From Deltaproteobacteria bacterium (GTDB lineage: Bacteria > Myxococcota_A > Polyangia > JAAYKL01), in assembly GCA_028713995.1 (NCBI GenBank), contig JAQTNF010000026.1:1-45134 (forward strand): DNA of 45,134 bases, given 5' to 3'. Shown piece after piece: positions 1 through 45,134 of the stretch (position 1 is the stretch's first letter; the number at the start of each line of letters is the position of its first letter). A model generated the notes under the pieces. The model had not been told where the DNA came from and made no database searches. It saw only the letters and a list, made by a program, of their open reading frames with translations. The translations under genes and the position numbers were made by a program.

Positions 1-14
1 ACGGGAGGTCCTGT

Positions 15-1778
15 ATGTTCGTGCCCATCATTCGGCGCTCGTTTCCGCTCCTGTTCCTCACGGCCGCGACGGCGACAAGTTGCTCCGGCACGGAGCAGAA
101 GGCGGGCGACGACGACTCGAACACGGGCACGGGAAGAGGAATGGACGCCTCGCCCGACACGGACACCGGCGCGGACAGCGGCGCGGGAACGGACACCGAC
201 TCCGCGTACGACACCGAGTACGTGCCCGACCCCGAGACCTGCGAGGAGGCGGCGCAGAGCCACACCTACGTGGGCTGCGACTTCTGGCCCACGGTGCTGC
301 CCAACACCGTGGGGACGCATTTCGATTACGCGGTGGTCGTGTCCAACGCAGGCACCGCCACGGCCACCGTCACGATCGAGCACGAAGGCAAGGTGGTCGC
401 GAGCGGCGATGTGGCGCCGAGCGGCCTCAAGAAGTTCTTCCTACCCTGGGTGGCGGCGCTCAAGAACTGGAACGTCCCTTGCGGCGAGACCGGCTTCCCG
501 GTCCTGCCGTTGAGCGCCAGCAAGCGCGTCGTCGACGGCGCATATCATCTCACAAGCACCGTGCCGGTGACCGTCTTCCAGTTCAGTCCTCTCGAATACG
601 GCGCCAAGGGCGGACCCGAGGGCAAGGATTGGTCGGCGTGCAAGAAGTGCATCGGCGGCTGCTACTCGTACACGAACGACGCGTCGCTGCTCCTGCCGAG
701 CACGGCTCTGACCGGCAACTACCGGATCACCGCGCCGCCCGGGCAGAACGCGTCCGTGGTCGAGCCCGGCTATTTCGCGGTCACCGGGATCGAGGACGGC
801 ACCACGGTCAAGATCAAGGTCGGCCCGCTGGGCGAGGTGAAAGCGGGCGGCGGCCTCTCGGCAGCCCAGGCCGGTCAGATCTTCAGCTTCAAGCTCGCCA
901 AGGCCGAGGTCGTGATCGTCACAGGGACGCCGACGACGGACCTGTCCGGCACGATCCTGAACGCGGACAAGCCGGTGCAGGCGATCTCCGGCGCGCCCTG
1001 CCACCAGATGCCGGCCGGAGTCACGGCGTGCGACCATCTCGAGGAGACCGTGGTCCCGGCCGAAACCCTGGGAAGGCGCTACTTCGTGGTCGTCCCCACG
1101 AGCGCCCGCGGTCAGCCCGTCGGCCACATCGTCCGCATCTACGGGAACGTGGACAACACCAAGCTCACGTACTTCGGAGTCCCACCCGCAGGCGCGCCGG
1201 CGACCATCAACGCGGGCGAGGTCTACGACCTCGGTCAGGTCGGAACCGGTTTCGAGGTCAAGGGCAGTCACGAGCTCGCGGTGACGAGCTTCCTGCTCGG
1301 CAGCCAGATCTCGGACACCCAGAGCTCCCATTCGCAGGGAGATCCGGCGCAGAGCAACGTGCAGCCCGTGGAACAGTACCGCAAGAAGTACGTGTTCCTC
1401 GCGCCCGACGACTACATCTCGAGCTACGCCGACGTCGTTGCCCCGACGGGCGCCGCCATCACGCTCGACGGCGAAACAGTGACCGCGGCGGAGGAGAAAG
1501 CGAGCAACGGCTACGCGGTGCGGCGAATCAAGCTCGGCGCCGGACAGGACGGCGCGCACGTCATCGAGTCGGACCAGCCCTTCGGCATGCAGGTGATGGG
1601 CTACGGAAGCTGGACCAGCTACCAGTATCCGGGCGGCTTGAACCTCCTGCATCTCCGAGCCGCCGATCGTGGAGTAGAAGGCTCGCCCGACGCCCGCGTC
1701 GATTTTCTCAGTACTTCTGGAAGGCGAGCACGCTCATGCACGCGAACCCCACGAGGGTCAGGGCCACGAGGAACATGA
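15..1778 (+). CDS. IgGFc-binding-domain-like surface lipoprotein
   Basis: Predicted exported lipoprotein. The N-terminus has a basic start, a hydrophobic stretch and a lipobox-like Cys at residue 23, followed by an Asp/Thr/Gly-rich linker to about residue 70. The rest resembles the bacterial IgGFc-binding family: a ...SGAPC, then ACDHLEE, then a Tyr/Phe-Val-rich strand near residues 330-360, and the end motif YPGGLNL near residue 540. Function in bacteria is unknown; adhesion or surface display is only a guess. A GGGAGG ribosome site lies 6 bases before the ATG. A paralogue at 18450-20276 ends soon after the same YPGGL motif, whereas this frame continues about 40 more Arg/Ser-rich residues and runs 71 bases into the convergent MFS gene. 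A stop in the +1 frame at 1675-1677 suggests that the natural end may be near 1677. Confidence 0.85.
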   Translation: MFVPIIRRSFPLLFLTAATATSCSGTEQKAGDDDSNTGTGRGMDASPDTDTGADSGAGTDTDSAYDTEYVPDPETCEEAAQSHTYVGCDFWPTVLPNTVGTHFDYAVVVSNAGTATATVTIEHEGKVVASGDVAPSGLKKFFLPWVAALKNWNVPCGETGFPVLPLSASKRVVDGAYHLTSTVPVTVFQFSPLEYGAKGGPEGKDWSACKKCIGGCYSYTNDASLLLPSTALTGNYRITAPPGQNASVVEPGYFAVTGIEDGTTVKIKVGPLGEVKAGGGLSAAQAGQIFSFKLAKAEVVIVTGTPTTDLSGTILNADKPVQAISGAPCHQMPAGVTACDHLEETVVPAETLGRRYFVVVPTSARGQPVGHIVRIYGNVDNTKLTYFGVPPAGAPATINAGEVYDLGQVGTGFEVKGSHELAVTSFLLGSQISDTQSSHSQGDPAQSNVQPVEQYRKKYVFLAPDDYISSYADVVAPTGAAITLDGETVTAAEEKASNGYAVRRIKLGAGQDGAHVIESDQPFGMQVMGYGSWTSYQYPGGLNLLHLRAADRGVEGSPDARVDFLSTSGRRARSCTRTPRGSGPRGT

Positions 1779-3033
1779 GCCCGCCCATGAAGCCGCCCGT
1801 CACGCTGATGAAGAACCCGATGGCCACGGGCGCGAGGGCCGAGCCGCCGTTGGCCACGCCGTTCATCATGCCCGCGCCGGCGCCGACCGCCCTGCCCGGC
1901 ACGATCTGCTGGAGCAGCGTCCACACCGAGGGCAGCCCGATGGCGATGGAGGCGATGCCGAGCGAGAGGAGGATCGCGGCCGTGTTGTTGTCCGGCGCGT
2001 GCGCCCCGAAGTAGATGCCCGCCGCGGCGCCCAGCATGGAAAGCGCGGCGAACGGCGCGCGACGGCCGACCTTGTCGGAGAGCCAGCCGAAGAGGATCAC
2101 GTTGACCGTGCCCAGGCAGTAGGGCAGCGACGCCCAGGCGCCCATGGCGGCCCACGAGAACCCGCGCGCGTCCTTGAGGTACGAGGGGAGCCACGTCATG
2201 GTGCCCCACCACACGGACGCGAAGCAGGCGTAGAACACCGTGAGCAGCCAGAAGCGGTAGTTGCCCACGAACGCCTTGACGCTCCCGCCCACGCTCTGCG
2301 CGGCCACGGCCGCCTCGGCCTCGAGCTCGGCCTTGAGCCCGGCCTCGATGGCGTCGCGCTCGGCGCTGCTGATCCAGCGGTTCTGGCGCGGGTGGTCCGT
2401 GGTGAAGAACCACAGGAGCACGAGCGGCACGAGGCCGATCGAGGCCAGCACGAAGAACGTGGGCCGCCAGCCGAGCGTGTGGATGATCCAGGTGAAGAAC
2501 GGCATGGCGACGGCCGGACCCACCATCAACCCCACGAGCCACACGGCGTTGGCCTTGCCGCGCTGCGCCGGTGAGAACCAGTTCTTGACGTACTTGGACT
2601 GCATGGGCCACTGCATGCCCTCGCCGATCCCGAGCGACACGCGCGACACGATCATGAACGCGAACGTGGTGGCCACCCCGCCGAGCAGGAGCGCGATGCC
2701 CCACAAGAGAATCGACAGGGTCATGGCCTTGCGCGGGCCGATGACGTCGCCGAGCGGGGCGATGAAGACGTTCGACACGCCGTACGCGATGAGGAACGCG
2801 GTCATGAGCAGCCCGATGCTGACCGGCTGCCCCGTGATCCCCATGGCGTCGAGGAACAGGCCGTCGGTCACGAGCACCGACACGTTCACCCGGTCGACGT
2901 ACGCCACGAGCAGCGTGATGAGCAGGATGACGACGAGCACGATGCGTTGCGTGATGGGCGCGCTCACACCCGCAACCTCGGCCGGCGCCCCTGCCGGTCC
3001 GTTTCCATGATTGTTTGTCATGCCCGGCATCAT
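1708..3033 (-). CDS. MFS transporter, anion:cation symporter-like
   Basis: About 441 residues with roughly 12 membrane segments, so an inner-membrane secondary transporter. The YVDRVNVS motif at the end of TM1, the GDVIGPRKAM loop after TM2 and the GWLSDKVGRRAPFA loop in the second half are typical of the ACS branch of the major facilitator family (hexuronate, galactonate and aromatic-acid carriers). The substrate cannot be read from sequence. The frame is open to 3141, but the first 36 residues are basic, lie over the promoter of the divergent gene and are not membrane-like. Starts at 3033, 3030 or 3021 give a normal short N-terminus; none has a strong ribosome site. The 3' end overlaps the tail of the convergent lipoprotein gene. 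Confidence 0.88.
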   Translation of the reverse strand: MMPGMTNNHGNGPAGAPAEVAGVSAPITQRIVLVVILLITLLVAYVDRVNVSVLVTDGLFLDAMGITGQPVSIGLLMTAFLIAYGVSNVFIAPLGDVIGPRKAMTLSILLWGIALLLGGVATTFAFMIVSRVSLGIGEGMQWPMQSKYVKNWFSPAQRGKANAVWLVGLMVGPAVAMPFFTWIIHTLGWRPTFFVLASIGLVPLVLLWFFTTDHPRQNRWISSAERDAIEAGLKAELEAEAAVAAQSVGGSVKAFVGNYRFWLLTVFYACFASVWWGTMTWLPSYLKDARGFSWAAMGAWASLPYCLGTVNVILFGWLSDKVGRRAPFAALSMLGAAAGIYFGAHAPDNNTAAILLSLGIASIAIGLPSVWTLLQQIVPGRAVGAGAGMMNGVANGGSALAPVAIGFFISVTGGFMGGLMFLVALTLVGFACMSVLAFQKY

Positions 3034-3047
3034 AGCTTCGTCGTGAG

Positions 3048-3061
3048 GCGTTTTAAAACGC
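3048..3061. promoter_or_regulatory. 14-bp perfect palindrome between divergent genes
   Basis: GCGTTTTAAAACGC is a perfect 7+7 palindrome with no spacer, lying between the MFS start (about 3033, minus) and the small lipoprotein start (3135, plus). It sits just before the candidate -35 of the plus-strand gene, so it fits a dimeric regulator operator acting on one or both genes. It is followed by six T, but a stem with no loop is a poor terminator. The regulator is not identifiable. Confidence 0.4.
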
Positions 3062-3065
3062 TTTT

Positions 3066-3094
3066 TTCGGATCCGGCGCGACTTGGGGTAAAAT
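3066..3094 (+). promoter_or_regulatory. Candidate sigma-70 promoter for the 3135 lipoprotein
   Basis: TTCGGA (3066-3071), 17 bases, TAAAAT (3089-3094). The -10 is good and the -35 weak. The start codon follows 40 bases later with a GAGGTGA ribosome site. Confidence 0.4.
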
Positions 3095-3134
3095 GCGATC
3101 ATTATCGAAAAGGAACAGGAGACGAGGTGACAAC

Positions 3135-3527
3135 ATGACACGAATCACAATGAACAAAGGTTTTTCGGCGCTCTTCCTCGCGGCCGCGATCGCGGCGATC
3201 GTGGCCGTGTCGTGCTCTCCCGACAAGGCCGGGCCGGAGTGCGAGGGCGACGGCTCGGCGTCGGGCTGCGCTCAGGGCTCGTACTGCGGCCTCGACAACA
3301 AGTGCATCACCGACTGCGCGACGAACGCGGAGTGCCAGGCCAACCCCGATTTCGGTCTGCTCGGCATCTGCGACACGAACTTGGGCAAGTGCGTCATGAA
3401 CGAGGACACGGGCGGCACGGACATCGACGCCGACGGTGACTCCGACACGACGCTCGACGCCGGCTACGACGCGGGCGACGCGGGCGACGACGGCGGCATG
3501 GACACCGGCATGGACGGCGGCAAGTAG
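3135..3527 (+). CDS. Small Cys-rich lipoprotein with Asp/Gly-rich tail
   Basis: A 130-residue exported lipoprotein. A signal sequence ends in a lipobox-like AVSC with Cys27. The middle (residues 30-85) has about nine Cys in a spaced pattern (GSYCGLDNKC, DCATNAEC, ICDTNLGKC), suggesting a small disulfide-knotted domain. The C-terminus is almost only Asp, Gly, Thr and Met and resembles the linkers in other lipoproteins of this window, but here it comes last. The start at 3135 is preferred over the upstream ATG at 3093 because of the GAGGTGA site and the signal peptide. Function unknown; the tail may bind divalent cations or act as a spacer. Confidence 0.82.
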   Translation: MTRITMNKGFSALFLAAAIAAIVAVSCSPDKAGPECEGDGSASGCAQGSYCGLDNKCITDCATNAECQANPDFGLLGICDTNLGKCVMNEDTGGTDIDADGDSDTTLDAGYDAGDAGDDGGMDTGMDGGK

Positions 3528-3551
3528 CCCCTTTTCCGCCCGATTGAGGAT

Positions 3552-3579
3552 TTGAAAATCCCCCAGTTTCCGCTAGAAC
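3552..3579 (+). promoter_or_regulatory. Candidate glyA promoter
   Basis: TTGAAA (3552-3557), 16 bases, TAGAAC (3574-3579), 37 bases before the glyA start. It overlaps a small inverted repeat, GGATTT/AAATCC. Confidence 0.35.
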
Positions 3580-3616
3580 CCCGGACAGCGCACGAACATC
3601 CGCCAAGGAGGCCAAG

Positions 3617-4861
3617 ATGAAACACCTCGCCGACGTCGACCCCGAGATCGCGTCCCTCATCCAGCAGGAGAACGTCCGCCAGCACGAGAAGCTGCGGCTC
3701 ATCCCGTCGGAGAACTATGCCTCTGCGGCCGTGCTCGAGGCCACGGGCTCGGTGCTGACGAACAAGTACTCGGAAGGCTACGCGAACAAACGCTACTACG
3801 AGGGCCAGCAGATCGTGGACCAGGTGGAGACCCTGGCCATCCAACGCGCCAAGGCCCTGTTCGGCTCGGAGTCGGCAAACGTGCAGCCCTACTCCGGCTC
3901 GCCGGCCAACCTGGCCGTGTACTACGCCTTCTGCCGGCCGGGCGACCCGATCATGGGCCTCGCGCTCGACCACGGCGGCCACCTGACCCACGGCTGGGGC
4001 GTCTCGATCACGGGCGACTTCTTCACGCCCATCCGATACCAGCTCCACCCGGAGACGCACCTCATCGACTACGACATGATGCGCGATCTCGCCCGCAAGC
4101 ACAGGCCCAAGCTCATCATGGCCGGCGCCACGGCCTACCCGCGCATCATCGACTTCCAGGCCTTCGCGGACGTGGCCAAGGAGGTGGACGCCGTGTTCTG
4201 CGTGGACATGGCGCACATCGCGGGCCTCGTGGCGGGCGGCGCGCACCCCTCGCCCGTGCCCATGGCGCACGTGGTGACGACGACCACGCACAAGACCCTG
4301 CGCGGTCCGCGCGGCGGCATGATCCTCATGAAGAAGTCGCACGCCAAGGCCGTCAACAAGGCCGTGTTCCCGGGGCTCCAGGGCGGGCCGCACAACCACA
4401 CCACCGCCGCCATCGCGGTCGCGCTCAAGGAGGCCTCCACCGACGACTTCAAGGCCTACGCCCGCAAGATCGTGGAGAACGCCAAGCACCTGGCCGAGTG
4501 CCTCAAGGCCAAGGGCTTCCACCTGGTCTCGGGCGGCACGGACAACCACCTCATCCTGGTCGACGTGTCGAAGCGCGGCGTGACCGGCAAGCCGTACGCC
4601 AAGGCCATGGACCGGGCCGGGCTCGTGGCCAACTACAACACGGTGCCCTTTGATCCGCGGCCGCCGATGGATCCGAGCGGCATCCGCATGGGCACGCCCG
4701 GCGCCACCACGCGCGGCATGGGCAAGCCCGAGATGGAGAAGCTCGCCTCGTGGATGGATCGCGTGCTCGCCAACGTGGAGAACGAGGACGCGCTCGAGAA
4801 GATCCGCCTCGAGGTCAAGGAGCTGTGCGCCGCCTTCCCCGCCCCCGGCGTCGTGGTCTGA
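3617..4861 (+). CDS. glyA: Serine hydroxymethyltransferase
   Basis: Cytosolic PLP enzyme that interconverts serine plus tetrahydrofolate with glycine plus 5,10-methylene-tetrahydrofolate, feeding one-carbon metabolism. The 414-residue length is normal for the family. Visible landmarks are RLIPSENYAS (30-36 region), the YSEGYANKRYYEG substrate loop (51-63), the HG.HLTHG motif (119-125), the FCVDMAHIAGLV strand with the PLP-contacting Asp-X-Ala-His, and the PLP lysine Lys226 in TTTTHKTLRGPRGG. An AAGGAGG ribosome site precedes the ATG. The stop codon directly abuts an antisense transposase remnant, so the gene's natural downstream sequence has probably been replaced. Confidence 0.98.
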   Translation: MKHLADVDPEIASLIQQENVRQHEKLRLIPSENYASAAVLEATGSVLTNKYSEGYANKRYYEGQQIVDQVETLAIQRAKALFGSESANVQPYSGSPANLAVYYAFCRPGDPIMGLALDHGGHLTHGWGVSITGDFFTPIRYQLHPETHLIDYDMMRDLARKHRPKLIMAGATAYPRIIDFQAFADVAKEVDAVFCVDMAHIAGLVAGGAHPSPVPMAHVVTTTTHKTLRGPRGGMILMKKSHAKAVNKAVFPGLQGGPHNHTTAAIAVALKEASTDDFKAYARKIVENAKHLAECLKAKGFHLVSGGTDNHLILVDVSKRGVTGKPYAKAMDRAGLVANYNTVPFDPRPPMDPSGIRMGTPGATTRGMGKPEMEKLASWMDRVLANVENEDALEKIRLEVKELCAAFPAPGVVV

Positions 4862-4866
4862 CACTT

Positions 4867-5031
4867 CCTTCTGCTGCCGTCGGAGAGCAATGACAGCCTG
4901 CCCTGCGCGATTGGAGGCCGAAGCAGGTATCTCAGCATGCGCTCCAATCGCGCCCGGTCGTTGGCGTGGATCTGCGCCCCGGCGTACACGTCGAACCCAT
5001 GCACGTTCGCATGGTGCCCGTTGCGCTCGAA
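4867..5031 (-). pseudogene. IS91-type (Y2) transposase remnant
   Basis: A minus-strand frame of about 55 residues reads FERNGHHANVHGFDVYAG, then HANDRARLERMLRYLLRPP, then IAQGRLSLLSDG. This matches the conserved C-terminal part of IS91/IS801-type transposases (the Y2_Tnp family), in which a His/Gly-Phe strand is followed by DR..LERL.RY.LRPP.A..RL....DG. Both ends are lost: the frame runs into hairpin DNA upstream and, at the other side, into the reverse of the glyA 3' end only three bases after its stop. The catalytic Tyr region and the rest of the element are missing, so it is a dead scar. The family call rests on pattern recognition only. Confidence 0.7.
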
Positions 5032-5045
5032 CGCAGGCTCTCCAT

Positions 5046-5158
5046 GCCCGGACGTGAACGTCCGGGCTGAGCCGACGAAGCCCCTGCGGGGCTGCCCCGC
5101 CTGGAGGGCGTTCCCAACGCCCTTCGTTTTCTCAGCCCGGCGGTTGACCGCCGGGCTC
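5046..5158. repeat. Cluster of four strong hairpins, REP/BIME-like
   Basis: Four inverted repeats follow each other: 5046-5067 (10-bp stem GCCCGGACGT, 2-base loop), 5079-5093 (6-bp AGCCCC stem), 5105-5123 (8-bp AGGGCGTT stem, CCC loop, then TCGTTTT) and 5134-5157 (11-bp AGCCCGGCGGT stem). In addition GGCTGAG at 5065-5071 can pair with CTCAGCC at 5131-5137, which would enclose the middle two. It lies between the transposase remnant and ndk. Such multi-stem units are typical of mobile intergenic repeats. The third stem plus T-run might also stop glyA transcription. Confidence 0.6.
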
Positions 5159-5370
5159 GATGCGGGACGCGGCTGCCCGGCGACCACGCGAGCTCGGCAT
5201 TGGCCGGTCTTCCCATGGCCGGGCGCGGGACACGAACCGTGCCACGCGCGGGAAGGCCGGATTTCCTGAGTCAAACGACAATCGATATGGCGGAGGGACT
5301 CGGCGAGAGGCGGCGGGCGGCGTCCCAGCCGGCGGGCCCGCAATCCGATCCGGACCGAAGCCAGGCCTGT
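5159..5370. other. Intergenic DNA without recognised feature
   Basis: Between the hairpin cluster and the ndk stop. The open frames here are Arg/Pro/Gly-rich with no protein-like pattern on either strand. No promoter or RNA was recognised. Confidence 0.5.
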
Positions 5371-5778
5371 CTACAGCTCCGGAAAGAAGAAGGCGATCTC
5401 GCGCGCGGCGCTCGTCGCGCCGTCCGAGCCGTGCACCGCGTTCTCGGTCATGTTGCGCGCGTAAAGGGCGCGCAGGGTGCCGGGCGCGGCCTTGGAGGGA
5501 TCGGTGGCGCCCATGATGGCACGGTTGCGCTCCACGGCGTCCGCGCCCTCGAGGACCTGCACGCAGATCGGGCCGGATGTCATGAACGCCACGAGGCCGT
5601 CGAAAAAGGGCTTCCCTCGGTGCTCCGCGTAGAACGCCTCGGCCTCACGCCGCGAAAGCCGCGTCATCCTGAGCGCCGCGATCGTGAGCCCCTCTTCCTC
5701 GAACCGGCCGAGGATGGCGCCGACCTTTCGCGCCGCGACCGCGTTCGGCTTGATGATGGACAAGGTGCGCTCGGTCAT
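5371..5778 (-). CDS. ndk: Nucleoside diphosphate kinase
   Basis: A 135-residue enzyme that transfers the gamma phosphate from ATP to other nucleoside diphosphates through a phospho-histidine. It begins with the typical [12 protein letters not shown] strand, and the active-site His116 lies in NAVHGSDG near the C-terminus, ending EIAFFFPEL. Length and motif placement are standard. The ATG overlaps the stop of the upstream secreted-protein gene by four bases (ATGA), so the two are probably translationally coupled. Confidence 0.98.
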
Positions 5779-6317
5779 TGTGCGGGCTCCTGCGCGACCG
5801 AGTCCTCCGGGTTGTCCCCGGTCACCACGATCTTCTCGTCGTCCTCGGAGGCCTTGAGCGCGGCCTTGGCCTTCCCGCTATCGTCGCCCTTTCCCTTGTC
5901 CTTGCCCGCGCCGTCCGTCTTCGGCGACGTCTGCGGAGGCGCGATCGCGGGCTGCTCGCCGTAGTCGCTCTTCAGCTTGCGCAAGAACGAGTTGAGCAGC
6001 ACCTCCTCCACGTAGGACGGCATGAGCCCTATGTTGAGCGTGGCCTTGATGATCGGTCGGGAGCCCGCGCTCGCGGGCACGAGCTCCAGGGTCGCGGCAT
6101 AGCTGTGGCCCGCCTCCTTGTACTCGAAGAGCAGGTACGCGGCCTCCTTGTCCTTCTCCAGGATGGGGTACTTCAGATCCACGCGCAGGAACCGGATGGC
6201 CGAGTTCCAGATCTGGTCCGACCGGTACGTGAGATCCCGGGTCGTCTTGGCCTCGGCCGACAAGGCCACGGACAGGACAAGGCCCGAAACGATGGCAAAA
6301 CCCGCGGCTCGCCTCAT
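5775..6317 (-). CDS. Secreted protein of unknown function, coupled to ndk
   Basis: 180 residues with a cleavable signal peptide ([24 protein letters not shown]). The mature part begins with a compact alpha/beta-looking domain of about 100 residues ([20 protein letters not shown]..., aliphatic and aromatic alternation) and ends in a Lys/Gly/Asp-rich, low-complexity tail from about residue 130. No family was recognised. A GGAGGTG ribosome site precedes the ATG by six bases and a good promoter lies upstream. It is the first gene of a two-gene unit with ndk; a functional link between a periplasmic protein and a cytosolic kinase is not obvious. Confidence 0.8.
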
Positions 6318-6338
6318 GGTGACACCTCCATGTAGGAT

Positions 6339-6367
6339 ATTTTACTACCCCAACCCATCAAGGGCAA
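6339..6367 (-). promoter_or_regulatory. Promoter for the 6317-ndk unit
   Basis: On the minus strand TTGCCC (6367-6362), 17 bases, TAAAAT (6344-6339), ending 21 bases before the start codon. Spacing is optimal and the -10 matches five of six consensus positions. Confidence 0.5.
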
Positions 6368-6428
6368 ATTCCCGGCCGTGCGCCGACGGAGATCGTGGAT
6401 CGAACCTTTGTCCGCGTCCCCAAATCCG

Positions 6429-6457
6429 TTGGCAATTGTTTTCATTCGGTCTAATAT
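6429..6457 (+). promoter_or_regulatory. Promoter for the lipoprotein-porin-HEAT operon
   Basis: TTGGCA (6429-6434), 17 bases, TAATAT (6452-6457), 32 bases before the first start codon. This is the best sigma-70-like match in the window. Confidence 0.6.
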
Positions 6458-6489
6458 CCCGTGGTCTTCTGGAAATTTAGTCGAGGTGA

Positions 6490-6732
6490 ATGATGCAATC
6501 GAAGAGAAAACGATACGGCGTGCGATCTTCATTGCTCTTCGGCCTGTCCGCGGCGCTGCTCCTGTGGATCGCCGGGTGCGACATGCCTCCGAGCAAGTGG
6601 GATCCCCAATTCCCCGACAACGCGGGCTGCACCGCGATCGAGCAGTGCACGGCCGACGAGGAGGACGCGGGAGACGGTGGTCCGATCTGCAACAGGAACG
6701 CGGCGATCGGAAGCGCCGCCGACCGGAACTGA
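6490..6732 (+). CDS. Small lipoprotein
   Basis: 80 residues: basic N-terminus, a long hydrophobic stretch and a clear lipobox WIAGC with Cys30, then about 50 mature residues with three further Cys and many acidic residues. No family was recognised. Two ATGs occur in a row (6490, 6493); the GAGGTG site spaces better with the second. It is first in a three-gene run with the porin and the HEAT lipoprotein, so it may be a porin accessory, but that is inference from position only. Confidence 0.7.
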   Translation: MMQSKRKRYGVRSSLLFGLSAALLLWIAGCDMPPSKWDPQFPDNAGCTAIEQCTADEEDAGDGGPICNRNAAIGSAADRN

Positions 6733-6753
6733 CCCATGAAAGGGAGCAAACGG

Positions 6754-8499
6754 ATGAAACCCTCATTTGCCGGAACGAAAATCGTGTGGGTGGCGGCGCT
6801 CGCGGCGCTCGTTGCCGTGCTCGGTTCGGGTTCGGTCCTGGCGCAGGGCAAGGCCGCAGCGCCCGCGGACAAGGCCAAGGCCGCGGCGCCCGCAGCCAAG
6901 GCGAACGCGATCCTGCCGATGAAGGAAAGGGTGGCGACGCTCGAGTCGAACGTGGAGGAGCTCCAGCGAATCCTCAAGGACGTGACGGGCGGCGACTCGC
7001 CGGACCAGATCCGGGTCAGGCAGCAGGATCTCCAGAAGGAGCTCGATAAGATCAGGAAACAGCTCGATGAGATGAAAGGGAAGGCCTCCGAGGCCGACGC
7101 GAAAGCCGAGGAGCAGGCGACCGGCGTCGAAGAGGCGGCCAAGAAGATCGAGGAGCTCACGAAGGAGCTTGCGGCGCTCAAGAAGGTCGTGGAGGAACAG
7201 GGCGCGCACAAGAACGCCGGCTACGACAAGGGCTTCTTCATCCAATCCAACGACGGCAAGCACAAGCTCGTGGTGGGCGGCTTCGCCAAGCCTTTTTATA
7301 GGGCCGCCTGGCAGAAGGAGTGGGAGGCCGACAAGTACGGGAACCTCACGCACGACGCGAACGGCGATCCCCAGGGCGGCGACGTCCGCTGCAAGGAAAA
7401 CGGGTTCGGGCTCGCGGCGACGCGACTTTACGTGGTCGGCCAGATGTTCGAAGTGGTGAAGGGCAAGATCGAGTTCGACTACGGCACGCTCTCGGGCGAG
7501 GTGCAGTACCCGCCGAACGCCAACATGCCGGCCGGCGCCAAGTACAACCGGCTCAAGATCACCCAGTACCAGCCCAGGTTCCTCGACGTGTACGGCGAGT
7601 TCGCGCCGTTCCCCGAGCTGAACGTGCGCGCGGGCCAGTTCAAGGTGCCGTTCGACAGGGAAACCCTGTTCGGCTCGAGCTCGCTCACCTTCACCTCGCG
7701 CTCCCTCATCAACCGGGCCTACCCGCGCTGGGGCGAGATCATGGCCGACACCTCGGCGCTCAGCTACCACTGGGACTACGAGATGCAGCGCGCCGCGAGC
7801 TTCGATTACGACCGCGGTTTCGCCCTCATGGGCAGCGTCGAGGAAGGGCTCTTCAGCTACGCGGCGGGTCTGTTCAACGGCGGCGGCTCGAACCTGCCCA
7901 ACGACAACCGCGACCTGCTCGCGGTCCTGCGCGTCATGACCGAGCCTCTCGGCAGGACGGGCGCGGACATGTCGGACCTCTCCACGAGCAAGGACCCGCT
8001 CCTCGGCATAGGCGCCGCGTTCGCCTACGATCTGCCCAAGCACAAGGATCCGCTCGATCCGAGCTCCAAGCTCACCTACAACTCGCAGGACGTGAACCTG
8101 ACGGGCGACGTGCACTTCAAGTGGATGGGCGCCTCGTTCTTCGGCGAGCTGTTCTGGCGCAAGTCCGACAGCGGCGGCGTCCGCCTGGTCGAGAGCTCTC
8201 CGCACGGGGTCGTGCAGTCGCTCGGCGGCACGGTTCAGGGCGCCTATTACAATGACTACACGCATCTGGAGCCCGCGATCCGCTACGCGGTCTACGACTC
8301 TGACCTCGACCGCTACCGGAACCACATCCACGAGATCACGGCCGCGCTGAACTACTACCCGTTCGGGCAGAACCTCAAACTGGAGCTCGAGTACCGCGGG
8401 CTGTTCCCGGCCAACATGCAGGCCGCGTATCTCATGCCGTGGGCGACGTGGTTCGACAACTGGCACGAGCTCACCATCATGGCCCAGGCCGCGTTCTAG
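6754..8499 (+). CDS. Outer-membrane porin, phosphate-selective (OprO/OprP) type, with coiled-coil head
   Basis: 581 residues. A signal peptide ends near ...GSVLAQG, followed by an Ala/Lys-rich stretch and a strongly heptad-patterned region (about residues 45-140, MKERVATLESNVEELQ onward) predicted to be a periplasmic coiled coil. The rest is a beta-barrel pattern of the phosphate-selective porin O/P family, including the conserved NVRAGQFKVPFDRE segment where the family has RVGQFK.PF. The last residue is Phe, as expected for a BAM-assembled barrel. The start at 6754 is chosen over 6736 because GGGAG lies eight bases upstream. True ion selectivity cannot be told. Confidence 0.88.
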   Translation: MKPSFAGTKIVWVAALAALVAVLGSGSVLAQGKAAAPADKAKAAAPAAKANAILPMKERVATLESNVEELQRILKDVTGGDSPDQIRVRQQDLQKELDKIRKQLDEMKGKASEADAKAEEQATGVEEAAKKIEELTKELAALKKVVEEQGAHKNAGYDKGFFIQSNDGKHKLVVGGFAKPFYRAAWQKEWEADKYGNLTHDANGDPQGGDVRCKENGFGLAATRLYVVGQMFEVVKGKIEFDYGTLSGEVQYPPNANMPAGAKYNRLKITQYQPRFLDVYGEFAPFPELNVRAGQFKVPFDRETLFGSSSLTFTSRSLINRAYPRWGEIMADTSALSYHWDYEMQRAASFDYDRGFALMGSVEEGLFSYAAGLFNGGGSNLPNDNRDLLAVLRVMTEPLGRTGADMSDLSTSKDPLLGIGAAFAYDLPKHKDPLDPSSKLTYNSQDVNLTGDVHFKWMGASFFGELFWRKSDSGGVRLVESSPHGVVQSLGGTVQGAYYNDYTHLEPAIRYAVYDSDLDRYRNHIHEITAALNYYPFGQNLKLELEYRGLFPANMQAAYLMPWATWFDNWHELTIMAQAAF

Positions 8500-8503
8500 C
8501 AGA

Positions 8504-9346
8504 GTGCTCCGGTTCGCCTCCCGCCTCATCCTCCCGATCATCGCGACGCTTCTCGGGCTGCTCGCCTGCGGCCGGACATCGACCGACGTCACGCCGAAGG
8601 CAGGGGCCATCCGGATCGAGGCCGCGCGCCTGACGGCATCCGGCTTCGGGGGGGATCGCGGGGACGCTCGTTTCAAAGATCTCGTGCGTGGCCTCGCCGC
8701 GAAGCTGCCGGCTTTGCCCGATTGGGCCGGCGAGGGCTCGTTGCACGTGGACGGGAACCTCGAAGTCGAGAAGGGTGAGGGCAGGATCGTCCTTGCGGTG
8801 CGGCTCAAGGCGCCGGGCCTCGGCTTCCCGGTCCGCGCCGACGTGGCGGCCTCGGGACCCGCGGGCGACGACGGAGCGCGCGCGCTGCTCATCGAGAAGG
8901 GCATGGCCGACGCGGGCAAGGCAATGACCGAGCTCGCGAGGCTCCTCGCAGCCAGAGAGGCGGAGCTCACCAAGGCCTTGCAATCGCCGGAGCCCGACGT
9001 CCAAATCCTAGCCCTGCGGCTGCTCGTGCGGGTCAAGGCGAGAGGCGCCATCGAGCCCGTCGCCGCGCTCATCGGAGATCCCCGCGCACCCGTGGCCGAG
9101 GCCGCCGCCGACGCGCTCGCGGGCATCGGGGACGAACGCGCCGTGCCGCTTCTCATCCGCTCCATCCGGCGCGGCGACCTGCGCAGCGAGGTGCGCGCCA
9201 TCGAGGCCATGGGCCGCATCGGCGGGACCGAGGCCGAGGCGTACCTGGAGATGACGGCGCAGGGTCACGAGGTGCCGGAGGTGCGCGCCGTGTCGCGCGG
9301 CATGCTCGAGAAATTGAGGCTCGCCAAAAGCGGCAAAACCCTTTGA
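8504..9346 (+). CDS. HEAT-repeat lipoprotein
   Basis: 280 residues starting at a GTG only four bases after the porin stop, so probably coupled. The signal sequence has a lipobox LGLLAC with Cys22. Residues 30-130 are a mixed domain of unknown type. Residues about 140-270 form repeated helical pairs of the HEAT/PBS-lyase kind (LRLLVRVKARGAIEPVAALI, ADALAGIGDERAVPLLIRSI, IEAMGRIGGTEAEAYLE), a scaffold for protein contacts. The operon position suggests a periplasmic partner of the porin. Its stop codon overlaps the -35 of the ilvE promoter. Confidence 0.82.
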   Translation: MLRFASRLILPIIATLLGLLACGRTSTDVTPKAGAIRIEAARLTASGFGGDRGDARFKDLVRGLAAKLPALPDWAGEGSLHVDGNLEVEKGEGRIVLAVRLKAPGLGFPVRADVAASGPAGDDGARALLIEKGMADAGKAMTELARLLAAREAELTKALQSPEPDVQILALRLLVRVKARGAIEPVAALIGDPRAPVAEAAADALAGIGDERAVPLLIRSIRRGDLRSEVRAIEAMGRIGGTEAEAYLEMTAQGHEVPEVRAVSRGMLEKLRLAKSGKTL

Positions 9347-9370
9347 CAACCCGTGAGCGGCGCGTGTTAT
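9343..9370 (+). promoter_or_regulatory. Candidate ilvE promoter
   Basis: TTGACA (9343-9348, a perfect -35 overlapping the preceding stop codon), 16 bases, TGTTAT (9365-9370). The ilvE start follows 25 bases later. Confidence 0.5.
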
Positions 9371-9395
9371 GGGATGAGGCAGAAAGGAGGGCCGC

Positions 9396-10421
9396 ATGAA
9401 AAAGGCAGACCTCGACTGGGCAAACATCCCGTTCGGCTACATGAGGACCGACTACAACCTGCGCTACACGTGGCGCAACGGATCGTGGAGCGAGGGCGTG
9501 CTCACGTCGGACGAGAACATTCCCATGCACATGGCCGCCACGTGCCTGCACTACGGCCAGGAGGCGTTCGAGGGCTTGAAGGTCTTCGAGACCAAGGCGG
9601 GCGATGTGGTGGTGTTCCGGGTGGAGGAAAACGCCAAGCGCCTCGCGAGGTCGTCTTCCAAGATCCTCATGGAACCTGTGCCCGAGGACCTGTTCATCGA
9701 GGCGGTCTTCAAGGTCGTGAACGCCAACCGCAGGTTCGTGCCGCCCTACGGCACGGGCGCCAGCCTCTATGTGCGGCCGCTCGTCATCGGGACCGCGGCG
9801 CAGGTGGGTGTGAAGCCCGCGGGCGAGTACATGTTCATCACGTTCGTCACCCCGGTGGGGCCCTACTTCAAGACCGGCTTCAAGCCCGTGAACCTCATCG
9901 TGGAGGAGGAGGTCGACCGGGCGGCGCCTCTGGGCGTGGGCGACATCAAGGTGGGCGGCAACTACGCCGCGGGCTTGAGGGCGAGCACGCGCGCCAAGGA
10001 GAACGGCTACACCGAGGTGCTGTACCTGGATGCCAAGGAGAAGCGCTACATCGACGAGTCCGGTCCGGCCAACTTCTTCGGGGTGACGAAGAGCGGGCAG
10101 TACCTCACGCCCAAGAGCGACTCGATCCTGCCCTCCATCACGAACAAGTCGCTCGTCACGCTGGCCGAGGAGTTGGGCATGAAGCCCGAGCGAAGGCCCA
10201 TCGACGTGGAGGAGATCTTCGACTTCGCCGAGGCCGGCTGCTGCGGCACCGCGGCGGTCATCACGCCGGTCGGGTCGATCACCTTCCGCGACCGCAAGGT
10301 CGTCTACGCGAAGGACGGCAAACCGGGCCGCCACTGCACGGAGCTCTACCAAAAGCTGACGGCGATCCAGGTAGGCGACGCGCCGGACAAGCACGGCTGG
10401 GTGCGCCGCGTCCCGGGCTGA
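9396..10421 (+). CDS. ilvE: Branched-chain amino acid aminotransferase
   Basis: 341-residue fold-type IV PLP aminotransferase for the last step of valine, leucine and isoleucine synthesis (or the first of their breakdown). It is of the longer BCAT form shared with eukaryotes and many bacteria. Marks include HYGQEAFEGLKVF (52-64), the Arg in SLYVRPLVIGT, the PLP-binding Lys185 in DIKVGGNYAAGL, LDESGPANFF-type sequence as DESGPANFFGV, and the glycine loop CCGTAAVITPVGS. A strong AAAGGAGGG ribosome site precedes the ATG. It has its own promoter and no other leucine or valine genes nearby. Confidence 0.95.
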   Translation: MKKADLDWANIPFGYMRTDYNLRYTWRNGSWSEGVLTSDENIPMHMAATCLHYGQEAFEGLKVFETKAGDVVVFRVEENAKRLARSSSKILMEPVPEDLFIEAVFKVVNANRRFVPPYGTGASLYVRPLVIGTAAQVGVKPAGEYMFITFVTPVGPYFKTGFKPVNLIVEEEVDRAAPLGVGDIKVGGNYAAGLRASTRAKENGYTEVLYLDAKEKRYIDESGPANFFGVTKSGQYLTPKSDSILPSITNKSLVTLAEELGMKPERRPIDVEEIFDFAEAGCCGTAAVITPVGSITFRDRKVVYAKDGKPGRHCTELYQKLTAIQVGDAPDKHGWVRRVPG

Positions 10422-10424
10422 ACC

Positions 10425-10826
10425 TCACTTCTCTCCGGGCAGCTCCACGACCTCCACGCGAACGCGCACGATGCCGTCGCCGATCATGCCGAGGCGCTCG
10501 GCCGCGGCCCGCGACAGGTCGATGATGCGATCCGAGTCGCCGAACGGCCCGCGGTCGTTCACGCGCACCTCGACCGAGCGGCGGTCCGAGAGCCTCAAGA
10601 CGCGCACGATGGAGCCCAAGGGCAGGCGCAGGTGCGCGGCGGTGAGCTTGGCCTTGTCGTAGGTCTCGCCGTTGGCGGTTTTGTGGCCCTGGAGCGCGTC
10701 CGAGTAGTAGACCGCGAGTCCCTCCTCCCACTCACCCGCGCGCGCGTCGCGTCCGAGCGACGCCCCGCACCCCGCGGCCAGTGCGAGGCCGAGCCCGAGG
10801 GCCATTGTTCGCAATGCGCGTCCCAT
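10425..10826 (-). CDS. rlpA: RlpA-like double-psi beta-barrel lipoprotein
   Basis: 133 residues, a short RlpA-type lipoprotein. Lipobox ALAAGC with Cys20, then a single double-psi beta-barrel with the family signature: EGLAVYYSDALQGHKTANGE, LTAAHLRLPLGSIVRV, VRVNDRGPFGDSDRIIDLS. RlpA proteins are septal lytic transglycosylases acting on peptide-stripped peptidoglycan. This one lacks the C-terminal SPOR domain that targets E. coli RlpA to the septum, so its location is uncertain. It begins three bases after the Rrf2 gene stop and has no clear ribosome site, consistent with coupling. Last gene of the minus-strand run. Confidence 0.9.
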   Translation of the reverse strand: MGRALRTMALGLGLALAAGCGASLGRDARAGEWEEGLAVYYSDALQGHKTANGETYDKAKLTAAHLRLPLGSIVRVLRLSDRRSVEVRVNDRGPFGDSDRIIDLSRAAAERLGMIGDGIVRVRVEVVELPGEK

Positions 10827-10829
10827 TTT

Positions 10830-11231
10830 TCAGACCATGTCCCCAACGGTCGTCTCCTCGAGCTTCTTGGCGACGTGGTCGCGGATCCCCTTGAAGACGC
10901 CCACGAGCTTGTCCTCGCGCTCGATGGGCGTGGACTCGTAGAAGTACTCGCTCACGCTCTCCGTGGGTGCGAGCGCGCCGTCGAACAGGCGGATGATCTC
11001 GGCGAGCGAAATCTCGTCCGCGGACTTGGCCAGGCGGAAGCCGCCGTGTTGCCCCTTGGAGCTGAGCACGTACCCGGCGCGCTTGAGCGCGAGCAGGATC
11101 TGCTCCAGGAAGCGCGACGGGATGCCCTGGGCCGTGGCCACGGTCTCGGCCGTGATGTAGTCGGCCGAGTCGTTGCGCGCCAGGTAGATGAGCGCGAGCA
11201 GGGCGTATTCGCTTCGCGACGTGAGCTTCAT
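10830..11231 (-). CDS. Rrf2-family transcriptional regulator
   Basis: 133-residue winged-helix DNA-binding protein. The N-terminus MKLTSRSEYALLALIYLA, then AQGIPSRFLEQILLALKRAGYV and SSKGQHGGFRLA is the family signature. The sequence has no cysteine at all, so the Fe-S cluster of IscR, NsrR or RirA types cannot form; it is closer to CymR-like or cluster-free members. It sits 15 bases after fabD and 3 before rlpA. Its target is unknown; autoregulation of this run is possible but no operator was seen. Confidence 0.92.
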   Translation of the reverse strand: MKLTSRSEYALLALIYLARNDSADYITAETVATAQGIPSRFLEQILLALKRAGYVLSSKGQHGGFRLAKSADEISLAEIIRLFDGALAPTESVSEYFYESTPIEREDKLVGVFKGIRDHVAKKLEETTVGDMV

Positions 11232-11246
11232 CGGTCCTATCCTATT

Positions 11247-12185
11247 TCAGGCGAGCGCCTCGGCGGCCCGCTCGAGAGAGCGCAGGTCCGAGACGTTCCA
11301 CACCGAGACCGACGGGTCGGGGTGGTTCAGGCGCACGAGCCCGCGCAGGACCTTGCCCGGGCCGATCTCGACGAAGTCCGTGACCTCCATCCCGACGAGG
11401 CGCTCCATCACCAGGTCGAAGCGCACGGGCGAGACGAGCTGACCAAAGAGCGCCGAGCGGACCTCGTCCGGCTCGATCGCCTCGCCGCCGTCGCGATTGA
11501 GCACGACCGGAACCCGAGCCGGGACGAGCGGCGTCTGCGCGAGGGCCTGCCCGAACGGCTCAACGCAGGAGCGCATGTGCTCCGAGTGCCACGCGCCGGA
11601 CACGTTGAGCCGCACGACCTTGGCGCCCGGGCGTTTGCCGAGCAGCTCCGCCGCCTTGTCCACCATGGCCCGGTCGCCGGACACGGTGACCTGCGTGGGC
11701 GCGTTGACCGCCCCGGCCGAGATCGCTCCCGCGCCGCGCATCGACTCCACGGCGTCGAAGACCAAAGCCACGGTCAGCCCCGTCACCGCGATCATGGCTC
11801 CGTCGCGCCCCGCGGCCGCCTCGGACATGAGCCTGCCGCGCTCCACCGCGAGCGACACGGCGTCGAGCGGGTCGCACATGCCGGCCGCGCTCAAGGCCGG
11901 GATCTCGCCGAGCGAGTGGCCCGCGACCACGTCGGGTCGCACGCCCGCGTCCTCGAGCCGCGCGAGCAGCGAAAGGCTGAACGCCGTGACGGCGGGCTGC
12001 AGGACGCGCGTCTCGGCCAGGACCTTGGCCGGTCCCTTGAGACACGCGCCGGACACGTCGACGCCCGACTCGGAGCAGGCCCTCGCGAACAGCTCGTCGG
12101 TGAAGGGATCGCGGCCGAGGAGCTCGCGGCCCATGCCGACCTCCTGCGCGCCCTGCCCCGGAAAGAGGAATGCGATTCGTTTCAT
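11247..12185 (-). CDS. fabD: Malonyl-CoA:ACP transacylase
   Basis: 312 residues. Moves the malonyl group from CoA to acyl carrier protein for fatty acid synthesis. FLFPGQGAQ (7-14), the nucleophile Ser91 in GHSLGE, the partner His200 in SGAWHSEHM, and the C-terminal FVEIGPGKVL are all in place and numbered almost as in E. coli FabD. The ATG shares one base with the fabG stop (TGATG), giving tight coupling. acpP and fabF/fabH are not adjacent, so this is a partial fab cluster. A longer open frame continues upstream but is only the reverse of fabG. Confidence 0.97.
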   Translation of the reverse strand: MKRIAFLFPGQGAQEVGMGRELLGRDPFTDELFARACSESGVDVSGACLKGPAKVLAETRVLQPAVTAFSLSLLARLEDAGVRPDVVAGHSLGEIPALSAAGMCDPLDAVSLAVERGRLMSEAAAGRDGAMIAVTGLTVALVFDAVESMRGAGAISAGAVNAPTQVTVSGDRAMVDKAAELLGKRPGAKVVRLNVSGAWHSEHMRSCVEPFGQALAQTPLVPARVPVVLNRDGGEAIEPDEVRSALFGQLVSPVRFDLVMERLVGMEVTDFVEIGPGKVLRGLVRLNHPDPSVSVWNVSDLRSLERAAEALA

Positions 12186-12943
12186 CAGCTCACCGTCGAT
12201 GTGAGGCCGCCGTCCACCACGATGGCCTGCCCCACGATGTAGCTCGCAGCGTCCGTAAGGAGGAACGCGACCACCGCGGCGACCTCCAAGGGCGTTCCGA
12301 AGCGTTTGAGCAGGATGCGCTCCCTGCTCGAGAGCTTGATCTGGCGCGGCATGCGCGCGGTCATCTCGGTGTCGATGAACCCGGGCAGCACCGCGTTGAC
12401 GCGCACGCCCTTGGGCGCGAGCTCGGCCGCCAGCGCCCGCGTGAACGCGGCGAGCCCGCCCTTGGACGCGCAGTAGTTGGTCTGGCCGGCCACGCCGAAG
12501 ACGGCCGCGACCGAGGAGATCGTGACGATGGCGCCGCTCCTTTCGGCCATCATGGGCCTGCACGCGGCCTTGGCGAAGCGGAACGCGCCCGTGAGGTTCG
12601 TGTCGATCACGCTCTCGAACTCGTCCTCGGACATGAGCATGAGGTACTGGTCGCGCGCGATGCCCGCGTTGCACACGAGCGCGTCGAGCCTTCCTTCCGC
12701 CGCGACGAGCGCCTCAACAGTGGCGGTCACGGCCGCACCGTCGGTGGAGTCGCACGCCACGCCCTTGACCGCGAGGTTCTTGTCGGCAGCCGCGCGCTCC
12801 ACCTCGGCCGCGGCCTGCGCGTTGCGGGCGAACGTGAACGTCACCTTGGCGCCGCGCTGCGCGAGCTCCATCACCACCGCGCGCCCGATCCCCCGCGCCC
12901 CCCCGGTCACGAGCGCGATCTTGCCTTCGAGGTTTCTCTCCAT
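12185..12943 (-). CDS. fabG: 3-oxoacyl-ACP reductase
   Basis: 252-residue short-chain dehydrogenase/reductase, NADPH-dependent reductase of the fatty acid elongation cycle. Cofactor loop TGGARGIG (13-20), CNAGI (91-95), and the Ser144, Tyr157, Lys161 triad in ISSVAAV and YCASK are visible, as is the usual end [14 protein letters not shown] at 12943 is preferred; a GTG six bases earlier is possible. It starts 19 bases after the permease stop and overlaps fabD. The adjacency to fabD makes a true FabG role more likely than another SDR activity. Confidence 0.93.
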
Positions 12944-12962
12944 GGACACGCTTCTACCACGA

Positions 12963-14276
12963 TCACCCGCCGGAACGCAGGACGAAGAACACGATGAATG
13001 CGGCGGCGACGATGTACGTGGCGGGCCGAAGCTCTCGGTGGCGGCGCGCGGCGAGGTGAGTCACGACCCACAGGACGAAGCCCATGCCGAGCCCGTTCGA
13101 GATGTTGAACGTGGCGGGCATGGCCAGGATCGTGACGAGCGCGGGGATGGCCACGGCCGGATCCTTCCAGCGGATGGCGGAGGCGCCCTCGAACATCATG
13201 GCGCCCACGACCACGAGCGCCGGCGAGGTGGCGATGGCCGGCACGGCCGCGATGAGGGGCAGGAGGGGCAGCGTGAGCAGGAACAGGGCCGCGGTGACGA
13301 GCGCCGTGAGCCCGGTGCGTCCGTCCACCACCACCCCGGACGCGCTCTCGATGTAGGTGGTTGCCGTGCTCGTGCCGAACACCGCGCCGATGATGCTGCC
13401 CGTGGCGTCGGCCGCGAACGCGCTCGAGATGCGCGGCATGCGACCGTCCTCGCCGATGCACCCCACGGTGTAGCCGAGCGCGAGGAGCGTGCCCATGGTG
13501 TCGAAGAGGGCCAGGAACAGGAACGTGAACACCACGACCGCCATGTCCGGGCGCAGCAGCTCCTTGAGGCCGAAGAACGCGGCGCCCATGGTCTCGCGCG
13601 GCCACGAGGGCAGCGCCACGATCGCCTCCGGGCGTGGCGAGATGCCCGCCGCCATCGCGGCGATCGCCGTGGCCACGATGCCGACGAGGACGCCGCCCGG
13701 AACCCGCGCGGCCGCGAGCCCCGCGGTGAGCGCGAGCCCGCCGAGAGCGACCAGGGTGGACGGCGCGGACAGGTCGCCGAGGGTGACGAGCGTGGCCGGG
13801 CTCTTCACCACGATGCCGGCGTTCTCGAGGCCGATGAAGGCGATGAACAGGCCGATGCCGGCCGCGATGGCGCGCACCAGGTCCTTCGGCACGGCGGCCA
13901 CGAACTTCTCGCGCAGGCCCATGATCGACAGGACGAGGAACACGACGCCCGCCACGAGCACCGCGGCGAGCGCCGCCTTCCACGACACTCCCATCTGGCC
14001 GCACACGGTGTAGGCGAAGAACGCGTTCAGCCCCATCCCGGGCGCGAGCGCGAACGGGTACCTCGCCCACAGTGCCATGACGACCGTGGCCGCGGCCGAG
14101 GCCAGGCACGTGGCGAAGAACGTCTCGTCCTTGGGCATGCCGGCCGCGGCCAGGATGGCCGGGTTCACGACCACGATGTAGGCCATGGTCAGGAAGGTGG
14201 TGATCCCGGCCAGGATCTCCACGCGGATCTTGACCCCGGCGTCGTCGCCGAGCAGCGGCTGAGCCCCGTCGCTCAC
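12963..14276 (-). CDS. NCS2-family purine permease (AzgA/guanine-hypoxanthine type)
   Basis: 437 residues with about 12-14 membrane segments. The start [20 protein letters not shown] and [15 protein letters not shown] are hallmarks of the AzgA-like branch of the NCS2 nucleobase transporters, as are [12 protein letters not shown] and [15 protein letters not shown] in the second half. Probably imports hypoxanthine, guanine or adenine with protons. It starts with a GTG whose last bases overlap the stop of the upstream gene (GTGA), with GGGAGGGG as ribosome site. A reading frame continues upstream for kilobases but is the reverse of other genes. Confidence 0.93.
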
Positions 14277-15694
14277 GGCGCCCCTCCCGCGGTGAGGAGG
14301 CGCGCGAAGGCGGACCCGACCGAGTCGGCCAGGTGCGTCAGGCGGTTCCAGGGCGGCAGGTCGTCGTCGAGGCCGTCGGCGTAAAGGAGCCCGGCCACGC
14401 GGTCGCGGATGATCACGGGCACGACGAGCGCCCGCGCGGGGCGGCCGCCGAGGGCCGCGGCGAAGACGCCGTCGGCCGGAGTCTGGGCGAGAGGTCCGAG
14501 CCGGATCTGGCGGCTGCGCACCACCTCTTGCAGCGTACAGGGCGACGAGATCGGCACCCAGAACGACTTGATCGCCTCGCGGCTCGTCATGGACCCAGCG
14601 ACGTCGAAGCCGCGGATCTCGGTCTTCTTGACCGCGAGAAAGATGGCCCTTCGGGCGAAGCGCAGCATGTAGCCGAGCGCGAGCCCGACCACGTCCCCGC
14701 GGCTCTTGGCCATGTCGATCGAGGCGATGATCTCGCCCTCGCTCTTCCCGATCTTCCCGGAAGCACGCTCCGCCCGCGGCGGCGGCTCGCTTCTTGGGGC
14801 CTTCGCGCGCGGCCCGGCCGGCTCGTCGTTGAGGGACGCCCACGACTCTTCGGGCGGGGGCGGGCTCTCCCACGAGTCCGATACCGGGCGGCGAACGGGT
14901 TCGGCCGGAGGCGATACGTCGCCTACGCGGCGCCTGCCGCCCCTGCGGCCGTCCACAAGCACGGGCGGCCGCACGTCCACCCTCCCGCGCGCCCCGGCGA
15001 CGGCCTCGGGGATGTCTTCCCGGTGTGACTTGGGCGCGGCGCGGGTCACGAGAGGGATGGCCTCCTCTCGGATCGCCTCGAGCGGTCGCGTGCTGCGCGA
15101 CCTTCGGCCCAAAGCGGGCGCGTCGGTCGGGGCGGGCGCAGGCGGTCTGTATCCCGGACCCGCGAGCTCGCGCCCCCGCATGAGCGGCAGCGGCGCGAGC
15201 GAGGGGTGCTTGGCGGGCGGCGGCGACGACGGTGGCCGGGAGGATCTCTTCTCGAACGGCCCGGGCGGCCTGATGCCGTAGTGCTTCTCGAGCGCGAACG
15301 TCATATCGGTCTCGGAAACCACCGCCGCGACGATGGTGCACCCGGAGTAGTAGGCGGCCTCGTCGAGGGCGTGGCTGCGGCTCGGATCCGTGATGCCCAG
15401 GGTGAGGGTCTTGCCCGCGAGCGCGAGCGGAATCACGCGCAATTCGCCGGCCAGCTCCGGCGACAGGAGCTCGACCACGTCGCGCGGCAGGGACGCGAGC
15501 CGCGATCTGGGCCAGTAGGCGCACGGGAAGTGATTCACCATGAACTTGGCGAGTTCGTCGGCGCCGATGGCGCCACCCGCCACGAGGTGGTACGTGAGCG
15601 TCTCGCCGTGACGCGCCTCGAGCGTCACCGCCCGCTCGTACTGCTCGCGGGTGATGCGTCCCTCGCCGAGGAGCATGCGCACGGCCTGGCTCAT
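14273..15694 (-). CDS. MshEN (GspE N-terminal) domain protein with GAF-like C-terminus
   Basis: 473 residues, soluble. Residues about 1-150 match the MshEN / type II secretion ATPase N-terminal domain (MLLGEGRITREQYERAVTL, LAKFMVNHFPCAYWP, LALAGKTLTLGITDPS), a fold known in some proteins to bind cyclic di-GMP. Residues 150-310 are a Pro/Arg/Ser-rich disordered linker. Residues about 320-470 look like a GAF-type sensor domain (CTLQEVVRSRQIRLGPLAQTP, RALVVPVIIRDRVAGLLYADG). No ATPase domain is present, so this is a regulator or adaptor rather than a secretion motor. GGAAGGAG precedes the chosen ATG; an earlier ATG at 15736 is less likely. Confidence 0.82.
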   Translation of the reverse strand: MSQAVRMLLGEGRITREQYERAVTLEARHGETLTYHLVAGGAIGADELAKFMVNHFPCAYWPRSRLASLPRDVVELLSPELAGELRVIPLALAGKTLTLGITDPSRSHALDEAAYYSGCTIVAAVVSETDMTFALEKHYGIRPPGPFEKRSSRPPSSPPPAKHPSLAPLPLMRGRELAGPGYRPPAPAPTDAPALGRRSRSTRPLEAIREEAIPLVTRAAPKSHREDIPEAVAGARGRVDVRPPVLVDGRRGGRRRVGDVSPPAEPVRRPVSDSWESPPPPEESWASLNDEPAGPRAKAPRSEPPPRAERASGKIGKSEGEIIASIDMAKSRGDVVGLALGYMLRFARRAIFLAVKKTEIRGFDVAGSMTSREAIKSFWVPISSPCTLQEVVRSRQIRLGPLAQTPADGVFAAALGGRPARALVVPVIIRDRVAGLLYADGLDDDLPPWNRLTHLADSVGSAFARLLTAGGAP

Positions 15695-15736
15695 GAGAGC
15701 TCCTTCCCCTTCGCTCGTCTCCCGAAACGCGGCCAC

Positions 15737-15745
15737 ATGATAGCA
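15737..15745 (-). promoter_or_regulatory. Possible extended -10 promoter for the minus-strand six-gene run
   Basis: On the minus strand TGCTATCAT, an extended -10 (TG-n-TATCAT), lies 42 bases before the MshEN gene start. No convincing -35 is present. Confidence 0.3.
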
Positions 15746-15831
15746 AGAGGGACCGCAATAAAGAAGCAGATCCGGGAGCCGCGGATCGCACGAAGCTTGA
15801 CGTTCCGGGCCGGATCCGAAACCATTGGCGC

Positions 15832-16671
15832 ATGGACCCCATCCGCTTCTCCAAGATGCATGGGCTCGGCAACAGCTTCGTAATGATGGACGACCGCCGG
15901 GACGAGGTGAGCGGCGGCGTCGACCTCCGGGCGCTGGCCCGCGAGGCGTGCGATCCGCGGTTCGGCATCGGCGCGGACGGGCTCATCCTGGTGCGCGCCT
16001 CGGCCACGGCCGATCTCGCCATGCGCATCATCAACGAGGACGGCTCCGAGGCCGAGATGTGCGGCAACGGCGTCCGCTGCCTGGCGCGCTTCGCCGCGGC
16101 GCGAGGGATGACCGATCGCGCGGAGCTCTCGATCGAGACCCCGGCCGGCGTCATCCGCACGCGGCTCCTTGGCGGTGTGCTGGTGGAGGTCGACATGGGC
16201 GAGCCGCGCCTGCGCACCGCGGACGTTTGCGCCCCGGGCCCCGAGCCGGTTGCCGTGGACGAGCAGGGATTGCGCTTCCTGTTCGTGTCCATGGGCAACC
16301 CGCATGCCGTGACGTTCGTGAATGATTTCGATTTCGATTGGAAGGCGCGGGGCGCGGCCGTGGAGCGCAGCCCGGCGTTCCCCAACAGGACCAACGTGGA
16401 GTTCGTGCGCGTGGCAGGTCCGCGCGAGGCCGAGGTCAAGGTGTGGGAGCGCGGCTGCGGCGAGACCATGGCCTGCGGTACCGGGGCGTGCGCCGTGGCC
16501 GTGGCCGGCGCGCTGTCCGGCCGCCTCGAGCGCGCGCCCGTCACGGTGTGCCTGCCCGGTGGGGCCCTGACCATCCACTTCACGCCCCAGGGTCGCGTGC
16601 TCATGACCGGCCCCACGGTCCTCGTGTGCGAAGGCGACTACTTCCCGGGTCCTGGCACGGGAGTTGCTTGA
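15832..16671 (+). CDS. dapF: Diaminopimelate epimerase
   Basis: 279 residues. Converts L,L- to meso-diaminopimelate for lysine and peptidoglycan synthesis. The two catalytic cysteines are Cys77 in AEMCGNGVRC and Cys215 in MACGTGAC; FSKMHGLGNSFV near the start and FGIGADGL (44-51) are also typical. The ATG at 15832 fits the family start, though the ribosome site is weak. It is divergent from the MshEN gene and followed nine bases later by a lipoprotein gene. No other lysine genes are in the window. Confidence 0.97.
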   Translation: MDPIRFSKMHGLGNSFVMMDDRRDEVSGGVDLRALAREACDPRFGIGADGLILVRASATADLAMRIINEDGSEAEMCGNGVRCLARFAAARGMTDRAELSIETPAGVIRTRLLGGVLVEVDMGEPRLRTADVCAPGPEPVAVDEQGLRFLFVSMGNPHAVTFVNDFDFDWKARGAAVERSPAFPNRTNVEFVRVAGPREAEVKVWERGCGETMACGTGACAVAVAGALSGRLERAPVTVCLPGGALTIHFTPQGRVLMTGPTVLVCEGDYFPGPGTGVA

Positions 16672-16680
16672 CAAACTCGC

Positions 16681-18438
16681 ATGGGAACGCGAGTCCCCGG
16701 AGTGCTCTTCTGTCTCGCAGCCCTGGCCCAGGGCTCGGGCTGCGGTCGGGCCGGCAGCGAGGACATCTCCATCGCCCACATGATTGACGCCGGCTCGGAC
16801 AGCGACACCGAGAGCGCGTCCGAGACGGAGAGCCTGCCGGATGACACGGGCTCGTGCCCAGACGAGACCTCCGGCGCGTGCGTACGCTACGTGAACTGGC
16901 AGGCCGCGCCCGGCTCCGGGTGCGGCACGTCCTGGGACTCGGCCTTCCCCACGGTGCAGGAGGGTATCGACTCGGCCTACGCCGCGACGCAGTGGGTGGC
17001 GAGGTGCCAGGTGTGGGTGGCGCAGGGCAGGTACGACGTGTTCGTCGCGGGGCGCGAGGACACCATCACCCTGCGGCCCAATGTGGAAGTGTACGGCGGG
17101 TTCGAGGGCAAGGAGACGCTCCTTTCCGAGCGCGATCCGGCCGCGCGCGCGACCGTGCTCGACGGCCGCGGGAAGGGCGGGGTCACGAACCGGGTCTACC
17201 ACGTGGTGACCGGGAGCGATGCCGCCCTGCTCGACGGGTTCACCGTCACCGGCGGCAAGGCGGACGGCGCCACGCCGGACGATCGGGGCGGAGGCCTGCT
17301 CCTGCACGTGACGTCACCCACGGTCAAGGGCTGCCGGTTCGTGGACAACGAGGCCAAGCAGGGTGGCGGCGTGTACATGTACGAGAGCTGGCCGGTCTTG
17401 GAGACGTGCTCGTTCGTGCACAACATGGCCGATGAGGGCGGCGGGTTGTACATGCTCAACAGCTCGCCCAAGCTGAACGCGTGCACGTTCGAGGACAATC
17501 GCGCCGTCACGAGCGGCGGCGGGCTTCACGCGTTGCAGCTCTACGGAGTGTGCGGCCCGACCGTCGAGGGCTCGGCGTTCACGGCCAACCGCTCCGACGG
17601 CGTGGGCGGCGGCGTCGCGAGCGTGGGCTGCGGCGGGAGCCTCACGGGCACCACATTCAAGGGCAACCTGGCCGGCGCTGAGGGCGGAGGGATGTCTGCG
17701 TCAGCCGGGCCCGTCAAGGTGGAATCGTGCGTGTTCGAGGGGAATGAGGCCATGAACGGCGGCGGCGTGGCGAGCGCGGGCGAAGGGCTCGAGATCCGAT
17801 CCGCGCGGCTCGTACGCAACGAGGCCGTGCGCAGCGGCGGCGGACTGTTCAACGAAGACGCCGACACCAAGGTCAACACGTGCGTGTTCGAGAACAACCG
17901 GGCCGGCGAGGAGGGCGGCGCGGCGCGCAACGTGGCCGACACGTCATGGTTCGTGTCCACCGTGTTCACCGGAAACCGGGCGGCGCGCGGCGGGGCCATG
18001 AGCAACGGCATGGACTCGCGGCCCTCGGTGTTCAACGATACGTTCGAGGGCAACGTGGCCTCGGAGTGCGGCGGGGCCATCTACAACGACATGCGCGCCG
18101 CGCCGGCCATCACGAACTGCATCCTGTGGGACGACGAGGTCAAGGAGATCTGCAACGCCCCGGACGCCAGGCCGGTCGTCACATACAGCGACGTGGAGGG
18201 CGGCTATCCGGGCTTGCAGAACCTCGACGCGAAGCCGCGCTTCGCCGCGCCCGGCCGCACGGACGATATCTGGATCCCGGGCGACTACAATCTCAAGGCC
18301 AAGTCCCCCTGCATCGATACGGGCGACAACACCGTGGTGCCGCTCACGGACGCGGACGGCAAGCCGTGGGCCGACGTGCCGGACGCCGGCATCCCCGGCG
18401 CCTTCGCCGACATCGGGGCGTACGAGTACAAGCCGTAG
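16681..18438 (+). CDS. Parallel beta-helix lipoprotein with Pmp-like repeats
   Basis: 585 residues. Signal sequence with Cys21 in a GSGC lipobox-like site, then an Asp/Ser/Glu/Thr linker (residues 40-62). A VRYVN...SGCGTSWDSAF start of the beta-helix follows. The core has about nine repeats with the pattern CxF..N.A..GGG (for example SFVHNMADEGGGLY, TFEDNRAVTSGGG, VFEGNEAMNGGGV), like the GGAI/FxxN repeats of chlamydial polymorphic outer-membrane proteins. The end NLKAKSPCIDTGDN...DIGAYEY is the usual cap of such helices. Presumably a surface-exposed adhesin-like or polysaccharide-contacting protein; substrate unknown. Nine bases after dapF, without a ribosome site. Confidence 0.85.
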   Translation: MGTRVPGVLFCLAALAQGSGCGRAGSEDISIAHMIDAGSDSDTESASETESLPDDTGSCPDETSGACVRYVNWQAAPGSGCGTSWDSAFPTVQEGIDSAYAATQWVARCQVWVAQGRYDVFVAGREDTITLRPNVEVYGGFEGKETLLSERDPAARATVLDGRGKGGVTNRVYHVVTGSDAALLDGFTVTGGKADGATPDDRGGGLLLHVTSPTVKGCRFVDNEAKQGGGVYMYESWPVLETCSFVHNMADEGGGLYMLNSSPKLNACTFEDNRAVTSGGGLHALQLYGVCGPTVEGSAFTANRSDGVGGGVASVGCGGSLTGTTFKGNLAGAEGGGMSASAGPVKVESCVFEGNEAMNGGGVASAGEGLEIRSARLVRNEAVRSGGGLFNEDADTKVNTCVFENNRAGEEGGAARNVADTSWFVSTVFTGNRAARGGAMSNGMDSRPSVFNDTFEGNVASECGGAIYNDMRAAPAITNCILWDDEVKEICNAPDARPVVTYSDVEGGYPGLQNLDAKPRFAAPGRTDDIWIPGDYNLKAKSPCIDTGDNTVVPLTDADGKPWADVPDAGIPGAFADIGAYEYKP

Positions 18439-18449
18439 TGAGAGGACGA

Positions 18450-20276
18450 TCAGTCCCCGGCCGCACCGACATGCTTGAGATCCAATCCGCCAGGATACAT
18501 GTACGACGTGTATGTTCCCACGCCGTAGACCGTGATGCCGAACGGCTCGCTGGATTCGATATGGTGGATGCCGGCCTGGACGGTCATGTTGGTCCGGGCA
18601 TAGTCGTCCGTGATCTCCAACGTGATGCCGGTCACGGGCGTGCCGTCGAGGAGCGGAAACGCGCCCACCTTGTGCACCACTGTCAGGTAGTTGAACGCGT
18701 ACGTGTCCGGAGCGAGGAACGTGTAGCTCTTGCGGTACTGCTCCACGGGAACGCCGAGCGCCATGGACGGGTCGCCGTTCTGAGGCGGGTTGCCGTCCGA
18801 CGTATAGTTTTGTCCGACCAAGAACTGGCCGACCGCGATGCGGCCCTCACCCTTGATCTCGAAGTCCGCGAGGCTCTCGAACTCGATGTACTGGCCCTTG
18901 TCCAGCGTCACGGCGGCGTGCGTGGAGGCCGGGGTGAACGCGATCGGGTTGCCGTCCGAGCCTGACAGCACACGCCAGACGGTCGGCTCGGCCGGTGCCT
19001 GCGTGATGTTGTGGGCGCAGATGTGGTGAGCCCCCCACGTCTCAAGTGGGAACATCTGTTCCTCGAGGTGATCCGCGGCCCACTTGTCGAAAGGCACGAA
19101 GCTCATGGTGGTGCCGGCGAACACGGCGGGGTTGGGCCCGGAAGTCACCTTGATGATCGTGCCCGTCAGGTCGTACTGGGGAGGCGTGTTGCAGCACGTG
19201 TAGTTCATCCCGTTCGGGCCACACGCCTTGCCACCGGTGCACTCCTGCTCGCTGCCCGAGAGGATCTGAAGCACCTCGTACGGACCCACGGTCGCGGTCA
19301 TTGTCCCACCCGGCTGCAATGCCGGGAACGCGGCGTTCGACTGGGTGTCCGACTCGAAGGTGAACGCCGACGAATTCATCTCCACGGTGGATGGTCCGTT
19401 GCCCACGCCGACGATGGCCAGGAATCCGGGGCGTACTAAGACGCTCGAGGACGTCTTCAATTTCATGGTCGGCCGCGCCATGACGATGTACTCGCCACGG
19501 AGCATGTGAGAGGGCAGAAGCAGCGACGCGTCGTTGCTGTAGGAATACTGTCCGCCCTCCGTGGAGTAGTGCAATGGATTGAACTGGTAGGCGGTGACAG
19601 GTCGCGTGGAGGTGAGGTGGTACGCGGCGTTGGCCACCTTGCGCGTGGCCCAACTTTCCGGCTGGAGCTCCCCTGAATTCTTGATATCCATCTTCCAGGG
19701 CAAGTCCTCGATGAGGATCATCTCCCCGCTTGGCACCGTGTACGCGTTGTCGATGTCCGCGCCGTCCGTGACCGTCACCTGCGCATCGTCCGTGCCGTCG
19801 TTGGCCACCGCGATGGCGTAGTAGAACGGCTTCTGGCCGAAGACATTGCTGTTGGAGTCCCAGTTGATCTCAATGTTGCTCAAGGTCGCGCCCCAGAAAT
19901 CGCAGCCGATGTAGGAACGCTCATTCATGGCGTCGGCGCACTGCTTGGTGTCTCCCGTGCACTTTCCCGCAGCGCAGACCATGCCGCTTTGCACGCAGTC
20001 CTCAATCTTCGTCCATGCGGTTCCCGTCGCGTTGCACTCGGCGACCCAGCCGGAATCGCACCAGATCTCGCCCGGATCGCACCCATCCTCGGCATCCGTG
20101 TCCGATTCGGAGTCCGTGTCCGATTCGGAATCCGTGTCTTCACCTGTTCCGGTTCCGGTCACCGTGGTCGTGTCCGTGCCGCCATCTTCGGTGCGGTCAC
20201 TCCCACCACCGCACCCGGCACTGTTGGCGAGCACCCCGACTACGATCGCCTGAAAAACCCATTCCCTTGCCGCCAC
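18450..20276 (-). CDS. IgGFc-binding-domain-like lipoprotein, paralogue of 15-1778
   Basis: 608 residues from a GTG preceded by AAAGGAG. Lipobox SAGC with Cys22, an Asp/Ser/Glu/Thr linker (30-64), a small Cys-rich segment (66-113), then the same long domain as the first gene: YIGCDFWGATL against YVGCDFWPTVL, YHLTSTRPVTAYQFNPL against YHLTSTVPVTVFQFSPL, DHLEEQMFPLETWG against DHLEETVVPAETLG, and the final YMYPGGLDLKHV. The Cys pair before DHLEE in the first paralogue is replaced here (SFVPFDKWAADHLEE). It ends cleanly 11 bases from the convergent beta-helix gene. Function unknown. Confidence 0.87.
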   Translation of the reverse strand: MAAREWVFQAIVVGVLANSAGCGGGSDRTEDGGTDTTTVTGTGTGEDTDSESDTDSESDTDAEDGCDPGEIWCDSGWVAECNATGTAWTKIEDCVQSGMVCAAGKCTGDTKQCADAMNERSYIGCDFWGATLSNIEINWDSNSNVFGQKPFYYAIAVANDGTDDAQVTVTDGADIDNAYTVPSGEMILIEDLPWKMDIKNSGELQPESWATRKVANAAYHLTSTRPVTAYQFNPLHYSTEGGQYSYSNDASLLLPSHMLRGEYIVMARPTMKLKTSSSVLVRPGFLAIVGVGNGPSTVEMNSSAFTFESDTQSNAAFPALQPGGTMTATVGPYEVLQILSGSEQECTGGKACGPNGMNYTCCNTPPQYDLTGTIIKVTSGPNPAVFAGTTMSFVPFDKWAADHLEEQMFPLETWGAHHICAHNITQAPAEPTVWRVLSGSDGNPIAFTPASTHAAVTLDKGQYIEFESLADFEIKGEGRIAVGQFLVGQNYTSDGNPPQNGDPSMALGVPVEQYRKSYTFLAPDTYAFNYLTVVHKVGAFPLLDGTPVTGITLEITDDYARTNMTVQAGIHHIESSEPFGITVYGVGTYTSYMYPGGLDLKHVGAAGD

Positions 20277-20289
20277 GTCTTTCTCCTTT

Positions 20290-23200
20290 CTACAGGGCGC
20301 GAGAGACGAGCCCGATCAGTCCTCGGCCGGTGCCGTGCGCGCCGACCACCTGACAGCCGCACGAGCTCGCCCGGCGACGATCCTCGTCGTCCGAGGAACC
20401 AAGGCCGGTCCCGGCGTCGTCCTCGAAGTGTGTCCAGGTGTCCGTCTCCGCGTCGGAATCGCCGTCGCCGTCCGAGTCCGAGTCGCTGTCCGTGTCCGAG
20501 TCCGAATCCGTGTCCGAGTCCGAGTCGCTGTCCGAGTCAGCATCGCCGTCTGCATCGCCGTCGGAACCCGTATCCGTGTCCACGTACATGCCGTCGCACC
20601 AGCCGTCTCCATCGCACGCGTCGTCCGTGGTCAACGGGTCGCTGTCGTCGCACGGTGTACCGGATGGCAGGGGATCGTGCACGCAGTCGCCGCCGTCCGG
20701 GGCGCACACGCCCGTGTTGCACTGGTCGTCGAGCGACGAGCAGTCCTTGGGCGCTCCGACGCAGACCCCGAGCTCACACGTGTCGCCCTCGGTGCAGGGA
20801 TGGCCGTCGTCGCAGGACGCACCCTCGTTCGCGGGATGCGCGACGCACGCGCCGAGCACGCACCCGCCCGTCGTGCACTGGCCGTCGAGGTGCGTGCAGT
20901 TGCGGGCCGTCCAGGCGTCCGTGGCCACGAACGGGTTGCACTCTTCGCACGCGTCGGCCGGGTTGGCCGCGCCTTCGTCGTAGTCCGTTCCGCCGATCGT
21001 GCACGTCCCGGGCTCGAGGAACCGGCCCCTGGCGCGATACGACTCGTCGGCGATCACGGTGAAGGCCGCGAGGAACCTGCTCCCGTCCCAGGCGACCGGG
21101 CTCCCGTAATACGAGTAGAGCGGGCCTCCGATCCCGTCCGTAAGCTCGAAGCCGTCCCGCTGCAGCGCGCTGCCGTCCGAAGTGCGCACGAGCGCGCCGT
21201 ACACGCGGCCGAAGATCCAGAAGTCGTCCGGCAAGTCGCGACCGTCACTCCACGTCGCAAGGTAGTCCGTCCCGTCCGTGGCCAGGTGCGCGTAAATCTG
21301 ATCGCCGACCGCGCCGCACACCAGGAAGCCGTCCGGATCGAGCACGGAGCCCGTCTCTGCCACGCGGGCCGCGTAGACGTCGTAATCACCGCCGTCGTAC
21401 CCTGTCCACGCCACGAGGAAGCCATCGCCCGTCGATGCGGCCGTGAGGCCCGAAAAAAAGAGAGCGCCAGTCGAGCCGACGATCTGGAATCCGCCGGGAT
21501 CCAGGATCGCGCCGCTCGCGTCGACACGTGCGCCGTATATCGCCGTGTCGGAATTCCGGCTGTCGTCCCAGACGACGAGATACCGCTGACCGTCCGAAGC
21601 CACGGCCGGACCGGTCTGGTCATTGGGCCAGGCGCAGATCGGGATGCCGGCCGGATCGAGGACCGCTCCGGTCGCGCCGTCCACGCGCGTCCCGTAGATG
21701 TCGACCTCGCCGCTCCGTTCGTCGGACCAGACCACGAGCCAGTCGGTCCCGTCGGAAGCCACGGCGGCCCCGCTCCGCTCCCCGAGGGCGGTGCTGAGCG
21801 TGATGCCCTCGGGATCGAGGACCGCTCCGGTCGCGCCGTCCACGCGGGCAGCGCGCACGTCGGTCGTGTAGGTGGGGGTGGAATAGTCGTACTGCGTCCA
21901 CACCACGAGGAAGTCGCCGCCCGCCGCGGCCACCCGCGGAATCTCGTCCCAGGTGGAGGACGACGAGATGCGGATCGCCGTGGGATCGAGCACCGTGCCG
22001 CTTGGCGATACGCGAACGCCGTAGATGTCGTAGCCCGCCACATCGTTGCGGGTATCCAACCACACAGCCAGGAACTCCGCGCCGTTGAATGCCACGTCCG
22101 AGATGATTTCGTCGTTCGGGCCCGACGTGATCCGTACAACTCCCGGAGGAAGGATCTCGCCATCCGAGGAATCGATGCGCGCGGTCGCCACGTTTTGCAC
22201 CATGTGCTCGTAGAGCGAGAAGGCCATCATGTAGGCCGCGCCATCAGAGGCGATCCCGCTCGGGGTGCCGTACGCCGAGCCGGTGATGGAAATGCCGGAC
22301 GGGTCGACGACCGAGCCGTCGCTCGGGGAGACGCGCGTCGCAACCAACTCGCTCTCGAACAGCAGGGGCGCGCCGTCCTCGCTCCACGCGACGAGGAAAC
22401 CGTCTCCGTCCGAGCCGGCCGCGGCCGCGGTCTCGGAGGCGGCCGTCGCGGCCAGGGCGAGGCCGTCAGGGTCGAGGACCGTGCCGTCAGACGCCACGCG
22501 GGCGCCGTACACATCCTCCCCATTCGTTGTTGAGTCCCGCGTGTCGGTCCAGATTACGAGGAACGACGACCCGTTCGACGCGACCGAGGGATCCCTCTGC
22601 TCATCCACGGCGTCCGAGACGAGGATGCCGCTCGCGTCGAGCACCGCGCCGTCCGCGGCCACGCGCGCCCCGTAGATGTCGTTCCCGTCGTCCCACGCGA
22701 CGAGCCACTGCGCGCCATCCGAGGCGACCGAGGGGTCGGTCTGGGAGTCGCCGGCCGTTGAGATGGGGATGCCGCCCGGATCGAGCACCGTGCCGTCCGC
22801 GGCCACGCGCGCCCCGTAAATATCATCATCGTATTTGGTCGTGCGGTCGTCGGTCCACGTCACCAGGCAAACGTCGCCGAGCGCTGCCACCGACGATCGT
22901 CCATAGGTGTCGCTGGTGCCTACGATGAAAGGCTGCGCGTCGAGGACGCTCCCGTCCGCTCCCGAGATGCGCACGGCCATGACCGATCTCTCGGGAGTCG
23001 CGTCGGGATCGTATTCGCTCCACACCACGAGGAAGTCCGCGCCGAGGGGCGCGACAGCCAGCCCGTGCGAGACAGACGGAAAGCCGTTCGAGGAGCCGAG
23101 GTGGACGGCGAGATCGTCCGGGTCGAGCACCGTGCCGTTCGCGGCCACGCGAGTGCCGTAGATGTCATGGAGAACGCCGTTGCGGACGTCGAGCCACACG

Positions 23201-23400
23201 GCCAGGTACTCGCTGCCGTTCCACGCCACGGCCGGCGAGGAGCGCGACACGCCTCCGGCGTCCGGGATCGGGTCGTCCAAGGGAAAAGGCGCTCCCAGAT
23301 TCATGGCCGAGGCCGCGTTCGCGGCCAGGACGAGCCCGAAAGCGACAAGCCAGGAATCCCACTTCGGCGCGCGGCGCGCGCCTGGGAGCTTCGGGGGCAT
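20290..23400 (-). CDS. Large secreted repeat protein with Cys-rich module, Ser/Asp linker and Myxo-CTERM-like tail
   Basis: 1,036 residues. A signal peptide ends near NAASA. About 12-13 repeats of roughly 50-60 residues follow to near residue 800, each with PAVA.DG..YLVVW.D.R, then DIYGARVAADGTVLDPGGI, suggesting a beta-propeller or solenoid. Next come about 130 residues rich in Cys (for example TCELGVCVG and CNTGVCAPD), an Asp/Ser/Gly/Thr-rich linker, and the end SSCGCQVVGAHGTGRG followed by LIGLVSRAL. The CGC plus short hydrophobic run resembles myxobacterial MYXO-CTERM sorting signals but lacks the Arg-rich end. ATG at 23400 is chosen because AAAGGTG spaces well to it. It is 13 bases upstream of the paralogue gene. 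Confidence 0.85.
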   Translation of the reverse strand: MPPKLPGARRAPKWDSWLVAFGLVLAANAASAMNLGAPFPLDDPIPDAGGVSRSSPAVAWNGSEYLAVWLDVRNGVLHDIYGTRVAANGTVLDPDDLAVHLGSSNGFPSVSHGLAVAPLGADFLVVWSEYDPDATPERSVMAVRISGADGSVLDAQPFIVGTSDTYGRSSVAALGDVCLVTWTDDRTTKYDDDIYGARVAADGTVLDPGGIPISTAGDSQTDPSVASDGAQWLVAWDDGNDIYGARVAADGAVLDASGILVSDAVDEQRDPSVASNGSSFLVIWTDTRDSTTNGEDVYGARVASDGTVLDPDGLALAATAASETAAAAGSDGDGFLVAWSEDGAPLLFESELVATRVSPSDGSVVDPSGISITGSAYGTPSGIASDGAAYMMAFSLYEHMVQNVATARIDSSDGEILPPGVVRITSGPNDEIISDVAFNGAEFLAVWLDTRNDVAGYDIYGVRVSPSGTVLDPTAIRISSSSTWDEIPRVAAAGGDFLVVWTQYDYSTPTYTTDVRAARVDGATGAVLDPEGITLSTALGERSGAAVASDGTDWLVVWSDERSGEVDIYGTRVDGATGAVLDPAGIPICAWPNDQTGPAVASDGQRYLVVWDDSRNSDTAIYGARVDASGAILDPGGFQIVGSTGALFFSGLTAASTGDGFLVAWTGYDGGDYDVYAARVAETGSVLDPDGFLVCGAVGDQIYAHLATDGTDYLATWSDGRDLPDDFWIFGRVYGALVRTSDGSALQRDGFELTDGIGGPLYSYYGSPVAWDGSRFLAAFTVIADESYRARGRFLEPGTCTIGGTDYDEGAANPADACEECNPFVATDAWTARNCTHLDGQCTTGGCVLGACVAHPANEGASCDDGHPCTEGDTCELGVCVGAPKDCSSLDDQCNTGVCAPDGGDCVHDPLPSGTPCDDSDPLTTDDACDGDGWCDGMYVDTDTGSDGDADGDADSDSDSDSDTDSDSDTDSDSDSDGDGDSDAETDTWTHFEDDAGTGLGSSDDEDRRRASSCGCQVVGAHGTGRGLIGLVSRAL
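21653..21846. repeat. 35-base identical direct repeat inside the repeat protein gene
   Basis: The same 35 bases, starting GGATCGAGGACCGCTCC, occur at 21653-21687 and 21812-21846, 159 bases apart, matching one protein repeat. A similar near-identical pair is at about 22649 and 22789. DNA identity above what the protein needs points to recent intragenic duplication or gene conversion. Confidence 0.8.
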
Positions 23401-23462
23401 GATCACCTTTGATGCTACCGCCGCCGTGTCGCGCGCTCAAGGATTTATGGAACCAATAGAAC

Positions 23463-26400
23463 CTATCTGCCCCCCAGCCCTTGCAGCGCCGCGTCCAGGG
23501 CCGCCTTGTCGCGCAGCACGTCCTGCCGCTCGCGCACCTCGCGCTCATCGGAGAGCCGGATGTAGGTGCGCATGCTCGCCACGGCCCGGTCGGAGTGCAG
23601 GGCGTTGTCGTGGCACAGGCTGAGGTAGAAGTGGATCTCCGGATGCGTAGCGGCGTACTCGCCGTGCTCGCGCACGAGCTCGTTCATGGCCTCGATGGAG
23701 TTGCGGCATTGCGCGATGTCCTCGGGGTCCGCGTTCAAAAAGTGCAGGTAGCCCTTGAGGAGCAGCATCTGCGGTCCACCTAGGCGCCACTCGTGCTCCG
23801 GGATGCGCGCGAAGCGCTCGAGGGCCCTGCGGCCGTTCCCCGCCGCGACGAGGCTTGCGACGCCGCTCACGGCCCGCGCGAGATCGGCCGCGTCCGCGTC
23901 GGAAAGGAGCGGCGAGGGGGAAGGGGGCTCGACCTCGAGCGCGGGGGGGCCGCCCTGCCCGTCGAGGAGCGTCGCCACGCGCGAGGCGGCGATCACGGCC
24001 GGGTCGTCCGCTGCCAGCTTTCGCGCGGCGTCGAGGAATGCCGTGGCCTCCTTGCGGCGCGCGTTGGCGAGCAGCGCGAGGGCCATGTCCGCCATGTGCA
24101 CGGCCTTTTCGCGGCCCTCGCCCAGGCCGCGCACGGCCCCGAACGCGCGGCCGTACGGCCACTTGGAGGTGTAGACGTCGGCCAGGTAGCCCTCGAACCT
24201 GCGGTACGAGACAAGGTCGTGCGGGGCCGCGAACTCGATGAGCGCGTTGTCGTCCGTGTTGATCGGCCGGGCATCGCCCTCGGGCCGACCCGGACCGTCC
24301 GTGTAGTCTTCAAGCTCGGCCCGGTCCACGAGCAGCACGCGCGCGAGCGCGTCGGAAGCCAGGTGGATGCCGGCCCGCTCGAGCTCGGCCCGAGTGCGCG
24401 GATCCTCCATGGCGCGCGACACGCGGCCGTAGTCGAGTTCCACGGGCGAAAACGACCCGAGCAGCATGGTGTCCGACGAGATGCCCTCGGCCGCGAACAC
24501 GGCCACGTGCGGGAACACGGAGCCGAAGGTTCGGAACACGGTGCGGATGTTCTCGGGCGCGAGCTCGTAGAGCTGCACCCACTGACAGAAGATCCCGCCC
24601 GGCGCGAGCGCCCGGCTCACCGCGCGGAAGTGGTCCGCGGTGAACAGGTTCGCGACCCCCGTGATCCAAGGGTTCGACGGCTCCGAAACGATGACGTCGT
24701 ACTTTCGCGCCGTGGACGTAAGGAAGTTGCGCCCGTCGTTCGAGATCACGTCGAGCCGGTCGTCGATCACGAAGGTCTCGGGGTCGCCGCGGTCCAAGGC
24801 GGGATCGTCGGGCCCTCGGTAGACGAGGTGGTTCACGTCGAGGGTCGAGCCGCTTTTCTCGCCCTGCGCGCGGCCGAAGAGCTTCGACGCCTCGACCACG
24901 GCGTTCTCGAGCTCCACCACGTCCACGTGGCGCACCGGGAAGGAGAGCGCCGCGCCCACGGTCACGCCCGAGCCGAAGCCGATGATCGCCACGTCGAGGT
25001 CCTTGGGGCCGGCCGGGTGCAGGAGCAGCGGGTACGACGCGGCCGCGATCTGGGTCGGCATGTCATCGCTGTTCGAGGCCTCCACCTTGCCGTTGTTCTT
25101 GAGCGCGAAGTGCCGTCCCCACGCCTCCACGGTCACGGTCGTGGACACGCCGTCGTGGTAGTAGCGCACGTCCGAGTCCCCGCGCATGGCGTCGTCGAGC
25201 ACGTGCCGCATGATCGACATGCGGAACACGCCCGCGGTGAGCGAGACCGGGTTCCACGGCGGCGCGGCCAGGATGAACACGGCGGTCACGGCCGCGGCCG
25301 CGATCCCGCCAACGAGCCGCGTGGAGCGCCTGCCGCGCGCAACGGCGAGGAGGCCCATTCCCGCGAGCGCGTAGAGCGCCACGGACAAGAAGAACGTGGC
25401 CTGCATGCCCGCGCCGGAAAGGTGGCGCGAGAAGAGCGGCACGAACACGAACGCCGAGAGGAACGAGCCGCAGATGGCGCCGAGCGTGTTGAGCGCGTAC
25501 AACGAGCCCACGTCCCTGCCCACGCGGCGAAGGCTTTTCGCGGCGATGCGCACCGTGAGCGGGAAGGTGGCGCCCATCCCCAGGCACGCGGGCAGCACGG
25601 CGAGCGCCGCCATGCAGAACATGACGAGCTGCACGAGCTCCACGTGGTCCTCGGGCGACGGCACCCAGGACGTGACCGCGAGCGCGAACAGGCGCGGCAG
25701 ATCGTCCATGTAGAGGTGGTTGGCCATGGCCGCAGCCGCCACGAAGAGCTCCACGCACGCGAGGAGGATCACGGGATTGCGCGCGCGCTTTGCCGGCCCG
25801 GTGAAGGCCGCGGCGCCGCCCGCGAGGCCCACGAGGAACGCGAGCAGCGTGAGCGCGAAAGAGTACACGGACGCGCCGATCACCATGGACATGGCCCGGT
25901 TCCACACCACCTGCAGGCTCATGGCGGAAAGGCCCGTGACGAAGAAGGCCGCGAGCGCCGCGGTGCGCTCGGGGCGCGTGGGATCGAACGGGCGTGCACC
26001 GTCGGAGGCGGCCCCCGTGTCGGGGTCGACGTCGTCCGTCGCCTCGGCGCAGGGCGAGGACGGGGCGAGAGCCTTGCGAAAAGCCAGGATGAGGGCCGCG
26101 AGCGTGAGGTTCAAGAAGCCCGCGACACGGTTCGTGGCCGCGAGCCCCGCGCCCGGCAGGAGCACGAACGTGGAGAGGAACACGCCCAGGATGGCCCCCG
26201 CGGTGTTGAGTGTGTAAAGGGTGCCCACGCGCGAGCCCACGCGCATGAGGTGGCCCTGCGCGCTCACGAAGTGACGCGAGAGCAGGGGCAGCGTGGCGCC
26301 CATGCATGTGGTGGGCACGATGAGCACGGCGGCCACGGCAAAAAAGCGCAGCACCGAGAAGAGCCAGAAGCTGTTGCCGGCGTGGGCCACGAGCGCGCGG

Positions 26401-26723
26401 TTGAGCCCCGGGTAGAAATGCTCGATCAGCTCCGGAATGACGAGCGCGCACACGCCCACCACGCCCTCGGCCACGGCATAGAATGCGAGCGGCGAACGCA
26501 CGCGGTCCGCGAACCTGCCGAAGAGCCACGAGCCGAGCGCGAGCCCGCCCATGAAGCACGTCAGCACCGTGGAGATGGCGAGCGTGGTGGCGCCGAAGAC
26601 GAGCTCGAGCATGCGCGTCCACACGATCTCGAGGGTGAGGCTCGAGATGCCAGACAGCACGAAGCACAGGAGGACGAGCGGCTGCACGGGGGCCAGTATA
26701 GGGGCCGGGTTGAGGGTTGTCAT
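23463..26723 (-). CDS. Membrane-fused spermidine-synthase-like protein with C-terminal TPR-like region
   Basis: 1,086 residues. The N-terminal ~500 residues hold two homologous membrane blocks: LSGISSLTLEIVWTRMLEL with LYTLNTAGAILGVFLSTFV, and TGLSAMSLQVVWNRAMSM with LYALNTLGAICGSFLSAFV. A spermidine-synthase/methyltransferase fold follows, with SAM-binding IIGFGSGVTVGAAL, VELENAV, and VISNDGRNFL plus VSEPSNPWITGV. The last ~200 residues are helical and TPR-like. Such membrane SpeE-like proteins are common in environmental bacteria; true aminopropyl transfer is unproven, since the catalytic Asp loop of soluble SpeE is replaced by SEPSNPW. The start at 26723 lacks a ribosome site. Confidence 0.87.
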   Translation of the reverse strand: MTTLNPAPILAPVQPLVLLCFVLSGISSLTLEIVWTRMLELVFGATTLAISTVLTCFMGGLALGSWLFGRFADRVRSPLAFYAVAEGVVGVCALVIPELIEHFYPGLNRALVAHAGNSFWLFSVLRFFAVAAVLIVPTTCMGATLPLLSRHFVSAQGHLMRVGSRVGTLYTLNTAGAILGVFLSTFVLLPGAGLAATNRVAGFLNLTLAALILAFRKALAPSSPCAEATDDVDPDTGAASDGARPFDPTRPERTAALAAFFVTGLSAMSLQVVWNRAMSMVIGASVYSFALTLLAFLVGLAGGAAAFTGPAKRARNPVILLACVELFVAAAAMANHLYMDDLPRLFALAVTSWVPSPEDHVELVQLVMFCMAALAVLPACLGMGATFPLTVRIAAKSLRRVGRDVGSLYALNTLGAICGSFLSAFVFVPLFSRHLSGAGMQATFFLSVALYALAGMGLLAVARGRRSTRLVGGIAAAAVTAVFILAAPPWNPVSLTAGVFRMSIMRHVLDDAMRGDSDVRYYHDGVSTTVTVEAWGRHFALKNNGKVEASNSDDMPTQIAAASYPLLLHPAGPKDLDVAIIGFGSGVTVGAALSFPVRHVDVVELENAVVEASKLFGRAQGEKSGSTLDVNHLVYRGPDDPALDRGDPETFVIDDRLDVISNDGRNFLTSTARKYDVIVSEPSNPWITGVANLFTADHFRAVSRALAPGGIFCQWVQLYELAPENIRTVFRTFGSVFPHVAVFAAEGISSDTMLLGSFSPVELDYGRVSRAMEDPRTRAELERAGIHLASDALARVLLVDRAELEDYTDGPGRPEGDARPINTDDNALIEFAAPHDLVSYRRFEGYLADVYTSKWPYGRAFGAVRGLGEGREKAVHMADMALALLANARRKEATAFLDAARKLAADDPAVIAASRVATLLDGQGGPPALEVEPPSPSPLLSDADAADLARAVSGVASLVAAGNGRRALERFARIPEHEWRLGGPQMLLLKGYLHFLNADPEDIAQCRNSIEAMNELVREHGEYAATHPEIHFYLSLCHDNALHSDRAVASMRTYIRLSDEREVRERQDVLRDKAALDAALQGLGGR

Positions 26724-26730
26724 CCGACCC

Positions 26731-26755
26731 GTCGGACCTGTCCGACAGGTCCGAC
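26731..26755. promoter_or_regulatory. 25-bp near-perfect palindrome between divergent starts
   Basis: GTCGGACCTGTC (26731-26742), one C, GACAGGTCCGAC (26744-26755): 12-bp arms around a single base. A second, overlapping inverted repeat TCCGAC-CC-GTCGGA covers 26723-26736. It fills half of the 52-base gap between the SpeE-like and DoxX starts, so it is either an operator controlling both or a mobile repeat. Confidence 0.5.
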
Positions 26756-26775
26756 TTCTGCTAAGCTTTTCCACC

Positions 26776-27210
26776 ATGGAGCCCAAGCAACCGAACCTCG
26801 CCGTGCTCGCCGTCGTGGGGCGCGCGCTGCTCGCGCTCATCTTCATCATGAGCGGCTTCACCAAGATCTTCGGCTTCCGCGAGACCATGGCCTACATGGC
26901 CGCGTACGGCATGTGGAACACGAACGTGTTCCTCGTCGCAGCGATCGCCGTCGAGCTCGTCGGCGGCCTTTCGATCCTGGTCGGATGGAAGGCCCGCGCG
27001 GGCGCCTTCGCGCTCATCGCCTTCCTCCTGCCCGTCACGATCGTGTTCCACCGCGTATGGGGGGTGCCCCCGGGGGAGCAGCACCTGCAGCTCATCCAGC
27101 TCCTCAAGAACGTGTCCATCCTGGGAGGGCTCACGCTCGTGACAGCCTTCGGCGCCGGTCCCATCAGCGTGGACGCGTGGCTCGCTCGGAGGAAGTCAAA
27201 CGTGTTATGA
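26776..27210 (+). CDS. DoxX-family membrane protein
   Basis: 144 residues with four membrane segments. RALLALIFIMSGFTKIFGF and GMWNTNVFLVAAIAVELVGGL followed by LSILVGWKARAGAFAL are typical of the DoxX family. Members are linked to quinone or thiosulfate oxidation, or to redox partner complexes, but most are uncharacterised. ATG at 26776 gives a family-normal start; the upstream frame runs into the divergent gene. No ribosome site is visible, and a TAAGCT at 26762 could give a leaderless transcript. First gene of the four-gene run ending at 32371. Confidence 0.85.
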   Translation: MEPKQPNLAVLAVVGRALLALIFIMSGFTKIFGFRETMAYMAAYGMWNTNVFLVAAIAVELVGGLSILVGWKARAGAFALIAFLLPVTIVFHRVWGVPPGEQHLQLIQLLKNVSILGGLTLVTAFGAGPISVDAWLARRKSNVL

Positions 27211-27220
27211 ACATCCGATC

Positions 27221-29848
27221 ATGCGGCAGGTTCCCAACACCCTTGCGCTCCTCCTCGTTGCCTCGCTGAGCGAGCCCGCGCTCGCCCAGGAGGTCGCGGA
27301 CGCGGGGCCCGCGCCGGGGCCATCGCTCACCCCTCCGGAGCTCGTGGATTACGTGAAAGCCGACTACCCGCCCGAGGCCTTTGCGCAGGGCCTTGAGGCC
27401 GCGGTGTCCGCATCGCTCGACATCGACGAGAACGGGCTCGTCACGAACGTGAAGATCCTGGAGCCCGCGGGTCACGGGTTCGACGAGGCGGCCGAGGCGG
27501 CCATGCGCCTGTTCGTGTTCAAGCCCGCCATGAGGGGCGCCGTGCCCATCCCGTCCCGCGTCATCTACAAGTACACGTTCTTCCTCAAGAAGGCCGAGCC
27601 CGCGCCCGAGGCCGCGCCGCCGCCGCCCCTGCCAGCGTCGCTCAAGGGCGTGGTCCACGACATGGACGGCAAGCCCGTGACCGGGGCCTCGGTTGCCCTC
27701 ACGGAGCTCGACGCCGCGTCCGACGCCGGGCCCGCGCCCGAGCTCTCGGCCACCACCGACGCGACCGGCGCGTTCGCGCTCGCGGACCTGCCGGCGGGCT
27801 CGTACCAGGTCGACGTGGTCGCGGTCGGCTTCAAGCCCTTCACCACCACCGAGAAGCTGGCCGAGGGCGAGAGCCTCGAGGTGGTCTACCGCCTGGAGGC
27901 CGAGGCGGCCATGTACGAGACCGTGGTGCGCGGCCGCAAGCCGCCGCGCGAGGTCACGCGCCGCGAGATCACGACCCGGGAGATCACGCGCATCCCGGGC
28001 ACGGGCGGCGACGCCATCCGCTCGGTGCAGAACATGCCGGGCCTGGCCCGCGCGTCGTACATCTCGGGCGAGCTCATCGTGCGCGGCAGCGCGCCTGCCG
28101 ACTCGCGCGTCTTCTTCGACTCCATGCCAGTGCCGCTCCTCTACCACTTCGGAGGGCTCACGTCGGTCATCAACTCCGACCTGCTCGAGCGCATCGACTT
28201 CTTCCCGGGCAACTACTCGGTGCGCTACACGGGCGCCACGGGCGGCATCATCGACGTGTACCCGCGCGCGCCCAAGACCGACCGCATCCACGCCTACATC
28301 GACGCGGACATCTGGGACGTGGGCGCTCTCGTCGAGACCCCCCTCGGCAAGGACTGGTCCGTGGCCGTCTCGGCGCGGCGCAGCTACATCGACGGCATCC
28401 TGACCGCGGTGCTGCCCGACAACGGGGGCCTCTCGTTCTCCACCGCGCCCCGCTACTACGACTACCAGGCCGTGGCCGACTACCACCCGGACAAGAGCGA
28501 CAACCTGCGCCTGTTCCTGTTCGGCTCGGACGACGAGATGGTGGCGCTCTTCGGCAGCGAGGTCGTGGCCAACGGGCAGGGCGGCTCGGGCGCGGGGGTG
28601 CGGCTCGGCTTCCACCAGCTCCAGGCCAAGTGGGACCACAGGTTCGACAAGGTCGTATCCAACCAGGTCAACGTGGGCGTGGGTTACACCACGAACTACG
28701 GCTACTTCGGCGAGGACATCGAGTTCGCGCTCGACGCGGCGCCGATCTACATCCGCGACGAGGTGACCATCGACCCGGGCGAGGTGGCCGTGGTGCGCAC
28801 GGGCATCGACACCGAGGTGGGCTGGAGCAAGTGGCTCTTCCGCGCGCCGGACATCTTCCCGATGGAGGGCGAGAGCAGCGACCCGCTCAACCCGAACACG
28901 GCCTACCTCGAGGACAAGGGCTCGGAGTGGGGCTACCGTCCGGGGTGGTACGGCGAGGTGGAGCTGACCGCCATCCCGCGCCTGCGGCTCATCAACGGGC
29001 TGCGCCTCGACTACTCCGAACGGCTCGCCGAGGTGAACCTGGATCCGCGCTTCGTGGCGCGCTACGAGATCGTGGACGGCACCACGCTCAAAGGCGGCAT
29101 CGGGCTCTTCCACCAGGCGCCCCAGGACGCCCAGGTCAGCGACCAATACGGCAACCCGGACCTCGAGTACATCAACGCCATCCACTACGGGCTCGGCTTC
29201 GAGCAGGAGTTCACGGCCGCCATCGAGGCCGGCATCGAGGGGTTCTACAAGGACCTGTCGAACATGGTCGTGTCGTCGGACAGGATGGTCGAGCGCGACG
29301 GGCAGCTCGCGGCGGAGCGCTACAACAACGACGGCGTGGGCCGCGTTGCGGGGTTCGAGGTGCTCGTCAAGCACAAGCCCACGGACCGCCTCTTCGGCTG
29401 GATCTCGTACACCCTCATGCAGAGCTGGCGCGTCGATCACCCGGGCGAGAAGCCGCGCCTGTTCGATAACGATCAGACGCACATCCTCACCATCGTGGCG
29501 AGCGTGGCGCTCGGCCGCGGCTGGGAGGCGGGCGTGCGCTTCAGGCTCGTGAGCGGCAACCCGGACACGCCGGTGCAGGGCGCTGCGTTCGACGCGGACG
29601 GCGACCAGTACTTCCCCATCTACGGCGAGCGCAACACCACGCGCCTGCCCCTCTTCCACCAGCTCGACCTGCGCCTCGACAAGCGCTGGGACTTCGGCAT
29701 CCTCAAGTTCTCGGTCTACGTCGACGTGCAGAACGTCTACAACCAGAAGAACGTGGAAGGGTACGCATACAGCTACGACTTCTCGGCGCGGCAGTACCAG
29801 TTCGGGCTGCCGCTCCTGCCCAGCCTGGGGTTCAAATTGGAGTATTGA
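27221..29848 (+). CDS. TonB C-terminal domain / CarboxypepD-reg / TonB-dependent receptor fusion
   Basis: 875 residues. Signal peptide to about residue 22 (ALAQE). Residues about 35-125 match the TonB C-terminal energy-transducer domain (YPPEAFAQGLEAAVSASLDI, GFDEAAEAAMRLFVFKPAM). A Pro/Ala linker leads to a CarboxypepD regulatory-like fold (LKGVVHDMDGKPVTGASVAL, FALADLPAGSYQVDVVAVGF). A receptor plug follows (SVQNMPGLARA, ELIVRGSAPADSRVFFDSMP), then a long 22-strand-type barrel ending LGFKLEY. The TonB domain lacks a membrane anchor, so it would sit in the periplasm on the receptor itself. Such fusions occur in Myxococcota. Ligand unknown. It starts 10 bases after doxX. Confidence 0.9.
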   Translation: MRQVPNTLALLLVASLSEPALAQEVADAGPAPGPSLTPPELVDYVKADYPPEAFAQGLEAAVSASLDIDENGLVTNVKILEPAGHGFDEAAEAAMRLFVFKPAMRGAVPIPSRVIYKYTFFLKKAEPAPEAAPPPPLPASLKGVVHDMDGKPVTGASVALTELDAASDAGPAPELSATTDATGAFALADLPAGSYQVDVVAVGFKPFTTTEKLAEGESLEVVYRLEAEAAMYETVVRGRKPPREVTRREITTREITRIPGTGGDAIRSVQNMPGLARASYISGELIVRGSAPADSRVFFDSMPVPLLYHFGGLTSVINSDLLERIDFFPGNYSVRYTGATGGIIDVYPRAPKTDRIHAYIDADIWDVGALVETPLGKDWSVAVSARRSYIDGILTAVLPDNGGLSFSTAPRYYDYQAVADYHPDKSDNLRLFLFGSDDEMVALFGSEVVANGQGGSGAGVRLGFHQLQAKWDHRFDKVVSNQVNVGVGYTTNYGYFGEDIEFALDAAPIYIRDEVTIDPGEVAVVRTGIDTEVGWSKWLFRAPDIFPMEGESSDPLNPNTAYLEDKGSEWGYRPGWYGEVELTAIPRLRLINGLRLDYSERLAEVNLDPRFVARYEIVDGTTLKGGIGLFHQAPQDAQVSDQYGNPDLEYINAIHYGLGFEQEFTAAIEAGIEGFYKDLSNMVVSSDRMVERDGQLAAERYNNDGVGRVAGFEVLVKHKPTDRLFGWISYTLMQSWRVDHPGEKPRLFDNDQTHILTIVASVALGRGWEAGVRFRLVSGNPDTPVQGAAFDADGDQYFPIYGERNTTRLPLFHQLDLRLDKRWDFGILKFSVYVDVQNVYNQKNVEGYAYSYDFSARQYQFGLPLLPSLGFKLEY

Positions 29849-29854
29849 TCCGAC

Positions 29855-31348
29855 GTGCTTTTCGGCACCTACGAATTCCTGCTGCTGTTCCTGCCCGCGG
29901 TCTGGGTCGTGTACCGCGTCGTGCCCGGGGGAGGTCGCGCACGACTCGTTTGGCTGCTCGTCTCGTCCCTGGTGTTCTACGGATACCGCGAGCCGCTGCA
30001 CGTGGCGCTGCTCGTCGGCTCGGCGGGCGTCAACTACGTGCTCGGGCGCGGCTTCGTCGGGCCCGCGCGTGCGGGCTCGCGCGCGGCGGTCGCGCTGGGG
30101 ATCGTCCTCAATCTGGGGGCATTGGCCTACTTCAAGTACACGGGCTTCGCCGCAGCCATGGCCAACGATCTGTTCGGGGCGGGGTTGAGCGCGCCGGCGG
30201 TGGTGATGCCGCTTGCGATCTCGTTCTTCACCTTCCAGCAGATCGCCTACCTCGTGGACCTGCATCGGGGCGAGGCCTCGAGCCGGAATCCCCTCGAGTA
30301 CGTCGTGTCCGTCGTGTTCTTCCCGAAGCTGCTCTCGGGGCCGATTGTCCGCGACCACGAGATGGACGCCGGATTCGCCGCGGCGAACACGCGGCCCGGC
30401 GCCCGGGAAGGCGCACGTGGGATCACGTTGCTGGCGATCGGCCTGTTCAAGAAACTCCTCATCGCCGATGCCCTCGCGCCGACCGTGTCCCGTGTCTTCT
30501 CCGCGGCGGAGAAGGGCCAGATCCCCGGAGCCGCGGATGCCTGGCTCGGCGCGCTGTCGTACACGATGCAGCTCTATTTCGACTTTTCCGGCTACGTCGA
30601 CATGGCGCTGGGGCTGGGGCTCCTGTTCGGTTTCTCCCTCCCTTTGAACTTCGACTCCCCGTACAAGGCGACGAGCCCCAGCGACTTCTGGCGGCGCTGG
30701 CACATCACGCTGTCGCGCTTCCTTCGGGACTATCTGTACATCCCGCTCGGGGGGAACCGCCGAGGGGAAAGGCGGCGCACGGCCAACCTGATGATCACCA
30801 TGACCCTGGCGGGGCTCTGGCACGGCGCCGGCTGGACGTTCGTGCTGTGGGGCGCGGCGCACGGGGCGATGCTTGCGGTGAACCACCTCTGGAGCGGCCT
30901 GTGGCGCCGGCTTCCCGGACGCGCACCCGGAGTTGCGCAGGCTCTTGCCACGCGAGGCGCGGCACGGGTCCTGACCTTCGTCGCGGTGGTGCTCGCCTGG
31001 GTCCTGTTCCGGGCGCAGACCGTGGGTGGCGCGGTTGCGGTCTGGCGTGGGATGCTCGGGTTCGGAGGCTGGGGCATGACGGGCGCACCGGGCTGGCTGG
31101 CGGAGGGAGCCCACGTCTGGGATCTCGCGATCGCGCCGTTCCACGCCCTCAGCGGCGCCTATGGCAGCTGGGCCGCGATCGGGGTGCTGATGGTGGTGAC
31201 GATGGCCTTGCCGAACAGCAACCGGATCGCCGCCGGCCTGAAGCCGAGCGTGCGCCATGCGGTCCCCGTGGCCGCCGCGCTGCTGCTCGCGACATGGAGG
31301 ATCCTCGCGCAGGGGAGCGCGACCGAGTTCCTCTATTTCGATTTTTGA
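29855..31348 (+). CDS. MBOAT-family O-acyltransferase (AlgI-like)
   Basis: 497 residues, about 11-12 membrane segments. Family marks: LVSSLVFYGYREP near residue 40, YFKYTGF, ISFFTFQQIAYLVDLHRGE, FFPKLLSGPIVRDHEM, FDFSGYVDMALGLGLLFGF, SPSDFWRRWHITLSRFLRDY, and the catalytic His323 in AGLWHGAGWTFVLWGAAHG, numbered as in AlgI (His322). These enzymes move acyl groups, usually acetyl, across the inner membrane to a periplasmic acceptor. GTG start six bases after the receptor gene stop. The adjacent SGNH gene supplies the likely periplasmic half. The acceptor glycan is not encoded nearby. Confidence 0.93.
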   Translation: MLFGTYEFLLLFLPAVWVVYRVVPGGGRARLVWLLVSSLVFYGYREPLHVALLVGSAGVNYVLGRGFVGPARAGSRAAVALGIVLNLGALAYFKYTGFAAAMANDLFGAGLSAPAVVMPLAISFFTFQQIAYLVDLHRGEASSRNPLEYVVSVVFFPKLLSGPIVRDHEMDAGFAAANTRPGAREGARGITLLAIGLFKKLLIADALAPTVSRVFSAAEKGQIPGAADAWLGALSYTMQLYFDFSGYVDMALGLGLLFGFSLPLNFDSPYKATSPSDFWRRWHITLSRFLRDYLYIPLGGNRRGERRRTANLMITMTLAGLWHGAGWTFVLWGAAHGAMLAVNHLWSGLWRRLPGRAPGVAQALATRGAARVLTFVAVVLAWVLFRAQTVGGAVAVWRGMLGFGGWGMTGAPGWLAEGAHVWDLAIAPFHALSGAYGSWAAIGVLMVVTMALPNSNRIAAGLKPSVRHAVPVAAALLLATWRILAQGSATEFLYFDF

Positions 31349-31351
31349 ACG

Positions 31352-32371
31352 ATGGGTGACGTATCACGATATCGTTTGTGGAACGCAGGAGTGCTCGCCC
31401 CGGTCGGGCTGCTGGCGGTCGCCACCTGGGTGCTGCTCCTCTCATTCGATCTGCGCCACGAGCTGCTGTACAGGTCGACCCTCGCCGGACGCGACTACGA
31501 CAGGGCGTGCTGGGTCAAGAAGCCGCTGTATCTGCTCGTGCTCGGCAGCAGCATGTCCCGTTATGGGGTGATGCCCGAGGTCATCGCGAAGAAGAACCGG
31601 ATCCCGCTCAAGCGCATTGCGAACGTCTCGCGGGACGCCGCGACGCCGTTCGTCAACTACTTCACGTACCTCCGGCGCCGCGACGTGCTGAGCCAGGCCA
31701 AAATCGTCTACGTCACGTACGATCCGTGGATGCTCGTCGTGAAGTACCACAAGCACTCCCCGTCGCAGCGACTGCTGTGGAGCTACGCCCAGTGGCGTTT
31801 CATGTCCCGCGAGCTCGGGCTCGCCGGCAGCTACTTCCTGCCCGCGGTCGAGGCCGCGCGCACGCTGGTCGGGCTCTCGGGCGGCGACCCGCCTTATTGC
31901 TCGCGCTCCATGGCGAAACGCCGAGGGTTCGTGCCCAAGCGCAAGGAAGGCAAGCTCTCGCCCGTTCCCGAAGGGCAGACCGAGGCGCGCACCATCTATG
32001 ACGACCTCGACCTGTTCGGGCCCTGCACCACGCAGATCGACTACCTCGGGCGCATCAAGGAGATGGTGGAAGGGGCCGGTGGCACTTTCGTGCTGTTGCT
32101 CATGCCGAAACATCCCTTCTACATCGATGTCTACCGTACCAAGGGCGAGTTCGACGGGAGGCTGCGCCGGCTCGTCAATGCGCGGCTCGGCCCGGTGCGG
32201 GTCACCGGTTCGTTCGACAGCCGCCGCTATGGCCTGACGGACGCCGACTTCTACGATTTGTCCCACCTCACCGAGAGCGGCGCGCGAAAGTTCACGGCCA
32301 AGGAGTTCGCCAGCGTGAAGCGGCACCTCCTGCTCAAGCCGGGACCGCTGCGTCCGACCCTTGACTACTGA
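31352..32371 (+). CDS. Membrane-anchored SGNH-type protein, partner of the MBOAT
   Basis: 339 residues. One N-terminal membrane segment (about 12-32) puts the rest in the periplasm. YLLVLGSSMSRYG (60-72) resembles the GSS block with the nucleophilic Ser (Ser66/67) of SGNH and DltD-like acyl transferases. The C-terminal FYDLSHLTESGARKF supplies Asp302 and His305 in a D-x-x-H arrangement. It starts three bases after the MBOAT stop. By analogy with AlgI-AlgX/AlgJ and DltB-DltD, it would hand the acyl group to a polymer. Overall similarity to those is low, so the substrate is open. Confidence 0.78.
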   Translation: MGDVSRYRLWNAGVLAPVGLLAVATWVLLLSFDLRHELLYRSTLAGRDYDRACWVKKPLYLLVLGSSMSRYGVMPEVIAKKNRIPLKRIANVSRDAATPFVNYFTYLRRRDVLSQAKIVYVTYDPWMLVVKYHKHSPSQRLLWSYAQWRFMSRELGLAGSYFLPAVEAARTLVGLSGGDPPYCSRSMAKRRGFVPKRKEGKLSPVPEGQTEARTIYDDLDLFGPCTTQIDYLGRIKEMVEGAGGTFVLLLMPKHPFYIDVYRTKGEFDGRLRRLVNARLGPVRVTGSFDSRRYGLTDADFYDLSHLTESGARKFTAKEFASVKRHLLLKPGPLRPTLDY

Positions 32372-32388
32372 ACGTCGAGGTCGCCCGC

Positions 32389-33243
32389 CTACAGGATCAC
32401 GAGGCTCAGCATGGCTCCGCCGTCCGCTGCTTGCGGCACGAGGCGCCACGAGACCGATGTGGAGAACTTGCCCGCCCCGCGCGTGTGCACGAGAGGCACG
32501 AAGTAGCCGATGGCGACCCCCGACACCGCTCCCGCGATCACGTCGGTGTAGAAGTGCTTGCCGGCCACGACGCGCAGGACGCCGGTGGTGGCGGCCATAA
32601 GCTCCGTGAGGATCCAGCACGGCGCGATGAGCGGCGAGCCCGGGTGCCTCATCATGAAAAGGTAGCTGTAGGCCGTGGCCATGGCGAAGGTCGTCGACGT
32701 GTGAGCCGACCAGAACGAAAAGGACGAGTCCACGTCGGCGCGCTCCGCGTCCGTGGAGCCGGTGTCGTACGTGAACGGCCGTTGCCTGCGCACCGTGTAC
32801 TTGACCACGTTCGTGATGCCCATGTCGACGGTTACGGTCTCGGCCAGCACGAGCGTGTCCGTGACGAGGCCATAGGTGCCGTCCGCGGGCGAGGACACGG
32901 CCACGTCCAGGAGGTCGAGGGCGAACGGGAGGGCAGTGCCCGCCCCAAGGAACACGTCCGACGCGGTGCGCGCCGCGGCGCTGTCGTTGCCAATCACGGC
33001 GCGATCGAAAGCGTTGACGTCCGACGGATCGCACGCGTTGTTGCACCCCGGGCCCTCGATTTCGCTGTTGAGCCGCGCCGGCATGAGCGCCGCGATGCCG
33101 CTGACGATCAGCACCGGGGCGTCCACCGCCGGATTGATCACGAACGGGCTGACGTTCCCCTCCGCACGGGCTGCGCGGGGAGCGACCAAGACGACGAAAA
33201 TGACGGCAAGGACGATGGCTTGGCAGGTCGCGCGCGTGGTCAG
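32389..33243 (-). CDS. PAP2-superfamily membrane phosphatase, probable CTG start
   Basis: About 284 residues. Three PAP2 motifs: KYTVRRQRP (K-x6-RP), SFWSAHTS in place of PSGH, and [12 protein letters not shown] (R-x5-H-x3-D). These enzymes dephosphorylate lipid phosphates such as undecaprenyl diphosphate or phosphatidic acid. A TTG at 33189 is the first common start, but it would cut an obvious signal peptide whose hydrophobic core [14 protein letters not shown] and cleavage site RAARA-EG are encoded upstream in frame. The only start-like codon before it is CTG at 33243, overlapping the mglA stop as CTGA. Hence the boundary is inferred. It follows mglB-mglA in one run. Confidence 0.75.
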
Positions 33244-33827
33244 CTTCCGCGCTTGAGCTCGGTCAGCACGAGCTTGGCCACGGCCTTCAGGGTGTCGAAG
33301 ACGCCCGCGCCCTTGGGCGCCACGGCCTCGAACTCCGGGACCATCTGGTCGTTGAGCAGGGAGCGCAGCTCCTCCACCGAGGCCACGCTCGGCAGATCGC
33401 GCTTGTTGTACTGGATGACGTACGGGATGCGGTCCAGGTTGTAGCCTTGCTCCTGCAGGTTGTAGCGCAGGTTCTCGAGCGACTCGAGGTTGGCCTCCAC
33501 GCGGTCGACCTGGGAGTCGGCCACGAACACCACGCCGTCCACGCCTTTGAGGATGAGCTTGCGCGACGCGTCGTAGAAGACCTGGCCCGGCACCGTGTAG
33601 AGGTGGAAGCGCGTTCTAAAGCCGCGGATCTCGCCGAGCGACAAGGGCAGGAAGTCGAAGAACAAGGTGCGCTCGGTCTCCGTGGCGAGCGAGATCATCT
33701 TGCCCTTGGCGTCGGGATTCGTCCGATTGTAGATGTACTGCAGGTTGGTGGTCTTACCGCACAGACCGGGACCGTAGTACACGATCTTGCAGTTGATCTC
33801 CCGGGACGAGTAGTTGATGAACGACAT
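33240..33827 (-). CDS. mglA: MglA-type Ras-like GTPase
   Basis: 195 residues, cytosolic. P-loop [10 protein letters not shown] with Lys25; the switch region [21 protein letters not shown] in place of the usual DxxGQ, a mark of bacterial MglA; and NKRD for guanine recognition. In Myxococcus MglA-GTP sets the leading pole and drives motility and polarity, with MglB as its GTPase-activating partner. Here mglB lies directly upstream with a 13-base gap, as in Myxococcus. No other motility genes are in the window. Confidence 0.96.
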
Positions 33828-33840
33828 TCCGCCGCCACTT

Positions 33841-34323
33841 CTAATCGTTGAACAGGTTGTCGATATCCTCGTCGGTGATCTCGGCGAAGGGCGAAGCCGC
33901 GTTCGGGTCCTGCACCTTCTGGAGCAGTGCCTCGAAGATGCGGTTCAACTCCTCGTTCGCCTTGCGCACCCGCAGCCGCACGAGTCCCAATGACGAACGC
34001 TGATCGAAGATGACCACCAGGATCACGCGCTGTCCCACGATCTGGATGTGGATGTTCTGGTGCTCGCCCTCGTGAAACTGGGTCGCGAACTCGTTCTCCT
34101 TGAGGAGCTTGGCCATGCCGCCCGTGGCCGCGATGTTGCCGGCCGTGAGCGAGGCGAGAGAGGTCGTGTCGAGGTGCTCGTGCTCGCCCGAAGCGGAGAT
34201 GAGCTGTCCGTTCTTGTCGACGATGAAGACAACCATGGCGTTCGCGTCACGGACGAGCCGATCGCACACCACCTGGATCTGGTTGAATTCCTCCTCGTAC
34301 ATCACCATCTGAGGGTCGACCAT
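33841..34323 (-). CDS. mglB: MglB, roadblock/LC7 GTPase-activating protein
   Basis: 160 residues. It matches MglB closely through [79 protein letters not shown] and the C-terminal [14 protein letters not shown]. Roadblock/LC7 homodimer that stimulates GTP hydrolysis by MglA at the lagging pole. First gene of the mglB-mglA-PAP2 run, with GGGAG about ten bases before the ATG. A start six codons later (MVMYEEE) is possible. Confidence 0.96.
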
Positions 34324-34575
34324 GCGCGCTTCTCCCTCTCGTGTCGCGTCCCCGGGGTCGAAAGTGGCGCACCCCGGATGTCACTCGACGAAGTATCTTT
34401 CATTACCAGACCTTCCCGTGGCCTTCAAGGGTTTGCGCGCGAATTCCGGAGCGGTCGCAATCCGGAAAAATCGTTTGATGGGCTTCTGGCGCAACGGTAT
34501 CGTCACAGCGTCACACCCTTGCGACCGTGGGCGCGCCGGCGCGATTTCGGTCCGAAGAGAGGAGTCACGAGCCAG

Positions 34576-35904
34576 ATGAGAACCATCCTTCATATTGCGT
34601 TTCTTTTCCTCCTTGTCTCCTGCGTGTCGGCGGGCTGCACCCCGGACGACGCCGAGGCCCCGATCTGGAGCGATGCGCCCGGGGATCTGACGCTCGGAGA
34701 GGGACAGACCATCCGGATCGCGCTTACCGCCGACGGGGGCGCCGGGGAGCCGTACGAGTGGAGCGCGGAAGGGAGCGCCGGGATCGAGGCGAACGTGGAG
34801 GCCGACGGGCGACTGGCCGTGCACGCCGGATACGGCGGCGGCGACGCTGGCTCCGTCAACGTGGTGCTGGCGGATGCGGACGGCAACGAGGAGACCTACG
34901 AGGTGGCGGTGAAGGTGGCGCCCCTGACCTGGATCGAGACCCGGCAATGGGGTTCCGGCGAGGGCCCGGAGCCGAGGGAGCACGGCAGCTTCATCGTGGA
35001 CGAGGAGGGCGGACGCGTGCTCCTGTTCGGCGGGAGCGGGTACTCCCCGCAGACCACCCCGCTCAACGACCTCTGGGAGTATGCGCCGGGAACCGGATCC
35101 TGGACGGAAATCCAGACGGCAGGTGAGCTGCCGGCCGGCGGCGGCTCGATGCGCGTGGCGATCGTGAGCGCCGAGAAGAAGGCGTACCTCTTCGGCGGCT
35201 ACGGCAAAGACAGCCTGCCCAACAATGAGCTGTGGGAGGTCGCCTTCTCGGAGGAGAAGGTGCGCTTCACAAAGATCGACGGGAATGCCCCGCCGGCGCC
35301 GCGCTTCCTGCACGCGTTCGTGTACGACGCGCCGGGAAAGCGCTTCATCGTGTTCGGCGGCGTGTCGTCGGCGCTCCTCGACGACGTCTGGGAGATGCGG
35401 CTCGCGGGCGGAAAGGCCGAGTGGAAGAAGCTCGATCTCGATGGTGGCCCGACGGCCCGCTACGGCTTCTTTTACGGGTACGACGAGGAGAGCCGTGCGC
35501 TCGTGATCTTCAGCGGAGCCCAGGGCACGGCCACGATCGATCCGGCGCAGGACACGTGGGTGCTCGACCTCGCGGCGGACCCGCCGGTTTGGAGCCTCGT
35601 GGCGCAAGGCGAGGAGGACGGCGTGCCCCCGGGGCGGCGCAACGGCTCCTTCGTCTGGGATCCCAGCGGCCCGCGCCTCCTGATCTTCGGCGGCACGGCC
35701 GACGGCCAGACCACCGAGCCCGGGCTGTGGGCCTTCGACGCCCGCAAGGGGGCCTACCGTTGGGACCGGCTCGAAATCGAGGGCGAGCCGGAGGGGCGCT
35801 CCTCGGGGTTCGGCTTCTACGACGCGGTCTCGGGCATCGCGGCGATGGGCTTCGGAAACACCAAGAGCGCAATCTTTTCCGACATCTCCCGACTCGGCTA
35901 CTGA
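34576..35904 (+). CDS. Kelch-repeat lipoprotein
   Basis: 442 residues. Signal peptide with lipobox VSAGC at Cys21; residues 28-115 form an Ig-like or cadherin-like beta domain (GDLTLGEGQTIRIALTADGG, SVNVVLADADGNEETYEVAV). Residues 125-440 carry five to six kelch repeats with the usual double Gly and Trp (RVLLFGGSG, NDLWEYAPGTGSWTEI, KAYLFGGYG, RFIVFGGVS, DDVWEM, RLLIFGGTAD), a beta-propeller. Probably an exposed protein- or glycan-binding protein. GGAG lies 11 bases before the ATG. Upstream open frame to 34048 is antisense mglB and is ignored. Confidence 0.87.
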   Translation: MRTILHIAFLFLLVSCVSAGCTPDDAEAPIWSDAPGDLTLGEGQTIRIALTADGGAGEPYEWSAEGSAGIEANVEADGRLAVHAGYGGGDAGSVNVVLADADGNEETYEVAVKVAPLTWIETRQWGSGEGPEPREHGSFIVDEEGGRVLLFGGSGYSPQTTPLNDLWEYAPGTGSWTEIQTAGELPAGGGSMRVAIVSAEKKAYLFGGYGKDSLPNNELWEVAFSEEKVRFTKIDGNAPPAPRFLHAFVYDAPGKRFIVFGGVSSALLDDVWEMRLAGGKAEWKKLDLDGGPTARYGFFYGYDEESRALVIFSGAQGTATIDPAQDTWVLDLAADPPVWSLVAQGEEDGVPPGRRNGSFVWDPSGPRLLIFGGTADGQTTEPGLWAFDARKGAYRWDRLEIEGEPEGRSSGFGFYDAVSGIAAMGFGNTKSAIFSDISRLGY

Positions 35905-36111
35905 TTCGTTCCTCCTAAAGCAAGGTCTGATTGGTGAAAGGCACCGAGGGGTGAGCGGGCGCTGGTGACGGTGTCCGACGCGTCCGGTTCCGAAAGGCCA
36001 GCGGATCAAGCCTGTTCGAGCACAGCGAGCGCAGCGCGTCCGCTTGCTTATTTGCCGTCGAAAGGGGACATTGAAGGCCAACGGTTCGCGCTTGAGGGGA
36101 AGAGAGCCTTC

Positions 36112-38394
36112 ATGAAAACGCCGTCCGCCGTGCGTAAGATCGCGTTCCTCGCAGACTATCTTCCGAGGAAGTGCGGCATCGCGACCTTCACCACCGACCT
36201 GCGCTGCGCGGTGGCGGGGGAGTTCCCTGCGGTGCAGTGCCTGGTGGTGCCGGTCAACGACCGCGCCGGCGGCTACGACTACCCGGCCGAGGTGCGCTTC
36301 GAGATCGCCGAGCAGGATCTGTCGTCCTACCTGCGCGCCGCCGACTTCCTCAACATCACGGGCGTGGACGTGGTCTGCGTGCAGCACGAGTTCGGCATCT
36401 ACGGCGGGCCCGCGGGCAGCCACCTCCTGGCGCTGCTGCGCGACCTGCGCATGCCGATCGTCACGACGCTGCACACGATCCTGCGCGAGCCGAACGCGGA
36501 CCAGCGGCGGGTGATGCGCGAGCTCGTCCAGCTCTCGACCCGGCTCGTGGTCATGGCCGAGCGGGGCCGCGAATTCCTGCGCGAGATCTACCGGACGCCC
36601 GAGGCCAAGATCGACCTCATCCCGCACGGCATTCCGGACATGCCGTTCGCGGATCCGAACTACTTCAAGGACGAGTTCGGCGTGGCCGGCAGGCCGGTGG
36701 TGCTCACGTTCGGGCTGCTCTCGCCGAACAAGGGCATCGAGCACGCGCTGCGCGCGTTGCCAGACATCATCGAGGAGTTTCCGGGCGTCGTCTACATCGT
36801 GCTCGGCCAGACGCACCCGAATCTGCTGCGCGACGAGGGCGAGGCGTACCGCCTGGGCCTCGAGCGGCTGGCCAAGGACCTCGGCGTGCAGAGGAACGTG
36901 GTCTTCTTCAACCGTTTCGTGGAGCTCGAGGAGCTGATGCGCTTCATCGGCGCGGCGGACATCTACCTCACGCCCTACCTGACCGAGTCGCAGATCACCT
37001 CGGGCACGCTGGCCTACGCCTTCGGCGCCGGCAACGCGGTCGTGTCCACGCCCTACTGGCACGCGCAGGAGCTGCTCGCCTCCGAGCGCGGCAAGCTCGT
37101 GCCGTTCGGCGACCCTCCGGCCATCGCCGAGGCGGTCGTGGGGCTCTTGCGCGACGAGCCGCTGCGCCACTCGATGCGCAAGAACGCGTACCGCATGGGG
37201 CGCGACATGGTCTGGAGCCGCACGGCGCAGCGCTACGTGAGGTCGTTCGAGCAGGCGCAGCAGGAGCACAGCTTCGTGGGCCGCAAGACGTCGCCCATCA
37301 AGACGCTCGACGAGCAGCCCGGACAATTGCCCGAGCTGAAGCTCGACCACCTGTTCCGGATGAGCGACTCGACCGGCATCTTCCAGCACGCGAGCTTCAC
37401 GGTGCCCAACTTCGCCGAGGGCTATTGCACCGACGACAACGCCCGCGCGCTCGTCCTCACCCTGATGCTGCAGAAGTTGGGGCACGGCTCGCCCGAGATC
37501 ACCTCGCGGGCGGCCACGTACGCGGCGTTCCTGAACCACGCCTTCGACCGGACGAGCCGGCGCTTCCGCAACTTCATGAGCTTCGACCGCCGCTGGCTCG
37601 AGGAGGTCGGCTCCGAGGACTGCCACGGGCACGCGCTGTGGGCGCTCGGGTTGTGCGTGGCCCAGGCGGGGCAGGGCAGCTTCCAGATGCTCGCCGCCGA
37701 CCTGTTCGAGCAGGCCCTGCCCGTGGCCGCCGAGTTCACCTCGCCGCGCGCGTGGGCCTTCACGCTCATCGGCATCGACGAATACTTGAGCCGGCTCGGC
37801 GGGGATCGGCGCGCGAACCAGATCCGCGACTCGCTCAACGCCAAGCTCATGCAGAGGTACGCCGACGCCGCATCCGGGGACTGGCGCTGGTTCGAGGACG
37901 TGGTCTCCTACACGAACGCCAAGCTGCCGCACGCGCTGATCCTGAGCGGGTGCTGCACCGAGGACGCGAGGCTGATGGAAACCGGCCTCGAGGCGCTGCG
38001 CTGGCTCGTCGAGGTCCAGACGTCCGCGGACGGCTCCCTGCGGCCCGTCGGCTCGAACGGCTTCTACACGCGAGGCGGAGAGCGCGCGCTGTTCGACCAG
38101 CAGCCGATCGAGGCGCAGGTCACGGTGTCCGCGTGCATCGAGGCCTATGAGGCCACGGCCGACATGTTCTGGGTCGTGGAAGCGCGCCGGGCCTTCGAGT
38201 GGTTCCTGGGCCGCAACGATCTCGGGCTGGCGCTGTACGACTCCTCCACGGGCGGCTGTCGCGACGGCCTGCACGTGGACCGTGTGAGCCAGAACGAGGG
38301 CGCGGAGTCCACGCTGGCGTTCCTGCTCGCGCTCGCCGAGATGCAGGCGCTGCAAAACACCCTCACCAGTTTCAAGGAACCATCCGGAAAGTAG
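36112..38394 (+). CDS. GT4-type glycosyltransferase with C-terminal helical (alpha/alpha)6-like domain
   Basis: 760 residues. The first ~370 are a GT-B glycosyltransferase (IAFLADYLPRKCGIATFTTDL, VCVQHEFGIYGG, IPHGIPDMPF, LTFGLLSPNKGIEHALRALP, and TESQITSGTLAYAFGAG in the nucleotide-sugar site). The last ~360 are all-helical with Trp/His-rich signatures (GYCTDDNARALVLTLML, FMSFDRRWLEEVGSEDCHG, DWRWFEDVVSYTNAKLPHAL) like an (alpha/alpha)6 toroid. It pairs with the GH130 gene 13 bases downstream, an arrangement seen in other bacteria and suggesting synthesis or turnover of a mannoside. The start at 36112 is preferred; the frame is open to 35965 but that stretch is low complexity. Confidence 0.87.
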   Translation: MKTPSAVRKIAFLADYLPRKCGIATFTTDLRCAVAGEFPAVQCLVVPVNDRAGGYDYPAEVRFEIAEQDLSSYLRAADFLNITGVDVVCVQHEFGIYGGPAGSHLLALLRDLRMPIVTTLHTILREPNADQRRVMRELVQLSTRLVVMAERGREFLREIYRTPEAKIDLIPHGIPDMPFADPNYFKDEFGVAGRPVVLTFGLLSPNKGIEHALRALPDIIEEFPGVVYIVLGQTHPNLLRDEGEAYRLGLERLAKDLGVQRNVVFFNRFVELEELMRFIGAADIYLTPYLTESQITSGTLAYAFGAGNAVVSTPYWHAQELLASERGKLVPFGDPPAIAEAVVGLLRDEPLRHSMRKNAYRMGRDMVWSRTAQRYVRSFEQAQQEHSFVGRKTSPIKTLDEQPGQLPELKLDHLFRMSDSTGIFQHASFTVPNFAEGYCTDDNARALVLTLMLQKLGHGSPEITSRAATYAAFLNHAFDRTSRRFRNFMSFDRRWLEEVGSEDCHGHALWALGLCVAQAGQGSFQMLAADLFEQALPVAAEFTSPRAWAFTLIGIDEYLSRLGGDRRANQIRDSLNAKLMQRYADAASGDWRWFEDVVSYTNAKLPHALILSGCCTEDARLMETGLEALRWLVEVQTSADGSLRPVGSNGFYTRGGERALFDQQPIEAQVTVSACIEAYEATADMFWVVEARRAFEWFLGRNDLGLALYDSSTGGCRDGLHVDRVSQNEGAESTLAFLLALAEMQALQNTLTSFKEPSGK

Positions 38395-38407
38395 CGGCGT
38401 CCACCCC

Positions 38408-39868
38408 ATGAAAACGAAGACCGTCCACGCGAAACGCATCGGGCCCACCCTGATCCCGGATCGCACGCGCGTGCTCCTGCGCCCCTTCCATCCCACCACC
38501 GAGGACATCGCGCGGCGCATCGTCGGCCGGGTGCTCGCGCTCCCGGAGGAGGAGGTCGCGCGCCTCCTGCACCTCGTGCTCGGCGAGTTCGAGGACCGGC
38601 ACGAGAGCGTGGAGCCGCAGCTGCGTCGGCGCTTCGCCGAGGTGCGCCGCCACCTCGGCGGCACTCCGGAGCCCTCGCCGCGCAGGCAGGCGCTCATCGG
38701 CGCCTACTTCACCCACGAGTACTCCCCGGAGTCGGCGGCGCTGTTCAATCCGTCCATCGTGCCCCACCCGGACCAGAGCGGAGTGCCCGAGGGCGCGCTG
38801 CGCTTCGTCCTCAGCCTGCGGGCCACGGGCGAGGGACACATCTCGTCGATCGCCTTCCGCGTGGGCACGATCAGCGCGCACCATCGCGTCACGCTCAAGC
38901 CGCTCGTGCCGTTCGTGACCGAGCCGGAGCCCGTGCCCAACGCCCTGTACGAGAGGGATCTCTTCGCCCGCAAGCTCGACGAGGCGGGCGTGCTCGACGA
39001 ATACGGACGGCGCATGCTCGGCCGGCTCCCCGAGGCCTTCGTCCTCGACGACCTGCGCCGCGTCCTCGCGTCCGACCGGCAGCAGGCCGATCCGGCGGAT
39101 GCCGCGGCGGATCGCGCGGCGCGCGGCATCCTGCTCCTGGCGGAGTCCAACTACGACGTGCACTTCTCCCCCGGCAGCCGGATCACGCAGCGCATCCTCT
39201 TCCCGTACACCTCCAGCCAGAGCAACGGCATCGAGGACGCGCGCTTCGTGCGCTTCGAGGACGTCGACGAGGGCCCGACCTACTACGCCACCTACACGGC
39301 CTACGACGGCAGGATCACCCTGCCGCAGCTGCTCGAGACCAGGGACTTCGTGCACTTCAAGTTCAGCACGCTCAACGGCCCGGCCGTGCAGAACAAGGGC
39401 ATGGCCCTGTTCCCGCGCAAGGTGAACGGCCGCTACGCCATGCTCTCGCGCCAGGACGACGAGAACATCCTGCTCATGTTCTCGGACAACGTCCGGTTCT
39501 GGCAGACGCCCGAGCTGCTCGTGGCCCCGGCCGAGCCGTGGGAGTTCCTGAAGATCGGCAACTGCGGCTCGCCCATCGAGACCGAGGCGGGCTGGCTCGT
39601 GCTCAGCCACGGCGTGGGCGCCATGCGCAAGTACTGCCTGGGCGCGTTCCTGCTCGACCTCGACGATCCCACGCGCGTCATCGGTCGCCTGCGCGAGCCG
39701 CTGCTCGCCCCGAACGAGGCGGAGCGCGAGGGCTACGTGCCCAACGTGGTCTACACCTGCGGCGCGCTGCTGCACGGCAGGAAGCTCGTCATCCCCTACG
39801 CCATGAGCGACTACGCCACGAGCTTCGCCACGGTGTCGCTCGACGAGCTCCTGGGCGCCATGGAGTGA
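38408..39868 (+). CDS. GH130-family glycoside phosphorylase/hydrolase
   Basis: 486 residues. A five-bladed propeller of the GH130 family, which mostly phosphorolyses beta-mannosides. Conserved points: FNPSIV near residue 113-118, the catalytic Asp277 in SNGIEDARFVRF, YYATYTAYDGR, FKFSTLNGPAVQNKGMALFPRKVNGRY (in parts), GNCGSPIETEAGWLVLSHGVG, and the end YTCGALLHGRKLVIPYAMSD. The first 90 residues are an extra helical region. The exact linkage (beta-1,2, beta-1,4 or other) cannot be told. Thirteen bases after the glycosyltransferase gene. Confidence 0.9.
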   Translation: MKTKTVHAKRIGPTLIPDRTRVLLRPFHPTTEDIARRIVGRVLALPEEEVARLLHLVLGEFEDRHESVEPQLRRRFAEVRRHLGGTPEPSPRRQALIGAYFTHEYSPESAALFNPSIVPHPDQSGVPEGALRFVLSLRATGEGHISSIAFRVGTISAHHRVTLKPLVPFVTEPEPVPNALYERDLFARKLDEAGVLDEYGRRMLGRLPEAFVLDDLRRVLASDRQQADPADAAADRAARGILLLAESNYDVHFSPGSRITQRILFPYTSSQSNGIEDARFVRFEDVDEGPTYYATYTAYDGRITLPQLLETRDFVHFKFSTLNGPAVQNKGMALFPRKVNGRYAMLSRQDDENILLMFSDNVRFWQTPELLVAPAEPWEFLKIGNCGSPIETEAGWLVLSHGVGAMRKYCLGAFLLDLDDPTRVIGRLREPLLAPNEAEREGYVPNVVYTCGALLHGRKLVIPYAMSDYATSFATVSLDELLGAME

Positions 39869-39905
39869 GGCCAGAGGTTCCGCCCCTGCGCGGGGAAGGG
39901 GTGAA

Positions 39906-39935
39906 TTGACAGCCGGGCCCGCGGGATGCTAGACG
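39906..39935 (+). promoter_or_regulatory. Candidate promoter of the tRNA-Gln transcript
   Basis: TTGACA (39906-39911), 18 bases, TAGACG (39930-39935) within an extended -10 context TGCTAGAC. The tRNA begins about 120 bases downstream, leaving room for a leader. Confidence 0.42.
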
Positions 39936-39956
39936 ACCGTCGACCCGATGCCAGGG

Positions 39957-40031
39957 CGAACCGAAGGCCCCTCGAATGGGGAAGGCGGGCCCGGCAAGGC
40001 GAAAAGCCTTCCTCATTCATCCTTCGGTTCG
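39957..40031 (+). ncRNA. Possible structured leader RNA before tRNA-Gln
   Basis: CGAACCGAAGG (39957-39967) pairs perfectly over 11 bp with CCTTCGGTTCG (40021-40031). Inside are CCCC-TCGAAT-GGGG (39968-39981) and AAGGC-GAAAA-GCCTT (39996-40010); the latter competes with GGAAGGC (39980-39986) pairing to GCCTTCC (40006-40012). It lies after the candidate promoter and 25 bases before the tRNA. No known RNA family was recognised; chance folding in GC-rich DNA is possible. Confidence 0.35.
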
Positions 40032-40056
40032 AAACGGCGGGACGGTCTTGCGAGAC

Positions 40057-40128
40057 TGGGGCGTTGGCGAGCGGTAAGCCACGGGTCTTTGGAACCCGGT
40101 ATCGTAGGTTCGAATCCTACCGCCCCAG
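40057..40128 (+). tRNA. tRNA-Gln (anticodon TTG)
   Basis: 72 bases form a full cloverleaf: acceptor TGGGGCG with CGCCCCA, a D arm with AGCGGTAAG, an anticodon stem CGGGT/ACCCG around CTTTGGA (anticodon TTG), a T arm TAGGTTCGAATCCTA, and discriminator G. The next bases are CCG, so the 3' CCA is not encoded and must be added by the nucleotidyltransferase. It lies 58 bases upstream of prs and may share its transcript. Confidence 0.96.
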
Positions 40129-40186
40129 CCGGTGATTCGAGGGAGACCGGGCCCCAAGCGCCCGGGGCCCAAGGAGGGCCGAGCAC

Positions 40187-41137
<951 letters not shown>

Positions 41138-41140
41138 GAC

Positions 41141-41884
41141 ATGGAATTCGTCAAGGTTGAAGCCACGGTTCGCTACGACAGGGGCAAGGGCGCGTGCCGC
41201 AGGCTGCGCCGCGAAGGCTTCGTGCCCGCCATCCTCTACGGACAGGGCAAGGAGACCGTCGCGCTCTCGGTTTCCCCGAAGGAGCTCGTGACGGCGCTGG
41301 CCGGGCCCCTGCGCGGCAACACGGTGCTCTCCATCTCCATCAACGACAGGGCGAAGAAGAGCGTCGAGGAACGCATGGCCATGGTCCGCGACCACCAGTA
41401 CGAGCCGCTCAGCCGCGTGCTGCGGCACGTGGACTTCCTGGCCGTGGATCCGGGTCGCGAGGTGCGCGTCGAGGTGCCGGTCCGCTTCGAGGGCCGCTCC
41501 CTCGGCGAGGCCGCCGGCGGCCAGCTCATGGCCCTGCACAGGACGGTCACCATGGACTGCCTGCCCTCCGCGATCCCCGTCGTCATCGTCGCGGACGTGA
41601 CCAACGTGACCCTGAACGGGCACCTCACGGTCAAGGAGCTCGCGGCACCCGAGGGCGCCCGGTTCGCCATGAGCCCGGACACCAACCTCGTCTCCTGCCA
41701 GCTGCCCAAGCGCGAGGAGAAGCCCGCGACAGTGGCGGAGGAGGGCGCCGAGGGCGAGGCCGCGGCCGCCGAGGGCGAGGGTGGCGAGAAGGCCGAGGGC
41801 GCGGCCAAGGAAGGCGAGCCCGCCAAGGACGACGCCAAAGACAAGGGCAAGGACAAGGGCAAGGGCAAGGGCAAAGAGAAGTAG
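41141..41884 (+). CDS. rplY: 50S ribosomal protein L25/general stress protein Ctc
   Basis: 247 residues, the long (CTC/TL5) form. N-terminal L25 barrel that binds 5S rRNA (residues about 4-95, GKGACRRLRREGFVPAILYG), then the beta C-domain (about 100-190, VRVEVPVRFEGRS, VTMDCLPSAIPV). From about residue 195 a low-complexity tail, first Glu/Ala/Gly-rich and then repeated Lys-Gly/Lys-Asp, is unlike most Ctc proteins and may add RNA contacts. Three bases after prs, ten before pth. Confidence 0.95.
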   Translation: MEFVKVEATVRYDRGKGACRRLRREGFVPAILYGQGKETVALSVSPKELVTALAGPLRGNTVLSISINDRAKKSVEERMAMVRDHQYEPLSRVLRHVDFLAVDPGREVRVEVPVRFEGRSLGEAAGGQLMALHRTVTMDCLPSAIPVVIVADVTNVTLNGHLTVKELAAPEGARFAMSPDTNLVSCQLPKREEKPATVAEEGAEGEAAAAEGEGGEKAEGAAKEGEPAKDDAKDKGKDKGKGKGKEK

Positions 41885-41893
41885 GCGGCGTCC

Positions 41894-42466
41894 GTGGCAG
41901 AGGCAACGCTCGTCGTCGGTCTGGGGAACCCCGGCCCGTCCTACGCGGAAAACCGCCACAACTTCGGCTTCATGGTCGCGGATGCGCTCTTCGCCCGCAC
42001 CGGCGGCGGCACGTGGCAGGAGAAGTTCCACGGGCGGTTCGTCCGGGTGGCGGTGGGGGGCCGCCCCGTTTTCCTGCTCAAGCCCATGAAGTACATGAAC
42101 GTGAGCGGCCGGAGCCTGGCCCGCGCCGCGGGGTTCTTCCAGATTGCCGCCGACAGGATCATCGTGGTTCACGACGAGCTCGACCTGCCGTTCGGAACGG
42201 TGCGGATCAAGATCGGCGGCGGCGCCGGCGGGCACAACGGGGTCGAGTCGTGCATCGCTGATTTGGGGGATCCGGGATTCGTTCGTGTCAGGATGGGAAT
42301 CGGCCGGCCGCCCCATGGAGACGCGACGGATTTCGTCTTGTCCGATTTTTCTGTTGACGAAAGGCCGGCCATGACGGAGATCATCGCGCACGGTGCGGAT
42401 GCGGTGGAAAACGTGATTGGCCATGGCGCGAAAGCGGCCATGAACTCGTTCAACAAGCGGAGCTGA
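41894..42466 (+). CDS. pth: Peptidyl-tRNA hydrolase
   Basis: 190 residues from a GTG start. Frees tRNA from dropped-off peptidyl-tRNA. VVGLGNPGPSYAENRHNFGFMV holds the conserved Asn and the catalytic His at its end; FLLKPMKYMNVSG and IIVVHDELDLPFG carry the other active-site Asn and Asp; GGGAGGHNGVES is the tRNA-binding loop. It closes the tRNA-prs-rplY-pth block, and hppA follows 14 bases later. Confidence 0.97.
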   Translation: MAEATLVVGLGNPGPSYAENRHNFGFMVADALFARTGGGTWQEKFHGRFVRVAVGGRPVFLLKPMKYMNVSGRSLARAAGFFQIAADRIIVVHDELDLPFGTVRIKIGGGAGGHNGVESCIADLGDPGFVRVRMGIGRPPHGDATDFVLSDFSVDERPAMTEIIAHGADAVENVIGHGAKAAMNSFNKRS

Positions 42467-42480
42467 TCAAGGAGGAAAAC

Positions 42481-45012
42481 ATGAACAGGAACGGCATCTT
42501 CGGCACATTCGCCACCCGCTGGACCGCCCGCGTTCTCCCGGTGTTGGGAGCGCTCGCAGCCCTGCTCGTCTCGCCCGCGGCGTTCGCGAGCGAGGCCGAG
42601 CTCAAGCTCCCGGACCTCGGAGACACGAACCTCGCGACGTTCTTCGGCCTGTCGGGCCACAGCCTGCTCGTGTGGGGCATCGCGGTGTGCCTGATCGGGT
42701 TCGCCTTCGGCATCTTCGTGTTCGTCAGCGTCAAGAAGCTGCCGGTGCACAAGTCGATGCTCGAGATGTCCGAGCTCATCTTCGAGACCTGCAAGACGTA
42801 CCTGCTCCAGCAGGGCAAGTTCCTCGCCATTCTGGAAATCCTGATCGGCGCCATCATCGTGGCGTACTTCGGCCTCGTCTCCCACATGGAGGCCTACAAG
42901 GTCGCGATCATTCTCGGGTTCAGCGTGGTGGGCATCCTCGGCTCGTACGGCGTGGCGTGGTTCGGTATCCGCATCAACACCTTCGCCAACAGCCGCACGG
43001 CGTTCGCGTCGCTCGCGGGCAAGGGCTACCCGTGCTACGGCATCCCGCTCAAGTCGGGCATGTCGATCGGCACGCTGCTCATCTCCACCGAGCTCATCAT
43101 CATGCTCATCATCATGCTCTTCCTCCCGGCCGACCTCGCGGGCCCGTGCTTCATCGGCTTCGCCATCGGCGAGTCGCTCGGCGCCTCCGCGCTGCGCATC
43201 GCGGGCGGCATCTTCACCAAGATCGCGGACATCGGCTCGGATCTCATGAAGATCGTATTCAAGGTGAAGGAGGACGACGCGCGCAACCCGGGCGTGATCG
43301 CGGACTGCACCGGCGACAACGCCGGCGACTCGGTCGGCCCCACAGCCGACGGCTTCGAGACCTACGGCGTGACCGGCGTGGCGCTCATCACCTTCATCAT
43401 GCTGGCCGTCGCCGACCCGTCGATCCAGGTCCAGCTCCTGGTGTGGATCTTCGCCATGCGCGTCGCCATGATCGTCACCTCGATCGGCAGCTACTTCATC
43501 AACGACCTGCTCGTCGCGCGGCCGAGGTACGGCAACGCCGTCAAGTTCAACTACGAGATCCCGCTCACGACGCTCGTTTTCATCACCTCGATCATCTCGA
43601 TCGGCGTCACGTTCCTTTTGTCGTACCTGCTCATCGGCCCCGGCAACGCCGCGTTCCCGAACATCAAGGGCAACGGCGACCTGTGGTGGCAGCTGTCGCT
43701 CATCATCTCGTGCGGCACGGCCGCGGGCGCGCTCATCCCCGAGGTGGTCAAGGTCTTCACGTCCGTGCACTCCAAGCACGTCAAAGAGGTCGTCAACTCC
43801 TCCAAGGAGGGCGGCGCGTCGCTCAACATCCTCTCCGGTCTCGTGGCCGGCAACTTCTCCGGCTACTGGATGGGCATCATGATCGTGGGCCTCATGGCCA
43901 TCGCCTACCTCGTGAGCGGCATGGGGCTCAACGCGGCGCTCTCCCCGGACGCGAACATCGGCGACACCATGGCCGCGGTCTTCGCGTTCGGCCTCGTGGC
44001 GTTCGGCTTCCTGGGCATGGGCCCGGTGACCATCGCCGTCGACTCCTACGGCCCGGTCACGGACAACGCGCAGTCGATCTACGAGCTGTCGCTCATCGAG
44101 ACGCAGCCCAACGCCAAGGAGGAGCTCAAGAAGGAGTTCGGCATCGACGTCAATTTCGAGATGGCAAAAGAGCTGCTCGAGGAGAACGACGGCGCGGGCA
44201 ACACGTTCAAGGCCACGGCCAAGCCGGTGCTCATCGGCACCGCGGTCGTGGGCGCCACGACGATGATCTTCTCCATCATCATGGCCCTCACGAACGGCCT
44301 CCAGGACACGGCCGCGGTCATGAAGCTGTCGCTCACCTACGCGCCGTTCGTGCTCGGCCTCGTGACCGGCGGCGCCATGATCTACTGGTTCACCGGCGCC
44401 TCCATGCAGGCGGTCGTCGCGGGCGCCTACAAGGCGGTCGAGTTCATCAAGCGCAACATGAAGCTCGACGGCGCCGAGAAGGCCTCCACCGAGGACTCGA
44501 AGAAGGTCGTGGCGATCTGCACGCAATACGCGCAGAAGGGCATGTGGAACATCTTCCTCGCGGTGTTCTTCGCCACCCTCGCCTTCGCCTGCGTGGAGCC
44601 GTACTTCTTCATCGGGTATCTCATCGCCATCGCCATCTTCGGACTGTACCAGGCCGTGTTCATGGCCAACGCGGGCGGCGCATGGGACAATGCCAAGAAG
44701 ATCGTCGAGACCAGCAAGGAGCTCGCGGCCGAGGGCAACGGCAAGGGCTCCGCGCTCCACGAGGCGTGCGTGGTCGGCGACACGGTGGGCGATCCGTACA
44801 AGGACACGAGCTCCGTGGCCATGAACCCGATCATCAAGTTCACCACCTTGTTCGGCCTGCTCGCCGTCGAGATGGCGGTCGGCCTCATCGACCAGGGCCA
44901 GCGCGGCCTCACGACCGGCCTCGCGATCCTCTTCTTCGTCATCTCCGCCGTGTTCGTGTGGCGGTCGTTCTACACGATGCGCATCACCAGCGGGACCAAG
45001 AGCGCCGCCTAG
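42481..45012 (+). CDS. hppA: Membrane proton-pumping pyrophosphatase, divergent K+-independent type
   Basis: 843 residues with about 16 membrane segments after a signal-like N-terminus. Couples PPi hydrolysis to ion pumping. The core site reads KEDDARNPGVIADCTGDNAGDSVGPTADGFE, here shown only as landmarks EDDARNP, GDNAGD and PTADGF, against the more usual EDDPRNPA, GDNVGD and AADLFE. GNTFKAT has Lys577 at the position where Lys replaces K+ in K+-independent H+-pumps, but the residue three on is Ala, not Thr. Also DNAQSIYELS and CVVGDTVGDPYKDTSSVAMNPIIK. AAGGAGG precedes the ATG. Na+ versus H+ specificity remains inference. Confidence 0.95.
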   Translation: MNRNGIFGTFATRWTARVLPVLGALAALLVSPAAFASEAELKLPDLGDTNLATFFGLSGHSLLVWGIAVCLIGFAFGIFVFVSVKKLPVHKSMLEMSELIFETCKTYLLQQGKFLAILEILIGAIIVAYFGLVSHMEAYKVAIILGFSVVGILGSYGVAWFGIRINTFANSRTAFASLAGKGYPCYGIPLKSGMSIGTLLISTELIIMLIIMLFLPADLAGPCFIGFAIGESLGASALRIAGGIFTKIADIGSDLMKIVFKVKEDDARNPGVIADCTGDNAGDSVGPTADGFETYGVTGVALITFIMLAVADPSIQVQLLVWIFAMRVAMIVTSIGSYFINDLLVARPRYGNAVKFNYEIPLTTLVFITSIISIGVTFLLSYLLIGPGNAAFPNIKGNGDLWWQLSLIISCGTAAGALIPEVVKVFTSVHSKHVKEVVNSSKEGGASLNILSGLVAGNFSGYWMGIMIVGLMAIAYLVSGMGLNAALSPDANIGDTMAAVFAFGLVAFGFLGMGPVTIAVDSYGPVTDNAQSIYELSLIETQPNAKEELKKEFGIDVNFEMAKELLEENDGAGNTFKATAKPVLIGTAVVGATTMIFSIIMALTNGLQDTAAVMKLSLTYAPFVLGLVTGGAMIYWFTGASMQAVVAGAYKAVEFIKRNMKLDGAEKASTEDSKKVVAICTQYAQKGMWNIFLAVFFATLAFACVEPYFFIGYLIAIAIFGLYQAVFMANAGGAWDNAKKIVETSKELAAEGNGKGSALHEACVVGDTVGDPYKDTSSVAMNPIIKFTTLFGLLAVEMAVGLIDQGQRGLTTGLAILFFVISAVFVWRSFYTMRITSGTKSAA

Positions 45013-45134
45013 ACTGAAGTTCCCCGGCGATTTTCCCTGAAAGATGAGTGTGAACGAGGAGATGGGTGAATTGTGAGTGTAATATTGTAGCCATGTAATA
45101 AGCAATTATCATATTGACAATAAGCACGCAACAC
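45013..45134. other. AT-rich intergenic tail at the window end
   Basis: No gene. The first 30 bases are still GC-rich; from about 45045 the base composition falls well below 40% GC, with runs such as AATTGTGAGTGTAATATTG. TTGACA at 45114-45119 could be the -35 of a promoter whose -10 lies at or just beyond the window end. No terminator for hppA is seen. Confidence 0.45.

Follow-up and report, generated by a model that had tools for sequence, protein, structure and literature searches.

An intergenic element at positions 5046-5156 of the window (the whole 45,134-nucleotide stretch of DNA analyzed here) is, with a probability that we put at roughly 85%, a non-autonomous mobile repeat in which the end modules of a small IS200-like (Y1, HUH) transposon are joined without the transposase gene. 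It is a REP/REPIN-type repeat in variant form, a variant of the REPIN/TIRtron kind and not a new kind. We base this assignment on dispersed copies in the genome, a Y1 gene framed by such copies, a parallel case in Chloroflexota, and relatives in which the flanking gene pair lacks the element. The initial annotation had compared this stretch to REP/BIME or miniature-element units that spread through genomes, a view supported by the 13 places at which we find it.

Anatomy and folding of the element

The element consists of a left and a right module that abut without a gene between them (Table 1); the sense of left and right was set by the orientation of the transposase gene on contig C122. From inside to outside, each module comprises an inner hairpin, a linker of the CTTCG or CTTTG type, a tag (TCAG or TGAG), and an outer hairpin, with TCAG or TGAG (TSAG) on most modules of this genome. 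Read with G5135, the right linker carries the tag TCAG at the outer hairpin's 5' foot, where classical REPs have GTAG, and the left linker has equivalents in the Chloroflexota copies described below. The junction between the modules would be the slot for the transposase gene in a complete element. Across the 45-kb window, the tagged outer hairpin is confined to this element, with 3 matches at up to two mismatches against 0.06 expected. The element is nearly symmetrical between strands, and a covariance model matches most full copies on both.

Table 1. Coordinates of the element, the surrounding relic, the C122 transposase gene, and the repeat copies
Feature	Position	Strand	Remarks
IS91/ISCR-like transposase relic, 3' part of gene	4875..5040	-	87% identity to the intact gene at G000:C13 over 166 bases
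Left outer hairpin	5046..5067	+	10-bp stem, loop GA; one covarying pair; copy alignments
Left linker TGAGCCGACGA	5068..5078	+	TGA, complementing the tag (faces TCA of the right linker), plus ACGA; pairing with 5124-5134 possible
Left inner hairpin	5079..5093	+	AGCCCC TGC GGGGCT, 6 bp
Inter-module junction	5094..5104	+	length and sequence vary among copies (alignment)
Right inner hairpin	5105..5123	+	AGGGCGTT CCC AACGCCCT, 8 bp; three covarying pairs
Right linker TCGTTTTCTCA	5124..5134	+	pairing with left linker possible
Right outer hairpin	5135..5156	+	10-bp stem, loop TG; two covarying pairs
Other side of relic, gene start and upstream	5172..5362	-	74% identity to C13 over 191 bases
Y1 transposase gene	C122:9700-10125		141 aa; PF01797, 1.8e-17
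Repeat copies at C122	9473-9580, 9637, 10129-10236, 10283-10390		full, half, full, full
Near-complete copies	C26 (the window), C122 (three), C1, C6, C118, C138, C17		end hairpin of C17 damaged
Half copies	C122:9637, C53, C92, C33		covariance model

The four successive stems recorded in the initial annotation are all present. The region 5030-5175 (146 nt) folds at -87.9 kcal/mol, compared with -66.0 +/- 4.0 for 200 dinucleotide shuffles, none of which was as good (z -5.55). The long-range link GGCTGAG/CTCAGCC, also part of that annotation, stood in part: the two motifs lie at 5065-5071 and 5131-5137, but their GGC and GCC portions are also used by the outer hairpins. The long-range stem free to form consists of TGA/TCA (5068-5070 with 5132-5134) and ACGA/TCGT (5075-5078 with 5124-5127). 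This linker stem is absent from the predicted minimum-energy fold of 5030-5175, which shows the four hairpins.

Comparison of nine copies shows that the stems are maintained through compensating changes. Standard pairs occupy 92.2% of the cells in the drawn structure versus 86.9% after column shuffling (0 of 500 shuffles as high), and shifting one side by 1-3 columns lowers them to 33-45%. Double-sided changes occur in 19 cells versus 7.7 +/- 2.1 in shuffles (again 0 of 500 as high). By two further counts the structure does not rise above shuffles: the number of pairs with a double change (7, matched by 92 of 500) and the number of further pair types (15, matched by 448 of 500). The left inner hairpin was omitted from these counts because its alignment was too poor to draw. 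In the long-range stem, 88.9% of cells pair and one pair covaries (C-G to G-C); it is the weaker part of the structure.

Dispersed copies and the insertion site

As the initial annotation had proposed, we searched for intergenic copies by BLAST. Querying the genome of origin (5.0 Mb, 218 contigs) with positions 4870-5240 returned 16 matches, 12 over part of the element (the window included) and four over the neighboring relic only. A covariance model built from eight copies, which match it by construction, detected the repeat at 13 distinct places, of which nine hold near-complete copies and four hold halves, and a pattern for the half module matched 14 times versus 0 for its reversed control. 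The three full copies on C122 are 92-99% identical, and all other pairs among the nine near-complete copies share 63-81% identity; since most copies have diverged to this extent, the repeat system may be nearly inactive. Inspection of copy borders by eye revealed no common target sequence or target duplication.

Under stricter filters, which may lose weak matches, the model found the element in none of 58 relatives and in none of the other 281 genomes sampled from the phylum. A plasmid collection held no match to 5040-5165, and none of 15 pattern matches in viral contigs with transposase was confirmed. These results differ from a single copy conserved only downstream of glyA in relatives, the pattern that the initial annotation had said would point to a terminator or RNA element.

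The element lies between a gene at 3617..4861 (+), which we take from its sequence to be glyA (serine hydroxymethyltransferase), and a convergent gene at 5371..5778 (-), presumably ndk (nucleoside diphosphate kinase, likewise named from sequence). Two relatives from other genera of the same family, G007 and G005, retain glyA adjoining ndk on one contig without the element. Their glyA and ndk matches are spaced by 82 and 81 bp, respectively, whereas the corresponding spacings in the window are 552 and 574 bp. Both genes match on one contig in G009, more than 1 kb apart, and on separate contigs in G001, G002, G003, G010, and G012; the five remaining relatives yielded one match or none. On the mobile-repeat reading, the unusually structured gap between the two genes is insertion debris.

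We weighed the possibility that the element was kept at this site because it acts in the transcript, terminating transcription or stabilizing mRNA 3' ends between glyA and ndk, with its spread being secondary. Such a role would suit the strong stems of the 5030-5175 fold and the terminator-like site that the right inner hairpin makes with its flanking pairs (5102-5126, glyA strand, +), followed by TTTT at 5127-5130 (1 found versus 0.3 expected in shuffles). The placement of the copies is also suggestive: convergent long frames are the nearest neighbors at 7 of the 10 loci that carry copies (window, C6, C122, C1, C118, C138, and C92), a raw count, uncorrected for genome background, that uses open frames rather than annotated genes and in which C17, C53, and C33 are unassignable. 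Similar placement is described for REPs, most of which are said to fall between genes that are unidirectional or convergent (PMC3733652). Yet the element is absent from the roughly 80-bp gap of both relatives that keep the gene pair on one contig, the 281 other sampled genomes lack a match to the model, the ndk strand has no terminator-like site that we could find, and the copies cluster around a transposase gene at C122. Four stems and a tag also exceed what a terminator requires. The initial annotation had made this last point, which holds, except that a terminator-like site does lie within the structure. We therefore consider maintenance for an RNA-level role unlikely, and we rejected an intrinsic terminator as the main reading because the element is multi-copy, absent at the orthologous site, and frames a transposase gene. 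RNA-level activity and a mobile repeat are compatible and not exclusive; judging from sequence, a terminator effect between convergent genes is likely a side effect and not the reason the element exists.

The transposase scar that the initial annotation placed next to the repeat proved real, in that the segments on both sides of the element (Table 1) align with an IS91/ISCR-like element of which the genome keeps an intact copy at another site. Relative to that copy, the relic lacks about 855 bp between its two parts, and the repeat sits at this gap. With the relic forming its two sides, the repeat could be regarded as a piece of the IS91/ISCR-like element or as a passenger moved by it. However, the repeat is missing from the relic's relatives at C13 and C82, and the relic part of the BLAST query, which covered only part of the IS91-like element, matched only these two contigs and not those of the other copies. 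We give this origin almost no weight and rejected the IS91-type scar as the source of the element, given its absence from C13 and C82 and its copies elsewhere.

The intact gene, at G000:C13:31528-33060 (L056:1529-3061), encodes a 510-aa IS91/ISCR-like Y2 transposase. Its product matches PF04986 and PF14319, and among NCBIfam models it matches ISCR clade Ia (best) and IS91 below their cut-offs, clade Ia far below. On contig C82, a 141-bp direct repeat (14255-14394 and 15548-15688; L057) with 98% identity lies near an IS91-like relic.

A candidate transposase and its counterparts

Among 12 matches to PF01797 (Y1_Tnp) in the genome, one (C122:9709-10047) falls within an array of the repeat. The array runs full copy, half copy, transposase gene, full copy, full copy, and the left module that constitutes the half copy ends 13 bp upstream of the transposase start codon. 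With a half element upstream versus a full element downstream, the array allows more than one placing of the borders of a complete transposon. The encoded protein scores 52.0 bits against the IS200-like model NF033573 (55 needed) versus 23.1 bits against the TnpA_REP model NF047646 (80 needed). Nine solved sequences match it at E<=1, eight of them named transposases, one being that of ISHp608.

The protein contains the motifs DHAH, WQ (WQAEYG), and YVREQEQHH, the last of which fits the signature Y---Q--HH. Table 1 of PMC6006769 gives this signature, together with WQ and a median length of 148 aa, for TnpA_Y1 subclass 1.2. On these motifs, the C122 gene carries the signature of subclass 1.2. 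It departs from the class 1 HUH motif described there, DH[IV]H with valine or isoleucine at the hydrophobic position, in having alanine at that position. PMC6006769 places the subclass mostly in Cyanobacteria and Bacteroidetes; its passages on the subclass report no REP and describe IS200-type end structures as generally absent, whereas repeats frame the gene at C122. Framed by the repeats in this way, the C122 transposase is likely the partner enzyme of the window element.

Two more IS200-like Y1 genes, at G000:C11:58832-59176 and G000:C187:2649-2990 (L053 and L054), belong to one family and have long inverted ends with several hairpins and the tyrosine motif YIRGQWRQH. Repeats of other kinds occur at these loci: three tandem 39-bp repeats beside the C11 gene (L053:1109-1225) and, at L054:1962-2258 and 2594-2794, blocks of short-period (12/18-nt) repeats, each following a copy of a 92-nt leader (86% identical).

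We envisage that the element moved by transposition as follows. When single-stranded DNA becomes available, as on the lagging-strand template or during repair, the outer hairpins would fold and be recognized by the C122 transposase, with the tag TCAG/TGAG at the hairpin foot read as a guide. The enzyme would then nick the strand and move or copy it elsewhere, mostly just after genes, and pairing of the linkers may hold both element ends together. The ends-only form would have arisen when the gene was lost from within a complete element; alternatively, two free modules may have come together as a pair. The element offers a candidate substrate for a class of small transposases reported without partner repeats, and short oligonucleotides would suffice to test it in vitro.

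A protein scan of genome contigs identified three relatives of the C122 transposase. At locus L102, in an Ardenticatenales MAG (Chloroflexota), the transposase is 40% identical to that of C122, and its gene is flanked by inverted two-hairpin ends on the same plan as the window modules, with the tag GTAG. The end module occurs at 17 places in that genome, two of which are the gene's own ends. Ten of these places form five inverted pairs 5-13 bp apart, and inspection of loci revealed two further pairs, at C586 and C433; the pairs on C1056 and C637 have flanks in common and could represent a single copy. Gene-plus-ends and ends-only forms therefore coexist in this Chloroflexota genome too. Inverted two-hairpin ends are also present at L104, and a shuffle-tested flank comparison found no significant inverted flanks at L103.

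More broadly, among 31 transposase loci, 25 showed an inverted match between their flanks that exceeded all 200 mononucleotide shuffles (L045, L046, L047, L049-L051, L075, L082, L089, L091, L092, and L096 were left out). This shuffle is a weak control, the ends differ in kind, and the match at C122 is an artefact of its self-complementary copies. GTAG occurs at the ends of L073, L080, and L087. The motif Y---Q--H is present at 31 of 38 transposase loci, two genes being counted twice.

Acido-Lenti-1 and the relation to known systems

Might the element instead be a structured non-coding RNA of the Rfam Acido-Lenti-1 (RF01687) or ncS037 type? It scores 22.4 bits for the former (cut-off 37) and 29.2 bits for the latter (cut-off 112), and the copy on C17 reaches 22.1 bits for Acido-Lenti-1. 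All of these scores are far under cut-off, the genome of origin has 0 Acido-Lenti-1 hits at E<=0.01 among the matches listed, and the near symmetry between strands also argues against an RNA. Over-cut-off Acido-Lenti-1 matches in other genomes (G113 and G059) are themselves dispersed, inverted-paired repeats, and at one locus (G001:C192) Acido-Lenti-1 matches lie on both sides of a Y1 transposase gene. A structured RNA of either type is accordingly very improbable here. We rejected Acido-Lenti-1 as a family name for the window element on its score, and we take the sub-threshold Rfam matches to HIV-1_DIS, MIR2629, suhB, and the like to be hairpin look-alikes.

Acido-Lenti-1 resembles the window element in having a hairpin, a tag-like foot, and a second hairpin, and differs in that the element falls short of its cut-off. 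Searching 282 genomes of the phylum for RF01687 gave matches in at least 28, over cut-off in at least 11, with many copies in some. In G113 and G059, over-cut-off matches stand in inverted pairs 53-105 bp apart on a window-like plan, which in G113 reads outer hairpin, CTGAATTGTG, inner hairpin, spacer, inner hairpin, CACAATTCAG, outer hairpin. An inverted partner scoring beyond 300 shuffles was found in 10 of 20 regions, three of them partial, the regions having been chosen partly for listed pairs and not as a survey. The Y1 gene at G001:C192, whose product has the motif YIGRQEEHH, is bracketed by two mutually inverted matches of 37.8 and 27.2 bits; the hairpin order relative to the gene looks reversed. 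Four of the genomes over the cut-off (at least 11) lack a PF01797 match, and among 19 PF01797 places in the other seven, a scan that left out L143 (the same gene as L099), only G001:C192 has Acido-Lenti-1 on both sides of the gene. One match in G113 (C267) lies about 1.4 kb from a partial Y1 gene. The Chloroflexota pairs give no Acido-Lenti-1 score at E<=1. In G059, which has no PF01797 match, many equal-scoring Acido-Lenti-1 matches are spread over many contigs, several at contig ends, a pattern suggestive of a recent burst of ends-only elements, with their transposase absent from the assembly.

RF01687 appears in PMC2864571 as a probable RNA of Acidobacteria and Lentisphaerae. A 2026 study (PMC13298647) suggests possible regulation by Acido-Lenti-1 downstream of Tannerella protease genes and describes no sign that these genes are carried by mobile elements, and passages from three papers naming Acido-Lenti-1 make no link to a transposase. 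We raise tentatively, at somewhat less than even odds, the broader proposal that transposases with the subclass 1.2 signature own REP-like tagged two-hairpin modules, in at least two phyla and with ends-only pairs, and that Acido-Lenti-1 is such a module. If so, annotated Acido-Lenti-1 "ncRNA" copies, those at protease genes included, would be mobile DNA. The proposal offers an alternative reading of an orphan Rfam family filed as sRNA, and the inference drawn in PMC13298647 would change if the Tannerella copies were transposon ends.

Among known systems, the window repeat is close to REPINs and BIMEs, in which REPs tagged with GTAG form inverted pairs and are accompanied by a RAYT/TnpA_REP gene (PMC3116915, PMC3733652). 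Like these, it is a non-coding inverted pair of tagged hairpins, intergenic and dispersed, that frames a Y1 HUH gene, the cognate gene at C122 being flanked by the same repeats. It differs in four respects. Each half carries an extra inner hairpin. The tag at the 5' hairpin foot is TCAG/TGAG and not GTAG (GT[AG]G), which is found in the Chloroflexota copies. The 13 places are fewer than in classical REP families, which usually exceed 100 copies (PMC2817692). Finally, the C122 transposase is IS200-like rather than TnpA_REP-like, with YVREQEQHH in place of the class 2 Y---NP.

TIRtrons, with their TIRYT transposases, similarly have a Y1 gene framed by inverted repeats, some with two palindromes; PMC3733652 describes a portion of such repeats as dispersed too, with many of them in dimers or clusters, and a repeat family for Koribacter ORF1552. 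This likeness was drawn by description and not letter by letter. TIRYT examples fall mostly in subclass 2.1 (20 of 26; PMC6006769), in contrast to the subclass 1.2 signature of the C122 gene. IS200/IS605 elements with subclass 1.1 TnpA share the single small HUH tnpA, hairpins near both ends, and a tyrosine with glutamine four residues on; the elements described here are set apart by two hairpins per end, inverted symmetry, an outer hairpin with a REP-like tag at its foot, and, at C122, the tyrosine motif Y---Q--HH.
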